64,000 nucleotides of DNA from Deroplatys truncata (Eukaryota > Arthropoda > Insecta > Mantodea > Mantidae): assembly GCA_030765065.1 (NCBI GenBank), contig CM060975.1, positions 197,006,507 to 197,070,506 of the forward strand, given 5' to 3'. Shown one piece after another: positions 1 through 64,000 of the stretch. Below the pieces are notes generated by a model. That model saw only the letters and a program-made list of their open reading frames with translations. It was not told the DNA's origin and searched no databases. Both the position numbers and the translations under genes were made by a program. Each line of letters starts with the position of its first letter. Position 1 is the first letter of the stretch.

Positions 1-1260
1 TAAACATCTATAGAAGAATTGTACATATGAAAGGGGAACCATACATATAAGAATTGTTCAGTAATAATTTAATTCACTAGCATGCTAAAATATTCAACAT
101 CTAACATTTGTACAGAGCTGATTGTAAGACACGGGCGGAGCTAGCAGAATTCCAAGAAATCATAAAGACCGTACCTGTCACCGAGCGGTACAATGCTACA
201 TGATGGCGCCCAAGCGCACGGACCTGAATCCACACATTCTCATACATGTCAGGGTAACGCGGCCTGAGGCCCAATAGGAAACGTCGTTACATTTTCAAAC
301 GTAGAGGTGAGCGTCACTAGGCTCCCGTATATAAGAGCAGACAAAGCAAAGCCTCAGAGCCCGCTCTTATTCTGAATCTAACTCATCGAGAAGTCACGTC
401 GACACGAGATGCTACAGATGCACGTGGGTGCACAAGGGTGGGGTGCGTGTGAATATAGCAGGGCTCCTGACTAACTTAAAGTGGTGGGATTATTATAATA
501 ATGGGAAAAGCTAGCCGCCCATAACTATTCAAAGTGTGAAATAAACTTCATTGATTAAGGGAAACTCGCAGCGTATTTTTAACTTGCCTCACCCACTAGT
601 ACCTGAGAGTTAATTATTAGTTATAGTTGGAATGGAATATTCAACGACCGACGAGCACCAATAGCCGAGGAAGAAGAACATTGCAACAGGCAACAACACA
701 AGGATCGACGATTTCCCGTTACAATATGCAAAAATCAGAGTTATAGCTGAATGGAAGAATAGAAGAGTATGCTGCGAATTCCAGGTATCGAAGTGAGGCA
801 ACCTCGCGGAAATATTTAAATCGAAGGACATGGTAAATGTAGATTAAAAGAACGCTGGAATCTGACAGCGCAAGAAACTTAAAACTGACCGAATTTACAT
901 CAACCGATACGAGAAGTCTCTGCGCTGGTTGAATTTGCGACAAGTGTTTTTTGTGATTGGCGCACAAGAAACCACTTCATCAGGTATGTAATAAGCTGAA
1001 GTTATACTTACAGACTGCGGCATAGGTCCTTGGGCTAGTATCAAAGGCTCCAAGCCATGGACAGGAGTGTTACACGGAGTTTTGCCAACACTGACCAAAA
1101 CCCCTTCCGCACAGCTATGCGCCCCCTAGACGAGTACTCTACCCCCGAGAGATATTAACCTGATAGGCCGTTGCAATATGGAAATTTCCGAACATAAAAC
1201 AAAGGTTGATGGATTATATAGTAAAGAACTAGAATATATGTAAATAAATAAAACACTACA
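1..1260. other. No recognisable gene
   Basis: AT-rich sequence with only short open frames (up to about 80 codons) that carry no motif I know. I see no tRNA-like boxes, terminal repeats or long tandem array. It may hold decayed repeats that cannot be recognised by eye. Confidence 0.5.
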
Positions 1261-1270
1261 GAAAATAGTA

Positions 1271-1610
1271 GTTAAACCAGCATTAAAATGTGCATGTGAT
1301 ACGAGTGATAAGAAACAAATAAATTTCAGACTGGAGGCATTTCATTCCAGATTTTTAAGATCCTTTCTAGGTGTAACAATAAAAGATCAACTGCGCAATG
1401 TGGACATAAAGAAAGAACTAGAAGAACAGATAATACAAGAAGTTTAGAGATATCAACCAAAGTGGAGAGAGCATGCTCAAAGGATGAAGTCCTTGAGATT
1501 CTCTAGGCAAGCATTAGCTTATAAACCCTTGGGATATGGAGATATTGGACGGCCCACAAGAGGTAGAGATTGCAATTGGAGGACTTCGTTCGGAACATAT
1601 CTAGTGGAAC
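1271..1610 (+). pseudogene. LINE reverse transcriptase C-terminal tail (5'-truncated)
   Basis: Reading one plus-strand frame from about 1274 gives a stretch typical of the end of arthropod non-LTR retrotransposon ORF2. It reads FRLEAF, then SRFLRSFLGVT, then DQLRNVDIKKELE, then PKWREHAQRM, then QALAYKPLGYGDIGRPTRG. The FLR..LG.T, R..DI..EL, W.EH..RM and GRP.R motifs are what one sees after the thumb in RTE/Jockey-like elements. The endonuclease and catalytic reverse-transcriptase parts are absent, so it is a 5'-truncated copy, as LINEs usually are. One in-frame stop falls near 1446, so it is dead. The clade is not certain. Confidence 0.7.
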
Positions 1611-1945
1611 TAACAAGGAGAAAGAAAAGAGAAAAACTATATAATATGTATCTTACCATAGAAGGCTATTGGTCAGTTCCTACAGACACATTACAGCCTG
1701 TAATTCATCCACTGCAATATCCTCTATGTTATGCACTTGCTAAAGCTAATGTGTAGAGTACCTTGTAAAGATTCGTGTCTGGAGAACACAGAGATGAATA
1801 CAGCCATGTTATATTATCATGGTCAAACATAACCAGTTCACCAGTGTGACAGTCTCTAAGTGAACTCCCTCCTGACGACGTTGTGGAAGTGCAAGAGTCT
1901 TCTTGTTAGGGTTGAAATCAACAAAACTACTCATTTTCTAAATCG

Positions 1946-2340
1946 AGCCAGATAGCTCTGGGCTAGTCTGTGACTCTCTCACATTCGAGAGCTCCCGGGT
2001 TCGATTCCCGTCAGACAGGCACTCTGAATTTTTTTTTCAGGATTTCCTCGGGTCGTTAGGAGAATACTGGGGTGGTTTCTCTTTTACTACGAAAGTCCTG
2101 TCCTTTCTTCTCTTTTAGGGTTGGGGGACCAGGTGACGGCGTTCGGTGTGTTGCGGCAGGACGACAGATTGTACGCTTTAGAAAGCTTTCTCCGTGGCGT
2201 TTGGTGGGCCGGCTGGGCCCCCAGACTGTCCTGGAAGCTTTTCTCGTTGCCACCGAGACACCCGGAGGTTACTGGGATGGGATAGTGCTAGCCAGGACCT
2301 ACCATATGCCAGCCTCACGAATTACCGCGGTGGCATCTCA
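1946..2340 (+). repeat. tRNA-derived SINE, long family (S2)
   Basis: A tRNA-like head has a clear B box, GGGTTCGATTCCCG, near 1998. It is followed by the S2 body, which shares a block close to TTTCCTCGGGTCG and then GGGGTGGTTTC. Further on comes the GGACCAGGTGACGGCGTTCG segment also found at 46751 and, in reverse, near 19900. The A box region is worn. Edges are approximate and I could not fix a target duplication. Confidence 0.7.
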
Positions 2341-2491
2341 CTCAGATTTTGATTACAGAATGGCATATCAGTTCGGATTCACATTTACTTTAATGTATTG
2401 TCCACCTTCTTGCTTTTACTGCTTTTGAAAATTATTAAGGATTAATTTGTCACTGTGAATGTGCATAAAAATATATGCAGCATTCACTTTA

Positions 2492-3232
2492 CTCTTTGTA
2501 CTCACTCTTATACAAACTATTCTTACAAACGCTTATTATTCTAGCTACCTCTTGTTAATCCAGAAGTAATAGCAATTAAAGCCATAGTCAGATTTTTAAA
2601 AGCACGTCGCTATGTGATGGTTTTGAAATTCCAGGTCCTTTGCATGATTTAGAAAAACAAAAAATGAGAAAAACGTTCTCCTATTTGAGAAAAACGAAAG
2701 TACTTGAAAACTCAAGCCAATACGAATGAATACCTCGGAAATAGTTAATGCCACAGATAATGTATTTGACACAAATTGCGTGCTTTAACGAACTATACAT
2801 TTTTTGTGTAGTAAGATTTTGTCTATCTGTTATGACTTACTACTTATGCAAAGGTCATTCCGAATGAAGAGGACTTCAGACGCTATTCCCAGAAAATTCA
2901 AGATATAAATTTCATTTGCCTTTCAAATTCTTATATATATGGTATTTTAATCAAAATTGTTAGAGCCATTTTTGAGAAAATCAATGTTTTCGAAAAGTTT
3001 TGCGTGTAAAGGTTAGTTTGAGGTGAGGAACTTTTCTTGAAAATATTCGTGCCGTATCCTTGGAAGATGTTGCTGCTTAAAGACATACGCATGTACCGTT
3101 TTCTAAAAAAAAAAAAAAAAAAAAATCGATTCAGAATTCTCAAAAGATGTATTTTCGGTGGAATCTCAGTACCGAATTTTTTAATCGACTGCAATACTTC
3201 CTGTACTAATTATAGGAAAATACAGAGAAAGG
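2492..3232 (+). mobile_element. Family H element, near full length
   Basis: Plus-orientation copy. It aligns through the segments ACTTTACTCT, CTCGGAAATAG, TTTTTTGTGTAGTAAGATTTT, CCCAGAAAATTCAAGATATA and GTTAGAGCCATTTTTGAGAAA. A poly(A) run at 3106-3124 replaces the usual CA microsatellite, and the end at AATACAGAGAAAG is worn. Older than the copies at the right edge. Confidence 0.8.
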
Positions 3233-3234
3233 AA

Positions 3235-3871
3235 TGTGCTACTCATTGATAAAACTAGAAAAAGCAGATGTGATATGGTTAGTGTAATAATTTCATTGCA
3301 TTAAACAGAACACATAAACCAGTTAGATTATCGCATGACCATTATGAACACAGTCTCTGTAATGGCAGCCGGCGCACTGACAAAGGAGCATCGACAAATA
3401 GCATTCTCCTTACATTCTCCTTGCTACCCCTTGTGCGGTTTAAAATGGGGGAGAAAATACCACCGCGATAATTAATGGTCTGAGAACCCCATTTCCTTTC
3501 AACCCCGCTGTTCTTCAAACGCGATACAGCTCCGCCTGAGAGTGTTTAAACTTGATGACTAGAAACTGTGCGGTTGTTCGCTACAGATAACGCTGCCATT
3601 TCCTAAACGGATTTTATTCGCATTAATTCAGTTATCGTCTTGTTCAGAAACTTGTTTTTACACTCTGGAAAATTAAAACAGGGCACAACGAAAGTTATGG
3701 ATTTTAACTCCATAGGAAAAACAATGCACGCAATGGTTGTACTATAACACGCTCAATTTCCTGCTTATTCCAATCAGTTATTTCCTCTGAGGCGCACTTT
3801 CTGAAATTATTCTCTAAATCGTGAAAGCAGCGGAATGAGTTTACCCTGAATTCCCTTTTCCTCATAATCAA
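3235..3871. other. No recognisable gene
   Basis: Between a family H copy and a SINE. Only short frames; nothing recognised. Confidence 0.5.
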
Positions 3872-3881
3872 CACCGCAGTC

Positions 3882-4179
3882 GTCGTCGTTCTCCGTGGTG
3901 TAGTGGTTACCATGCTAGCCTCTAGTTCCCAAGATCGCGGGTCGAAACCCGGCGGAGGGCGATGGATTTTTCAGGCGTAAAAATCCTTAGCATGGCTTCC
4001 TTCGGAAGGGAAGTAAAGTCGGTTGTCCCGTGTCGTAGATTTACGGCACGTAAAACAACCTCAAGCTTGGTAAGCGGTCTCTGAACAAAATTTCCGGTCT
4101 TTCACGCCCAATATAGAATGGGACGCTAAGGTCAATTAGTACTTAAAGAGCATCCATAAATAAAACACAATTTCAATTG
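3882..4179 (+). repeat. tRNA-derived SINE, Asp-like head (S1)
   Basis: The head starts TTCTCCGTGGTGTAGTGGTTACC, which covers the A box, and has a B box GGGTCGAAACCC, giving a cloverleaf-like start closest to tRNA-Asp. The body has GGCTTCCTTCGGAAGGGAAG and ends in CATAAATAAAACACAATTT. A perfect 10 bp target duplication CACCGCAGTC flanks it at 3872-3881 and 4180-4189, which fixes both edges. Three relatives lie at 23703, 28241 and 48031. Confidence 0.9.
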
Positions 4180-4189
4180 CACCGCAGTC

Positions 4190-6189
4190 ATATTTCGGAG
4201 GACAAGTAACTCGAATAGTTACTAAATAATGGTTGTTTTTAAATAACAATTCCAACCTGTCAGTATAAAGCTAGATAAGAAAATAAACGGGAATGACTAT
4301 GTAAACATGTTTTTGGTCGATTACACTGTAATACGCTGATTATATGTGAGTAATTGAACTGTTATGGCATTCATAATATTTCAGCAACTCATTACGATCT
4401 TACTCGACGGCAGGTGCATCTGCCCTATCGCCCATACCTTTTAACACCCTAGCAGCAGTCCACTGGGATGCATTCCCCAGATAAACAACGAAATGTGTTT
4501 GTTTAAAATAAAATAAATTCTGTTCATTGTAATTTTAATATTTTAATAAATTAATTTGATTTCTTTTTCTTCAATGTGTTGCTTTCATGTTACCTGCAAA
4601 AATCAATAAATACGGCGTGAACTCAACAGTGCTGCCATCTGTTGCACTACTCACAAACACGCTTAAGGATCCACCATCATGCTGCTATCCGATCAGCATT
4701 TAATTACACACAATAAACAGATAATATATTTTTGTAAAAACTCAAAGTTTTGAAGTTATGGTGTGGTCAACCAAAAACAGTCGTATGCAACTTGACTATA
4801 ATGGTAATTAAGACGCTATAAAATGTATGAAACTTGCGTCTGCATTACTTTGTCGCAGTTCTCAATGGCTCATCTTATCTTATTTACTGGGCGCCTCTTG
4901 TTTTATTATTTTAAATTTGGGTTCATTGTCCTCCGGCTAGCTATTATAACTCAGTCGAGCAAGTATCTCTAAGCAGGGCGTGTAAACGGAAAGGAGTTGT
5001 TACTAAAAGATAACACCGATAAAAAAATGTTTCTACACTTTTATTGCCGTCACAATTAATAATTCACATATTTAATCTTTATATACGCCTGACTGAAACT
5101 GTGATATTTTTTAATGTAACTACAGTCGTTATAGATGCGGCGCATCAATTACTTCGCGTACTTTACATTTTTGTAACTAATTCTGCGACGTGCACCTGTG
5201 AGAGATTCTTCAGAACTGTGTGACGTGCACCTCGTGAGGGATTCTTCCGAACTGTGCGAAACTTGCTTATGGCTCGAGAATATATACTCCTTCACCTCGA
5301 ATTGCCTAAACATTATAATATAACTCCTGTTGGTTACCAAATCGCGCCCACTTTAGCGTCTGTTTTGGTCAGCCAATCACTACTACTAACATATATACTC
5401 TAGGGAAGATATTCCCTCCATTTCTAAAGAAGGCACGCTACCCTGGCGTCATTTGTTTATCTCTTCTTAGTGATAAACAACTCGCCCCCTCGGTTTATTG
5501 TTACCCACTTCTATTGTCAGTTTCAGTTAGGCCGTGTAAACTTATTTCCTAACAATACTTATGGCTAACAAACATCTAAATCCTGTACATAGAATAAAAT
5601 TAATTTACACTACAATTACTCTGGCATTCACAGCATGTTATGATATAAAATATTGCCGCAACTTCCATTACGTCTTATTACATAATATATCAACTATAAA
5701 GATCCTAGAAACTTATAACATCAAGAAGCCATCTCAGTATACGACCAACAGAGATGGGATGCACACAGACAAAAGGTGTAGGCCAGACCTCCGTAGTCAT
5801 GGAAGTTGATTATCAAAACATGTGTTCGGTAACATCTCCATATCAATTGTTGGGTGGGAACGTTGAATATTTTGAGTAATTGAAAATATACAAGTAGATC
5901 TACAGAATGACCTTCCTAGCTCCCAAAATAATCCGATCTTGAAAACATAAGTATTAATGATTTTTCTTCCAATACAGATACTAGGGTTAGGGGATTATCT
6001 GAAAACCCCTAAACAAATCATAGAGTCGGTATTCAATAGGTTTACGAAGTTCACTGTATCTCACAAAATATATGCAACTGTTTTATCTTTACATAACATC
6101 TTTCAATTCGCTGTTAAGGAGTAGGAAGTAGAAGTATCTGCATCATTGTTGGTTAACCTGACTAGCTGTCTCCCTACAAGGTTGAGTAT
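4190..6189. other. No recognisable gene; small tandem duplication inside
   Basis: AT-rich sequence without a supportable gene. The only structure seen is the 35 bp direct tandem duplication at 5187-5257. Confidence 0.45.
5187..5257. repeat. Two-unit 35 bp tandem duplication
   Basis: Two adjacent units, each starting GACGTGCACCT and containing GATTCTTC.GAACTGTG, with a few differences and a 1 bp length change. It makes a repeated HSSEESLT peptide in a chance minus-strand frame. Confidence 0.85.
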
Positions 6190-6207
6190 GGTGCGCGCTC
6201 TAGGACA

Positions 6208-6711
6208 AGGTATACAACGGAGGGGGAAATCTCGCGCACTATAACCTACAGATCTATTGCGACTACCACCCAGGAGGAAGGGATGAAGTGAGAGAATCAC
6301 AGGAGGTTAAGGCCGCAGGCAGACAGGAAACAGAGACGCGCGAAAGTCTCTAACAGTTCCTGCCTCGAAGACCCGTCCCACAATTAGAGCTACCCAAAGA
6401 GGCCGGTGAACAACCCGTCAACCAAGCAATCCTCTAGTGTCCACATTCTTTCCTTTGAGCAAGCATCCGTGCCATCTGTCCGCTACCGCCACGCGCCACG
6501 AAACCTACAAGCACACCTGAAACATTAGAAGGAAACGGTACGAAAGGGAAATGATGGAAAAGAAATCGTGCAGATGAGAAACCACCCCAGCATTCGGCTT
6601 CTATCAGGAAAAAACACGAAAACCCCAAGATAAGAGTATGCGGTCAATGGGAATCGAGTACAGGAACTCCTGAATACGCGTCTAACACGTTACCGCGGAA
6701 TCATGTCGCTC
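6208..6711 (-). repeat. tRNA-derived SINE, long family (S2), full length
   Basis: Minus-orientation 504 bp copy. The tail side at 6208-6330 has the CAGGAGGAAGGGATGAA and GGCCGCAGGCAGACAG segments. The middle matches the copy at 36418, and the head at 6640-6711 is tRNA-like but worn. Imperfect 18 bp flanking repeats of the form GGTGYGYGCTCTAGKACA lie at 6190-6207 and 6712-6729 and look like an old target duplication. Confidence 0.85.
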
Positions 6712-6729
6712 GGTGTGTGCTCTAGTACA

Positions 6730-7779
6730 CATATTTCCGTAAAATGTTGAACAATTCTTTGCCCCTTATTGGCGTCAGCACATACTAAGTTTTCATGTTC
6801 CATCGGTCTTAAAATTCTGTTCCTCGCTGTATTTTCCGTAGGAAAAAAAAATGTTATGACTTTAGTAAGCAATCCTCGTGGTGTGAAACCCCAGGTATCT
6901 TTTTTATATTTCAATAAAACGGAACTGAGTTATTATAGCAGCACGCTTTCAATGGTGCTGATTTCGTGCCCTGGAGGGAAGACAAGGTTTTAAAATCATC
7001 TCCCGAGGCAGAATTTGCAAAGGGTTGCGACTGAAAGTAAATGTATCAGGAAGCGATTTAAGCCGCCAATGAAAAGCAGCACGGATGCCCGAGAACCCAA
7101 GGCCCGGGGGGGGGGATCCACAGTTCTCCTGAATAATGGATCACCACGCCCAGGGCATGAGGGTGCTTTTCCGGGATTTGCATACTTACAGGGAACGTGT
7201 GTTAGGATTTGGGGAAGGGTGAACAATGGAAGGGTGAATGCGGTACTTGAGAAAGATGGGGTATGCATTTTTAGAACGGGATCATATTTCTACAGATGGC
7301 ATGCTCCTGCGATATCGCCGAGGAGACACCGTAGGGAGGTTACCTCTTCATAACAGAACATTCCTTACCCTGCACGATGCTTCGTGAGTTACGGTCTGTA
7401 GCTTGAAGGTTAACCTATGGGTTATCAGGTTTACTGATGTTGGATAAATCTCTTGTTAAGTGTTCTAATATGGAATGAGTTTCGATCCGAACAGAAATCC
7501 ATCCTTTTCTTTCTACCAAAACGAGCCTTACTTAAATGCCTGCAAGTTAGCTGCTCCAGGAAATATCTCGACGTGAAATTCTTCAGCAACTTTGACTTAC
7601 GGTGAAAGGGATTAGCGATCGCTTCTGTGGTAGACTTGATGATCGATCCTTGTGACACCTATCGTAAACATCTAAGCCAGTATAATTATTTCGACATAAG
7701 CACTTAAAAATCTAAATCAATATATCACAAAATATTCAATTTCAGATCCAAAGTAGATAAGGGAAATAAAGAAAAAATA
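6730..7779. other. No recognisable gene
   Basis: Two overlapping open frames on opposite strands (6996-7353) give glycine/proline-rich peptides with no motif. A run of nine G falls near 7105. No gene is supported. Confidence 0.45.
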
Positions 7780-8276
7780 TCTGGTGTGTTACATTCGACA
7801 GGACTTTAAAGAATGACTAAACATTGAACAATTCAAACCAGTAATAACGGATATCTTGGAAATGGCTGATACCACAAAGAGTTATTTGAAATAAATTGCA
7901 TGTTTAAAAATGATCTATACTTTTTGTTGGCACGTTTTCATCTATCGCTTAGCGTTTACCATTATCTATTCAAGATTATATAAATTTCCTTCCGGATGAA
8001 GACTTCACAAGCTATTCCCAGCAAATTCAAGATATATACTTTATTTGCCATTAAATATCTTTAATGTGTGGTATTTTAATCAAAAAAAATCGAAAAATGT
8101 TCCATGTAAAGGATAGTTTGGAATGGATGAATTTCTTGAAAATCTTTGTACCGCATCTTTGGAAGGTGCTGAACTTAAATACCCAGTTTGGTATTTATCT
8201 GACATTTCGTTTTTAAGTTATACACAGACACACACACACACACACACGCGGACATTTTTCTAAAAAGTTTACGTCC
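7780..8276 (+). mobile_element. Family H element, internally deleted, cut by a SINE
   Basis: The left edge CTGGTGTGTTACATTC joins directly to AGGACTTTAAAGAATGAC, so about 250 bp of the usual 5' half is missing. The rest runs to the CA microsatellite near 8225. The terminal part is lost where the SINE at 8277 begins. Confidence 0.8.
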
Positions 8277-8590
8277 TGCTCCGTGGCATAGTGGGCTAGA
8301 GAGTGGAGCTCTGGTTGCAGGCCACAGAATGCGCCTAGGTTCGATCCAGATTCATGGAGATGCGGATTTTATGTCGCGGATGTAGGACCGGTGCCCACTC
8401 AGCATCATGAGGAAATTGAGGAGCTGCGATAGCTACGAAAGCCAGCATTCCGGGAGGGGAATGCGTAATGCTGGCCATATCTAATCCTCGTGTCGGTTGG
8501 ATGACCGTAAGTGGGCATGAGGCCAACAGTCGAATTGGTTCGTCTAGGCATAGAATGATAACAACAATAACAATACAATAATAATAATAG
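8277..8590 (+). repeat. tRNA-derived SINE (S4) with AAC/AAT tail
   Basis: The head GTCCTGCTCCGTGGCATAGTG carries an A box, and TAGGTTCGATCC serves as B box. The body has GACCGGTGCCCACTCAGCA and GGCCATATCTAATCC, shared with the copy at 28230-28815. It ends in an AACAATAAT-type tail. It sits at the broken edge of a family H copy. Confidence 0.8.
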
Positions 8591-9454
8591 TGACCCAGTT
8601 TTAGGTTAGATGTTACCGCTTGGAAATGTTGCTGAATGTAATTTGTCCAAAAGCACGGCTTTAAATTTAATCGTTATTAATCACAAACTATTGTGCATGC
8701 TATATCAAATGCTCGAAGCGTAAGTCACGTCAGAATTTATATATTAATGCAATATATTCTGTATAGTATTAATTTTACAGCAGACATTGATGGTAAAGGG
8801 CCTCTTTAAATCAGTAATTTTGTTTTGGCTGATTTAATAGTGGATCCATCTTTCACTCATTTTGAGATTTCGGAAACGGGTAGCAAATACACTACATAGT
8901 AAAGCTTACAAAATAGGTATGGAACTGGTTTATCAGTTACGGAAGGGTCTAATGTTATTGAGACAGATTAACTTTGCTCCTTAAATATTTTTAATGAGTG
9001 CATAGATTTCATCTATCTAAACATGTATATAAGCTGTAAAGCGTGCAACGAACACGGATAAGGTTCATGCGTCGCTTAACCGGTTGCATAAATTAAAACA
9101 CCTAGGGGAAGGTAAATATGGGAAGCTGTCAATTTCTCCGAAACTTCCTACTCATATTTAATAGAAGAGCACAAATAATTCCTTTCCTTGTGGAATGTTT
9201 CATTTCAAATTATCCCAGGAGAGAAAATGCAGTTTGCTTTTTGTTGAGCAAGAGGGAAACGTTTGACTTTTTGAACATATTTAGGTAATGCACTGCTCTA
9301 TGCAAAGTTTGAAATAACAGTGGGTTATTCAAAATTGCTTAATGTATCATTAAATTCGGCTTTAATTTCATTCTTAAAACTATTGATTCATAAAAGAAGG
9401 TAAATGAATTCCTTTATTTTCATTTAATTCCAGCAATATATACCTACGTTTGCT
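8591..9454. other. No recognisable gene
   Basis: AT-rich, with stops in all frames at short spacing. Nothing recognised. Confidence 0.5.
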
Positions 9455-10085
9455 TTCTCTATAATGTTCCTACTAGGTAGAGAAGCTATTGCATTCCACC
9501 CGAAATTTCGATATAGAGATTGTACCGAAATACACGTTTTGAGGCACCTGCATAAAAATGTTTAGAAAAATGTCCGTGTGTGTGAGTGTGTGTCTGTGAA
9601 CAGCACAACTCAAAAAGGAAAAGTCAAATAAATACCGAACTTGATATTCAGGCTCAAAACCTTCCAAAGTTGCGACATGAAGATTTTCTAGAAAACTCTG
9701 CATCCCAAACTACCTTTTACATGAAACATTTTTCGAAATGTTTGGTTTTCTCAAAAATGGCTTAAACGATCTTGATTAAAATACCATATATTAGAGGTAT
9801 TTAATAACCAATAAAATGTATATCTTGAATTTTCTGGGAATAGCCTGTAAAGTCCTCTTCATTTGGAAGTAATTTTGTACATTCTTGTATAACTGGTAAA
9901 CGTTAAGCGATAGGCGAAAACGTAGCACACAAAAATAGTAGATCTCTTTAAAACACCTAATTTATTTCAAGAACTATTTTTTTTGTAGCATCAGCCACTT
10001 CCAAAGTATCCGTTATTAATGGTTCGATTTGTTCAATCCTTTGTTCATTCTTTTTAACTCCCGTCAATTTTCATTGTTTCTTACG
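9455..10085 (-). mobile_element. Family H element, 3' three quarters
   Basis: Minus orientation. The worn terminal palindrome is at 9455-9480, followed by GCATTCCACCCGAAATTTCG and a GT/CTGTGAACAGC microsatellite region at 9575-9605. The copy fades near 10085, before the usual GATGTGTTACA edge. Confidence 0.8.
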
Positions 10086-10102
10086 ATTGCGGTAGCATCA
10101 AG

Positions 10103-10322
10103 GCTTGCAATCAGAGGGGAGCGAGGGACAAGACGATAAGGGTATCTACAGTTGCACAATGAAAACAGTACTGCCATACACCACACATATTTCATACATT
10201 TGCAGGCCTCAGCCTCGCTAGTAAATGCAACTTGTAACTGCGGAGTTTTTCTTTACCCGACTGTCCTTCCGATGCCCCACCCACTTGTTCCGTAACTGTT
10301 CCTCTTCCCACCGCACGCACTA
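10103..10322 (-). repeat. Family C repeat, inverted partner of 17505-17712
   Basis: The segment from GAGGGGAGCGAGGGACAAG through TGCACAATGAAAACAGTACT, and the later CCACTTGTTCCGTAACTGTTCC, occur reverse-complemented at 17505-17712. The class is unknown: no tRNA boxes and no coding sign. Confidence 0.75.
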
Positions 10323-12722
10323 ATATCGTAGCCGTCGGTAACTAAGCACTTCTTCCTTAATTGCAAGTAATTTATTTGCAGAAAACATTGTGTGTAACCT
10401 AAAGTGGATATAAGGATCACGTTTCACATCAGTAGAATAATATTCAACGGATACAGTGAATTTGCCATTTAGTAGAAAAAGTGCGGGAATGTATAAGCTT
10501 TTTTTTTTGTGATGGCGGGGAGTTCGAAATACTTGTATGTGGCTATAAGTTATATGTAATTTCACTGTGTAATCAAACGTTGTTCTCTTGAAAAGATTAT
10601 GAATCCGTGGATAGTCTACCAACTTTATTCCTCACTACAATAATTGGGAACATACACGAAAATGTAATTATATTCAATACTTATAAGCTATTCTGATTGA
10701 AAATTTCACATAGAATCCGAAAATAATAGCAGTAAGTAAAAATAATAAATCTAAGTATCGTTAAAGAGGCCACGTGTGGCAACAACGTAGCCCAATTGGT
10801 CTGACGTCACCGTCTATGTTGGCGCTAGTATCAGAAAGAAACACGTTATGCTATGTGAAGCCTAGACACAATGTGTCTTATGCAAGGATCATTTTTATGT
10901 AAGTTAAACGTTTTGTAACTTTTTTCTATGCTTTTATGCTTAATTTTGTTCTAATATCAAGACGTTGAAGCTATGCCGTTGCCAATTTTAACCTCTTTAG
11001 AAACTGTATTTATTGTATTCAATAAAAGGCACCTTAGTAATGATTGCAATATTATCCAAACATGATCTATCTTTTTTCGTACAAAATTAAAAAACATAGA
11101 GTAAAAATCAAAATATCTGTTTTGATGTATGCTAAGCAATTAACGTTTCTCGTTATCACCATCCTCATCTTTACGTAACAAAATAAAATCTTACTTTTTT
11201 CTCTCTCTTCATGTTATCGCTACACCGTAGTTATAGGCGCCTTGGAGCGTTTTAAGATTGTGTTTGTGCTTCATAGTGAAACAAATTAAAGCTATTTTCA
11301 CCCCCCCTTAACCCTGTGGCGTTCTACATATGTTTATGTAATACAAATTAATAGGCAATAAATGTACCATCTAATGAAAAACTGTCTTACGCCACATTTT
11401 TTACCTGCGAATGAGAAATACGACTACTATGCTTCACTATTAGCTTCTGAAGCTAATCAATAACACATCTTAATTTTTCAACGTAAGCATTAGATTTCTT
11501 GCAACTTAGGAAACTTGCACAATCAGGCGTATAACAGATGGATATACAACTAAGCAATATGCTTAGTCCTGATCTACAAATTTCGGCAGTCATAAAGCAG
11601 TCTTTATTTCTGTAAAGCATTGCTACTATTAATGCTTTCAAGCATCGCAGATTATCCGAATGTGTCGTTTTAAAACCTTCATCAAAAAAAGCGAAAATAA
11701 AGCTCTAATCAACAGCATACACCCACCATCAACGCAAGTATATGGCACAACTTCACATCGTACTAGACGGTGAGGTAACAACTCGGTCGATTATGTCAGC
11801 AGCGTTTTCGAAGGCCTTGCAAAATGGGACTCTAAAATATTTCTTCCTTGTTTTCAATATAGCATACCATGACGATGCAATATGATTTCCTGTTAATCTG
11901 AGGATTAACTTGTCCCCAGTTCTCAATCCTTGAACGGGAACGAGATGAGCAAAATGACAGTACCGCAGTATGACAAAATCCATCAATCCTGCTGCAAAAA
12001 CAGCCTCGTGGATTGTACGAGATAGTATATGAGGAAATAAGGAACCAATTAAAAATATTTATATCTAAAAGAAGAGGAAGAACTGGGTGGAACACATATA
12101 AATAAAGACAGATGATCCACTTCGTCAGATCCTTCTCAATTAATGATCACAAATAAACAGCAATATTTGCAAACGTTTTTGGAGATGAATGATTTATCTT
12201 CATTCGCAACAGGACATGCGGCCTATTCTTTGAACTGGATGAAGAAAACGAAGAAGGAGGTATGTGAAATCATAAGACTTTGTTCTGAGCTATACTTCTC
12301 CTTGTAATATGGAAGTTTAGCGCCCTTAATCCCCATCATGTAATATGGAATTATATTTCCTAGCATACCCATTACTAATATACCAGAGTTGCGCATTGAA
12401 GCGCATTTCCACAAGCTTTAAATTATTGCCATTACTCGAGCACCCTGTATTCTGCACATCTCAGCTTCTCATCTGAGGGTGAGTGGGAGAGAGTAGCCAT
12501 CATATCAGCAGCCAATATCAGGTTACCTGAGCTGCAAACACTTTATGGCAGTTTGGTAATTACCGTTTTCCATTAATGCCACAGCTTAATAACGGCCAGG
12601 TTAAGTAAATTTTCCACTTAGCAACAATACTCCAGTCCTTTGTCAAGTTTTCCTTGTCAAACACTTATTAAGTTGGTGAACGTTCCCTGGTGTTAGAACA
12701 GTAACCCAAAACATTTTACATG
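10323..12722. other. No recognisable gene
   Basis: Long AT-rich stretch. Two overlapping minus-strand frames at 11753-12095 (77 and 87 codons) look slightly protein-like but match no family I know. No repeats were identified. Confidence 0.4.
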
Positions 12723-12732
12723 CATGTAAAAC

Positions 12733-13050
12733 TCTGGACCGAGCGGAATGGCTCAGGCGGTAACGTCGGTGGCCCGCATTTGGTAGGTTCCGAGTTGAAA
12801 CCCCAGTGGCCGCGGTTTTCCTCGGTCGCTAGGCGAGTGCTGGGTTGGATAATTCGATCCGCGAGTTTTCCTATCATTCCTTTCATCCCTGCATTTAATT
12901 TCCTTCTTCTTCACTGTCATACCAGGCACTGGGCTGATCACTCATCCTGGGTATGCTATGATCCAAAAGTTTGCTTGCTCCTCGAAAGGCTACTTATCCA
13001 AGACATTGGCTTTTAAGTCCTTGGGGATGTAAGTTAAAGAAGAAGAACAA
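12733..13050 (+). repeat. tRNA-derived SINE (S3)
   Basis: The head ACCGAGCGGAATGGCTCAGGC holds an A box. The body shares GGTTTTCCTCGGTCGC and a diagnostic tail, CCAAGACATTGGCTTTTAAG, with the copies at 24572 and 51782. It ends in AAAGAAGAAGAACAA. Flanking repeats CATGTAAAAC (12723-12732) and CACGTAAAAC (13051-13060) match at 9 of 10 and read as a target duplication. Confidence 0.85.
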
Positions 13051-13060
13051 CACGTAAAAC

Positions 13061-13784
13061 GCTGAACTGATAGTTTTATGAGAGCTGGACACCTCTTCGA
13101 AAGAAAGCAGAATCAAAGTTTCAAGCTTTCAATAATTCTTGGAACAATTAATATTAAAAAAAAAGGTGTCAAGGTAAAGGGTGGTGAGGAAGACATTGTT
13201 GCAAAAATCCTTCTGTTTGTCTGTCCTAATGAACACACACGCACTCACTCGAGGAATCAGTGAATCAGGCGAAAAATATTATCTGATTTTATTAATATGT
13301 ATATTTATAGTTTAAAACATATTAGCTTCGGTAGAGATTATTATTATTTCTTGGTTTAGCAAATGCTTTGTTTTTCAGGTGACCAGCCACCTTGTTCTTC
13401 CGGCTTTCATGTTTTCCAAGCGGTAGGCGAATATAGAGTGAATTATATATTACCACGAATTGTTCTACCTATTTCTTCTCATTACGTGTGCTTTCATTTA
13501 GCAGGATAGAAGAGTTAAGTGCTGTGGACGGTGATGTGCAGGCTATGTGCTTTACGGAAAGAACTGTTTATTCCATGATTTATAAACTTCTTCTTCAATC
13601 TAGAAACGTTAAGGGCTCCGCTCGCTGCGCCTACTGTCTCATCCCTTCCTCCAGGGGGTTTAATAGGCGCCATAGGCGTAGCTTCGGACGCAATGCTGAA
13701 ATCTTCCTCCGTTTCTATATAGAAGCTAATAGTTTTAAAGTGTAGATATATAGGTTAATGAAATTCTATATTTTTTCGGTAGAT
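13061..13784. other. No recognisable gene
   Basis: Contains a short 85-codon frame at 13488-13745 without known motifs. Nothing firm. Confidence 0.4.
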
Positions 13785-13789
13785 TTCTC

Positions 13790-14330
13790 TAAGTGTGGGC
13801 GTGCGTTGTGCGTTGGCTTCCATTTATACCTGTTCCCGCAGCTTTAGGGGGCATTGTACTGGCCTTCGCAGGTATGTATAGCAAGGAGGAGAGGCGTGTA
13901 TCTGTTTACCTTTACGCGCACGAAGTGCACAGTTCTAGATTATTCACATACGAATATATAACTTTGAGCAATAATTTTACTCTTCATCACTTATAATAAA
14001 AATGTTAAAATTATATATAAATAAATAAAACCATGTTATGCACAATATCACCAATTTAATGGCAATGAAATTAAAACTAAAATATATTATACTTTTTACT
14101 CTGAAAGATGACACATTTACTAGACATTATTGTAATCATCTATCCAATCTAAATATGCAACTAAGCAAAAGAATGTTTTGCACAATTTCTCCATGAAAAA
14201 GTATTTTATTTGCAGTATAATGTAAAGCAAGTAAATAATATTTTTTACTCTCAGAGAGGACACATTTACTAGACGTATTTCAATAATGTGTCCAATCTCC
14301 ATTCTTGTCCGCCTAGGCACCTATTCGCTT
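13790..14330 (+). repeat. Left arm of an inverted pair with an exon-like segment
   Basis: The segment TGGCTTCCATTTAT to about 14000 is repeated in reverse at 14580-14800. Both arms can encode a hydrophobic peptide of the form PAALGGI..F.G that ends at a CAG/GT step: CGCAG followed by GTATGTATAG here. Beyond it lie two diverged direct units of about 130 bp, at roughly 14037-14158 and 14172-14301. Each contains ACATTTACTAGAC, and a third cousin lies in the right arm. This could be a duplicated host exon or part of an unclassified element. Confidence 0.5.
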
Positions 14331-14479
14331 AGATGCTGGAAGAACTCCCGAGTCTAAACGCGTATATTCCCAGATTTCATGACAGTGTTCCAGAAGGCGA
14401 CGAGTGATGCAGTACCTAGGCGCTAAATTAGGTATTGGATAAGAATAGAGTTTGGATGAATTCATTATGTCTAGTCATT

Positions 14480-14830
14480 ATGTCATAATGTCTAGTATTT
14501 GAGAGTAAAATTACATTGTTGCCATTAGAAATACTTTTTCATGGAGAAATTGTGCAAAACAGGGTTTTATTTAGTTATATATTTAAACATGGTTATTATA
14601 TGTAAGTGATGATGAATAAGCCTGTTGCTCACAATTGTATTTCATATGAGAATAATCTAGAATTGTGCAGTGAAACAACATGCCATTGCATGCGCAAAAA
14701 TGTAAACAGATACACGCACCTCCTCCATGCTATACATACTCACCTGTGAAGACCACTAGAATGCCTCCCAAAGCTGCGGGGATGGCATAAATGGAAGCCA
14801 CTGTACATGCGCGCTGATGAGCAGGCCGCT
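14480..14830 (-). repeat. Right arm of the inverted exon-like pair
   Basis: Read on the minus strand, TGGCTTCCATTTATGCC leads into codons for IYAIPAALGGILVVFTG, with a good splice-donor-like GTGAGTATG starting at 14743. Similarity to the left arm continues through AATTCTAGATTATTC and CATGTTTAAATATATAA. No acceptor or neighbouring exon was recognised. The peptide looks like part of a membrane segment. Confidence 0.5.
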
Positions 14831-14989
14831 CTTTACTGGAATTAGTGACTTGGTCCTCTTCTCCCCAAACAGTGAGGGGAGACATTGATTGATCCACAAG
14901 GTCACTGTTTAAACCAGCTAAGACCACGAGTGTCAAACCAAAGCAGTCTCTGGCAAAAACATCAGACTTTTTTTAAGTAGCGTTTAATG

Positions 14990-15215
14990 CCCGTACTTAC
15001 CACAGACGCACCACTAGTGGTGAACATTGGTGACTCATGAAATGCAATGATAATTGGGAAAGGAAATCTGAGAAGGAAACGTTTCAGGCCTTAATTTAGG
15101 GTAACTCCTCGTCATGTGCTAGTCATGAGGACAGAGGAAAATCTGGAAAGATTTGAACCGCAGATCTTCCGTTCACGAGTCCGTGCTTTAACGACCTTGG
15201 CTACCGTGTTGGTCG
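14990..15215 (-). repeat. tRNA-derived SINE (S6)
   Basis: On the minus strand a B-box-like GCGGTTCAAATCT is preceded by a worn tRNA-like head. The body contains the reverse of GATAATTGGGAAAGGAAA. The relative at 55930-56130 shares the TTCACGAGT / GTCACGAGT and CTTTAACGACC blocks. Confidence 0.7.
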
Positions 15216-16042
15216 GTGAGTTTAGTCTGAAGAAATACCAGCGATTCTGAGCATATGCAAATTGGTTTGTAGCGCATTAAAACTGTTTTTAATAAGGAAA
15301 TAGTCAATATTGTAAAAGTGTCTCTGCCTCTCCAAAAAGAAGAAAGGCAACAAAAACAAAATGGTTGGAAGCAGCAGTACATTTATTGTATAGAATGGGG
15401 TTGCTTTCTTTGGCAATGCTTCAGATCCCTGACTTCCCATTCCTCTTTATTTTGTTCATGGCACTGATCACGGACTGTAGAAAGTCGACTTCCTTTGCTC
15501 TGCAGGAAGCTAATAGAAACGACTGCAGTTAGCTTGCTGCGCAACGACAGAAACAAACGACGAGCGATGCGGTCCTGCAACAAAGCTCTTTATTCTGCAT
15601 ACAAAACGGAAATTATGAGCACGGCATTAATACTGCCTCTTGTGTTACGTCAATACGCTCTACAGTGAGCCATTCAAGAAGCTGAAATAAAGCAAAACTC
15701 TCAAAAACCAAGGGAAAGGGGAAAGATTCAAAAGTTCGCTTCTGAAACAACTGGCCTCATTTTCAAGAGAAGTGGTGCATACGAATATTGCTTCAGAGTT
15801 TGTGCCGGCTAAGTTTATAACTACATTCATCTAATATTAATGCTCATATCTGTCTGTGTGTTTCCTCCTACTTGTACTTTCTCTTCTACTAGTCTATTCA
15901 ACATATGCTTCTCGACGTGAGCAGTCGCGATACACTTCTGTTCCTCTGCAAATAAGCGTTTTATGTTAGGAAGCCCTTTCTATGAATTTCAATGGAGCAA
16001 TAGCATCTGCTATCCAACCGCTGGGGGCTAGAGTTAGATATA
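15216..16042. other. No clear gene; minus-strand polyadenylation-like signals
   Basis: A 66-codon minus-strand frame (15383-15583) ends just before an AATAAA-type signal near 15380, and a CTTTGTTGCAG acceptor-like string precedes it. This could be a terminal exon or chance. The protein is not recognised, so I do not call a gene. Confidence 0.3.
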
Positions 16043-16233
16043 CAGTGCGATCCATATAAACCTGAACTACTTTAATGGACTATAATTTCCCTCTGAAAGC
16101 TCGTAGAAATGTGAAATTTGTTTTATTGATCAAAGTGGTCACTATACCACTGTCATTTGTTGACTGTTTTGTTGATTTTTATGGCAACTATGAGCATTGT
16201 TGACAGGCTTTAGTTTGCAGTCGTAACAGAAAC

Positions 16234-17326
16234 ATGCAGTACTCACTTCGAGAACTGTCTTTATTAAGAAAACATACTGGAACAAAATTCAACGATAACA
16301 ACACAACGGTAATTTCGAAGAGAATCCAATGTGTACTATGCTCCAGCAAAGGCATCAATTTTATTGCTAGTAAGAATGTTGGAGACAAATGGTGTACTAT
16401 CAGTGAGAGTGGAAAACACAGACCATCATCAGTGCAGAGTCTGTTGCTAATGTTGGAAGACGCTTAGTGAACTCTCCAAAGAAATCGACAGGCTATTCAT
16501 ATGGCACATGTCAAAGAGCTGCGAAGAAATCGGGATTGCAATCATACAGAGTGCATATGGTGCAGCAATTGAAAGAAGCAGATCATGAAAAAAAGAATGC
16601 GTTATTGTCGATGGTTTCAGGGTTTTCTTATTCCACGTCCAGAAATTCTCTCCATAAGGTGGTTTACAGATGAGGCATAGTTTCATCTGTCAGGCTACAC
16701 AAACACACAAAACAGCAGATACTGAGCTGCCGTAAACCTCCATATCATCCACGAAACACCACTGCATGACGAAAAGGTTGGAGTGTAGTGCATGGTGTCA
16801 GCTTCCAGGATTGTTGGCCCCATTTTCTTTGATACGACTGCAGACACTGCAGTTTACACAGACAACTTCAATACATTTGTGGAGCAGCTGGATGATATCG
16901 AATTGACAGAAGGTTATTTCCATCAAGATGGAGCAACATGCTATACATCTAACTCCTCCATGCAAATTGTAACCACTTACTTTGATAATCGAATAATCTC
17001 AAAAGGTCTGTGGCCAGATCACCTGATCTAACCTCGCCGTACGTTTTCTTATGAAGGTATGTTAAAAATAGAGTGCATAAGAATAGATTTCTTAAAACTT
17101 CTGAACTCTGTGAATCCATTAGTAACAAATAAGCAACATTGGCGAGGTATGTTAAAAATAGAGTGCATAAGAATAGATTTCTTACAACTTCTGAACTCTG
17201 TGAATCCATTAGTAACAAATAAGCAACATTGGCGAGGATACTCTTCGTAGAACGTCACAGAATATGGTGAAACGAGTGCAGATAAGTATGGATACCGATG
17301 GAGGACACTTCCAACATTGGCTCTGA
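16234..17326 (+). pseudogene. Tc1/mariner transposase, decayed
   Basis: The start is MQYSLRELSLL. Downstream pieces match this transposase group: NSPKKSTGYS, then VQQLKEADHEKKNA, then FTDEA.FHLSGYTNTQNSRY around the first catalytic Asp near 16665, then VSASRIVGPIFF. After that come FVEQLDDIELTEGYFHQDGA with the second Asp near 16929, and SPDLTSP with the third near 17020. The C-terminus GGHFQHWL and its stop end at 17326. Pieces fall in different frames with several in-frame stops, so it is dead. A 90 bp (30-codon) near-perfect tandem duplication at 17056-17235 lies between the third Asp and the C-terminus and is not expected in the family. The spacing of roughly 33 residues between the second and third Asp fits a DD34D-like mariner relative. 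Confidence 0.85.
17056..17235 (+). repeat. 90 bp tandem duplication inside the transposase
   Basis: Units 17056-17145 and 17146-17235 both start GGTATGTTAAAAATAGAGTG and differ by one base that I can see (TTAAAACTT against TTACAACTT). Being so alike, the duplication must be younger than the decay of the surrounding transposase. Confidence 0.95.
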
Positions 17327-17504
17327 GGAACAATGAACAATGTGATCTCCCAACTGTGTATTGCATTCTCCCAAAGTTACACATGTATCCTATTATTGGT
17401 TCAAAAGTTATGGCCCATTAACGTGGTTCAGGTTTATATGGATCACACTGTAGTAGGGAGGGCTGTTATCATGTAATTTCTCCGACATCATTATAAGTCG
17501 GCCA

Positions 17505-17712
17505 CGGTATGAGTGCGTTCGGAGGGAAGAAGAACTAAACAGTTAAGGAACAAGTGGGCGGAGCATCTGAAATACATTCGGATAACGAAAAATCTGCTAG
17601 ATACTGTTCCGAGAACTAATGTGAAGATATTAGCAAGTTAATAAGTACTGTTTTCATTGTGCATCTGTAGATTCCCACTATCGTCTTGACACTCACTCCC
17701 CTCGGATTTACG
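17505..17712 (+). repeat. Family C repeat, inverted partner of 10103-10322
   Basis: AGTACTGTTTTCATTGTGCA and GGAACAAGTGGGCGGAGCAT are the reverse complements of blocks in the copy 7 kb upstream. It starts about 55 bp beyond the end of the mariner element. Class unknown. Confidence 0.75.
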
Positions 17713-18355
17713 CCTTCACGACGTTACGCATTATCAACAAAGTTGGCACCTCTTCCAAATACATTCATATCGTGGCCGATTTATAACCTACCTTCTTTCC
17801 ACCAGTCACTATAGTCACGACGAAATTGCTTAAGGTAAGATAGTATGATAATATTTTGGATGAAATAGTTATTAATGACTTGAAAGGAAAACAAGAAACA
17901 AAAATGCAGCAGTGAGTGACGTTATGCTCGGTGTGAAACTAAGGAATCAGAAATAACACCCTTTAATGAATTCTGATCTGCTTCGTGTGAACAAGAAAAG
18001 ACGGCTAGCTTAATCTAACTCGACCTTTTAGAGGGAGGGGTGGGTGAAAAATCAGTTACCTGCAGCGCTAAATTACCCACCGGCTATAATAATTATGTCA
18101 AACGTTTCTTCTGAAGTATACATGGAAATAAACTCTAAAAATTATCGCTGGTACCAGTGAGAGGCTAAGAGGATATTATTTGGATAGTTATTTTGATCCA
18201 TAAGCAACTTATAGATCTATTATTATTATTATTATTATTATAGTTATTATTATTACTATTATGCAATCAGGAGTAGGCGATCTGGTCTGATCCAACTATA
18301 ATATGTTAAAACTGATTCTAGCCTAAACCCTCTTGGCTTGACGGGCAAACTTCTA

Positions 18356-18406
<51 letters not shown>

Positions 18407-19552
18407 CACGAGTATACTAATATAACCCTAGTAAAAAAAACTCATTACATAAATGGACTATTACCATTCTTTGTAAGCAGGAAAAAGCTCTCACGAGCAA
18501 CGGACCTCCTTATAGAACACCGTACCATTAGAGGGCACTTGCACAGAATGAGACAGAAAGTGGATCCTGCCTGTAAATGGCAGATGTGACAGCTGTCCAT
18601 ATATTGTGCGTGTGCCGAGCACTTGCTCACCATAGAGCCCTCACTTTTTAAAATCAATGTCCAAAACTGTAGGAGCTTTTAACCATTACGGTCCAGAGCC
18701 TGGTTAAGTTCATTATGAACGTCAGACTGATCACTGACAAGACTGGTGACATGCAATTGATTTACAAAGGTCACGTGTAGGGCAGTGTTGCCACCCTACA
18801 GTTATGATATAACCCTTAGCCTTATAATCATGATTGTAATTAACTTAGTGGTATTTAATTAGCAAAAAACATAGCTCACTGATATTGCTGGCGTAAGCAA
18901 CTTGCCAATCAAGTGGCTAGAATTGTGTAAGAAGATAGGCAGAAGTGACGCTTGGAGAAGACGGAGCTACACATTTCAATACAGCTACTTTTAATCATCT
19001 CGTTTCTATATGGACCACTTTTCCTACTCGCATGTGTGCCTTAACCATGTTTCTTATAACCTTGCCCCGCTGACACGTGTTCTTCCGCGCTCAATTTCCT
19101 TCCGCTTTCCCCCGATTGCTAATGTACACCTTCGAATGGCGATATACAAGCCCTGTGCAATGCAAAGTCAGACGATAATAGCGATGTAAACACTTTATCC
19201 TTATTGATACATGTGTTTTAGTCATCCTGAGAGCCAGGTTTAAAAGGAAGGATCCTCCCATCCCATTGCTGATAAAAATTTACATGCATTCCAGACGCAT
19301 TAGCTCTGTTACGTAATATATTGGATCCATGCAGTTATGGAAATGTAAATTTTACAATTCTCTTCGAATCTGTTTATCGCACCACAACCTATTCCACGAC
19401 AACAACCAATGAAATGTGATTGTGCACGCGACAATTAAGAAACACGGGACAAAGTTATCGGAACTTGATCAGTTGCGATGTTTGGATAAGTAGGTATTAG
19501 TTATCCAGCAGGCTGGGGCTGATAAATTGAAGCTTTTAAACGTATATTAACA
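17713..19552. other. No recognisable gene; TTA microsatellites
   Basis: Contains TTA/ATT runs at about 18219-18262 and 18359-18404, the latter producing a poly-Leu chance frame. Otherwise nothing recognised. Confidence 0.5.
18359..18404. repeat. (ATT)n microsatellite
   Basis: An almost pure ATT run of about 15 units. Confidence 0.95.
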
Positions 19553-19568
19553 AATCATAGGACTTAAA

Positions 19569-20090
19569 GGTAAACGGTACGTATCGCGGAGGGACCCCGG
19601 AACCAGGGCAGAGCACCGCACGCAGGCCAATGACCCTTCCCTGAGAGGGAAGAATGAGGGGAGAGACCCGAAGGCCGAGCAGATCCACAAGCATGGGGTC
19701 CCTAACGTTTCCAGATAGAACGCATCCGACGCCACACGGTCCCTGCCCACAAGCCATCGACTTCCAGGGTCCCCGGAGCAGAGCGGAGCTGAAGAAAGAC
19801 CTAACTGAGCGGTACCGAGGCGACGCCAGGGAAGAAACGTTTAAGAGCGCAAGTAAAACCTTTATAGCCGCAACCTGCCGAACATAGTCGCCTGGTCCAC
19901 AGCCCTGAAACAGATGACAAGGAAGATGATATGCGCAGGAAATGAGAGGAAGGAGAGTCATGGTAGAACATGAATCACCCCAGTAAAGACCTGGCAACCC
20001 GGGGAAACCACGAAAAACCCATGAGCCAGAGCGGACGGGACCTCCCGAATGCGGTCCACAAACGTAACCGACTGAGCCATCCCGTTTGAT
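19569..20090 (-). repeat. tRNA-derived SINE, long family (S2), with perfect target duplication
   Basis: 522 bp minus-orientation copy. Head on the minus strand: ATCAAACGGGATGGCTCAGT, whose A box is TGGCTCAGTCGG; the B box region is shortened. The shared S2 core GGTTTTTCGTGGTTTCCCC follows, then the long 3' body. A perfect 16 bp duplication AATCATAGGACTTAAA flanks it at 19553-19568 and 20091-20106, fixing both edges and showing a fairly recent L1-type insertion. A 235-codon chance frame runs through it and is not a gene. Confidence 0.95.
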
Positions 20091-20337
20091 AATCATAGGA
20101 CTTAAATATGAATTTATTATGTTTTTCAAAGGAAAACAGGAAACAATGGTGGAGTTGGGAGTACGAGTACTGATCATTAAAGGCGAACTGTTATTTGAAC
20201 GATATTGAAATTCTGCATGATTCGGCATGTGTAAAAATCGCATAATACTGAAAACCCGCAGTATCTAGTACCGCAAACATATCCACATGTGTGTGGGTGT
20301 AATTCTGCATTTAAAATCAAAGCCACTAATAAACATT

Positions 20338-20680
20338 ATCATGTGATACATTCACGTGACTTTCTTTACACTATCGTTTATTAGTGGGTATACAAACTAG
20401 TCTTATTAAAGCTTATTTTTATATCTACTTCATTTTAATACAAATAAACGTTTGCAAAAATAGCTGCATTACACATTTAGATACAAAGGGAACAGCCATA
20501 GCCAAATGTTTAAAGAGTGGACGCTATATAATGGTCTTAAAATTCCATACTGTTTCCATGCAATCGCGAGAAACAACTGAATGTTGAGGACTTTAAAAGA
20601 ATGGTTAAGTATTGAACAATTTAAACTATTGGTAACGGATCTCTCGGAAATGGCTGATGCCAAAGGTTTTTAGCAAAGAT
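20338..20680 (+). mobile_element. Family H element, 5' part only
   Basis: Begins ATCATGTGATACATTC then GTGACTTTCTTTACAC, then AAAGCTTATTTTTATATCTAC and the ATCGCGAGAAACAACTGAAT block. It stops after CTCGGAAATGGCTGATGCC, without microsatellite or terminal palindrome. Confidence 0.8.
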
Positions 20681-21022
20681 TAATATGTTTATGTCAAGTT
20701 GATATGAAGGCTTCAATTGCCTATTCATCTGCAATGTAATGGGAATCTATATTTTGTATGTTGCTTTCTCATTAGAAAATGGTTTATAAAAAACTCTTTA
20801 TTTTTTGATGAGGAATAAGGAAACAAAATGAAAAAAATGTTGGTTTCCAATTACGAAACGTAAGTTGACCCTCAAATGACCACCCATGGATGATCCAATC
20901 ATTGATTGCTCTCTTCGTACACAGCCATTCAGGTTTTTCGTTGGTGTTAGAACAATTGCGAAGTGCTTTATACAAATGTTGTTTAGTTTTTTTGAATGAG
21001 AACACAACATAAGAAGTAAATG

Positions 21023-21152
21023 CGTGTTTTGTATGAAGGACGTTATGATGGTCATTTTAGGGTCAATTTAATTTGATCCTAATTGAGGTTCTCATTTAAG
21101 AATTAAATTGATCCTAAAATGACTATCATAACGTCGTTGAAACAAAACACGA
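21023..21152. repeat. Near-perfect hairpin, ~52 bp arms
   Basis: Left arm 21023-21074 and right arm 21101-21152 pair through CGTGTTTTGT, GACGTTATGATGGTCATTTT and AGGGTCAATTTAAT and their complements. The loop is about 26 bp. A third related string, TTGACCCTCAAATGACCACC, lies at 20865-20884 and hints at the terminus of a DNA transposon. No gene inside. Confidence 0.85.
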
Positions 21153-21256
21153 CCAATGACATTTATTTTCCCATGATAGCAAGCAACTTTTATTTTTAAG
21201 ACATTTCCTTCTACATCGCTTAGTTTTGGAGGTATTGTACAGTCTCAACTTAAGTG

Positions 21257-21870
21257 GTTCACCCTCTCTGAGAAGTTTTCTGCAATATAAGCGGAAAAGA
21301 TGGAAGTTAACAATGAGTGATGTTTCAGAATTCATCCACGTGGCATGGCAGCACTATAGTGCATAGGAGACAAAATGCTGGTCACGCCGCAACAGCGTAC
21401 TCAGTGTGTCACATGGTATGTGAAATGTGTTATATGAGATGTATGGGTTCTCAGTTCTCCAAATAATGCACTTACGCTTGGTGACTCGGCCACTCACATG
21501 AAATGTGGCTTTGTCCATGAATATCCATCGATTTAACCACTGATAGTCCGCTTTCTGCCTCTCACACGTCATGACAGCAAACTTGAGACGAGCTTCGTAA
21601 TTACGCTGCATCAAAGCTTGCTTTGGCTGAAACATCTTAAGGTACTGTCGATCAATCCTCCGATAGGGCATACTGAAGTCTGAAAGCTTGCTGAGTCCAA
21701 GTTGCATTTGAAAAGCTCGCATACCATATGACACATTGTGTGCGCTGTTGTGGCATGTCCACCATTTTGTCTCCTATGCACGATAGCGCTGCCATGTCAG
21801 CACTCATTGTTAACTTTCATCTTTTCTGCTTATATTACAGCGAACTGTTCGGAGATGTGTGCCTTAACGT
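21257..21870. mobile_element. Fold-back element built from a Tc1/mariner transposase gene
   Basis: The two flanks are inverted copies of each other over about 150 bp. Both contain GTTAACAATGAGTG, TGCATAGGAGACAAAATG and then the first codons of the same transposase. The left copy reads rightward from an ATG at 21375 and the right copy leftward from an ATG at 21765. One element has therefore been duplicated in inverse and deleted. Exact outer ends are uncertain because similarity fades. Confidence 0.75.
21420..21765 (-). pseudogene. Tc1/mariner transposase fragment
   Basis: The N-terminus read from 21765 is MVDMPQQRTQCVIWYA, an N-terminal motif of this transposase group. After a frame change comes MPYRRIDRQYLKMFQPKQAL, then WIFMDKATFHVSGRVTKRKC, then TENPYIS. 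FMDKATFHVSG is the region of the first catalytic Asp, usually written FSDEATFHVSG. Everything after this block is missing, including the second and third catalytic residues. The element is related to, but distinct from, the relic at 16234-17326. Confidence 0.8.
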
Positions 21871-22145
21871 CTTATATATAACGTTTTACTTTTATGACAT
21901 ATCAGACGGATCACCTTGTATGGTCTTTAAGTGTGAATTCTATGAAGAGAATAACTAGGATATTATACAGTCTACAATCACAGTGAGACACTCTTGAAAG
22001 AAATAATTACGCTATGATAGAGTCTATAACATGGAGCTTTAACTTTTCTTGTGTATCTATGAAGAAAGCAGCTCATGGCTTGCTATTGGGAAGAAAACAA
22101 TGATTAATCAAATTGATATGAAGTTACATGCACATGTAAACAATT

Positions 22146-22975
22146 TTTACTTTCTCTACTACGTATAGTAAGTAGGGGAAGTATTGCATTCCACCCAAAA
22201 TTTCGATACCGAGATTTCACCGGAAATACATGTTTTGAGACCCCCTGAATCCAAAAAAGGCATTTTTGGAAACATATCCGTGTGTGTGTCTGTGTCTGTG
22301 GGTGTGTCTGTCTGTGAACAGCATAACTCAGAAACGAACAGTCGGATAAACACCAAACTTGGTATTTAGGTTCAGTATCTTCCAGAGATGCGACACGAGG
22401 ATTTTCAAGAAAATCCCCCCACCCCAGATTACCCTTTACATGGAACATATATTATATATGGAAATATCATATATTTAACATACTTTCATGACAAATAAAA
22501 TGTATATCTTGAATTTTCTGGGAATGTCTCCAAAAGCATTCTTCATTGTGAACGACTTTTGCATAACTGGTAAACCATAAGAGATAGACAAAATTGTAGT
22601 ACCCAAAAAATGTAGATCGCGTTAAAATACACCGTTTATGTCATATATATTTGTTTTGTTGAGTGAACCATTTTTGAGACATTGCTTGTTATTCCCTTAA
22701 ATTTTCCAATACCTTTTCTCAAATAGGAATTCGTTATATATACATGGACATACAAAGAGAATGGAATACTCTACATAGCAACCAGCTCTTAAAATATTTG
22801 ACTATCGCTTAAAGCCTACCAATTCCCCTTGCATCTACAAGAAAATTAGCAATAAGATTAACATCTCGATATCTCGATTAACGTGAAGCATATGGAGAAT
22901 AAGCGTTGGTAAGAACAGTTTGTACAAGAGCAGAGAAAGTCATGTGAGCGTAACACATCAGATTTTTTTAATAGA
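22146..22975 (-). mobile_element. Family H element, full length, fairly young
   Basis: Minus orientation. The terminal palindrome CTACTACGTATAGTAAGTAG lies at 22157-22176. The microsatellite TGTGTGTCTGTGTCTGTGGG is at 22281-22300. The opposite edge is at AACACATCAGATTTTTTTAA near 22960. Among the best preserved copies outside the right edge. Confidence 0.9.
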
Positions 22976-23690
22976 AACTCTTTCACAAACTCGTTTAATA
23001 CATATACCTATTAATATCAATCATTTATAGAAAATAATTATTGTTATAGTTTGAATACGATTATCATTGCGAGTGTATTTTGAAAAATAATTGTAAGGCT
23101 GTAGGTTTGCTCCTCAGTTTCTATATTAAATTCTGTTCATATCCTTTAGAGGGGGAGAGATATACGACGAATATATCTGGAGTAAATGATTGCCGTTATT
23201 TGAATTTGGGTTGCTTCCGATTCCTTCCCCTCGCTCATCATATACAGCGTTAAATTCATCGTAATCCCGGCATTATACCCCATCAACAAGTTGCGTGGCA
23301 GGTTTAGATAGCGCCGTCAATCCCACCGCCTCCAACACTCATCCAGCGCCACTTGAGATGAAGAGGGTGTTGCACAAGCATCTGCGTTAGAAACCCAAAA
23401 CACTTCTTTTTTAGAACATAAATTGTGAATGCCTTTGCCTCGCAAGCACGGATAAATTAATAATCGTTGTATAATTGATGTACTTGATTCAAAATATGAT
23501 TTGTTAATTACTATAAATCAAACAGGAATTACTCATAGAAGTATGCTTATGTAACTGACAATAGACAAGGTTCCATACAAAAATTTGATAATATACGGTA
23601 TATGAGTAGGAACCGCATTCACTATACACATGGCACACACACATCTACAGGATTATCTTTATTACTTTCATAACATTAGTATACTAAGGA
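22976..23690. other. No recognisable gene
   Basis: AT-rich. Nothing recognised. Confidence 0.5.
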
Positions 23691-23702
23691 ACACCACAGG
23701 AC

Positions 23703-23987
23703 TTTTTATTTATATGGAGTCTCTTTAAATGCTGTGGTCCTTAGTGTCCCATCCTATATTTGGCGTGAAAGACCAGTAATTTTGTTCAGAGGCCTCTTTA
23801 TCAGGCTTGAGGTTCTTTTACGTGCCCTAAATCTACGACACGGGACCACCGGCTTTACTTCCCTTCCGAAAGGAAGCCATGCTAAGGATTTTTACGCCGG
23901 AAAAAGACCCATCGCCCTCGCCGGTTTTGAACCCGCGACCTTGAGAATTAGAGGCCTGCATGGTAACCGCTACAACGCTGAGTACGA
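23703..23987 (-). repeat. tRNA-derived SINE, Asp-like head (S1)
   Basis: Minus orientation: the tail complement TTTTTATTTATATGGA is on the left. The B-box complement GGTTTTGAACCC is at 23924-23935 and the A-box complement GGTAACCGCTACAAC on the right. The ACACCACAGGAC / ACTACTACAGGAC flanks look like a worn target duplication. A 125-codon chance frame crosses it. Confidence 0.85.
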
Positions 23988-24003
23988 CACACTACTACAG
24001 GAC

Positions 24004-24556
24004 GTTGTAGTTAGCATATTTTATCACTTTTGTTCCATATTAACACGTTACACAACTCCCATCCAAGTCATGAGAACGTTGCTTGTGATGTCCTTCTGCT
24101 GCCAACATTGAGGACCCCAAGCCGTAAAGCGTAGCCGACGGATGTTTTATAAACGACGACAGGGCGTAGTCATAGGATTTGTGAGGGTAAACACCAATGA
24201 TCCATGATAGCATTTTCATGGCGACAGTTCTTTAACCTTTCCGTTGTTACTCTTAATCACAAAAAGTCGCCAGTAGCCACTATATAAGAACGGATACTAA
24301 AAAGGGAGGGTAGGTGGTCAAAATGACTTCGTTCTAGCAACAAATCCTATATAAAACAAATCCCCATTCTCTAATCATACCTCCGGATATCAAAACATCT
24401 TTTCGTAAGTATTTACGCTAATTATGCTCCTACTTGCAAACCGTACTGTGCCCAAAAAGTTCACAATGATAAAGTATAGCAAAACTTTTCTTAAGTACAA
24501 CAATGCCTGCTGACTTCAAGAGAAATAAGCTAAGAAAGATTAGAAAGTTAATGAAG
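24004..24556. other. No recognisable gene
   Basis: Nothing recognised between two SINEs. Confidence 0.5.
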
Positions 24557-24571
24557 CTTTTGCAAAATTCA

Positions 24572-24908
24572 TTCATTCATTATCTGTTTACCCTCCTCTT
24601 ATGTAGGACTTACACCCCCAGGACTTACAAGCGGGTGCCTGGGGTCAGAGGCCCGTCGAGGAGCAGACACTCATGGATCAGACAGAGCAGTCAGGATGGG
24701 TGAACAGCCCGATGCCTGGTATGGGATGAAGGAAGTAGTTGAAACGAAATGTAGGTGAAATGGATGAAAAGAAAGGTGATGATGGAGCAGTTGGTGAAAG
24801 CCCAGACGCGGCTTCGTCCACCACAAATACCACATGTAGGTCCCTGGGATTGAACCCGGGCCGCCTCGGTGGGAGGCGAGCGGTCTAACCACTCGGCCAC
24901 GGCACCGC
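24572..24908 (-). repeat. tRNA-derived SINE (S3), well-preserved head
   Basis: On the minus strand the head GCCGTGGCCGAGTGGTTAGA contains a textbook A box and GGGTTCAATCCC is the B box. The extra arm between them is long, like tRNA-Ser or tRNA-Leu. The tail has CCCCAGGCACCCGCTTGTAAG and GAAT repeats. The flanks CTTTTGCAAAATTCA (24557-24571) and CTTTTGCAACATTCA (24909-24923) match at 14 of 15. Confidence 0.92.
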
Positions 24909-24923
24909 CTTTTGCAACATTCA

Positions 24924-27900
24924 ATTCCATACAGTTTATAGAAAACCTTTAAGGAAGGTGTAGTGTGACAGAGATATCTAATGGTGATGGATTTCATATC
25001 TCCTCGACAATAAGCGAAAAATTAATAAGGCATTCTCTAGGAGCTTCTTAAAGATTTCCACTCTAGTCTATATTGTTGTCCTATGACTATCATACATTTC
25101 AATCAATGATGTGAAAGACTGCAGAGGAAGATACAGTTTCAAGAAGAGTTTGTACACAAAAGCTACAGAAACACTCAAATATTATCTTGTAGAGCCACTC
25201 AAAACTGCTCTTAAAAGTAGCAGTATAAAAACATTTATTCTATGGATGAGAATATAAATGCCAATGCAGTTTTGAAGTGCAAACCTTGTATAAACTGACA
25301 ATCTCTAGATAAATAATAATGTCTGCAGTTTGATCTTGATCTTGCTACGTCAGTGTGCATCAGAGGGGATGCCACTTGTGCAAGAAATGGCACTCAACTA
25401 TTCGATGTACCCTAAGATAGTAGAATTTTTCAAAAGCATAAAATTATATAAAAGTATATAATGCTCAATCAGCTTGATTAATTATAGTGCCATAATTTTA
25501 TACTAGTTCATTGCAATGGTTCAAAACTGCAAGTATGTTAAATAACCACACTGTTTATTGTTAAATATGTATTTTATAAAATGTAAGGTCGCGATATGAC
25601 TAATATGTTAAAGCGACTATAAACTTTCAAAATAAAAAAAAATCCTGTGCCGTTGCCCCAGGATCGGTTCAATCAGGTGGCCACACCCACATGTTTACAA
25701 TAAAACAGTTGACTACGTACCTAGTAAATATAACTTCACTTTATAAATTACGGTACCATATCGATTTATGTCCAATTTGATGTAGTCAATAATTAGCATG
25801 CAAACTCATTGTTGCTTATTTTATCCATAGAATTTTGGTAATGGAATTTTTGAGCACGCAGTGGATCCAAAATTAACGTTTGTTTTGCAGTGGCGCTTTT
25901 GCTTAAGAATAACAAACTCATGTTTTCACTTGACAGTACCTTTACAAATTATAGATAAAAAGTTTAAGTTCATCTAGCTCAAAAATTCCCAACAAATTTA
26001 GATTTCGACTAACAAGTATAATATGATGGTGATTTCATAATTACACACCTTTCCCATGCGCTTCGATCTACAAGATAAATGTTTGTCACACTGTTACTAA
26101 TATGATATATCGGGTGGAAGGGAAGTTATTAGATTAATTTAAACCAGCTGCGGATATTATTGTTTGGAACACAGTTTGTAACGTCCATTTTTTTTTCTAT
26201 GACCATTTCCTAACGGAGATATTTTAGGTTTTCCGAGAACATAAAATATACACGCTGGCAACGTTGCAGGGTTTACGGTAGCGGGGGTGTCACTTTGACT
26301 TTCACAACCAGTTGGAGGACATAAACAGATTTCACTTTCCTTTCCAGTGACGTGTGCCTCAGGAGCGTAAACTAACAAACGTTTCATGTATGCTACGTAC
26401 TAATAATTGTATCTGAATCTTCCAATGACGCATTTTGTAACCTAAGCTCAACCTACGGATATATTTATCAGCTCGTTCAACATTAAACTTAAATACGTTT
26501 TGCAATTGATACTACTGTAATGTAATCAACCAATCCATCTTTCTGACTTGAAAACACAAAACAACCACATCGTTAGGTCCTTATTGAACGCTGAAGGCAT
26601 TCTTCCATTTTACACTGTTCTAGAGTAGCATGTCAGTTGTGCTTGTTATTTCGCCAAAATATTACATCACTTTTCGACGTATTTGTTTTGGATTAAGGGA
26701 CGTGTGGAAAACTAAACTGCTAGTCACCCTTCAGATAAAGGAGAGGATAGGTAGGCTATGTTTTGCTTACTTCCAGAGGCCGGTTCAGATTGCGCGACCT
26801 ATCTGGACCTGTTTGCAATGTTGCGAGTTCTACAGGCACATTACGTCTCCGTAAAGGTGTTCGGAATATCCTTTTAAGTGATTAAATATTTAAAAATCCG
26901 ATGTGATGTCACATAGTTACTACCGAAACTATGTCAGAAATAGGTTACTCTACTCACTTTACAAGTAAAAAAACTATTATCCATATATATTCTCGTTGAA
27001 TTAAACATTTAATATGGTACAAAAACTATTTGTTCTTTTCTCGAAAACGGCTGATCAAAGAACAAAATGTCATACTTCTTTTTTGTAATATTTATGAAGC
27101 ACGTATTGGAGGGTATGTACCCTTCCACACGGTATACTGAACAAATGTGCGCAGTTGCTTATGAACATCTTCGTCTCTAAGCTACTGAAGTGAACGATGA
27201 AAATCATTCAGGCCACGTTTGAATATCGTTCATTAAAATTGAAGTTTTACGTGGATAAACGCCGACAGCAATTCATGGAATGTGCGAGTGCGTGTGTATG
27301 TACCTGTGTGAATGAACTATACAGTTGTTAATCGTATTTAATATATTACTACAGCAGACAACCAAGGCTCGAGAAGACCGAAATCAGCTATGGTGTATGA
27401 TTATGAAGGTGTTATTGTCATTGATCGTGCTCCTGTTGGCACATTAGTCATTGAACATTAGCACTCCGGACATTTGGATAAAAAGGTATGCCCATTAACT
27501 ATCGGAAAGTCAGTATCTTGCTTCTCCACTAGCAAGATCACATATCAGCGATAATGTATTGTTAGATTGCAATGCCATGTACTCCCTCGATTAGAGCAGA
27601 CAAAAAATCCACTTCTGGATCTGTGTTTTACAGTCTTAAAGTAGCTGGTGCATTTGAGAAACTTCTAATGACAGTTAAACGGCATCTGTACTTACTACAA
27701 CGTAATGTTTTACTCCAAGTAGGCTATTTGAAGGAGGTGGACATGTACGAAAATTGAAAGAATAAAACATTCGACAATGAGGTGATTTTGTGCCTGCTTT
27801 CCAGGAACCTTCATAACTGGAATAATGTTAATTTTGTATAATAATAATAATAATAATAATAATGATAAAGCTATAAAAGCCAAAGCAAACATAGGGGCAT

Positions 27901-28229
27901 GTAGCTCTCAGTCTGTCCAAAGCTTCCACCGCGTCAACTCTGGATGTTTTCCACCAGACGACAGAGAAATTGCTCTCGCTAAGCATCATTGAAACTGAGA
28001 CCACTCTCGCGAGAGTGGTGTTGTTTACTTCATTCATACGACAGCTGGCCTGTCAGGTCAGGCAGTGCGGCAATCGCTACGGTGGTGCTATGTTGCCAAA
28101 TACTACTTTGCAAATTATTTATTTTTGGCGAAATGCTTGGGGGATAGATCACGGTTATGAAAAACCTTTAACTCCTTTCAGCGACTTCTAGTTTTAGCTT
28201 AAAGGAGAATATGGTATTATATACCCTTA
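24924..28229. other. Long stretch without recognisable gene
   Basis: Only short frames. An AAT microsatellite is at 27838-27862 and a 20 bp palindrome at 28000-28019. Nothing else identified. Confidence 0.45.
28000..28019. repeat. Perfect 20 bp palindrome
   Basis: ACCACTCTCGCGAGAGTGGT reads the same on both strands and holds the CpG-containing TCGCGA core. It is not associated with a recognisable element; function unknown. Confidence 0.9.
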
Positions 28230-28815
28230 AATGGCCGAGCTTGTCGTCCTCCGTAGACTAGTGGTACCGTGCTAACCTCCAGTTCCCAAGGTCGCGGGTT
28301 CAAACCCGGTGGAGGGTTATGGATTTTTTTCGGGCGTAAAACTTCTTAGCATGGCTTCCTTCGGAAGGGAAGTAAAGCCGGTGGTTCCGTGTCGTAGATT
28401 TACGGCACGTAAACGAACCTCAAGCCTGATAAAGAGGCCTCTGAGCAAAATTTCTGGTCTTTCACGCCCAATATAGAATGGGACGCTAAGAATCATAGTA
28501 TTTAAAGAGCGTCCATAAATAAAACTCAATTTAAATGTAATGGCCGAGCAGTTTTACATGTGTTGAAGCGTGGTGCTCCGGTTCCCAGCAATGAAAATCG
28601 CATGAATTCGAGTCCACCCAAGTGGATGCGTATTTTTTGGCCCACTTGATTTCCACTCAGCAGCTTGGTGCATTTGAGGCGCTGCAATAGGTGAAGATCT
28701 GTCGGGGGAAGTAAGGTGTTGGCCATATCTCCCTGATTCGGTTGAATGATCGTCCATCTCTGCCTTGAGTATGCGGGCGTGCGGTCGACAGTCGGGTTGG
28801 TAGGATATATATATA
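28230..28815 (+). repeat. tRNA-derived SINE (S4), split by another SINE
   Basis: The S4 body at 28550-28815 shares GGCCCACTTGATTTCCACTC, GCTGCAATAG and GGCCATATCTCCCTGATTCG with the copy at 8277. Its first bases AATGGCCGAGC occur both at 28230-28240 and 28539-28549, on either side of an S1 SINE. The S1 element therefore inserted into the head of this one. Confidence 0.8.
28241..28538 (+). repeat. tRNA-derived SINE, Asp-like head (S1), nested
   Basis: TCCTCCGTAGACTAGTGGTA is the A box region and GGGTTCAAACCC the B box. It ends CATAAATAAAACTCAATTT. The 11 bp AATGGCCGAGC target duplication belongs to the S4 SINE into which it inserted, so S1 was active after S4 at this locus. Confidence 0.92.
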
Positions 28816-31800
28816 CGTATATTAATTCCACTGTAAAAATTTAAGGGATATAAGTGATTACAGAACCATACAAAAATGTAAAATTTTCAGGAATAGCATG
28901 TCTGCGTTTACCGTTGGAATGGGCCAGTATGATAAAGTGAAATCAATCACCTGTCAGTAGGTTAACGCCTCAGTGGCCATCAACCAGTGCGGCTGTCAAT
29001 AAGGTCAAGGTAACATGGCGCCCTGAAGGCTGTTCGCTGACTGGGCCAGCTGTGGTGAGTCATCACGTCCGGCATCTGATAGCATCAATCTCTTTTTCCC
29101 CTTGATATTTCATACACGGAACAAATCTGCTGCAAGAAGGGAAAATATCGATATTGAAGCTATCAAAGAGTCTACTTGTAACGTTCGAAATGTGGAACAA
29201 ACCCCTGGTATTCAAAAAATTACTTTCCCTTCATTTGGCGCTTTAAAGATTTATTTTAATAATAAGTAGGTAATGCTCTGGCAGCTGGACTTTGAAATAA
29301 ACAATGCTGTTTCTCAATCTCTCCGTGCGCATGAAAGGGAGTTGAAGTAGAGTTTAAGAAAATTCGTCTTTACATTTATTTGGCTCAACTCGCCAAAAAA
29401 AATACCCCTGTGTATATGAAGAGGATCTTAAAAATGTATGGTTTCTGGGCGAACCACTTGCACGGAATTCATATATTATGTATGTAAAAGCCTGAGAAAA
29501 ATTCATCGACATAGCTCAGATATGGCCGAAATTGATACGAAATTAAGGGGATGAAAATCTCCAGGAAATTGAAATTTCGATTGCAGTAAAACAAAAAGAA
29601 AAATATTAAAAATCAATGATAAAACAATTTTTCGCTTTTAGTATTCTATATGCTTACCTTTTACGCACAATATCATAGGCAACCATGAAATCAAAGTTTT
29701 TTTCATTTTAAAAATTGAATAGTTTCCCTTCTTTTTCCCTCAGCACTTTTGCTAATTCAAAATGTTACACACGTTGGAGTTTTATATTCCAAAATGAGAG
29801 CAATATAAATTGTCCTTTGCGAAGGGTTTATATAACTTTTCAAATATTTGATTTTACAGCAATAAGCAACTTTAATATATATTTGGCATGGCCTTTAAAA
29901 AGAAATATATTATGGGTAAAATTTCTCCTGTGGAACATTTGGCAAAGCACAATAAAATTCATTTGTGAAACGCAATAACAAAAAACTAAAAAGACGCCGA
30001 ATTGAGATTTAAGCCCGTAAATAAAACTTAGGATGACTTTAGTTCATGAAGACCATTTTGCAGAGTGGAGATAAATAAGAAGAAAAGACAATTTCATTGA
30101 TCCTCAGGCCCACTACGTTCTAGAACTATCTCAAAACGTAAACTCGTATGGTTATCTATAAGCAGCTATTGATACGATTGAACATATGGGTAAATATCAT
30201 CACTTCTATAGATTAACAAGCGGCATGGCTCCGTAGTTGGTTATCTCGTAGAGCTCACAAAGTTGGATATAATTTTCGGCCTATCCTGTCCTTAACCAAT
30301 CATTGCTTGCGCTTATACCTGACAATTACGTAGGAGTGCTCTCTGAAAATGGCCCCGTCCTTAACTACATGCGGCCAATCAACTGGCAAGCTATGCGTTT
30401 TCGTGTCCTCTAAATTAGTATCCTGCCCTATGTATTTGCTTGAAATGTCAAATCATAGTTTTTAAATAATTTATTTAATGCACTTTCTTAAAGTAGACGC
30501 TTTTAAAATAGTTCATAAAATGAAGAAAATTCATATAAAATTTATTGGGCATCTACTTCAAGGGGAGCTGAAATCTGATGAATTTTACCAGTCCTGCAGA
30601 TGACGCAGGTGAAGGGACCCAAACAGTGCCACACAATAGAAATATATAGTATGGTGAGCTGACCAGTATGTTAGGGTGCCTTAAGTGTCGAGGGCATACG
30701 GCATCTAAAAGCAAGCATTTCGGCATGATGTTCCTCACATGTTTTTTAACTACAAACTAGAACCCACTTACATAATCCAACAGAGTTCGGAGAATTTTAA
30801 CAGCAACAGAACTGATTTTGTACACGATTTATTGTCCTGCCTCAGAATTGGATCCACAATCACACAAGAGAATTGAGACAGCAGTCAAAGTAGTGGATAG
30901 AAGCAGACAAAAATAAACACAATCGATTCTATCTGCAGAAAAGCTTAAAGTAGGTATTTTCTTGGGATGTTGAAAGACAAATGAAGAATGCTTTTAACCC
31001 ATATGTTGGAAAAATTTATCAGAACCAGAGTGGATAACAAAATAAATAATTTGTTTCATCAAGAAAAATGACCTGCGTAAGAATCTGTTGTAGATGTACA
31101 TTTCTTCCCAAATTAGCTCACTCTAGCTTCCATTTCTTCTGAGAGCTCAAACTCATGCTCAAGAGATCAGCGTGTTTCAACAAAATTGCACTTTTAAAGG
31201 AGTATTTTGCAGAAAATGAATGTAATTTGATTAGAATAAATGTGCTGGCTTCAGGGGAGATTCTCCATTATCAGAACGCGAATTTCCCACACATCCCTAG
31301 ATGTCGGGTCAACAGGGACGTTAAAATTGCATGCATTTGGAAGCTTACAAGCTCTGGACAACCCTGTATACAGACATCGAGGTATTGCTATCACAATGTA
31401 CCGCCTCGCTGGATGATAACGGTACAGTTGTAATCTCACAGTTATGCAAAATGGCAGCGGTAGACATGAATGTTTTATGAGTGGAGTACTGCATGTGCGG
31501 TCGGAAGCCATTGATTGATTCTCTGAATGTGACCAGGCAAGCGGAAACCTCACTGAATCACCGTTGTGTGAACGTGCCCAGTGTTGCAAGCAAAATGGCA
31601 GCATGGTGACCAATTAGCTAATTACTATTTATTCCAGTTTGTTGCCACGTGGCTGCCGGCCTGGACAGTATTAAAGGTTGCAGACTGCCCATTCGTTTCT
31701 TACACCTTACTTTGCTGTATTTCATTGGCACTCTAAGTACCAAACTTCTACCGCTTCCTTTACAATGCTGTCCTGTCAGCTTATCAGCACAGGAAGGGCG

Positions 31801-31867
31801 TAGAAAGGGAAAGCTTTGTGATTTAAAGTCCACTTCCCTCGAGCGCCGGAGAAAAAAATGTAAAAAT
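28816..31867. other. Long stretch without recognisable gene
   Basis: AT-rich. Short frames at 29715-29978 and 31155-31613 show no known motif. CTCTGGACAACCCTGTATA near 31354 resembles the end of a small DNA transposon, but no partner end was found. Confidence 0.45.
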
Positions 31868-32645
31868 TTTCTGATGCATTACATTCACATGACTTTCTTT
31901 ACTCACTATCGCATATTTTTATACACTTTCTAGAAGCTATTTTACTAAAGCTTCTTTTTCAATTTACTTCATGTTAGTCGAGAAAAACTTTTGCAGAAAT
32001 AGTTTCATTACATATTTTGTTGTGGGCCGTATAAGGGGAATACTGGAAACAGAATCGATAGTCGGATGTTCAAAAGCGGGTCATTAATGCTGGCCTTGAA
32101 ATTATTTACTCTTAACACACATCAAGATAAACAACTGAATAGCCACAGCAAACCAATGATAATGAATATCTGGACATTGGGCGTCACAAAAAAGAAAGAA
32201 AGAAGGAAAGAAAGTAAGAAGGAAGGAAAGAAAGAAAGAAAGAAAGAACGTTGAAATGAACTGTGAGGTAAGTTCTTGCCTATCTATTATGGTTTACAGT
32301 TTACATAATGCTGTACAAAATCCCTTATCGTCCGATATGACCTACCCGGTTAAACGATGTAAAATTACACTAAAAACAAACAAAAGAACTTCGTCCCAGA
32401 ACATTCAAGATACACATTTTATTTATAAGATAATATCTTAAATGTTTTTAATCAAAACCGTTAGCGTCATTTTGCGTAAATTAAAGATATCAAAAATGTT
32501 CTATGTAAAGCGTAGTTTTGGATGGGGATTTTCCTGAAAATCTTCGTCGCATGTTTGGAAATACTGAACTTAGAATAACAAGTTTGGTATTTATATGAGC
32601 GTTCGTTTGTCTTCAATGTTAATTAAGGGACTTCGAAACATGTAT
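31868..32645 (+). mobile_element. Family H element, old, with AAAG expansion
   Basis: Left edge TTCTGATGCATTACATTCAC. The middle is disrupted and carries an AAAG/AAGG run at 32188-32248. The right part resumes at CCAGAACATTCAAGATACAC. It ends near GGGACTTCGAAACATGTATT without the palindrome. Confidence 0.75.
32188..32248. repeat. (GAAA)n microsatellite
   Basis: Imperfect AAAG/AAGG repeat. It produces a Lys/Glu-rich chance frame. Confidence 0.9.
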
Positions 32646-32889
32646 TTCCATCTTGGCTACTTTGCAAGACAATGAAGTCGAGTTTAGAGACTTGGGGAAG
32701 GGAACTTCCTCCGGTCTTGTCATCCCTGGAACCAAGGCGGTCTTTAGAAATGATTATAGAAAATAAGTAGACATCAGATTTTTATGTGCTAAAAACTTCT
32801 AAAATATGCATGCATTTATGCTGTCAAAATACTTAGAATATGCTCTATAATTTCAAAAATATGCACTAAATTATTAACTTTAAGCTTAT

Positions 32890-33240
32890 ATTTGTTGGTA
32901 CTCAGAATGTCCATTCTTCCTTAGACATCATTTCGGTTGTTGTAACTTGATTTGCAGTATACAATGATTATTTTCTCCAAATTCTCAGGTGTTGGATTAT
33001 GACGTAAGTCGGTTAACAGGTTTGAATGGTGAAAAGGATCTTTCCATGTCTACAGATATTATTGATAAAAATTGAAAGCACTCATTAACTCTGGGAAATT
33101 TTCTTCAGGAAACATTACATTTTCACCTTGAAGATATTAATTATCCACAGACACAAAACGTTTGTTAGAATTTCTCTCTAAAACACTACACCATTCACCG
33201 TTTAATTTTCCTGCATACTTTAATGGAGCACTCTCAGGTT
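32890..33240 (-). pseudogene. Possible hAT-type (CGBP1-like) transposase relic
   Basis: On the minus strand around 33120-33210 a clean stretch of codons reads PLKYAGKLNGEWC and then LERNSNKRFVSVD. It is followed after breaks by weaker pieces such as NTENLEKIIIVYCKSSYNN-like text. From memory this resembles CGBP1-like hAT transposases of arthropods, but I cannot confirm it. No terminal repeats were found. Confidence 0.35.
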
Positions 33241-33522
33241 TACTCTGAACCTCCATAGTAAGGGGTTTATTGTCACTGATGTGTTTAAATGCTAATTTTA
33301 AAACTAAAAAATTAAAAATACGTATATTTTAAGCTCGACGCATGGAAAAATAATGAAATATGCAGTAACATCGGGAGTATGTAATTATATGCACTATAAC
33401 ATATAAGCACAGATGAACACGAGGGCTATTACAAAACTTAATTCCATATTACAAGTAAAAGGAAACTAAATATGCATTTCCAAAGCAAATCCGATGTTTA
33501 GTGATAAGGCATAGATTATACA

Positions 33523-33640
33523 ATGGAGAGGGACACCTCACGCACTGGGACCTGCATAGATTTATTGTGGTTAACACCCTCAGGAGGAAGGGATGAAGTG
33601 AAGGAACCACAAGAGGTTACAGACAGACTACGATGCAGCA
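33523..33640 (-). repeat. S2 SINE tail, separated from its head at 35090
   Basis: Matches the S2 tail blocks GAGGGGACACCTC, CAGGAGGAAGGGATGAA and AACCACAAGAGGTTACAG. In the intact copy at 6208-6711 the CAGACAG of this tail runs straight into AGAGACGCGCG. Here AGAGACGCGCG only appears at 35092, so about 1.45 kb lies between. Confidence 0.75.
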
Positions 33641-34003
33641 GCAGCAACTACGCAGATCTCAATGCTCCTACAACTACAAGAGGACCACGTCAACATTGCG
33701 GAGCGCATCGAGTACAAATGGTCGAGGCCGATGATCCAGACAACACCGATGTCCACCACGCGGCTAAGCCTATTTTGAGGCCTTAGTCACTGGGTTCCAA
33801 GGAGTTCACCGGACTTAACACAGCAACTACAGCTACAAGGACAAGCACAGCAGCCCTCAAGAAAGCTATCAACTAATTCGAAACTTCATGGAGACTTAAG
33901 CGCTCCCCCTTCCGTCGCCTCCAATACAACACAGAAAAAACTACCGTCCTTAAAATCCATTTAAATGAACGATTAAAGAAAATCCTTACCCATCCTTCAC
34001 CTA
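33641..34003. other. Left part of an unclassified insert
   Basis: CAG-rich start (GCAGCAGCAGC) and an 87-codon frame without known motifs. It is part of the insert that splits the S2 SINE and is itself interrupted by the mariner at 34004. Class unknown. Confidence 0.4.
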
Positions 34004-34907
34004 CGAGGGCTGATCAATAAAGACTGAGACTGATTTTTTTTTCACAGATATTTATTACTCCATTTCAATGTTGACATGATCTTTTTCAAAGTAGTCCCCT
34101 CCTAACTGAATGCACTTTTTATAGCGTCTCTGCCAGTCCTGGAACACATGGTGCAGGCCATTCTATGTCAGGTCTTTGAGAATCGCCTCACCTTTCTTTA
34201 GCACTGATTGAGTGCTCTCAAATCGAATGCCCCGGAGCTTTGCCTTTAGTAATGGGAATAAAAAGAAATCACAGGGGGTAAGACCGGGGCTTTAAGGTGG
34301 ATGCGGCACACAGGTAATGTTGAATTTAACAAAAATTCCTGGACTTGATTTTGGACGTGAGGCCGCGTGTTGTCATGATGAAGTCCCCACCCATTCCAAT
34401 GATGTTCTGGACGTTTCCTTGTACTGTGCTTCCTCAGTGTAGCCAATACTGACATGTAGTAGCTGCTGTAACAGTAGTGTGAGGGGGGGGGGAACTGCAT
34501 GCTGGTAAATCATTCCATTCCGAAACACCAGGCCCACCTTGCTTAGCACAGAGGACTCGCCCTTCTTTGAAGTCCTTGAACCACCTAAACACCGTTGCAC
34601 GAGGTAGTGCAACTTCACCGAATGCTTGCTTCAGCTTTTCGAAAGTTTCAAGGTTGTATTATTTAAACGAAAATAAAATTTTATTGCGCTGTATTGCTCC
34701 TCTCGTGTCACCTCCATTTTGTGGTATGCGAAATTCAAGTAGGGTCAACAATAAACAGCATTACTACCAACCTACCGTTACGAGAGTGCTGTCGCTTATG
34801 GACATTATACATGAAACCCTGCTCTTTTCAAGTATTCGTGGTGGAGACAAAACTATCAAGGAAACTACAGAAAAAAATCAGTCTCAATCTTTATTGATCA
34901 GCCCTCG
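34004..34907 (-). mobile_element. Mariner element, internally deleted (904 bp)
   Basis: Inverted termini CGAGGGCTGATCAATAAAGA on the left and the complement of the same on the right are nearly identical over about 35 bp. TA lies on both sides (34002-34003 and 34908-34909). Intact mariners are about 1.3 kb, so roughly 0.4 kb is missing. Well-kept ends suggest a moderately recent copy that could once have been mobilised in trans. Confidence 0.95.
34055..34717 (-). pseudogene. Mariner transposase, internally deleted
   Basis: Start MEVTREEQYSAIKF at 34717. The N-terminal DNA-binding part continues in another frame as FGEVALPRATVFRWFKDFKE. The middle, with the first catalytic Asp, is missing. After the deletion the text is KRPEHHWNGWGLHHDNTRPH, with the HDN catalytic Asp, then VQNQVQEFLL. 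The end is WQRRYKKCIQLGGDYFEKDH, and the stop is at 34055. Frame changes and the deletion make it inactive. WQ.RY.KCI..GGDYFEKD is a hallmark of mariner C-termini. Confidence 0.9.
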
Positions 34908-35089
34908 TACAACCCGCGGGTGGCAGCCAGGCCCTTGCATCATGGTTGTTAACCCGGTTCACCCATTTATGTATCGGCAGCTTGAACTACCTGCTAATAA
35001 CGGAGGTGCTAACGGGGTACTCCAACATCCCTTACCTTTACTTCGCGTCGGTTTCCTACCCTACCACCTAATTTTCTCATCCCCCCCAA
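34908..35089. other. Right part of the unclassified insert
   Basis: Continues the insert beyond the mariner: CCTTCACC joins to CAACCCGCGGGTGGCAGCC if the transposon and one TA are ignored. No motif recognised. Confidence 0.4.
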
Positions 35090-35412
35090 AATAGAGACGC
35101 GCGGAAGTCCTGACAGTTCCAGGCTTGAAGACCCGTCGACCAAGCACTCTCTATGGGAGTACTCTCTCCTTTGAACAAGCATCCTGCCATCTGTCTGACA
35201 CCACCATAATCTACGAAACCTAGAAAAACACCTGAAAGATGAGAAGGAAACGGAATGAAAGAGAAATCGAGGTAGCAGAGAAACCACCACGGCATTCGCC
35301 TCTCGACCAGGGAAAACCACGAAAATCCGAGGTCAGAATGGGCGATCGGCGGTAATCGAACCTGGACCCTCCCAAATACGAGCCTCCACATTACCGCAGA
35401 GCCATCTCGCTA
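35090..35412 (-). repeat. tRNA-derived SINE, long family (S2), head part
   Basis: Minus orientation. The core complement GGGAAAACCACGAAAATCCG is at 35309-35328 and the B-box complement GGTAATCGAACCTGG at 35351-35365. The A-box complement ends near 35410. The body matches 6320-6711. Together with 33523-33640 it makes one split SINE. Confidence 0.85.
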
Positions 35413-35689
35413 GCTTAGAATCGATTAAGAGTCTCTGCCAAACAAAAGCGGTTGCACAGTAGCAAAACCTCAGCGACGTCATAGTCATGCCATAATCACG
35501 TGCTTCTTAAGCCAACCAGCGGTCATGAATTTCAGGGTGTGTTTGTGTGAACTTGGTTTTTGTTTAACAATGAAATTTGATAATTTCGAGCTATAAATCG
35601 CCTCTATAAATCGTATTAATTTAACAAAATAATTTGCCACAGGTTCGCGACAAATCATTACTGTGTGCATGTGTTGTTTTCTTTCTTTC

Positions 35690-35968
35690 TTTCTTCCACT
35701 TAACTGAAATGGTCATATCGACGGCCTTTTACCTTTGGAACATATGGCCTGTCGGTAATAGTGTTAACTCGTATACAGTTGTCAATGGATTTGTTTGTTT
35801 TTTTAATTTTTATACATTAGATCACACACACATTCACACTTCCAGACTCTGGGGCAGGGCGGATAGAGAATAATCTTGGCTAGAGGAAATTTCCCACCCC
35901 CGCCGGGGATCGAACCCAGCACCCCTCGCACAGAGAGTAGGTGCTCTATCGACTGAGCTGCGAGGCTA
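35690..35968 (-). repeat. tRNA-derived SINE (S5)
   Basis: Minus orientation. The B-box complement GGGGATCGAACCC is at 35904-35916 and the A-box complement CTATCGACTGAGCTGCGAGG lies to the right. CACACACATTCACAC on the left matches the GTGAGTGTGTGTATG of the copy at 51229. Right edge clear, left edge approximate. Confidence 0.85.
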
Positions 35969-36417
35969 GCCTCCGTACCTTTTATGGCTCCCCTTGCCTC
36001 TCCTGTCGTTTACCGCCTACGTTTCCAACTTCCAAGTAATTAATCAGTGATTCGGATAACAAATTTAATGCAGGAAACTTTTGTAAATTTAGGTAATTCA
36101 GAATGTAATTATTACTGTTAATTCTCTTTATTACTCTAAGAGAAATTTCTAGCTGAAGTTCACCCCAAAACGTCTCCTGTTATGATAGTGCCCCGTTTTT
36201 CCTTTCCAGCGAAGCTAACTCGTAGAGGATATGTAACGTTAAATAGTTTGCAGACCTGCATTGCTAATAAAATTATCCATTTATGCGTTTATTCCAAATT
36301 GAACATGTTTTTCACCACGTTACCACAGTATGTTAAATTTAGGTATCTTTAGATTGGTAACACCCTTAAAATAAAAAGATCATTTTTATAATCATAGACT
36401 TTCTCTACCCCCATTAT
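35969..36417. other. No recognisable gene
   Basis: AT-rich. Nothing recognised. Confidence 0.5.
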
Positions 36418-36920
36418 TACCGAGCGAGATGGCGCAAGATGGTGATGTGTGCGACTCACCTTCGGGAGGTCCCGGGTTCGATCACGACGAGCGCCCACTC
36501 TGACTATGGGTTTTTCATGGTTTCCCCGGGTCGGCAAGCGAATGCTGGGGTGGTTTCATAACTACCATCTTTCATTCCGTTTCCTTCTCATCTTTCAGGT
36601 GTGCTTATTGGTTCGTGGCGTATGGCAGTGCCGGACAGATGGCGCGGATGCATGCTCAAAGCAAAGCGTACTCCCAATAGACACCGTAGGGCTGCTTGGT
36701 CGTTGGATCGATCATCGCCGTCTCTAGGCAGCTCCAGCAGTGGGACGGATATTCGGACTTGGAAATGTTAAGACTTCCGCGTGTCTCTGTGGACTGTCTG
36801 CCTGCGGCCTGTAGCCTCCTGCGGTTCCTTCATTTCAACCCTTCCTCCTGGAGATAGGGGTAGTAGACGCAACAGATCTGAGGTGTCCCCTCCGTTGGGT
36901 AACCTTTACCTATACTCCCT
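36418..36920 (+). repeat. tRNA-derived SINE, long family (S2), best-preserved head
   Basis: ACCGAGCGAGATGGCGCAAG holds the A box and GGGTTCGATCACG the B box. The shared core GGTTTTTCATGGTTTCCCC comes next, then GCGAATGCTGGGGTGGTTTC and the long tail ending in GGTGTCCCCTCCGTTGGGTA. Flanks CTCTACCCCCAT and CTATACTCCCTAT may be a worn target duplication. Confidence 0.88.
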
Positions 36921-38152
36921 ATAATATTTGGTTTTTTACAAATAAGTAATTAAAAATCGGTTTGTTGTACTTCCTGTCAAATTACACATATTATTTGTAG
37001 GAGTTCACGAGAAACAAAAGAAAGGAATTAACGTTTCAGAAGTGTGTTGGTTAAAACATTGGAAAACTCAAACGCAAAACAGGAAATATTTCGTAAACGG
37101 TACAAAAGTCTCACCACCAATTGCGACACATGATTTAAGACTGATGGAGAAATAAATTTGTGAAGTCGTAAAAACTAAGCAAGTTCAGTAAACACATTGG
37201 TGATTCCTGACTTTGACAAGTATTTTCTTCATCAAACGCAAATCGATTATCAGCGCAATCTCCAGTATTACACTAAAACATTTGCTCGCAAAATGCATGT
37301 AAAATGATTTTGTTTTATACTATCTGAAATTTCATACTTTTCCATCTCTAAACCAATGCGTCAAATTGAATTTTCCATTCAGTTATTTTCTGCACTTGAA
37401 CACCAACATATGAATACACAGGCCCTGCAAGGAACATAAAACATATGACTCCGTCCATGTCCAACATAATATGCAATAGAATAAGTATTTAACCAATATA
37501 TAAAGTGTTTGACATAGTATGAAACAAACTATGGTACCTAACTGCAGGAAAGTGTGATTTTCAGGACTGGTTTCGAACCTACTCGTCGTGAAAAAAGCTC
37601 AATTTCGTATACAGTTACGTAAGTAACTATTTTCGATGTGCTATCATCCATGAGAACTATTGATAAGTATATTTATTTATTGTTGAGATATGCAATATAA
37701 TCATACTTCATAGTTGAATTTCGCCATTTAATTTTACGTCTTCATTTCCCTTTATTTGTTAGCGTTTACTTAATGATTTAATTCATACAGTATTTAAGTA
37801 TAACTCTTCCGGTGCAACCAGCCACCTCGCCTTCAGTTGTTGACAAGCTTGGCCAACACTACCAGGTGTAACTAATCGATCACCAGTTCATAGAGGCTAG
37901 CGCGCTCGGCCTTGATAATGCTTTTGAACAGCTGATAGTAATTTGTTATATTTTCGTATAAATATTTCTAATATTCACTATCTCGAAAAAAAAAATGTCC
38001 TTTGCAGAAACCCGGAAGTGAAAATAATCGACTCGTCTCGTACTTTCAGACTTCTTCCTGCAAAGACGTACTTGTCCGCAATGTACTATTGTCAACACCA
38101 AATACGAAAAGATTGAAAAATCTATTTAATTTTTAAAAAATATACAGCTAAT
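36921..38152. other. No recognisable gene
   Basis: AT-rich, many stops in all frames. Nothing recognised. Confidence 0.5.
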
Positions 38153-38160
38153 AGTATAAA

Positions 38161-38724
38161 AGACCGCGCGAGGTGGCCCTGCGGTAACGCGTGCGAAATG
38201 CATTCGGGAAGTCCCGGGATCGATTCCCGGCAACCGCCAAAGGTTTTTTCCGGGTTTTGTCGGTCGTCAGGAGTGAATAATGGAGTGGTTTCTTTCAGCG
38301 CCTGAATTTTCCGTCCCTCCGTTCCGTTCCACTCATAATTTGATTCATCCTTCGCCCCGTTAGGTCTGTTTCAGGTTTGGAAGTGCCGGCAGTGGTGTTT
38401 CGGTGCGGCGTGGCAAGGAAAAAGGATGCTCTTTGAGGAACTTTCTCCGTCACTCGGCTTTCGGCTGGTTACCGGGAGGTAAACCGACAGCCTCTTCGGA
38501 GTAGGCTTTGGACACACTGTGTGGGGCGGGTCTGCCTGTCCGACTGTCGGTGTGTCTCAATCTGGAAACTGTAGGGACCCTGTCATTGCTGTGTCGTCAC
38601 TGCTGGTTCCGTTCGCCCGGTGTCTCCTCTCCCTTCTGCTCCTCCCTTCCGGAGTGCCCCTATGTGGGGCATAGGTACAATATCCTCGCTGGAGCGGGAT
38701 GCTTCCTCCGATTATGAGGGATAA
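38161..38724 (+). repeat. tRNA-derived SINE, long family (S2 relative)
   Basis: The head AGACCGCGCGAGGTGGCCCT has a B box CGGGATCGATTCCCG near 38215. The core is altered (GGTTTTTTCCGGGTTTTGTC) and the 3' body differs in part from other S2 copies, so it may be a subfamily. AGTATAAA at 38153-38160 and 38725-38732 is a short flanking repeat. Confidence 0.85.
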
Positions 38725-38734
38725 AGTATAAATC

Positions 38735-39232
38735 TATACCAGCGCCAGAAAACGTAGCTGAAATGCCGTTTTTTCTTTCTGCATATTAAAAAAGTAAATT
38801 TCCATCCATTAATTTGGCTTCTAGAATTCTTTAAAGTGAAGATCAATACCTTCCGGAGTCATTGACATTGGAAAAAACTAGGAATACAGGGAAACGAAAT
38901 ACAGCAGCAATTCGTCGAAAATTCCACTTTTAACTACGTATGGTTGTAAACACGTGGTAGGATTTAGAATTTGTAGATCAGCGAGATTTTTAAAGCGCAG
39001 TTTATGCAAGTCACAAACCGTACCATCTGCCTTAAATCCGTCACGTGCCAATCCCGTGGGAGGTACCTTAAAAATTCATTCCGCCTCTTCCAGCTCTTTG
39101 GGAAGTCCGGTCTTGTACCCCTATTCCGCTTCTCTTTTGGACCGCAGGTCAGTTTGAGATGGAATTATTGCAGCAATATTATAACTGTGTATAGGTACTG
39201 TGCTCGAGATGAAACATTTAAAACACAAATCT
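38735..39232. other. No recognisable gene
   Basis: Two overlapping short frames at 38954-39234 without motifs. Nothing firm. Confidence 0.45.
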
Positions 39233-39535
39233 GAAGTGTAACATTCACATAACTACCCACTATTGTTTACTTTGTATATCTCTTCTGAAGTATATATTTT
39301 AGAAAGTTAGATTTTCCTACTTCGATAATCGATATAATTTTTTTAAAAATGATTTAATTACATATTTCTTTGCATCTTAGAAAGATACTAAAGTTAAATA
39401 CCGTTTGATATTTAACGAACTTTTCGTGTTTGTGTTATGCTGTTCACAGACAGATACACATTTTTCTAAAAATCCTTTCTTTAAATTCAGGGGCCTCAAA
39501 ACGCGTATTTCCGGTGAAATCGCCATATTTTTAGT
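39233..39535 (+). mobile_element. Family H element, internally deleted
   Basis: The left edge GAAGTGTAACATTCACATAA is present. About 500 bp of the middle is missing, and the copy resumes at CTTAGAAAGATACTAAAGTT. It ends at CCGGTGAAATCGCCATATTT before the palindrome. Confidence 0.75.
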
Positions 39536-40329
39536 TATTCTTTAAGTAAAATAAATACAATTTGAACTCCGGATTCTCTCGAGATAAATTCAAAAGCTTT
39601 GTTTATAGTACTGCAAAAATTGCAAAAGTTATAATTAATAAATTGAATAGGCATAATTTTAAAACGTATTATTGCAATAGTAGATAGTTTTGGGTATGTA
39701 ACAATGATTGTGGCAGAAACCAAACAGTTCGAAATCTCTGCCCCTCTCTCCCTCTCGCTGCAAGAAACTGCTGGAATAAGCAAACACATTTCTTCAGTTT
39801 TTTAATTACCTTGGTTTAACGCCTCCTCTTTTTAAAATACTTCGTGAATCCTTTCATAACCTACTAAATTTGAAGTATTACCAGGAGTTTTGTTTAATGA
39901 TCACAAAAGACTACACCATTATTATTCCGACCGTGTACCAAAACAGCAATAACATGATTCCCTATTTAAGTATTCCCCTAAACTTTCTCACACGCAGAGC
40001 ATATTCCGAACGCACCAGTCACGTGTTGGTGAACTGTTGGTCATATGGCACGATTGTTAAAAGTTCCCCTTGTATCCATTAGTAATGGTGGTCACTTCCC
40101 GAACAACAAACAGATGTCGCTCATAATTAGATTTCTAGCCCCCCTGTGTTCACCGTACAATACTGCACCCATCCCTTTAATGTGCAGTGATGCCATCCCT
40201 AGGGAGTCTAGTTGTATTCCCCTATCATGTGGGGATATTTGTTTGCAAGTTCCTTTCAGTCTATATATAAATACAACCACTATCTCGCTCTTTCGGAACC
40301 GTAATTTTAGGATTTCTAAATTAAAAATC
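39536..40329. other. No recognisable gene
   Basis: Short overlapping frames only. Nothing recognised. Confidence 0.45.
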
Positions 40330-41024
40330 TGATGTGTTACACTCACATGACTTTCTCTACTCTTGTACAATCTAATTTTACAAACGCCTATTCTCCATAT
40401 GCTTCATGTTAATCGAGATATCGAGATGTCAGTCTTATTGGTAATTTTCTTGTAGATGCAAGGTAAATATGGTAGCTTTTAAGCGATAGTCAAATATTTT
40501 AACGCTGGTTGCTATGTGGCGCATTCCATTCTCTTTGCATGTCCAGGACATAAAAAAAATGAATAACGCATTTGAGAAAAAGTATAAGTATTGGAAAATT
40601 TAAGGAAATAACAAGCAATATCTCGAAAACGGTTCACTCAACAAAAGAAATGTATATGACATAAGTTGTGTATTTTAACGCTATCTACATTTTTTGTGTA
40701 GTAAAATTTTGTCTATCTCTTATGGTTTACCAGTTATGCAAAAGTCGTTCACAATGAAGAATACTTTTGGAGATATTCCCAGAAAATTCGAGATATACAT
40801 TTCATTTCTCATGACATTATCTTAAACATATGATATTTTCATCAAAATCGTTAGAGCCATTTTTGAGAAAATTAAAATTTTCGAAAAATCTTCCATGTAA
40901 AGGGTAGTCTGGGGTGGGGGGATTTTGTTGAAAACCTTCGTGTCGCATCTCTAGAAGATACTGAAACTAAATACCAAGTTTGGTGCTTATCCGACTGTTC
41001 GTTTTTGAGTTATGCTGTTCACAG

Positions 41025-41056
<32 letters not shown>

Positions 41057-41192
41057 ACACACGGACATGTTTCCAAAAATGCTTTTTTTGGATTCAGGAG
41101 GTCTCAAAACATGTATTTCCGGCGAAATCTCGGTATCGAATTTTTGGGTGGAATGCAATTCTTCCTCTACTTACTATACGTAGTAGAGAAAG
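40330..41192 (+). mobile_element. Family H element, reference full-length copy
   Basis: The element starts CTGATGTGTTACACTCACAT. An ACTTTCTCTAC motif lies about 20 bp inside, at 40350-40360. The complementary GTAGAGAAAGT lies at the far edge, 41181-41191, so the inverted repeats are asymmetric. A CA/CAGA microsatellite is at 41022-41063. The last 30 bp form a palindrome centred on TACTATACGTA (41160-41190). There is no coding capacity. Asymmetric inverted motifs, an internal microsatellite and a terminal hairpin are the layout of Helentron-associated non-autonomous elements (DINE-1/HINE); the autonomous partner is not in the window. Other classes of MITE remain possible. Confidence 0.8.
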
Positions 41193-41251
41193 TAAAAAAG
41201 AATTGTGAGACGCTCGGACAGCTTTATCTATATATATTACAAATTCATATA

Positions 41252-41759
41252 CAGAATGTCTCAAAATGAAGTATGCACTCTTTGCAGCATAATTTCTCAG
41301 CAACTAAATGAAACAGACATACAATTTTTGTTGTTTGTGATTCAGAGCATAGAAACACGTTCACATGTTTATAAACAAACATGGTGATGCATTTATCGTT
41401 CGATGAACGTAAGTGGTTACTTACTATTGGAAAGTGGAAAATGTTGAGGTCCAACGGCATTAACCGAGAAGGTTAACAATCACAAGTATCCGAGACAAGT
41501 TTGAAGTCGATGGAACGGTGCAAGATGTGTTGAAAGGAGGGTGCGGAAGAAAGAGAAGTTCCTCCCATAACGAGAGTGCTGATGTAACATCAGACTTTGC
41601 ATGAAAAACACGGTTGTTGGGAGTGTACCGTGGTAGAAGGGGAAATTTTCAAGATGTATGGTTTTATGGAAAACAATACAACAAAAAGTGTGTTTCTGTC
41701 TCATTTTGTTGCTCAGAATAGTGTTTCAAAGAGTGTATACATCAAGTTGAGACACTCTG
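41252..41759 (+). mobile_element. Tc1/mariner-type element, internally deleted (508 bp)
   Basis: The left terminus is CAGAATGTCTCAAAATGAAG and the right is the complement of CAGAGTGTCTCAACTTGATG. TA lies on both sides (41250-41251 and 41760-41761). Between them are remnants of the transposase N-terminus: LSFDERKWLLTIGKW near 41395, then RDKFEVDGTVQDVLKGG-like text after a frame change. These match the DNA-binding half of an arthropod mariner relative. The catalytic half is gone. Confidence 0.9.
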
Positions 41760-42164
41760 TATATAGGAAGACCTAGCAGTGATTCTGCTGTACATTTACG
41801 TTATTCACTATAAATTTCTGCCTAGAAATCATTTCAAGTTAAGCAATAGTGCATAGTTACACATGGAAGAATCATTCAAATGTTTAATTCAGAAGCACAG
41901 AACAAATTCGGCGGTCTAAAAATGAGTTCTTGGGGAAAAGAAAACAGCAGGATGGCAAACTTTCAAAGTTCCACGAGATTACGCACTCACACCAGCGTAT
42001 ACCATCGAGTATTTAGAAATCAGCTGATACTAACAAAGAAGATCATATGATATAGTCTTCTCTATAGTCAATCCATTATTAAGTATGGTCTCCCAGTTGT
42101 ACAGAATTATACGAAATTCAATCAGATGAAGAACGTTACATGGTATGGCAGATAATTCAGGTGG

Positions 42165-42540
42165 TAGGTAACCTTTTATTTCTCATGCCACTATCTTAAA
42201 CATATGTTTTAATCCAAAGCTCTAGAAAAATGACGAAAATTTTAATGCTGAAAAGGTAGTTGGAGTGGGAGATTTTCTTGAAAATCTTCGTCTGACGTCC
42301 TTAACGTTTGACACAAGTATGAATTTTTATATTCACCTTACTCTTCATTTCTGATTATACCATTTACAGACAGACGGACCAACGGACAGAATGAATCACA
42401 CATCAACATTTTTCAAGGAGTGCTTTTTGGAATCAGGATACCTCCAAACGCGCATTTCCTCCCAGCCTGATTTCAAATGTTTTTACAGAGTGCAATATTC
42501 TGTCTACCTCTCTACTTACCATAGCTAAGCGGCAAAGAAA
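42165..42540 (+). mobile_element. Family H element, 3' half, old
   Basis: Starts in CTCATGCCACTATCTTAAAC, passes a CAGACAGACGGACC microsatellite remnant at 42370-42384, and ends near TACTTACCATAGCTAAGCGG. A fresh copy begins directly after it. Confidence 0.75.
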
Positions 42541-42545
42541 AAAAA

Positions 42546-43402
42546 TCTGATATACTGCATTCACATGACTTTCTCTTGTACAAACCATTCTTACAAGTGC
42601 TTATTCTTGTATCTACTTCTTGTTAATGGAAATAAACGTTTGCAAAAATTATGTTATTATTTCCTTGTAGGTAAAAGCAGATTAGAAGAACAGACTTTAA
42701 GCGATAGCCAAAACTTTTAATGACGGGTCTCTATGCAATGGCTTTGAAATTTTGTTCTCTTTGCATGGCCAGGAGGAGAGGGAAAAAAACCAACAAGGAC
42801 TTCCAGATTGAGAAAAGTACAAGTACTTGAAAATTCAAACCAATAACAAGAAATATCTCGGAAATGATTAACTAAGACGCACAGAGACAAAATGTATTTG
42901 AAATAAATTGTGTGCTTTAATGATCTAAATTTTTTGTGTAGTAAGATTTTGTCTCTCACTCTTACGGTTTACACGTTATGCAAAAGCCATTAAGAATGAA
43001 GGAGACTTTAGAGGTGCTCCCAGAAAAAACAAGATATACATTTCATTTGTCAAGAAAATATCTTAAAACATGTGTTTTAATAAAAAATTCTAGAGCCATT
43101 AAGAGAAAATCAAAACGTTTCGTGTAAAGTGGGGATTTGGTGTGGGGGATTTTCTTGAAAATCTCCGTGTCGCATCTTTGGAAGATGCTGAACATAAATA
43201 CCACGTTTAGTAATTAACAGGCGTTTCGTTTATGGGCTATGGTGATCACTGACAGGTGCGCGCTCACGGATCTTTTTCTAAAAAATTGTTTTTGGGTTCA
43301 GGGGTAGCTCAAAACACGTATTTCCGGGGAAATCTCGAAATCGAATTATTGGGTGGCATATAATACCTCCCCTACTTACTATACGTAGTAGAGAAAGTAA
43401 TA
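42546..43402 (+). mobile_element. Family H element, full length
   Basis: Left edge AATCTGATATACTGCATTCA. Right end CTACTTACTATACGTAGTAG then AGAAAGTAA at 43383-43410. It abuts the old half-copy to the left, giving two copies in direct tandem. Confidence 0.88.
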
Positions 43403-43404
43403 AA

Positions 43405-44084
43405 AAAAATATTCGACGTCGAAGAATGAGATGGTCGGTGTTACTGAAAGGATGGTGAAACCAAATCCCTGAAGGAGTAATAAATAATGTGTTTGATGGT
43501 GCTTGAAGAAGATGAAGAAAAAGAGGAGGAAGAAGAAGAACTTCACCGTTCGAAATCTCTTACCTGCCTAACTTTATTACGAGACGTCCTCGGCTTCATA
43601 CGACAGCCCACCTGCAACAAAATTTGCCAAGTTGTTTGCCATCTTCCAGAAACTCCTCTACCGCAAAGACATGGAAATGTCTTCAGAATTCTAACAGCAC
43701 CGTTTTTAGTTTGAAGTACTTCAGCCAAACTTTCACTGGAGGAAAAGCGACAACACCGAGGCAAGTGAAGGTCGTGGAACACTGTCAATTGAGAGCGTCT
43801 CCAACTTCCAAATGCTACTGTCAAGAAGTCACATTGTCTTGATGACGTAGCAAGGGGGAGGAGCATATTAACAGCTGTTGCTGTGGAGATTGCTCCACTC
43901 TATTCTAAGTACCCAACACTTTTCTTCCGACAACTGCATTACAGCACAAGCTATTAGCTTAGGAATGCGAATTCTAACGTATCATTAAAAGTGCAGCAGA
44001 ATAATTGTAATCGTCATCATCAGGGCCGGATTCAGATGAGATATCGCCTTTTAATTATTGCATTAGGCATTGCTAACTGAAGAA
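43405..44084. other. No recognisable gene
   Basis: A Glu-rich GAAGAAGAGGAGG run at about 43504-43542 and a 107-codon minus-strand chance frame (43543-43866) without recognised motifs. No gene supported. Confidence 0.4.
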
Positions 44085-44905
44085 GATGGTTTGTTACGTT
44101 ATTTTCCCCACGTTTAAAAAAATATTAACTTTGTAATTAAACTGTTTCTTTAAATATTTAATATTTATGTTTGCCTCGGCTGCGTCAGTATTTATTTTAG
44201 AGACATGGATATCTTGGCAGGGTTGTGATACGACAAGAATGAGGCTTACACAGATTATAATTTTACTTCACTCCTTTTATTACTGCTTGACAGGATTTAT
44301 ATAACACTTCACTGATAGAGAGCTGTGAGATTCTGTTTATTATTAAATACTTGCACTTTTTAACACGTAAACTATTTTCGTCTCACACGAATACGTATTA
44401 TATTTCTCGAGGACGCATCACGTATCCAGTTATAAGCAATGTCTGTAGGCAACTGAACTGATTTCAAGCGCCTAAACTTTGTAAATTTATGTCTATATCA
44501 AGTCTCTGATTGGCTAATCCTACTCCAATAGAATACCTTCATTTAACTAAAGCTTTTTCTGTTTGTTGATTGGCTATTTTATAAACTGTCACTAAAATTA
44601 CATTATTGCTTCCAAGAATCACAAGTAACATTTAAGCTCTCAAACTCATTATTGCCTCAAGGTTACCTCATTGTTAACAACTTTTAACTTGTTATTCTCA
44701 CAGCTCCTACATTATTAAATTACGTAATACATTCACATAACATTATTGAACATGTTTACAATAATATAAGCATATGCAATGACTGTTACATACATTTTAA
44801 AAATTGTTACATACACATATTGCTTCAAGGCGGGCTGTTATTGAATTCACATATTATATAATTTGACTGAAATCATTTAAGTGTTAAAAACACTGCTTCG
44901 TAACG
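44085..44905 (+). mobile_element. Family B repeat, copy 1 (possible solo LTR fossil)
   Basis: About 0.8 kb, repeated in the same orientation at 54928-55717. It begins TGTTACG and ends near CTTCGTAAC, an inverted pairing common at the ends of gypsy-type LTRs. It carries a TATATAAC box near 44294 and two GATTGGCTA (inverted CCAAT) boxes at about 44510 and 44568. No internal retrovirus-like genes are present beside it. It looks like an old remnant; the LTR reading is an inference. Confidence 0.5.
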
Positions 44906-44973
44906 TGTACATAAATCCGTATAATGGGCCCCAGATTATGAAAATATATATTAGGCAACCGATTCGATTTTGT

Positions 44974-45785
44974 TACTTTCCCTACTAGGTACAGAGTAGG
45001 TAGAGAAGACATATTCCTTATCGAGATTTCACTGGTAATACACGTTTTGAGGCCCCTTGCATCTAAAAAAAAGCATTTTTAGAAAAAGATCTCTCTCTCT
45101 CTGTCTTTGAACAGCATAACTCAAAAACGAAATGTCGGACTTGGTACTTAAGTCCAATGCCCTCCAAGGATGCGACATGAATATTTTCAAGAGAATTCCC
45201 ACACCTCAGACTACCCTTTAGAAGAAAATGTTTTCGAATTTTTTTTATCAAAAATGGCTCTACGATTTTGATTAAAAGACCATTTATTAAAGATATTTAC
45301 ATGAAAAATAAAATGTACACCTTGAATTTTCTGGGAATACCTGTGAAGTACTGTTAATTCCGAAAGAATTTTGTATAATCTTGTGTAACTAGTAAACGTT
45401 AAGCGATAGACGAAAAGTACTACACAAAAAATGTAGATCTCTTTAAAGCACATAACTTATTTCAAAAACCTTTTAGTGGCATAAGCCATTTCTGAGATAT
45501 TCGTTATTAATAGTTCGAATTGCCCAATACTTTGTAATTCTTTTAAACCACTGTCTATATTCAGTTGTTTCTCGCGATTGCATGGAAAGAGTATGGAATT
45601 TTAAGCCCAGCAAATCGCTTCCGGTTGTACATCTGACTATTGCTATTCTCTTTGTATCTACAACAAAATGTATAATGTAGCTCTTTCTGCAAATCTTTAT
45701 CTCGATTAATTTCGAAGAATAATTTGTATACCCACTAAGAAACGATAGAGGGTAGAGAAAGGCATGTGAATGTAACACATCGTAT
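44974..45785 (-). mobile_element. Family H element, near full length
   Basis: Minus orientation. The worn palindrome ACTTTCCCTACTAGGTACAG is at 44976-44995, then a CTCTCTCTCTCTGTC microsatellite at 45091-45106. The opposite edge is GAATGTAACACATCG at 45768-45782. Confidence 0.85.
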
Positions 45786-45789
45786 CGGT

Positions 45790-46453
45790 TAAATATCCAA
45801 TAAAAAGATCTGTATGCATAGTATAACTAGTACGTAAACTCGAGCACAGAATATCGCATGCAACAGATCGACCGTGAGCGATCCGCCACTGGTTACCGAA
45901 TCATCACGGCACTAAGCACATTACACTAAGCTAGTTTACACGGTCACGCTGTTCTCCCATCTCAGTTTGCTAATTACATCTCTACATAAGCTAATCCCAA
46001 ACAATGCGCAAGGACTTTGAATAACGAGTTGGGGGTGAGATGTTCCCTCTTCACGTGCAGGGGAAAAAAAAGAGGTAATTAACGGCAAGTGCAATCTGCT
46101 GTAGTAACTAGCAAGCCATCGCCTCTTTAAAACGTTATTAAAATTATTAAACACAGCGAGAGTGATTAATATTCCGACTGCTGGCATAAAAAAAGAAAAA
46201 AGCAGGGCAATGTAGATACATCACTCATTTGTTTCCACAGAGGTTTTTATTTTATTTATTGCACTGCCAGCTCTGGGGATTATAGCGTCCCTTGAACGAA
46301 GAATTTTGCATCGGTATTACCTAGTGAACGGAATATTGAATGATTTTTGTCCAAATTATCCACAGAATTCTACAAATGCGGTCAAATTATAACAGTAAAA
46401 CATCCGAATGCTACTAACGTTGAGTATAATTATGTTCCTCTTGTTAATCACGA
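45790..46453. other. No recognisable gene
   Basis: Nothing recognised before the TTA microsatellite. Confidence 0.5.
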
Positions 46454-46454
46454 A

Positions 46455-46525
<71 letters not shown>
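46454..46525. repeat. (ATT)n microsatellite
   Basis: An unbroken ATT run of about 70 bp, the longest microsatellite in the window, just upstream of a SINE insertion. Confidence 0.97.
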
Positions 46526-46527
<2 letters not shown>

Positions 46528-46556
46528 ACCGTTTAACATCCTTTCTTACTACATTC

Positions 46557-47041
46557 GGGCCGAGCGAGGTGGCGCCGTGGTAATGTGTGCTCGCATTCGG
46601 GAGGTCCCGGTTTCGATCCCCGAAGACCGTCCACTCTAACCCATGGGTTTTTCGTGGTTTCCCCGGGTCGGCGCCGTCTTCTACTAAGACTCTTCTGTCC
46701 CTAATTTCCTGTAACGATCTCCTCCTTATCATCTGTTTCTGTGTTGTAGGACCAGGCGGCGGTGTTCGGCGGGTTGCGGCTGGACGGTGGCTGTGCGCTC
46801 TGTAGAGGTTTCTCTTGACTTCGTTCCATGGAGAGCTCGGTTAGGAGACCCGCCTCCGGGTGCTTTCTGGCAAGCGCTTCTTCGGGGAACCCCCGGAGGC
46901 TCGGCACCTAATGGGTGGGCCCGCGCGGCGTTGAATGCGTTTAGTCTGGAAAAATTAGAGACCCCATCCATTCTTGCGCCCGTCGTCGTCCAGATCTGGT
47001 GAGGCGCTCTGCCCCGTTTCGGCAGCCCCTCCGTCTACCTT
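46557..47041 (+). repeat. tRNA-derived SINE, long family (S2), full length
   Basis: The head GGCCGAGCGAGGTGGCGCCG holds the A box and CCCGGTTTCGATCCCC the B box. The core GGTTTTTCGTGGTTTCCCC is perfect here. The 3' body is GC-rich and ends GCAGCCCCTCCGTCTACC. TTACTACATTC at 46546-46556 and 47042-47052 is a perfect 11 bp target duplication. Several chance frames cross it. Confidence 0.93.
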
Positions 47042-47091
47042 TTACTACATTCAGCACCACAGGGTGGAAACTGATGGTACATGAAATGAAA

Positions 47092-47940
47092 TGATTTCAA
47101 GAAAATCCCATATCCCAAACTTCTCTTCACATGAAGATAATCGAATTTTTTATTTTCTCAAAAATAGCCCTGACGGTTTTCATTAAAATACCATACGTTT
47201 AAGATATTTAGATGACAAACAAAATGCTTACCTTGATTTTTCTGGGAATAGCCTGTGAAGTCCTGAGAGGAGTTAGGAGTAGTGATATGTGGGGCATCCA
47301 GTAACTGGAGCACAGCACCGTGCATAAGCATAGCGGGTCTTTTGTGATTCCAACGTGACCACTGAGGGAAGGGATAAACAGAAGACCTGCGAGAGTGAAC
47401 GGTGTCATCAAGGCTAAGGGTGGGCCAACACCATATGGACTTCCAGCATTACCGATGGAGGACGCCACGGACTTGTACGTCATTTTCAGCCAGGTGTCTA
47501 GATATATTTTGATCACGTAGTGTAGGTAAACTTGCATAACTGGTAAACGTTAAGCGATAGTGAAAGCGTACTGCACAAAAAAAAATGTAGATCTCTTTAA
47601 GACTCATAATGTATTTCAAATAACTTTTATTGTGGTATCAGCCATTTCGGAATGTTTGCTTTTATCGGTTTAAATTTTGCAATACCTCATTGTTTTGAAA
47701 TATTGTGGCCATTGAGTTGTTGCTTCCGACAGAGCGTCTCAATTGACTATTAGTTCGGTTCCATGCATCCCCTTTGTACCTTTAACGAAATTTGTAATGG
47801 AAATATTTCTGCAACGTTTATCTCGATAAAAGGAAGCACACGAAAAAATAAAGTTTTGTAAGAATAATTGTAGAAGCTACACACCAATAAATGATAGTGG
47901 GTGGAGAAAGTTTTGTAAATTTAACACATCAGAATTTTTT
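47092..47940 (-). mobile_element. Family H element, interrupted by a Tc1-like fragment
   Basis: Minus orientation. It lacks the palindrome and microsatellite and starts at TTTCAAGAAAATCCC. It breaks off at GCCTGTGAAGTCCT (47260) and resumes at TTGCATAACTGGTAAACG (47532). The edge is AAATTTAACACATCAGAAT near 47935. Confidence 0.8.
47262..47530 (-). mobile_element. Tc1-like element, terminal fragment inserted in family H
   Basis: Read on the minus strand from 47523: CACTACGTGATCAAAATATA, then ACACCTGGCTGAAAATGAC, then GTGTTGGCCCACCCTTAGCC. I recognise this as the non-coding terminal region of a Tc1-like transposon widespread in arthropods. Its chance translation reads SSIGNAG.PYGVGPPLALMT. Only one end is clear; the other is truncated, and no transposase is present. 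Confidence 0.7.
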
Positions 47941-48030
47941 CTTCGTATTCATAAGGTTCGGATATTGTATTTTATAACAAATGTATTCATACTTTTTCTT
48001 CCTCTTAACAAATGGCACATGAAACAAAGT

Positions 48031-48334
48031 AAATAAGTAATAAATTGAGTTTTATTTATGGACGCTCTTTAACTGCTGTGGTCCTTAGCGTCTAATTCCA
48101 TATTGGGCGTGAAACACCGGTAATTTTATTCAGATACCTCTTTATCAGGCTTGAGGCTCTTTTACGTGCCGTAAATCTATGACACGAGAACACCGACTTT
48201 ACTTCCCTTCTGAAGGAAGCCATGCTAAGGATTTTTACGCCCGAAAAAAATCCATCGCCCTCCGGCGGGTTTAAACCCGCGACCTCAGGAAGTAGAGTCT
48301 AACTTGGTAACCACTATACCACGGAGGACGACAA
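48031..48334 (-). repeat. tRNA-derived SINE, Asp-like head (S1)
   Basis: Minus orientation. The tail complement GAGTTTTATTTATGGACGC is on the left, the B-box complement GGGTTTAAACCC at 48268-48279, and the head complement CCACTATACCACGGAGGA on the right. GAAACAAAGT (48021-48030) and GAAGCAAAGT (48335-48344) are a 9 of 10 target duplication. Confidence 0.9.
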
Positions 48335-48344
48335 GAAGCAAAGT

Positions 48345-49799
48345 GTTGGGGAAAAAAGCGCTCATACCTGCCTTTGCACTTGTCTGAATCCAGAGGGAAT
48401 ACATGCTACTGGTAGAAAGAAAGAAAAAATAGGTGATTTAATAAGTGAAAAGCTGAATAAATAACTGTGCAATTAGAGCGAATCGCAGTATTTAAAATAC
48501 TCAGGACGTGTTAAACGTGTGTTGAAAATAAACATAAAAGCATTATTGCTGTTAAATACGAGGTTCACATAAAGAGCGGTTATGTTTTATGGTTTTGTTT
48601 TACCGTGCGTCACTGCTATTGTTGAGCACGGCAGTGATTTCGTTATGCATATCGTAAATTGGGGCTGTAACAATCTAATCGTTTAGTCCCACCGCTGCCA
48701 CCAAAAGCAGCTAGTTCGTTTACATGAATATTTATTCGTTCGCACTCTTTTCCAAAAATAAGGCTTTGGAAACACAGATACTCCATTTGCATACAACTTT
48801 AATATTGCCTCAGTGAGTCCTGGGCTTATCAGTTAAGGTATGAGACCACTCGCACGAGCTTTTCGTCCAGGTTAATATTTAACTAGCTGACCCGTGCAAT
48901 AAATTTTCAACAACCTTGACCAATATCTAAACACACTATTCAACCATGCTTAAATTCTAGACTAGTCTGGCTGACAGTAGTGAGGTAGGATATAATATAA
49001 TTATATGTAGAATTTTGATAATAATTTAAAAGTATTTTTTTCTATAATTAAAAAACCATATTTCACAAATAATAAATTACAAAATCTTTATATGTACAAG
49101 AGAAAAAGAAAGCTAACTGTTATTGATTCAATCGCATGCCAACGTTTCCTTTTCTTTTTTTTCTCCCCCTTTTTATGGGCATACCTTTGTTTGGAGGTTA
49201 CTATACGACTTTAGATAAGATAAGGTCCATATTATGTGTGTTGCATCATTACAAGATTTCAACTAAAGTAATTAGTAACCCCTTATTTTTTTTCAGCGAA
49301 TGTTTATTGCCAAGAACTTTAATCGAAACTCATTGCATTAAATGTGAATAATTTACGTGCTATATATTAAAATTGGGCGCCATTCAGGCCTACATAATTC
49401 TACACAAACGTGCGCATGCGTGAAGAAGACGAACAAACGAGATTCGAATCCGGATCGTCTAGCAGACCAACCCAAGTGTAAAAAGTATTGATGGACGTAT
49501 ATACCTATGTGTATTTTACATTTTGCGGGCGTATCTATTCCTGTGGAAGTTTTACGGCTGCGCTGTGTGATAGAATGCTTTGTAAATCTATTATCTACCA
49601 CAGTATTTTATTTATTTTTAATGGTAGCACTACGTCAATTAGAATATCACTTAAGTGGTATCCGGCAGCCCCGATATACTTGCGTGCATGTCATGGCAAT
49701 ATATTATGCAAAGAGAAAGCGTAATAATTATGGTGTTCGACATAATTACAAATGAATGAGAATTCAATCAACGATTTATGGATTAATAAGGAAGAAAAA
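48345..49799. other. No recognisable gene; weak repeat traces
   Basis: AACTAGCTGACCCGTGCAA at 48881-48899 resembles the AGCTGACCCG end common to a class of arthropod repeats. GATTCGAATCCGGATCGTCT near 49441 looks like a lone minus-strand B box of a SINE head. Neither is sufficient for a firm call. Confidence 0.35.
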
Positions 49800-50632
49800 A
49801 TCGGATGTGTACATTCACATGACTTTCTCTACCCGCTATCGCTTATAGTGGGTATGCGAACTATTCTTACTAAAGCTTATTTTTCTATCTACTTCGCTTT
49901 AAACCAAATAAATCCATGCAGAAATAGCTGCATTTCACATTTCGTTATAGATACAAAGGGAACAGCAACAGTCAAATGTTTAAGAACTGGATGTTATATA
50001 CTAGTCTTAAAAATCCAGTGTTTCCATCGCGAGAAACAACTGAATTTTTAAAGGACTTTAAAGATTGACCGAGAATGAAAAATTAGAACCATTAATAACA
50101 GGTATCTCGGAAACGGCTTATGCCACAATAAAAGTTAATTGAAATAAAATGTGTATTTTAAAGACATCTAAATTTCTTGTTTTCTCTATCGCTTAACGTT
50201 TACTAGTTATACAGATTATACAAAATTCCTTCCGAATGAACAGGACTTCCCAGGCAATTCCCAGAAAATCCATGATATACATTGTATTGTCATATAAATA
50301 TCTTTACTACATGGTATTTTACTCAAAATCGTTAAGAGCCATTTTTAGAAAATAAAAAATTTCGAAAAATGCTCCATGTAAAGATAGCTCGGAATGGGAG
50401 GGTTTTCTTAAAAATCTTTGTGCGCACCTTTGGAAAGTACTGAACTTAAATACCAAGCTTGCTATTTATTCTAATTTTCGTTTTTGAGTTATGCTGTTCA
50501 CACACACACATACGCGTGATTTTTTTATTCAGGGGCCTCAAAACATGTATTTTGGTGAAATCTTGGTATCGAATTTTTTGGTAGAATGCAATGCTTCTCT
50601 TCCTACCTTGTATGTGGTAGATAAAGAAACAA
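49800..50632 (+). mobile_element. Family H element, full length
   Basis: Left edge TCGGATGTGTACATTCACAT. The microsatellite is reduced to CACACACACATACGCG at 50500-50515. The end CTTGTATGTGGTAGATAAAG is worn. It faces a minus copy that begins a few bases further on. Confidence 0.85.
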
Positions 50633-50639
50633 TAATTTT

Positions 50640-51605
50640 AGAGCCCGCGTGCGTAAACAAATCGGATAAATATCAAACGTTGTATTTAAGTTCAACATCT
50701 TCCAGGATGGGACACAAATATATTCAAAAAACCTCCTCACCATCCCAAAAGCTCCTTTATATGCAAAATATATATTTACCATACATTTTCTCAAAAAAAA
50801 CGGTTCCATCGACTTATGTTATAACTCCACATATTTAAAATATTTGCATGACTAACAAAATGTATACATTGAATTTTCTGCGAACTGCCTGTAAACTTCT
50901 CATTTAAAATTAATTTTGTTTAATTTTGGATAGCTGGTAAACCATAAGAGTCAGACAAAACATTAAGTGGATCTCGTTAAAACACACAATTTATATTAAG
51001 TAACTTTTATGACATTAGCCACTTCCGAGAAATTCGTTGTTTTTGGTTAGTATTTTTTAATAGTTAATACGTTTTTTGAGTGCTGAATCGTAATTCTTTT
51101 ATCCCCCGCGATGTCATGCAAAGGGCGGGATTTCAAAGCCAAGTATATAGTGACAAGCTATTCATACATTTGACTATCGCTAGAGAGCTTCCTGTATCCC
51201 CTTTTTAGTTACAAGAAAATGTATAGACTGGCCCCGTAGGTCAGTCGGTAGAGAAACTGCCTACTGTGCGAGGGGTCCCGGGTTCGATTCCCGGCTGGGG
51301 GTGAGGAATTTTTCTCTAGCCAAGATTAATCCCTATCCTCCTCAGAGTCTGGAAGTATGAATGAGCGTGTGAGTGTGTGTATGATCTAATGGTTAAAAAC
51401 CAAAGTGCAAGAAACCCAAAGACAACGTTACACGAGTTAACATCAATGTAGTTAAAGGCGGGGTATAAATGGAACTAAAAAAAGTGTATAAGACAGCTAT
51501 TTCTGCAAACGATTACCTCATTAATTTATATTTCTGTAAGAATTATTTGTAGAAGATATGTAAAAACAAATGATAGTATCATGTGAATGTAGTACATCAG
51601 GTTTT
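50640..51605 (-). mobile_element. Family H element, interrupted by a SINE
   Basis: Minus orientation, missing its palindrome and microsatellite. It reads from AAATCGGATAAATATCAAAC to the edge GAATGTAGTACATCAGG. The S5 SINE at 51229-51478 splits it. With the copy at 49800 it makes a large imperfect inverted repeat. Confidence 0.82.
51229..51478 (+). repeat. tRNA-derived SINE (S5), well-preserved head
   Basis: TGGCCCCGTAGGTCAGTCGG contains the A box and GGGTTCGATTCCCG the B box; the first 75 bp could nearly fold as a tRNA. The body has CTCTAGCCAAGATTAATCCC and ends GGGGTATAAATGGAACTAAA. The AAAATGTATAGAC and AAAGTGTATAAGAC flanks are a slightly worn target duplication within a family H copy. 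Confidence 0.92.
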
Positions 51606-51781
51606 GTAATGTTTGATACAAAAAATACCATGTATTTCTGTAATTGAAGTTTGTATTTCTTTAAAGTTGTTCGAATGCATCATAAATACACACTTTTACA
51701 TTCTCTACCCTTATATAAGTGACTTTAGAAGAGTGGGTGTGAATGCGCTCACGTATGTCTGTTTGCGAACAACATAATTAT

Positions 51782-52052
51782 TCTTCTTCTTTAACGATAC
51801 CTTCGTAATCCGTTAAAAGAAGTTCGTTACAAAGTCCTCGTTGTAGAACTTTACACCCCCAAGGACTTACAAGCCAATGCCTTGGGTCAGTAGCCTCTCG
51901 AGGAGCAAGCAAACTCTGGATCATAGCATATCCAGGATGGGTGATCTGTCCAATGCCTGGTGTGGTGGTGAAGAAGGAAAGGAAATGTAGTGATGAAAGG
52001 GATGATAGGAAAATTCCGGATAAATTATCCAACCGAGCCATTCCGCTCGATC
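51782..52052 (-). repeat. tRNA-derived SINE (S3)
   Basis: Minus orientation. The tail complement CCCCCAAGGACTTACAAGCC at 51856-51875 matches 24618 and 13000. The middle TGGATCATAGCATATCCAGG follows. The head complement CCAACCGAGCCATTCCGCTC ends near 52050. The left AAGAAGAA-type tail lies at 51780-51795. Confidence 0.88.
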
Positions 52053-52343
52053 AGCGTATTCAGTGAAAAATATTCAGCTGCTGGATTTACTATTTACGTT
52101 AAGCATTATCTGAAAAGCAAGTCAAATGTTTTCAGGAATTTCTTCCTTTCAAAAATAACGCTTTATTTAAATTAAAACACATACACACTTTCTGTTGTCT
52201 CAAGATATACTAGGAAGTCTGATTTAAATATAGTGAGTGTTATGCCTTTGGCAGCAATAATAAATTATCTGCTGAATACTATATCACTGGTAAAAGATTT
52301 ACAAACAAATAAGTCGTGCCTCACCTTGGAATACACTCCCATA
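52053..52343. other. No recognisable gene
   Basis: AT-rich spacer. Nothing recognised. Confidence 0.5.
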
Positions 52344-52351
52344 ATTTAATC

Positions 52352-52508
52352 CAGTGGTGGCGAAAGCGCGACTCGCGAGGTACTGTGACTCGCAGGCGCA
52401 ACTCCTTTTCTAGCCGTCTATTCATTTGTTTTCCATGTGCTGCTGAGTGGTGTAGTGCGTGTTGCATATTTGGTGACTCGCGGAAGGCAGGCGTTTTCGC
52501 CACCCATG
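52352..52508. mobile_element. hAT-type MITE (157 bp)
   Basis: The termini CAGTGGTGGCGAAAGCGC and the complement of CATGGGTGGCGAAAACGC match at 14 of 18. A perfect 8 bp target duplication ATTTAATC flanks them at 52344-52351 and 52509-52516. An 8 bp duplication and CAGTGG-type ends are diagnostic of hAT. No coding capacity. The interior is GC-richer than its surroundings. Confidence 0.9.
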
Positions 52509-52766
52509 ATTTAATCAAATAATTATTTTATGGCATTAAATGCTTTGACATTTGCCGCAATCTGTTAAACCCTATTTAAGTTACATAAAACGTATATTTC
52601 GATAATGCACAAATTCTTCCAGAGATTTCAGTGTCGACAATGCAGTAATCTGATACAGACAGCAGTAACGTAGTGGTGTAAATTTTCCAAATTAGTGTCC
52701 GTAATGGGCATATTACATATTTGAAATTTAGAGTACCGTCGTAACGAAAATACATCCTTTAACGTT

Positions 52767-53472
52767 TACTTTCTCTACTACTTATAGTAAAGTAGATGTC
52801 GAGGTTTCACCGGAAAAATTCTTTTTGAGGCCCCCTGTACTCCTCCAAAAAACATTTTTAGAAAGAGGTCTGTGTAAATGCGTGTGTGCGCGCGCACGTG
52901 TGTGTGTCTGCCTGTCTGTGTCTGTGAACAGCATAACTCAAAAACGAAAAGTCAGTTGTAAACCAAACTTTGTGTATAAGTTCAGCATCTTCCAAGGATG
53001 CGTCATGAAGATTTTCAAGAAAATCCCCCACCCCAAAGTACTCTTTACATAGAAAATTTTTCGAAAAAATTTATTTTCTCAAAAAATATTCTTACGATTT
53101 TTATTAAAATACCATATGTTTAAGATATTTTCATGACAAATGAAATGTATATCTTGAATTTTCTGGGCATAGCCTCTCCTCTTCATTCTCAAAGAGTTTT
53201 GGATAACTGGTAAACTGCACGAGACAAAATCCTACTGCACAAAAAATGCGGCTCGTTAAAGCACACAACTTATGTCAAATATATTTTTTGTGCCATTAAC
53301 CACTTTGGAGATATTCCTTGTTATTTGTTTGCATTTTAAAATGATTATACTTTTCTCAAATGGGGAGTGGTCTGCAAATGTTTATCTCGATCAACATGAA
53401 TCAGGCAGAAGAATATGCGTTTGTAAGAATAGTTTTACAACAGAGAAAGCTATGTGAAGGCAACGCATCAGT
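52767..53472 (-). mobile_element. Family H element, with internal deletions
   Basis: Minus orientation. Palindrome region TTTCTCTACTACTTATAGTA at 52772-52791. The microsatellite GTGTGCGCGCGCACGTGTGT with CTGCCTGTCTGTG is at 52884-52920. Opposite edge GAAGGCAACGCATCAG at 53456-53471. Confidence 0.85.
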
Positions 53473-53934
53473 TTTATTATGAGGTTATATCAAAGACTAT
53501 GATTGTATTTGTGAATCCTTGCAACAGCTCCGAGAGGTGATCTTGCATGCAGTTGCTGGTATCGACCGTTAGATGCTGCAGACGTGTGGCAGGAAGGTGT
53601 TACAAGATTGGTACACAATATGAAATACCTGTAAGACTTTTACAAAACTTGGATATATATTCTGCCCACCAATGTGAGCGTTTTCGGTTTGTCTGTCTAG
53701 GTTGTTGCACTATCGATATCCGAAATTCCAGAATTAACTATGAATCACCTTACAGAAAATTTTTATTAGTGTGTTAGAATCTTAGCATTGAAATTTCTTC
53801 TAAACTTTCTTCTTACTTGGAGAAAAATAATTATTGAAATAAAATTATAAATTAATATTTACGAAATACAGCGCTTTAAAATTTCGTTTGCTCGTTTCTC
53901 GGGGGCTTGTTTTTATCCTATTCTATATCCGTTT

Positions 53935-54070
53935 TTACTTTCTCTACCACATACATAGAAGATAGAGTAGGTATTGCATCCCACCGAAAAATTCGATAAC
54001 GAGATTTCACCGAAAATACATGTTTTGAATCACCTTGAATTAAAAAAAGAACTTTTTAGATAAAGGTCCG

Positions 54071-54116
<46 letters not shown>

Positions 54117-54640
54117 CAGCATAATTCAAAAAACGAAAAATAGCAAACTTGGTATTTAAGCTCAGTGCCTTCCAAAGATGCGATATGATTTTCAAGAAAA
54201 TCCCGCGACGCAAAACTACCTTTCACATGGAACAACTTTAAAAGTTTTGATTTTCTAAAAAAATTAGAAAGAATTTTGTATAATCCTGTATAACTGCCAA
54301 ACGTTAAGCGATTGTAGATTCCTTAAGACGCACATTTTATTTCAAATGTCTATTTCCCGAGATATTCGTTGTTAATGTTTCGAACTATTCAATACTTAGT
54401 CATTCTGTAGATTTTCAGTTGTTTCTGGAGATGTAATGGAAAGAGTATGTAAGCCAGCCTGTAGGGTCCAGTTCTAATACATTTGACCACCTATATGTTG
54501 TACCTATAACGAAATGTGTGATGTAGCTATTTTGGAAGGTTTATCTCTGTTACAATGAAATAGGAAAATAAGCTTTCGTGAAAATAATTTGTATATCACT
54601 ATAAGGATAGAGGGTAGAAGTCATTTGAATGTAACACACA
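53935..54640 (-). mobile_element. Family H element, with internal deletion
   Basis: Minus orientation. ACTTTCTCTACCACATACAT at its start, then a pure GT run at 54076-54112. A gap follows after TTTGATTTTCTAAAAAAATT, and the edge is GAATGTAACACACATGA near 54640. Confidence 0.85.
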
Positions 54641-54927
54641 TGATTACGGTCTCAAAAGCCTCAACCCCTCATGCCAAATTCTTATGAGAGAAACCAAGTG
54701 GGATAGGAAGGCCATAGGTATACGATAACAGTTGAAGTTTTGTTTACGTAATTTATTGTTACGTAAGTTATTAGCCACACGTTTGGGAAGCCAACTTGAA
54801 GTAGTTATTGTCTTGGAGTTTATTTATTTAATCAGCGCCATGTATGAACGCCAATTTTGAAGTGGATTGTTTATGTTACGTAATATGCTGCTACGTATGA
54901 GAAGCCGATTTTTGAAGATGTATTTTT
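54641..54927. other. No recognisable gene; TTACGTAA-rich spacer
   Basis: Repeats of TGTTACGTAA and GGAAGCCAA / GAAGCCGAT occur before the family B copy. They could be an older part of the same element family. Confidence 0.4.
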
Positions 54928-55717
54928 GTTGTTACGCTCCAAGTTTAAAAATATTAACTTGGTGATCAAACTGCTTCTATAGATATTATTTATGTTTATT
55001 TTTGCCTCGGCTGCGTCAGTATTATTTTAGAGTCACGTATTTCTTAGGCAGGGCGTGGTACGACAAGAATGTAGGTTTACACAGATTTTAAGTTTTAAAT
55101 TCACTTCTTTTTATTAATCCTTGGCACAAATTACATAGCACTACACTGATATTAAGAGCTGTGAGATTATTTTATTTACTACTTGTACTTTGTTAACGCA
55201 TATAGATACTTAATTTTCGTTTCACACGAATACGTAACATTTCTCTAGAGAACACATCTTCCATCCGGTCACTACCAAGGTCTGCCAGCAACTGAACATA
55301 TTTCAACCGTATAAACTTTTAACTTTTTGTATTTCAAGTCTCTGATTGGTTAATCCTAGTCCAATAGAATATCTGCCTTTTACTAAAGCTTTTTCTGGCT
55401 GTTGATTGGCTATTTTTAAACTGTCTCAAAATTTACATTATTGCTGCCCTAATAATGACTAGTAGCATTTAAACTCTCAAACTCATTATTGTCTCAGGGT
55501 TACCTCATTGTTAGCAACGTTAAACTTATTATTGTCACAGCTCTTACACTATTAAATTACATAAACGGATTCACATAACATTATTAAACGTGTTTACAAT
55601 AATATAAGCATATGCAATGACTGTTACATACATTTTAAAAATTATTACATACATATTGCTTCAAGGCGGGCTGTTATTGAAATTACATATTATATAATTC
55701 AAGTGTTAAAAATAGTG
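54928..55717 (+). mobile_element. Family B repeat, copy 2 (possible solo LTR fossil)
   Basis: Same orientation and order as 44085-44905: GCCTCGGCTGCGTCAGTATT, TCACACGAATACGTA, AAGTCTCTGATTGG, then CTTCAAGGCGGGCTGTTATT. The copies differ by many small changes, so the pair is old. No retroviral genes are adjacent. Confidence 0.5.
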
Positions 55718-55929
55718 CCTCACAGTTTACAGCTTGAACCGCAAGATCTCTAAAATAATCGAATCCGGAGTCCTTCAAAAGCAATTTTTATATGAAACAG
55801 TTGAACCAGAACTTTACCGTTGAGGAATCGCTCAATTCAGCCACTCCCAATGATCCTCAAGCAGACGGTCAGAATATTTTTAATAGTGTTAAACAACCGA
55901 TCTTACTTCATGCGGTACCACAGGCGGTG

Positions 55930-56130
55930 ACACTGGTGATGCACGCAATGAAACGACAATTGGGAAAGGAATTTTGGCAAGAACACGTTCCAGGCTTACG
56001 TTTAAGGCATCTTCCCGGCATTTGCCAGTTATGAACACTTAGGAAAACCTGTCAGTGAGGACGGACCTCGGGATCTGAACCGCAAAACTACCGGTCACGA
56101 GTTGTCTTAACGACCCCCGGCTATGACGTA
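55930..56130 (-). repeat. tRNA-derived SINE (S6)
   Basis: Minus orientation. The B-box complement GGGATCTGAACCGC is at 56069-56082. GTCACGAGTTGTCTTAACGA and GACAATTGGGAAAGGAATTT are shared with 14990-15215. Edges approximate. Confidence 0.7.
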
Positions 56131-56244
56131 GACAAAGCCGTATTAGCATTACTTCCCTACAATTTAACGAGTGATTCCAGAGCCCTTAAGGATACACATT
56201 GTGTAAATCACATTGAGTGAAATTCTTCAATAAGACCATTTTTA

Positions 56245-56300
56245 CTTTCCCTACTACTATAGTATTTAGGGAAAGTATTGTATTAAGCCCAAAAATTCCA
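56245..56300 (-). mobile_element. Family H element, terminal fragment
   Basis: Only the palindrome end (TACTTTCCCTACTACTATAG) and CCCAAAAATTCC remain, cut at about 56300 shortly before the inverted repeat at 56325. Confidence 0.75.
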
Positions 56301-56324
56301 TGTTTATATTAGTAGTAATAGTCG

Positions 56325-56465
56325 CGGATGAGCCAATTGTTTTAACGATAATCCTGCCGCTAGGGGCGCTAGTGTCGCTAGTGTCGCTGCGTGCGACGGC
56401 GGCGGCGGTAAGTTTGAAAAGCGCCCTGAGCGTTAGGATTATCGTTAAATCGGTTGGCTCATCCG
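56325..56465. repeat. GC-rich inverted repeat / MITE-like unit (141 bp)
   Basis: Left arm CGGATGAGCCAATTG.TTTAACGATAATCCT and the complement of the right arm agree over about 46 bp with few differences, starting CGGATGAGCCAA and ending GGGCGCT. The spacer is CG-rich (GTGTCGCTAGTGTCGCTGCG, CGACGGCGGCGGCGG). No clear target duplication. It could be a MITE or the boundary structure of the locus to its right. Confidence 0.75.
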
Positions 56466-57200
56466 GGACGAGTTGAAAGAATTGAGGAAGTGACGTGTAG
56501 TGTTTTGATTGGTTCGTTAATTTGGGGTGGGAGATGGAGGAAGGGAGATGGAGGAGTATGGAGGTCGCGTGATGGAGAGGAGCTGGGTGGCGAGGTGTTG
56601 TCTGTGCGGAGGTCGGTACTGAAATGGGGGAAAAGATGGGGAGCGAGGGATAAAAAGTGTAAAGGAAAGTGACGTGTGAAGTTGTGATTGGTGGGAATAA
56701 GAAGTGATGTTATTGGTGGAAAGGAGCAAATGAAGGTTGTTGATTGGTAAGAATAAGAGGGATTATGATTGGTGGAAAGAAAAAGGAGTGGGGTATGTTG
56801 GAGGTGATGGGAAAGGTGAGTTTTGCTAGCAGCAAGATTTGCAAAAGCCTGTCGTGAACTGATCAGCAATTTTTGAACGTCGGATGGTAGTTTTCTTGAG
56901 TGGATAGAGAGATGGGGGGCGATATGAGATGCGGTGGCGAAAATGGGAACTAAACAAGGTGTTTGAGACAAGAGGTTTAAGGACGAGGAAATTTTGAGGT
57001 TAGTGGTGAACATGGCGGTCGCAAGAGGTGGGGGTAAGGAGACGCAGTGGTGAGAATGGGAACTAAAAGAAGATGGGGGTAGCAAGAGTTTTAGAAGAGT
57101 AGATTTTGAGGTTAAAATAGTGGGAACTAAAAATGGCGGAGGGTCTGCGACAAGGAGATGCGGTGAGAACTAAACAAGATGGCGGACGCAAGAGGTGGGT
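56466..57200. promoter_or_regulatory. Purine-rich tandem block with CCAAT and GATGGCGG motifs
   Basis: The plus strand is G/A-rich. Five inverted CCAAT boxes (ATTGG) start at 56508, 56687, 56712, 56743 and 56768, with TGACGTGT (CRE-like) at 56491 and 56670. From about 56935 to 57200 a degenerate tandem array repeats GGGAACTAAA, ATGGCGG and GCAAGAGGTGGG. AAGATGGCGG at 57176-57185 matches the classical YY1-type core. It looks like a promoter or a minisatellite; no transcript start can be seen. The long frame on the minus strand is a by-product of base skew. Confidence 0.45.
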
Positions 57201-57310
57201 AAGGAGGTTTGAGGTTACAGTACCAAAACACGAAAGGATATATTCCTACGCCAAGCAGGTCCGAAAAATAATTATGCGTGTGGTACTTACCTGTTACCGG
57301 TGTGGATGCG

Positions 57311-59545
57311 TCACCAAAAGCGCGGCACGCGACGCCCGTGGAAAAAGTACGCGGTTTTTTCGGCCTCTCTGTACCCGTCCACCTTGAGCCCCACGATTTT
57401 AACTTCGCGTCCTCGCATGGCGTGCTGGATGACGATGCGGTTTTGCATCTCTAGCCAAGTTAGCCATATGCATGCGGCGCGAGACTGCCGGTCCGCTAGT
57501 CGATACCCGCCCGCTGGCAAGAGGGCAATTTTTTTAAGCGGCATGAAGCGCTTTCTATACACGCACATGCACGCCTGCGCGATGGTGACGCATTCTCTGA
57601 ACGGGTCTATTCCGTTCTCGTCCAAGAATTCCCTTCTGAATTTGGAAACTCCCTGACTCAGTAGAAATACGTCCATCTTGCAATACGCCACCATTTCCGC
57701 CCTCATGTCGAAGACGTGCCCGGAGGACGCCTTTTCTTCGTGCCACTGCTCGAAGGCTTTCCGACCCTCCGCCGACATGCCCTCAGGGCAGTAATGCCTT
57801 TTGTCGGGAATCGAACCCACGTACCGCTCGTTTTCCTTCGTGTTAAACAGGTACGGGAAATAACCTTTGCATTCCTTCAATCCGAAGGTCTTGGAAAAGC
57901 GGGAGAGTGGCATGGGTATGAAGTTGAGCGAGTCTAGAAATGTGACGTCACCGTACCTCATCCTGTAGATCTTGCTCCCGTTCATGATGAGCTCCGGGAT
58001 CCAGTCTAAGTGCGCCACCATGTACTTTAATAGAAACTGCCCGTCGTAAGCTCTGAGGTTATGCGCCACGACGTAGACGTCCCAGGCTTCGAATCTCGCT
58101 TGCGCGATGTGCTCGAAAAGCTGCTTCACGGGTTCGTCCGTGAACACCCATTCTTTGCAACCGCATTCCATGCAGTATGCCGTCTTGCGGCGTTCGTCGA
58201 TGCAGTGCGGGCAGGCTTGGTACAACACGCACAAGTTAGGTACATGCTCGTATGTGTCCTTTTTGCCGGTATATGGAATGTTTTGCGTGCATTCGAAGTC
58301 GATGAACATAAACACGTACCGGTTTCTTTTGTTCTTTGCGGCGTACGGCTGCATATAGCACATGTGGCTAGAATTCACGTGTGTCTTGCAATGATAGCAG
58401 TACTTTTCCCCGCACTCGTGCGCGGTTTTTCTGTACCTCGCATTCACGAGCTTGTTGCAAGACGTGCACACCTTTTCTACGTCGCACACCGACAGCGCCT
58501 TTGGGTAAAAAACGCCTTTCTTTGCGTGGTTTGCAAAGCATGTCGGTCCCTTAAAATCTCTGTTGCACCCGGCGCAGCGTATGTAGGCGTCGAATCGCGC
58601 ATCGCACTGCTGATGGCATTTAGCGCACCCGGCGTCGCACCTGTGAAATTCTTTTTTGTGTGCCGAGGGATGATGACACCGGCGGCAATACGATTTGCAT
58701 TTAAAGCACTTGTGAAGGTTCACGATGGCGTTAAAGTGCCCGGCGTGGAGCATGACGTCGATGTATTTATCGCATTTCTTATCCGACGCGTACAGCACGT
58801 GCTTCCCCGTATGATCGCCAAACACCGTCACAGCGTAGCCCTTTAACGCAGCGTCAAAGCGTCTGACGTCATCTATGGTGCAGCCGTCGTGGCCTTGACC
58901 GATGCTCGCGCACAAGGCTACGGCCTTCGATTTTTGCAGATAGTCGGAACGCGTCATCGTTCTGTAGTTGACGTCGCGATCCACTTTGGCTTTGCCTACA
59001 ACGATGGCTCTTGCTAAACACAAGTTGTCTTTGTTGGCTATTTCGACAATGCCTTTATTGCCCCTACAGGCATCGCAAGGTTGGTGGCACGAACCCGAGA
59101 CCTCCCTGGTCCACACAAACGTCACGTGAAGAGGCCCGCTTAGCAAGAATTGTTGGTTACTTTGCATTACTTTTTCGATGCTTCCAACAATGACATCCGC
59201 ATTCAATTGGTCTACGCGCCTAACGCTCATGTTGAAGGCTTTGGACGTCTCCTTTTCGTCTGTTATGGATATGCCTAAATATCCGGGTTCGTTTTCTAAC
59301 AGGTTCTCTTTCGCAAAGTTTAGAATATCGTTAAACAGATGCGATACCCATTGCTCGGGGTTGACATCTCTGGGGACCGGGTTTACGGTAATTTGAGACT
59401 CTGTAAAACCGGAAAAAAGCTTTGGCAGCGTTCTCTGCTTGTGCCCTATAATTTCGAACGTAGGCTGCAAGGTGTCATCGCGACTTCCCCCGGATTGCAT
59501 CTCCATCTTATCGTCCGAATGCGCCGATCGCTCTTTCCCCTGCAA
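57311..59545 (-). CDS. Polinton/Maverick-type protein-primed DNA polymerase B, fossil (N-terminal and exonuclease parts)
   Basis: A 744-codon open frame; the first ATG lies 13 codons inside it. Residues ~174-186 read DNLCLARAIVVGKA-like text found at the start of this polymerase group. Residues ~280-400 are rich in paired Cys and His and probably bind zinc. The 3'-5' exonuclease motifs follow in order: FIDFECTQ (~414-421), AHNLRAYDGQF (~494-504) and YCKMDV (~621-626), with FLDSLNF (~536) between. This is the front half of the family B polymerases that copy Polintons/adintoviruses from a protein primer. The palm half is not seen in the window, nor are capsid, ATPase, protease or integrase genes, so the element is broken, with at least one break. 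The long open frame suggests a rather young insertion. Codons are GC-richer than the surroundings, as expected of a foreign element. Confidence 0.88.
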   Translation of the reverse strand: MQGKERSAHSDDKMEMQSGGSRDDTLQPTFEIIGHKQRTLPKLFSGFTESQITVNPVPRDVNPEQWVSHLFNDILNFAKENLLENEPGYLGISITDEKETSKAFNMSVRRVDQLNADVIVGSIEKVMQSNQQFLLSGPLHVTFVWTREVSGSCHQPCDACRGNKGIVEIANKDNLCLARAIVVGKAKVDRDVNYRTMTRSDYLQKSKAVALCASIGQGHDGCTIDDVRRFDAALKGYAVTVFGDHTGKHVLYASDKKCDKYIDVMLHAGHFNAIVNLHKCFKCKSYCRRCHHPSAHKKEFHRCDAGCAKCHQQCDARFDAYIRCAGCNRDFKGPTCFANHAKKGVFYPKALSVCDVEKVCTSCNKLVNARYRKTAHECGEKYCYHCKTHVNSSHMCYMQPYAAKNKRNRYVFMFIDFECTQNIPYTGKKDTYEHVPNLCVLYQACPHCIDERRKTAYCMECGCKEWVFTDEPVKQLFEHIAQARFEAWDVYVVAHNLRAYDGQFLLKYMVAHLDWIPELIMNGSKIYRMRYGDVTFLDSLNFIPMPLSRFSKTFGLKECKGYFPYLFNTKENERYVGSIPDKRHYCPEGMSAEGRKAFEQWHEEKASSGHVFDMRAEMVAYCKMDVFLLSQGVSKFRREFLDENGIDPFRECVTIAQACMCVYRKRFMPLKKIALLPAGGYRLADRQSRAACIWLTWLEMQNRIVIQHAMRGREVKIVGLKVDGYREAEKTAYFFHGRRVPRFW

Positions 59546-60085
59546 AGTGCTGCTGCTATTTTGTTTTTTTTAGTTTAAACTATTTTTCGTCAAATAGAAC
59601 GATTTTGTAGAAAAACTCCCGCTATCGCAACGCTTCACTACGGGCGTTTGCTCTTAGCACAGGGTTTTTATAAGCTCGCTTATCAAAAACGCTGTTTCAT
59701 TATGCGCGTCGAGTTAAATGCCTCGTTTCGCAACAAAATTGTTACGTTTGTAAAAAAAACGCTGTCATTCTGCCACTATCCACCACTGCACGACCACCAC
59801 TGCAATAAGGCTGCATAAACGCTGACGAGTTTCCTTTTCTCACGCTCGTGTTACACACGTCGGCATACTTCCTTGTGCAGTGCTGCGCATGCAAAATGAC
59901 AAGCAAGCAAGCAGCGTTTTAACGTTTATGTACACTCGCGTCAGTACAATTTTTTAAAACTAACAACGCCGTGTGTGGTGTTTTTGTGTTGTGCAGTGCA
60001 TACGTGTTATGTAAAATGCGAGAAATAAAAAGAAGCAGCAGATACTTCCTTTCTAAGGAGTAACACCAACTGTTGAATGAAAATT
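59546..60085 (-). other. Leader of the polymerase locus (non-coding)
   Basis: GC-richer than the family H sequence to its right and without a long frame. It probably belongs to the Polinton-like element as its upstream region. Short repeats such as AAGCAAGCAAGC (near 59902) occur; no clear terminal inverted repeat was found by eye. Confidence 0.45.
59665..59672 (-). promoter_or_regulatory. TATA-box-like motif upstream of the polymerase frame
   Basis: TATAAAAA on the minus strand, about 120 bp upstream of the frame, within GCTTATAAAAACCCTGTGC. Position and sequence fit a core promoter for the polymerase; this is inferred only from the motif. Confidence 0.4.
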
Positions 60086-60089
60086 CTCA

Positions 60090-60892
60090 AGTGTTAACGT
60101 TCGTATCACCTCTAACCTCTGTCTCTTATAGGTGAGTACGAAAGTTTATTTTCATATCCACTTATTTTTAATCCGGTTAAACTTTTCGGGGAATGGTTGC
60201 ATCCGAAGGGACGCTATACACTGGCCTTAAAATTCTAAATTCTTTCCAACAACATGGCGGGGCAAGAACTGAAAAGCCACATGCTTTTAAAAAGAATGCT
60301 AAGCATTGTACAATTCGAACCATTTATAACAAATATCTCGGAAATGGCTGACGTCACAAAAACGTTATTTCAAATAAATTGTGTGTTTTTTTAAAAGAGA
60401 TCTAAATTTTTTTGTATTGTATGTTTTTTCTCAAACCTTAGCAGTTATACAAGATCGTAGAAAATTTCTTCCGAATCAAGAGGACTTCGCAGGCTATTTC
60501 CGCAAAATTCGAGATATACATTTTATTTTTCATATAAATGACTTTAATATATGGTGTTGTAATTAAAATCGTCAGAGGCAGTTTTAGAAAATAAAACATT
60601 TCGGAAAATAGTTCATGTAAATGGTAGTTTTGGGTGGAGGGACTTTCTTGTAAATCTCTGTGTCGTAACTTTTTGGAAGGTACTCAACCTAAATACCAAG
60701 TTTTAGTATTTATCCGACTTTTCATTTTTGAGTTATGCTGCTCTGACACATACACACAGAATTTTCTAAAAATGTTTTTTATTCAGGGGACCTCGAAACA
60801 AGTATTTAGTTTTTCCGGTGAAATCTCAATATTGAATATTTGGATGCAATGCATACCTCCTCTACCTACTATTTTACGTGGTAGAGAAAGCC
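60090..60892 (+). mobile_element. Family H element, full length, worn ends
   Basis: Left edge AAGTGTTAACGTTCGTATCA. Then ATATCTCGGAAATGGCTGAC, a shortened CACATACACACAG microsatellite, and the end CTACTATTTTACGTGGTAGA at 60863-60882. It borders the polymerase locus on the right. Confidence 0.82.
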
Positions 60893-60984
60893 CCCTAAAT
60901 CAATATTATTCCATGCAGTTGTGAAATGTGTTTCAGTGGGGTGAATAAAAATTAGTTTGTTGGTATCGTTATCACAGTACTGTT

Positions 60985-61405
60985 TCACTTGTGATATACC
61001 GTTCTCTTTGTATCAAAATGAAAAAAAGAAAAGTTAAAAGAATGACGTTTTTTAGTGAGAAAGGTCTAAAGCTTTTAAACATTAAAATCAACATGGAAAC
61101 TTTGTAAATAGACAACGCCTCAAAGTGATACTAATACACATAGATTGTGTGCTTTAACGTTCTTGTAAATAAGGCTTCGTTTCCTACGGTTTAACACTTT
61201 GTACAAAAGACATTCACAATGAGACTACTTCACAGCTATTCCCAGAAAATTGAAGTTATACATTTTATTTGTCGTGCAGATATCTTAAACATACCGCACC
61301 GTAATCAAAAGGGGTTAGAGCCGTTTTTAAGACAATAAAAATAACGAACTTTCTCCCGCTAAACGGGTAGTTTGCGGTGTGGGAATTTTCTTGAAAATCT
61401 ACGGT
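60985..61405 (+). mobile_element. Family H element, middle portion
   Basis: From about CACTTGTGATATACCGTTCTC through CTATTCCCAGAAAATTGAAG to GGAATTTTCTTGAAAATCTA. It ends where a minus copy begins, so the two meet head-on. Confidence 0.75.
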
Positions 61406-61416
61406 TTGTTAAATTT

Positions 61417-62009
61417 TTACTTTCTCTACTACGTATAGTAAGTAGGGGAAGTATTGCATTCCACCCAAAAATTCGATACCGAGATTTCACCGGAAATACG
61501 TGTTTTGAGACCTCCTGAATCCAAAAAAAGCATTTTTGGAAACATGTCCGTGTGTGTGTCTGTGAACAGCATAACTCAAAAACGAACAGTCGGATAAGCA
61601 CCAAACTCGGTATTTAGGTTCAGTATCTTCCAGACATGCGACACGAAGGTTTTCAAGAAAATCCCCCCCCCACCCCAGACTACCCTTTACATGGAAGATT
61701 TTTCGAAAATGGCTCTAACGATTTTGATTAAAATATCGCATGTTTAAGATAATGTTATGAGAAATGAAATGTATATCTCGAATTTTCTGGGAATGTCTCC
61801 AAAAGTATTCTTCATTGTGAACGACTTTTGCATAACTGGTAAACCATAAGAGATACACAAAATTTTACTACACATAAAATGTAGATCGCGTTAAAATACA
61901 CAATTTATGTCATATACATTTTTTTAGTTGAGTGAACCATTTTCGAGATATTGCTTGTTATTTCCTTAAATTTTCCAATACTTATACTTTTTCTCAAATG
62001 CGTTATTCA
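61417..62009 (-). mobile_element. Family H element, young, 3' part
   Basis: Palindrome CTACTACGTATAGTAAGTAG at 61428-61447, clean through the GT microsatellite to TTTCTCAAATGCGTTATTCA. There it runs directly into the next copy. The last 277 bp are repeated at 62620-62896. Confidence 0.9.
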
Positions 62010-62618
62010 TTTTTACTTTCTCTACTACGTATAGTAAGTAGGGGAAGTATTGCATTCCACCCAAAAAATTCGATACCGAAATTTCACTGCAAATACATGT
62101 TTTGAGAATCACTGAATCCAAAAAAAAAAAAAAGCATTTTTGGAAACATGTCCGTGTGTGTGTCTGTCTGTGTCTGTGTGTCTGTCTGTCTGTGCGTCTG
62201 TGTGTCTGTGAACAGCATAACTCAAAAACGAACAGTCGGATAAACACCAAACTTGGTATTTAGGTTCAGTATCTTCCAGAGATGCGACACGAAGGTTTTC
62301 AAGAAAATCCCCCCACCCCAGACTACCCTTTACATGGAACATTTTTCGAAAATTTTAATTTTCTCAAAAACGGCTCTAACGATTTTGATTAAAATATCAT
62401 ATGTTTAAGATATTGTCATGACAAATAAAATGTATATCTCGAATTTTCTGGGAATGTCTCCAAAATATTCTTCTTTGTGAACGACTTTTGCATAACTGGT
62501 AAACCATAAGAGATAGACAAAATTTTACTACACAAAAAATGTAGATCGCGTTAAAATACACAACTTATGTCATATACGTTTCTTTTGTTGAGTGAACCGT
62601 TTTCGAGATATTGCTTGT
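62010..62618 (-). mobile_element. Family H element, young, 3' part (first tandem unit)
   Basis: Palindrome at 62021-62040. A long GTGTCTGTCTGTGTCTG microsatellite at 62153-62210. It stops at GAGATATTGCTTGTTA, the junction of the tandem duplication. Confidence 0.9.
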
Positions 62619-62619
62619 T

Positions 62620-62896
62620 AAAATCGCATGTTTAAGATAATGTTATGAGAAATGAAATGTATATCTCGAATTTTCTGGGAATGTCTCCAAAAGTATTCTT
62701 CATTGTGAACGACTTTTGCATAACTGGTAAACCATAAGAGATACACAAAATTTTACTACACATAAAATGTAGATCGCGTTAAAATACACAATTTGTCATA
62801 TACATTTTTTTAGTTGAGTGAACCATTTTCGAGATATTGCTTGTTATTTCCTTAAATTTTCCAATACTTATACTTTTTCTCAAATGCGTTATTCAT
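62620..62896 (-). mobile_element. Family H element, duplicated tail
   Basis: Nearly identical to 61733-62009, including the ATGTTATGAGAAATGAAATG block that differs from neighbouring copies. It is therefore a duplicate of that piece rather than an independent insertion. Confidence 0.9.
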
Positions 62897-63705
62897 TTTT
62901 ACTTTCTCTACTACGTATAGTAAGTAGGGGAAGTATTGCATTCCACCCAAAAATTCGATACCGAAATGTCACTGCAAATACATGTTTTGAGAATCACTGA
63001 ATCCAAAAAAAAAAAAGCATTTTTGGAAACATGTCCGTGTGTGTCTGTCTGTGTCTGTGTGTCTGTGTGTCTGTCTGTCTGTGCGTCTGTGTGTCTGTGA
63101 ACAGCATAACTCAAAAACGAACAGTCGGATAAACACCAAACTTGGTATTTAGGTTCAGTATCTTCCAGAGATGCCACACGAAGGTTTTCAAGAAAATCCC
63201 CCCACCCCAGACTACCCTTTACATGGAACATTTTTCGAAAATTTTAATTTTCTCAAAAACGGGTCTAACGATTTTGATTAAAATATCATATGTTTAAGAT
63301 ATTGTCATGACAAATAAAATGTATATCTCGAATTTTCTGGGAATGTCTCCAAAATATTCTTCATTGTGAACGACTTTTGCATAACTGGTAAACCATAAGA
63401 GATAGACAAAATTTTACTACACAAAAAATGTAGATCGCGTTAAAATACACAACTTATGTCATATACGTTTCTTTTGTTGAGTGAACCGTTTTCGAGATAT
63501 TGCTTGTTATTTCCTTAAATTTTCCAATACTTATACTTTTTCTCAAATTCGTTTATTCATTTTTTTTTATGTCCTGAACATGCAAACAGAATGGAATTCG
63601 CCACATAGCAACCAGCGATAAAATATTTGACTATCGCTTAAAAGCTACCAATTAGATTGTACAAGAGTAGAGAAAGTCATGTCAGTGTAACACATCAGTT
63701 TTTTT
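62897..63705 (-). mobile_element. Family H element, young, full length (second tandem unit)
   Basis: The first ~610 bp are almost identical to 62010-62618, differing by a few bases and microsatellite length. It then continues through TGACTATCGCTTAAAAGCTA to the true edge GTGTAACACATCAG at 63687-63700. Confidence 0.92.
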
Positions 63706-63904
63706 TATACGCTACTATTTTAGTGTGTGTGTGTGCGCGCGCGCGCGAGTACGTGCCTAGGAACCGTGCGCCACAAGCCAAAACGACGACGTTATAGAAA
63801 AACTTTATCATTTGCCTACCGGCCAGGGACAACCGCTAAAAAACCTGAAAAAAAGCTCTAAGAGTATTCTAACGCTTACCGATCTGGAAAACCCTTGAAA
63901 ACAA
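63706..63904. other. Spacer with GT/GC microsatellite
   Basis: A GT then GC dinucleotide run at 63723-63748, followed by unique-looking sequence. Confidence 0.6.
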
Positions 63905-64000
63905 GATAGTACACTTTTGAGATATTGCTTGTTATTTCCTTAAATTTTTCAATACTTTTTTACTTTCTCTACTACGTATAGTAAGTAGGGGAAGTATTGC
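63905..64000 (-). mobile_element. Family H pieces running off the window edge
   Basis: A short internal fragment TTTTGAGATATTGCTTGTTA joins straight to a new palindrome end, ACTTTCTCTACTACGTATAG, at 63962-63981. The same join as at 62009/62010 and 62896/62897 suggests the array continues beyond the window. Confidence 0.88.

What the first reader, a model, noticed from the sequence alone, without database searches (positions are those of the whole stretch)
56325..60085. Polinton-like polymerase fossil in a repeat-dense locus
Seen: a 744-codon frame with a Cys/His-rich region and three exonuclease motifs (FIDFECTQ, AHNLRAYDGQF, YCKMDV) in the right order. Known: this combination marks protein-primed family B polymerases of Polintons/Mavericks and adintoviruses. 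Inferred: a broken, fairly young element, since no other Polinton gene is recognised here yet a long frame survives. The locus is GC-richer than its flanks.
Basis: partly seen in the sequence, partly recalled or inferred. Interest (0 to 1): 0.75.

Follow-up and report, generated by a model that had tools for sequence, protein, structure and literature searches.

The report
Broken Maverick virus polymerase gene remnant
This is the front half of a DNA-copying gene that a virus-like mobile element (Maverick/Polinton or adintovirus type) left in this genome; it still reads cleanly, which suggests a young relic, but the part that copies DNA is missing, so it looks like an ordinary, well-kept viral fossil.

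Summary
A 752-codon open frame (57311..59569, minus strand) carries exonuclease motifs I-III behind a Cys/His-rich region, in a GC-rich insert (~56302..60136) between dispersed repeats. Pfam gives one family, DNA_pol_B_2 (7e-21), over the exonuclease half only. A recalled-motif scan of prokaryote assemblies returned four contigs, each with a related family B polymerase frame; the three with examined neighbours show a retrovirus-type integrase (one below Pfam's cut-off). The window protein aligns to three of them from its vOTU-like protease region to the start of a Vsr-endonuclease-like insertion and stops at residue 745. In the literature that insertion marks group I Mavericks. No palm domain, integrase or ATPase like those of the relatives was found in the window. 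Where it exists the frame shows little sign of decay: it keeps 85 of 108 columns identical in three relatives, which keep 85 of 104-106. So it is a truncated, probably young relic of a group I Maverick/adintovirus-type polymerase. Host identity, copy number and expression are untested: the genome search did not complete.

The parts
56302..60136 (.). Insert between dispersed repeats; approximate borders, no terminal inverted repeats or target-site duplication identified
   Evidence: Repeat homology ends at 56301 and resumes at about 60137; composition shift; repeat scan
57311..59569 (-). Open reading frame, 752 codons, front half of a family B DNA polymerase of the protein-primed kind (P0001)
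59105..59407 (-). Residues 55-155, predicted beta-alpha-beta-beta-alpha-beta region at the place of the terminal-protein domain; low model confidence
   Evidence: block pLDDT 34-55; Foldseek PDB list led by Y-family polymerases, the likeness published for polinton terminal-protein domains; aligned range not printed by the tool; no sequence match to relatives
58715..59047 (-). Residues 175-285, vOTU-like cysteine protease region with Cys184 (59018-59020) and His278 (58736-58738)
   Evidence: Cys and His identical in P0001 and all 4 relatives; profile of three relatives matches residues 150-300 alone, E 4e-18
58358..58687 (-). Residues 295-404, Cys/His-rich, probably zinc-binding
   Evidence: Cys/His columns shared with three relatives; residues 290-412 alone match their profile, E 4e-14 but with a strong composition bias
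57527..58321 (-). Residues 417-681, 3'-5' exonuclease domain with motifs I, II and III
57335..57499 (-). Residues 691-745, first part of the Vsr-endonuclease-like insertion; homology ends here
   Evidence: Residues 691-752 alone match L014 8e-11, L013 4e-9; profile of the region matches PDB Vsr endonuclease at 0.0014; tblastn alignments of L011-L014 end at 57335

Best explanation
[quoted passage not shown] What is left encodes, in order, a possible terminal-protein (priming) domain, a vOTU-like protease, a Cys/His-rich region, an exonuclease with its catalytic residues in place, and the first part of the Vsr-like insertion. In an intact element the N-terminal domain would be linked to the first nucleotide, the vOTU would cut it free (hypothesis of PMC11071308), the palm would extend and the exonuclease would proofread. 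Here the palm, the rest of the insertion and the other element genes are gone, so it should not be able to synthesise DNA or move by itself. Shown: homology, domain order, missing parts in this window, little protein decay. Inferred: that it was integrated as part of a larger element and cut down; that it is young; that it is not expressed for a purpose.
For: Pfam 7e-21 over the exonuclease half of DNA_pol_B_2; PHROG DNA polymerase 5.7e-14. Four of four contigs returned by a Vsr-motif scan encode relatives: tblastn 4e-72, 2e-62, 1e-43, 2e-7. In three of the four (L011, L013, L014) neighbours were tested with Pfam: all three have an rve integrase match (L013's, 22.1 bits, is below the cut-off of 32.6), two with a chromodomain, and L011 and L014 have ATPase frames with best hits Pox_A32 and Adeno_IVa2. 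The C-terminal alignments to all four end at 57335. Fourteen proteins from L011-L014 and a palm profile find no other piece in 64 kb. P0001 keeps 85/108 columns identical in three relatives; those keep 85/106, 85/105, 85/104. Simulated neutral decay leaves the frame whole in 28% of runs at 0.5% divergence, 7% at 1%, 0.4% at 2%. BFVD: 13 matches at E 1e-3 or better, 11 named DNA polymerases (adintovirus, densovirus-labelled, adenovirus, mavirus and others).
Against: No terminal inverted repeats or target-site duplication found (and by eye). The genome was not searchable, so neither a parent element nor other copies were shown. The best fold match in BFVD is a polymerase from a bird-associated densovirus record, not an adintovirus, and TM-scores of the 13 matches are at most 0.28. 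In the vOTU region P0001 keeps fewer shared columns (13/20) than the relatives (13/16, 13/17, 13/19), which could be mild decay. The N-terminal 150 residues match no relative by sequence. A TATA box upstream and one donor-like site downstream could fit a captured gene, though the donor site is within chance.
Confidence: 0.85

Rival explanations
1. The fragment comes from an endogenous bidnavirus (densovirus-like virus with a protein-primed polymerase), which would explain a polymerase gene without other Polinton genes.
For: Top BFVD fold match is a polymerase from a densovirus record; bidnaviruses carry an alpha-adintovirus-type PolB (PMC11071296, passages); no integrase or ATPase like the relatives' in the window.
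Against: The vOTU Cys and His are intact here and in all four relatives, whereas bidnavirids have replaced them (PMC11071308 section 9). Three relatives lie next to integrase frames. Truncation alone explains the missing genes.
Confidence: 0.07
2. A domesticated gene: the host keeps the N-terminal half as a protein, for instance one that interferes with protein-primed replication or works as a protease or nuclease.
For: Unbroken 752-codon frame with little protein decay; TATA box at 59665-59672 upstream; catalytic residues of protease and exonuclease kept.
Against: A young insertion gives the same picture. The frame's homology ends in the middle of a domain. No expression or conservation data.
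Confidence: 0.06
3. The gene is not truncated: the rest lies outside the window, across a very long intron or an assembly join.
For: One donor-like CAGGTAAGT on the coding strand at 57285-57293, just past the stop.
Against: That site is expected 0.41 times in the window by chance. Three of the four relatives (L011, L013, L014) encode exonuclease, insertion and palm motif C in one frame. No continuation in the 57 kb downstream.
Confidence: 0.02

Closest known systems
Group I Maverick/Polinton protein-primed DNA polymerase (with Vsr-like insertion)
   Same: Order of vOTU, Cys/His-rich region, exonuclease, Vsr-like insertion; 29% identity to L011 over residues 127-745 and 28% to L013 over 119-745
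   Different: Lacks the rest of the insertion and the palm; no integrase, ATPase or terminal repeats found in the window
Adintovirus PolB
   Same: N-terminal OTU-like domain (PMC11071296, passages); second-best BFVD match is an adintovirus polymerase, E 3.5e-12
   Different: No integrase here; hexon not tested with an adintovirus hexon; alpha or beta class not resolved, no named reference sequences were available for a tree
Bidnavirus/densovirus-labelled PolB
   Same: Best BFVD fold match, E 6e-13
   Different: Published bidnavirid vOTU active site is replaced; it is intact here
phi29 DNA polymerase exonuclease domain
   Different: Prokaryotic pPolBs lack the extended N-terminal regions (PMC11071308 section 6); only the exonuclease is comparable
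Maverick integrations in placental mammals (PMC9683012, abstract)
   Same: Endogenous Maverick remnants in a host genome
   Different: Those are dated to about 102 million years; this frame is still open

Membership tests
Eukaryotic protein-primed PolB (Polinton/Maverick, adintovirus) | Exonuclease motifs I-III of family B | tested here: met
Eukaryotic protein-primed PolB (Polinton/Maverick, adintovirus) | vOTU-like domain with catalytic Cys and His | tested here: met
   Cys184 and His278 identical in 5 of 5 aligned sequences; by homology and residues only, the fold was not modelled with confidence
Eukaryotic protein-primed PolB (Polinton/Maverick, adintovirus) | N-terminal terminal-protein domain with little-finger/PAD fold | tested here: inconclusive
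   Y-family polymerase chains lead the Foldseek PDB list at E about 1e-3, none at or below 0.001; the model is weak there, the range is not printed, and residues 1-150 show no significant sequence match to relatives
Eukaryotic protein-primed PolB (Polinton/Maverick, adintovirus) | Palm domain with motifs A, B, C and TPR subdomains | tested here: not met
   Motif scan, six-frame Pfam scans of the insert and its near flanks, palm profile and relatives against the whole window: absent
Group I Maverick polymerase | About 140-residue Vsr-like insertion | tested here: met
   Only its first part is present (residues 691-745); it matches the relatives' insertions, and the profile of all five matches PDB Vsr endonuclease at 0.0014; definition from PMC10328495 section 9
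Polinton/Maverick or adintovirus element | rve integrase and packaging ATPase | tested here: not met
   Integrases and ATPases of L011, L013 (integrase only), L014 find nothing in the window
Polinton/Maverick or adintovirus element | Capsid genes | tested here: inconclusive
   Five other frames of L011 and L013, of unproven function, find nothing; no proven capsid sequence was available
Polinton/Maverick or adintovirus element | Terminal inverted repeats and 6-bp target-site duplication (recalled) | tested here: inconclusive
   None found; borders are approximate
Bidnavirus PolB | vOTU active site replaced | tested here: not met
   Cys/His intact against PMC11071308 section 9

The most novel reading that the evidence does not exclude
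The front half was kept by the host: an expressed terminal-protein/vOTU/exonuclease protein without a polymerase that binds the priming machinery or ends of related Mavericks and adintoviruses and blocks their protein-primed replication.
Probability: 0.05. Interest if true: 0.75.

Novelty: new member of a known kind. Interest (0 to 1): 0.3.

Why it matters
It suggests that a group I-type (Vsr-bearing) Maverick or adintovirus polymerase entered this host recently enough to leave an open frame. Otherwise it is one more remnant of a well-known group.

Tried and rejected
IMG/VR gave no relatives: protein queries, a generic exonuclease-II pattern (6 loci, best tblastn E 0.21; frames listed for L001, L003 and L006 only), the Vsr motif (4 loci, none related), a KGYFP-type pattern (1 locus, L015, best tblastn E 0.18), alignment queries A2 and A4. 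Phage records gave nothing at DNA level and two hits at E 0.6 and 0.8 for P0001. PDB sequence search with P0001 and with its C-terminal piece alone: no match; Pfam on the C-terminal piece, an overlapping frame and the N-terminal piece: no match. Rfam and tRNA scans of the window: nothing. Structure of P0001 without an alignment was useless (pLDDT 33.9); with three relatives parts of the exonuclease became usable, the rest stayed weak. OTU, little-finger and Vsr folds do not appear in the 50 VIA-align rows shown, as the exonuclease fills the list; this says nothing about those parts. Ten other frames of the window: no Pfam family above cut-off. Below-cut-off Pfam hits in 60137-64000 (ApaLI-like, HK97 gp10-like, FANCA) taken as chance. 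A tree was not made: five sequences and no named references are too few.

Full report
What is there. A single long frame runs from 59569 down to 57311 on the minus strand, 752 codons stop to stop, first Met at residue 22. The chance of such a frame at local composition is about 2e-11 over the whole window. Codon positions differ sharply in base composition. The frame sits in an insert that is richer in G+C and CpG than its flanks; diverged dispersed repeats end at 56301 on the left and resume at about 60137 on the right.

What it is. Pfam gives DNA_pol_B_2 at 7e-21, but only profile positions 9-196 of 468, the exonuclease half. PHROGs agrees on DNA polymerase. No PDB sequence matched. The quoted exonuclease motifs are present letter for letter. 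IMG/VR and phage records gave no useful relative. A scan of prokaryote species genomes for an FHGC-type motif, which I recall from Maverick polymerases, returned four contigs, and all four encode long polymerase frames that align to the window protein: L011 4e-72, L013 2e-62, L012 1e-43, L014 2e-7. The contigs are titled as bacterial MAGs. L011, L013 and L014 also have frames matching the rve integrase family (45.9, 22.1 and 50.1 bits; cut-off 32.6, so L013's falls below it), with chromodomains in L011 and L014, and L011 and L014 have ATPase frames whose best Pfam hits are Pox_A32 and Adeno_IVa2, both just above cut-off. I take these three as Maverick/adintovirus contigs that were mis-binned (inference). 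L012 is a 3.6-kb contig; one 199-codon frame follows the polymerase on the same strand and was not searched.

What is missing. The C-terminal tblastn alignments of all four relatives end at the same base, 57335, inside the Vsr-like insertion. A palm profile from the relatives, tested on 2,208 stop-free pieces of the six frames, gave nothing better than E 1.6; of fourteen proteins of the relatives (four polymerases, three integrases, two ATPases, five others) only the polymerases match, and only at this locus; the rest reach E 0.12 at best. Pfam on six frames of the insert and of 4.9 kb to the left and 3.9 kb to the right, stops as X, gave only DNA_pol_B_2 above cut-off. No terminal inverted repeats bracket the insert. 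So it is not a Polinton element; it is a remnant of one gene of such an element.

Age. The frame keeps 85 of the 108 columns at which the three closest relatives agree, and each of those keeps 85 of 104-106 by the same leave-one-out count (the 85 is shared by construction, the comparison lies in the denominators; L014 left out). By region it is about level with them in the Cys/His-rich, exonuclease and Vsr-like parts and slightly lower in the vOTU part (13/20 against 13/16, 13/17, 13/19). Simulated neutral decay (2:1 transitions, 0.12 indels per substitution, assumed) leaves the frame whole in 77% of runs at 0.1%, 52% at 0.25%, 28% at 0.5%, 7% at 1% and 0.4% at 2% divergence. Either the insertion is young or the protein is under selection; youth is the simpler reading. 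No date can be given without the host's mutation rate.

What it does. Most likely nothing now: without a palm it should not copy DNA, and without integrase it should not move. The protease and exonuclease residues are intact, so the product, if made, might retain those activities (inference). A TATA box lies at 59665-59672 on the coding strand and four of the window's six AAACGCTG copies cluster at 59687-59919, so the viral promoter region may have come along (inference).

Limits. The host genome search did not complete in 28 tries, so copy number, parent element, synteny and host identity are open. No tree with named references could be made.

Noticed in passing
56321-56469: Hairpin-forming sequence, 50-nt arms 84% complementary with 49 nt between; looks like a small inverted-repeat element at the left edge of the insert. 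No other copy of its arm in the window.
   Followed up: partly
56470-57210: G/A-rich stretch with short imperfect repeats, including three copies (71-100% alike) of a 24-nt unit with an ATGGCGG-like core.
   Followed up: no
59687-59919: Four of the window's six AAACGCTG copies cluster upstream of the frame; shuffles of the window give 1.96 on average, at most 5. Motif chosen after seeing it.
   Followed up: partly
57285-57293: Splice-donor-like CAGGTAAGT on the coding strand just after the stop codon; 33 of 100 shuffles have one or more.
   Followed up: partly
56238-56301 and 60209-60890: Dispersed repeat units with a palindromic end (CTACTAC-TATAGTA type) flank the insert in opposite orientation and recur through the window.
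   Followed up: partly
21354-21773: 139-codon minus-strand frame that reminded me of insect Tc1-like transposases (recalled); Pfam gave only DUF3237 at 0.082, below cut-off.
   Followed up: partly
L014 and window 57335-57499: By blastp the Vsr-like piece is most like L014 (43%; L013 41%), while the exonuclease is most like L011-L013 (35-38% against 23% for L014): the insertion may be exchanged between element lineages.
   Followed up: no
L011-L014: Four contigs titled as bacterial MAGs (one a tubeworm endosymbiont) encode Maverick/adintovirus-type polymerases, so such MAGs can hold eukaryotic virus DNA.
   Followed up: partly
Vibrio phage MT366761 6075-6530; Salicola phage MF360958 112573-112788: Hypothetical phage proteins match L013 polymerase residues 726-872 and 804-875, around the Vsr-like insertion, at 2e-7 and 3e-7.
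   Followed up: no
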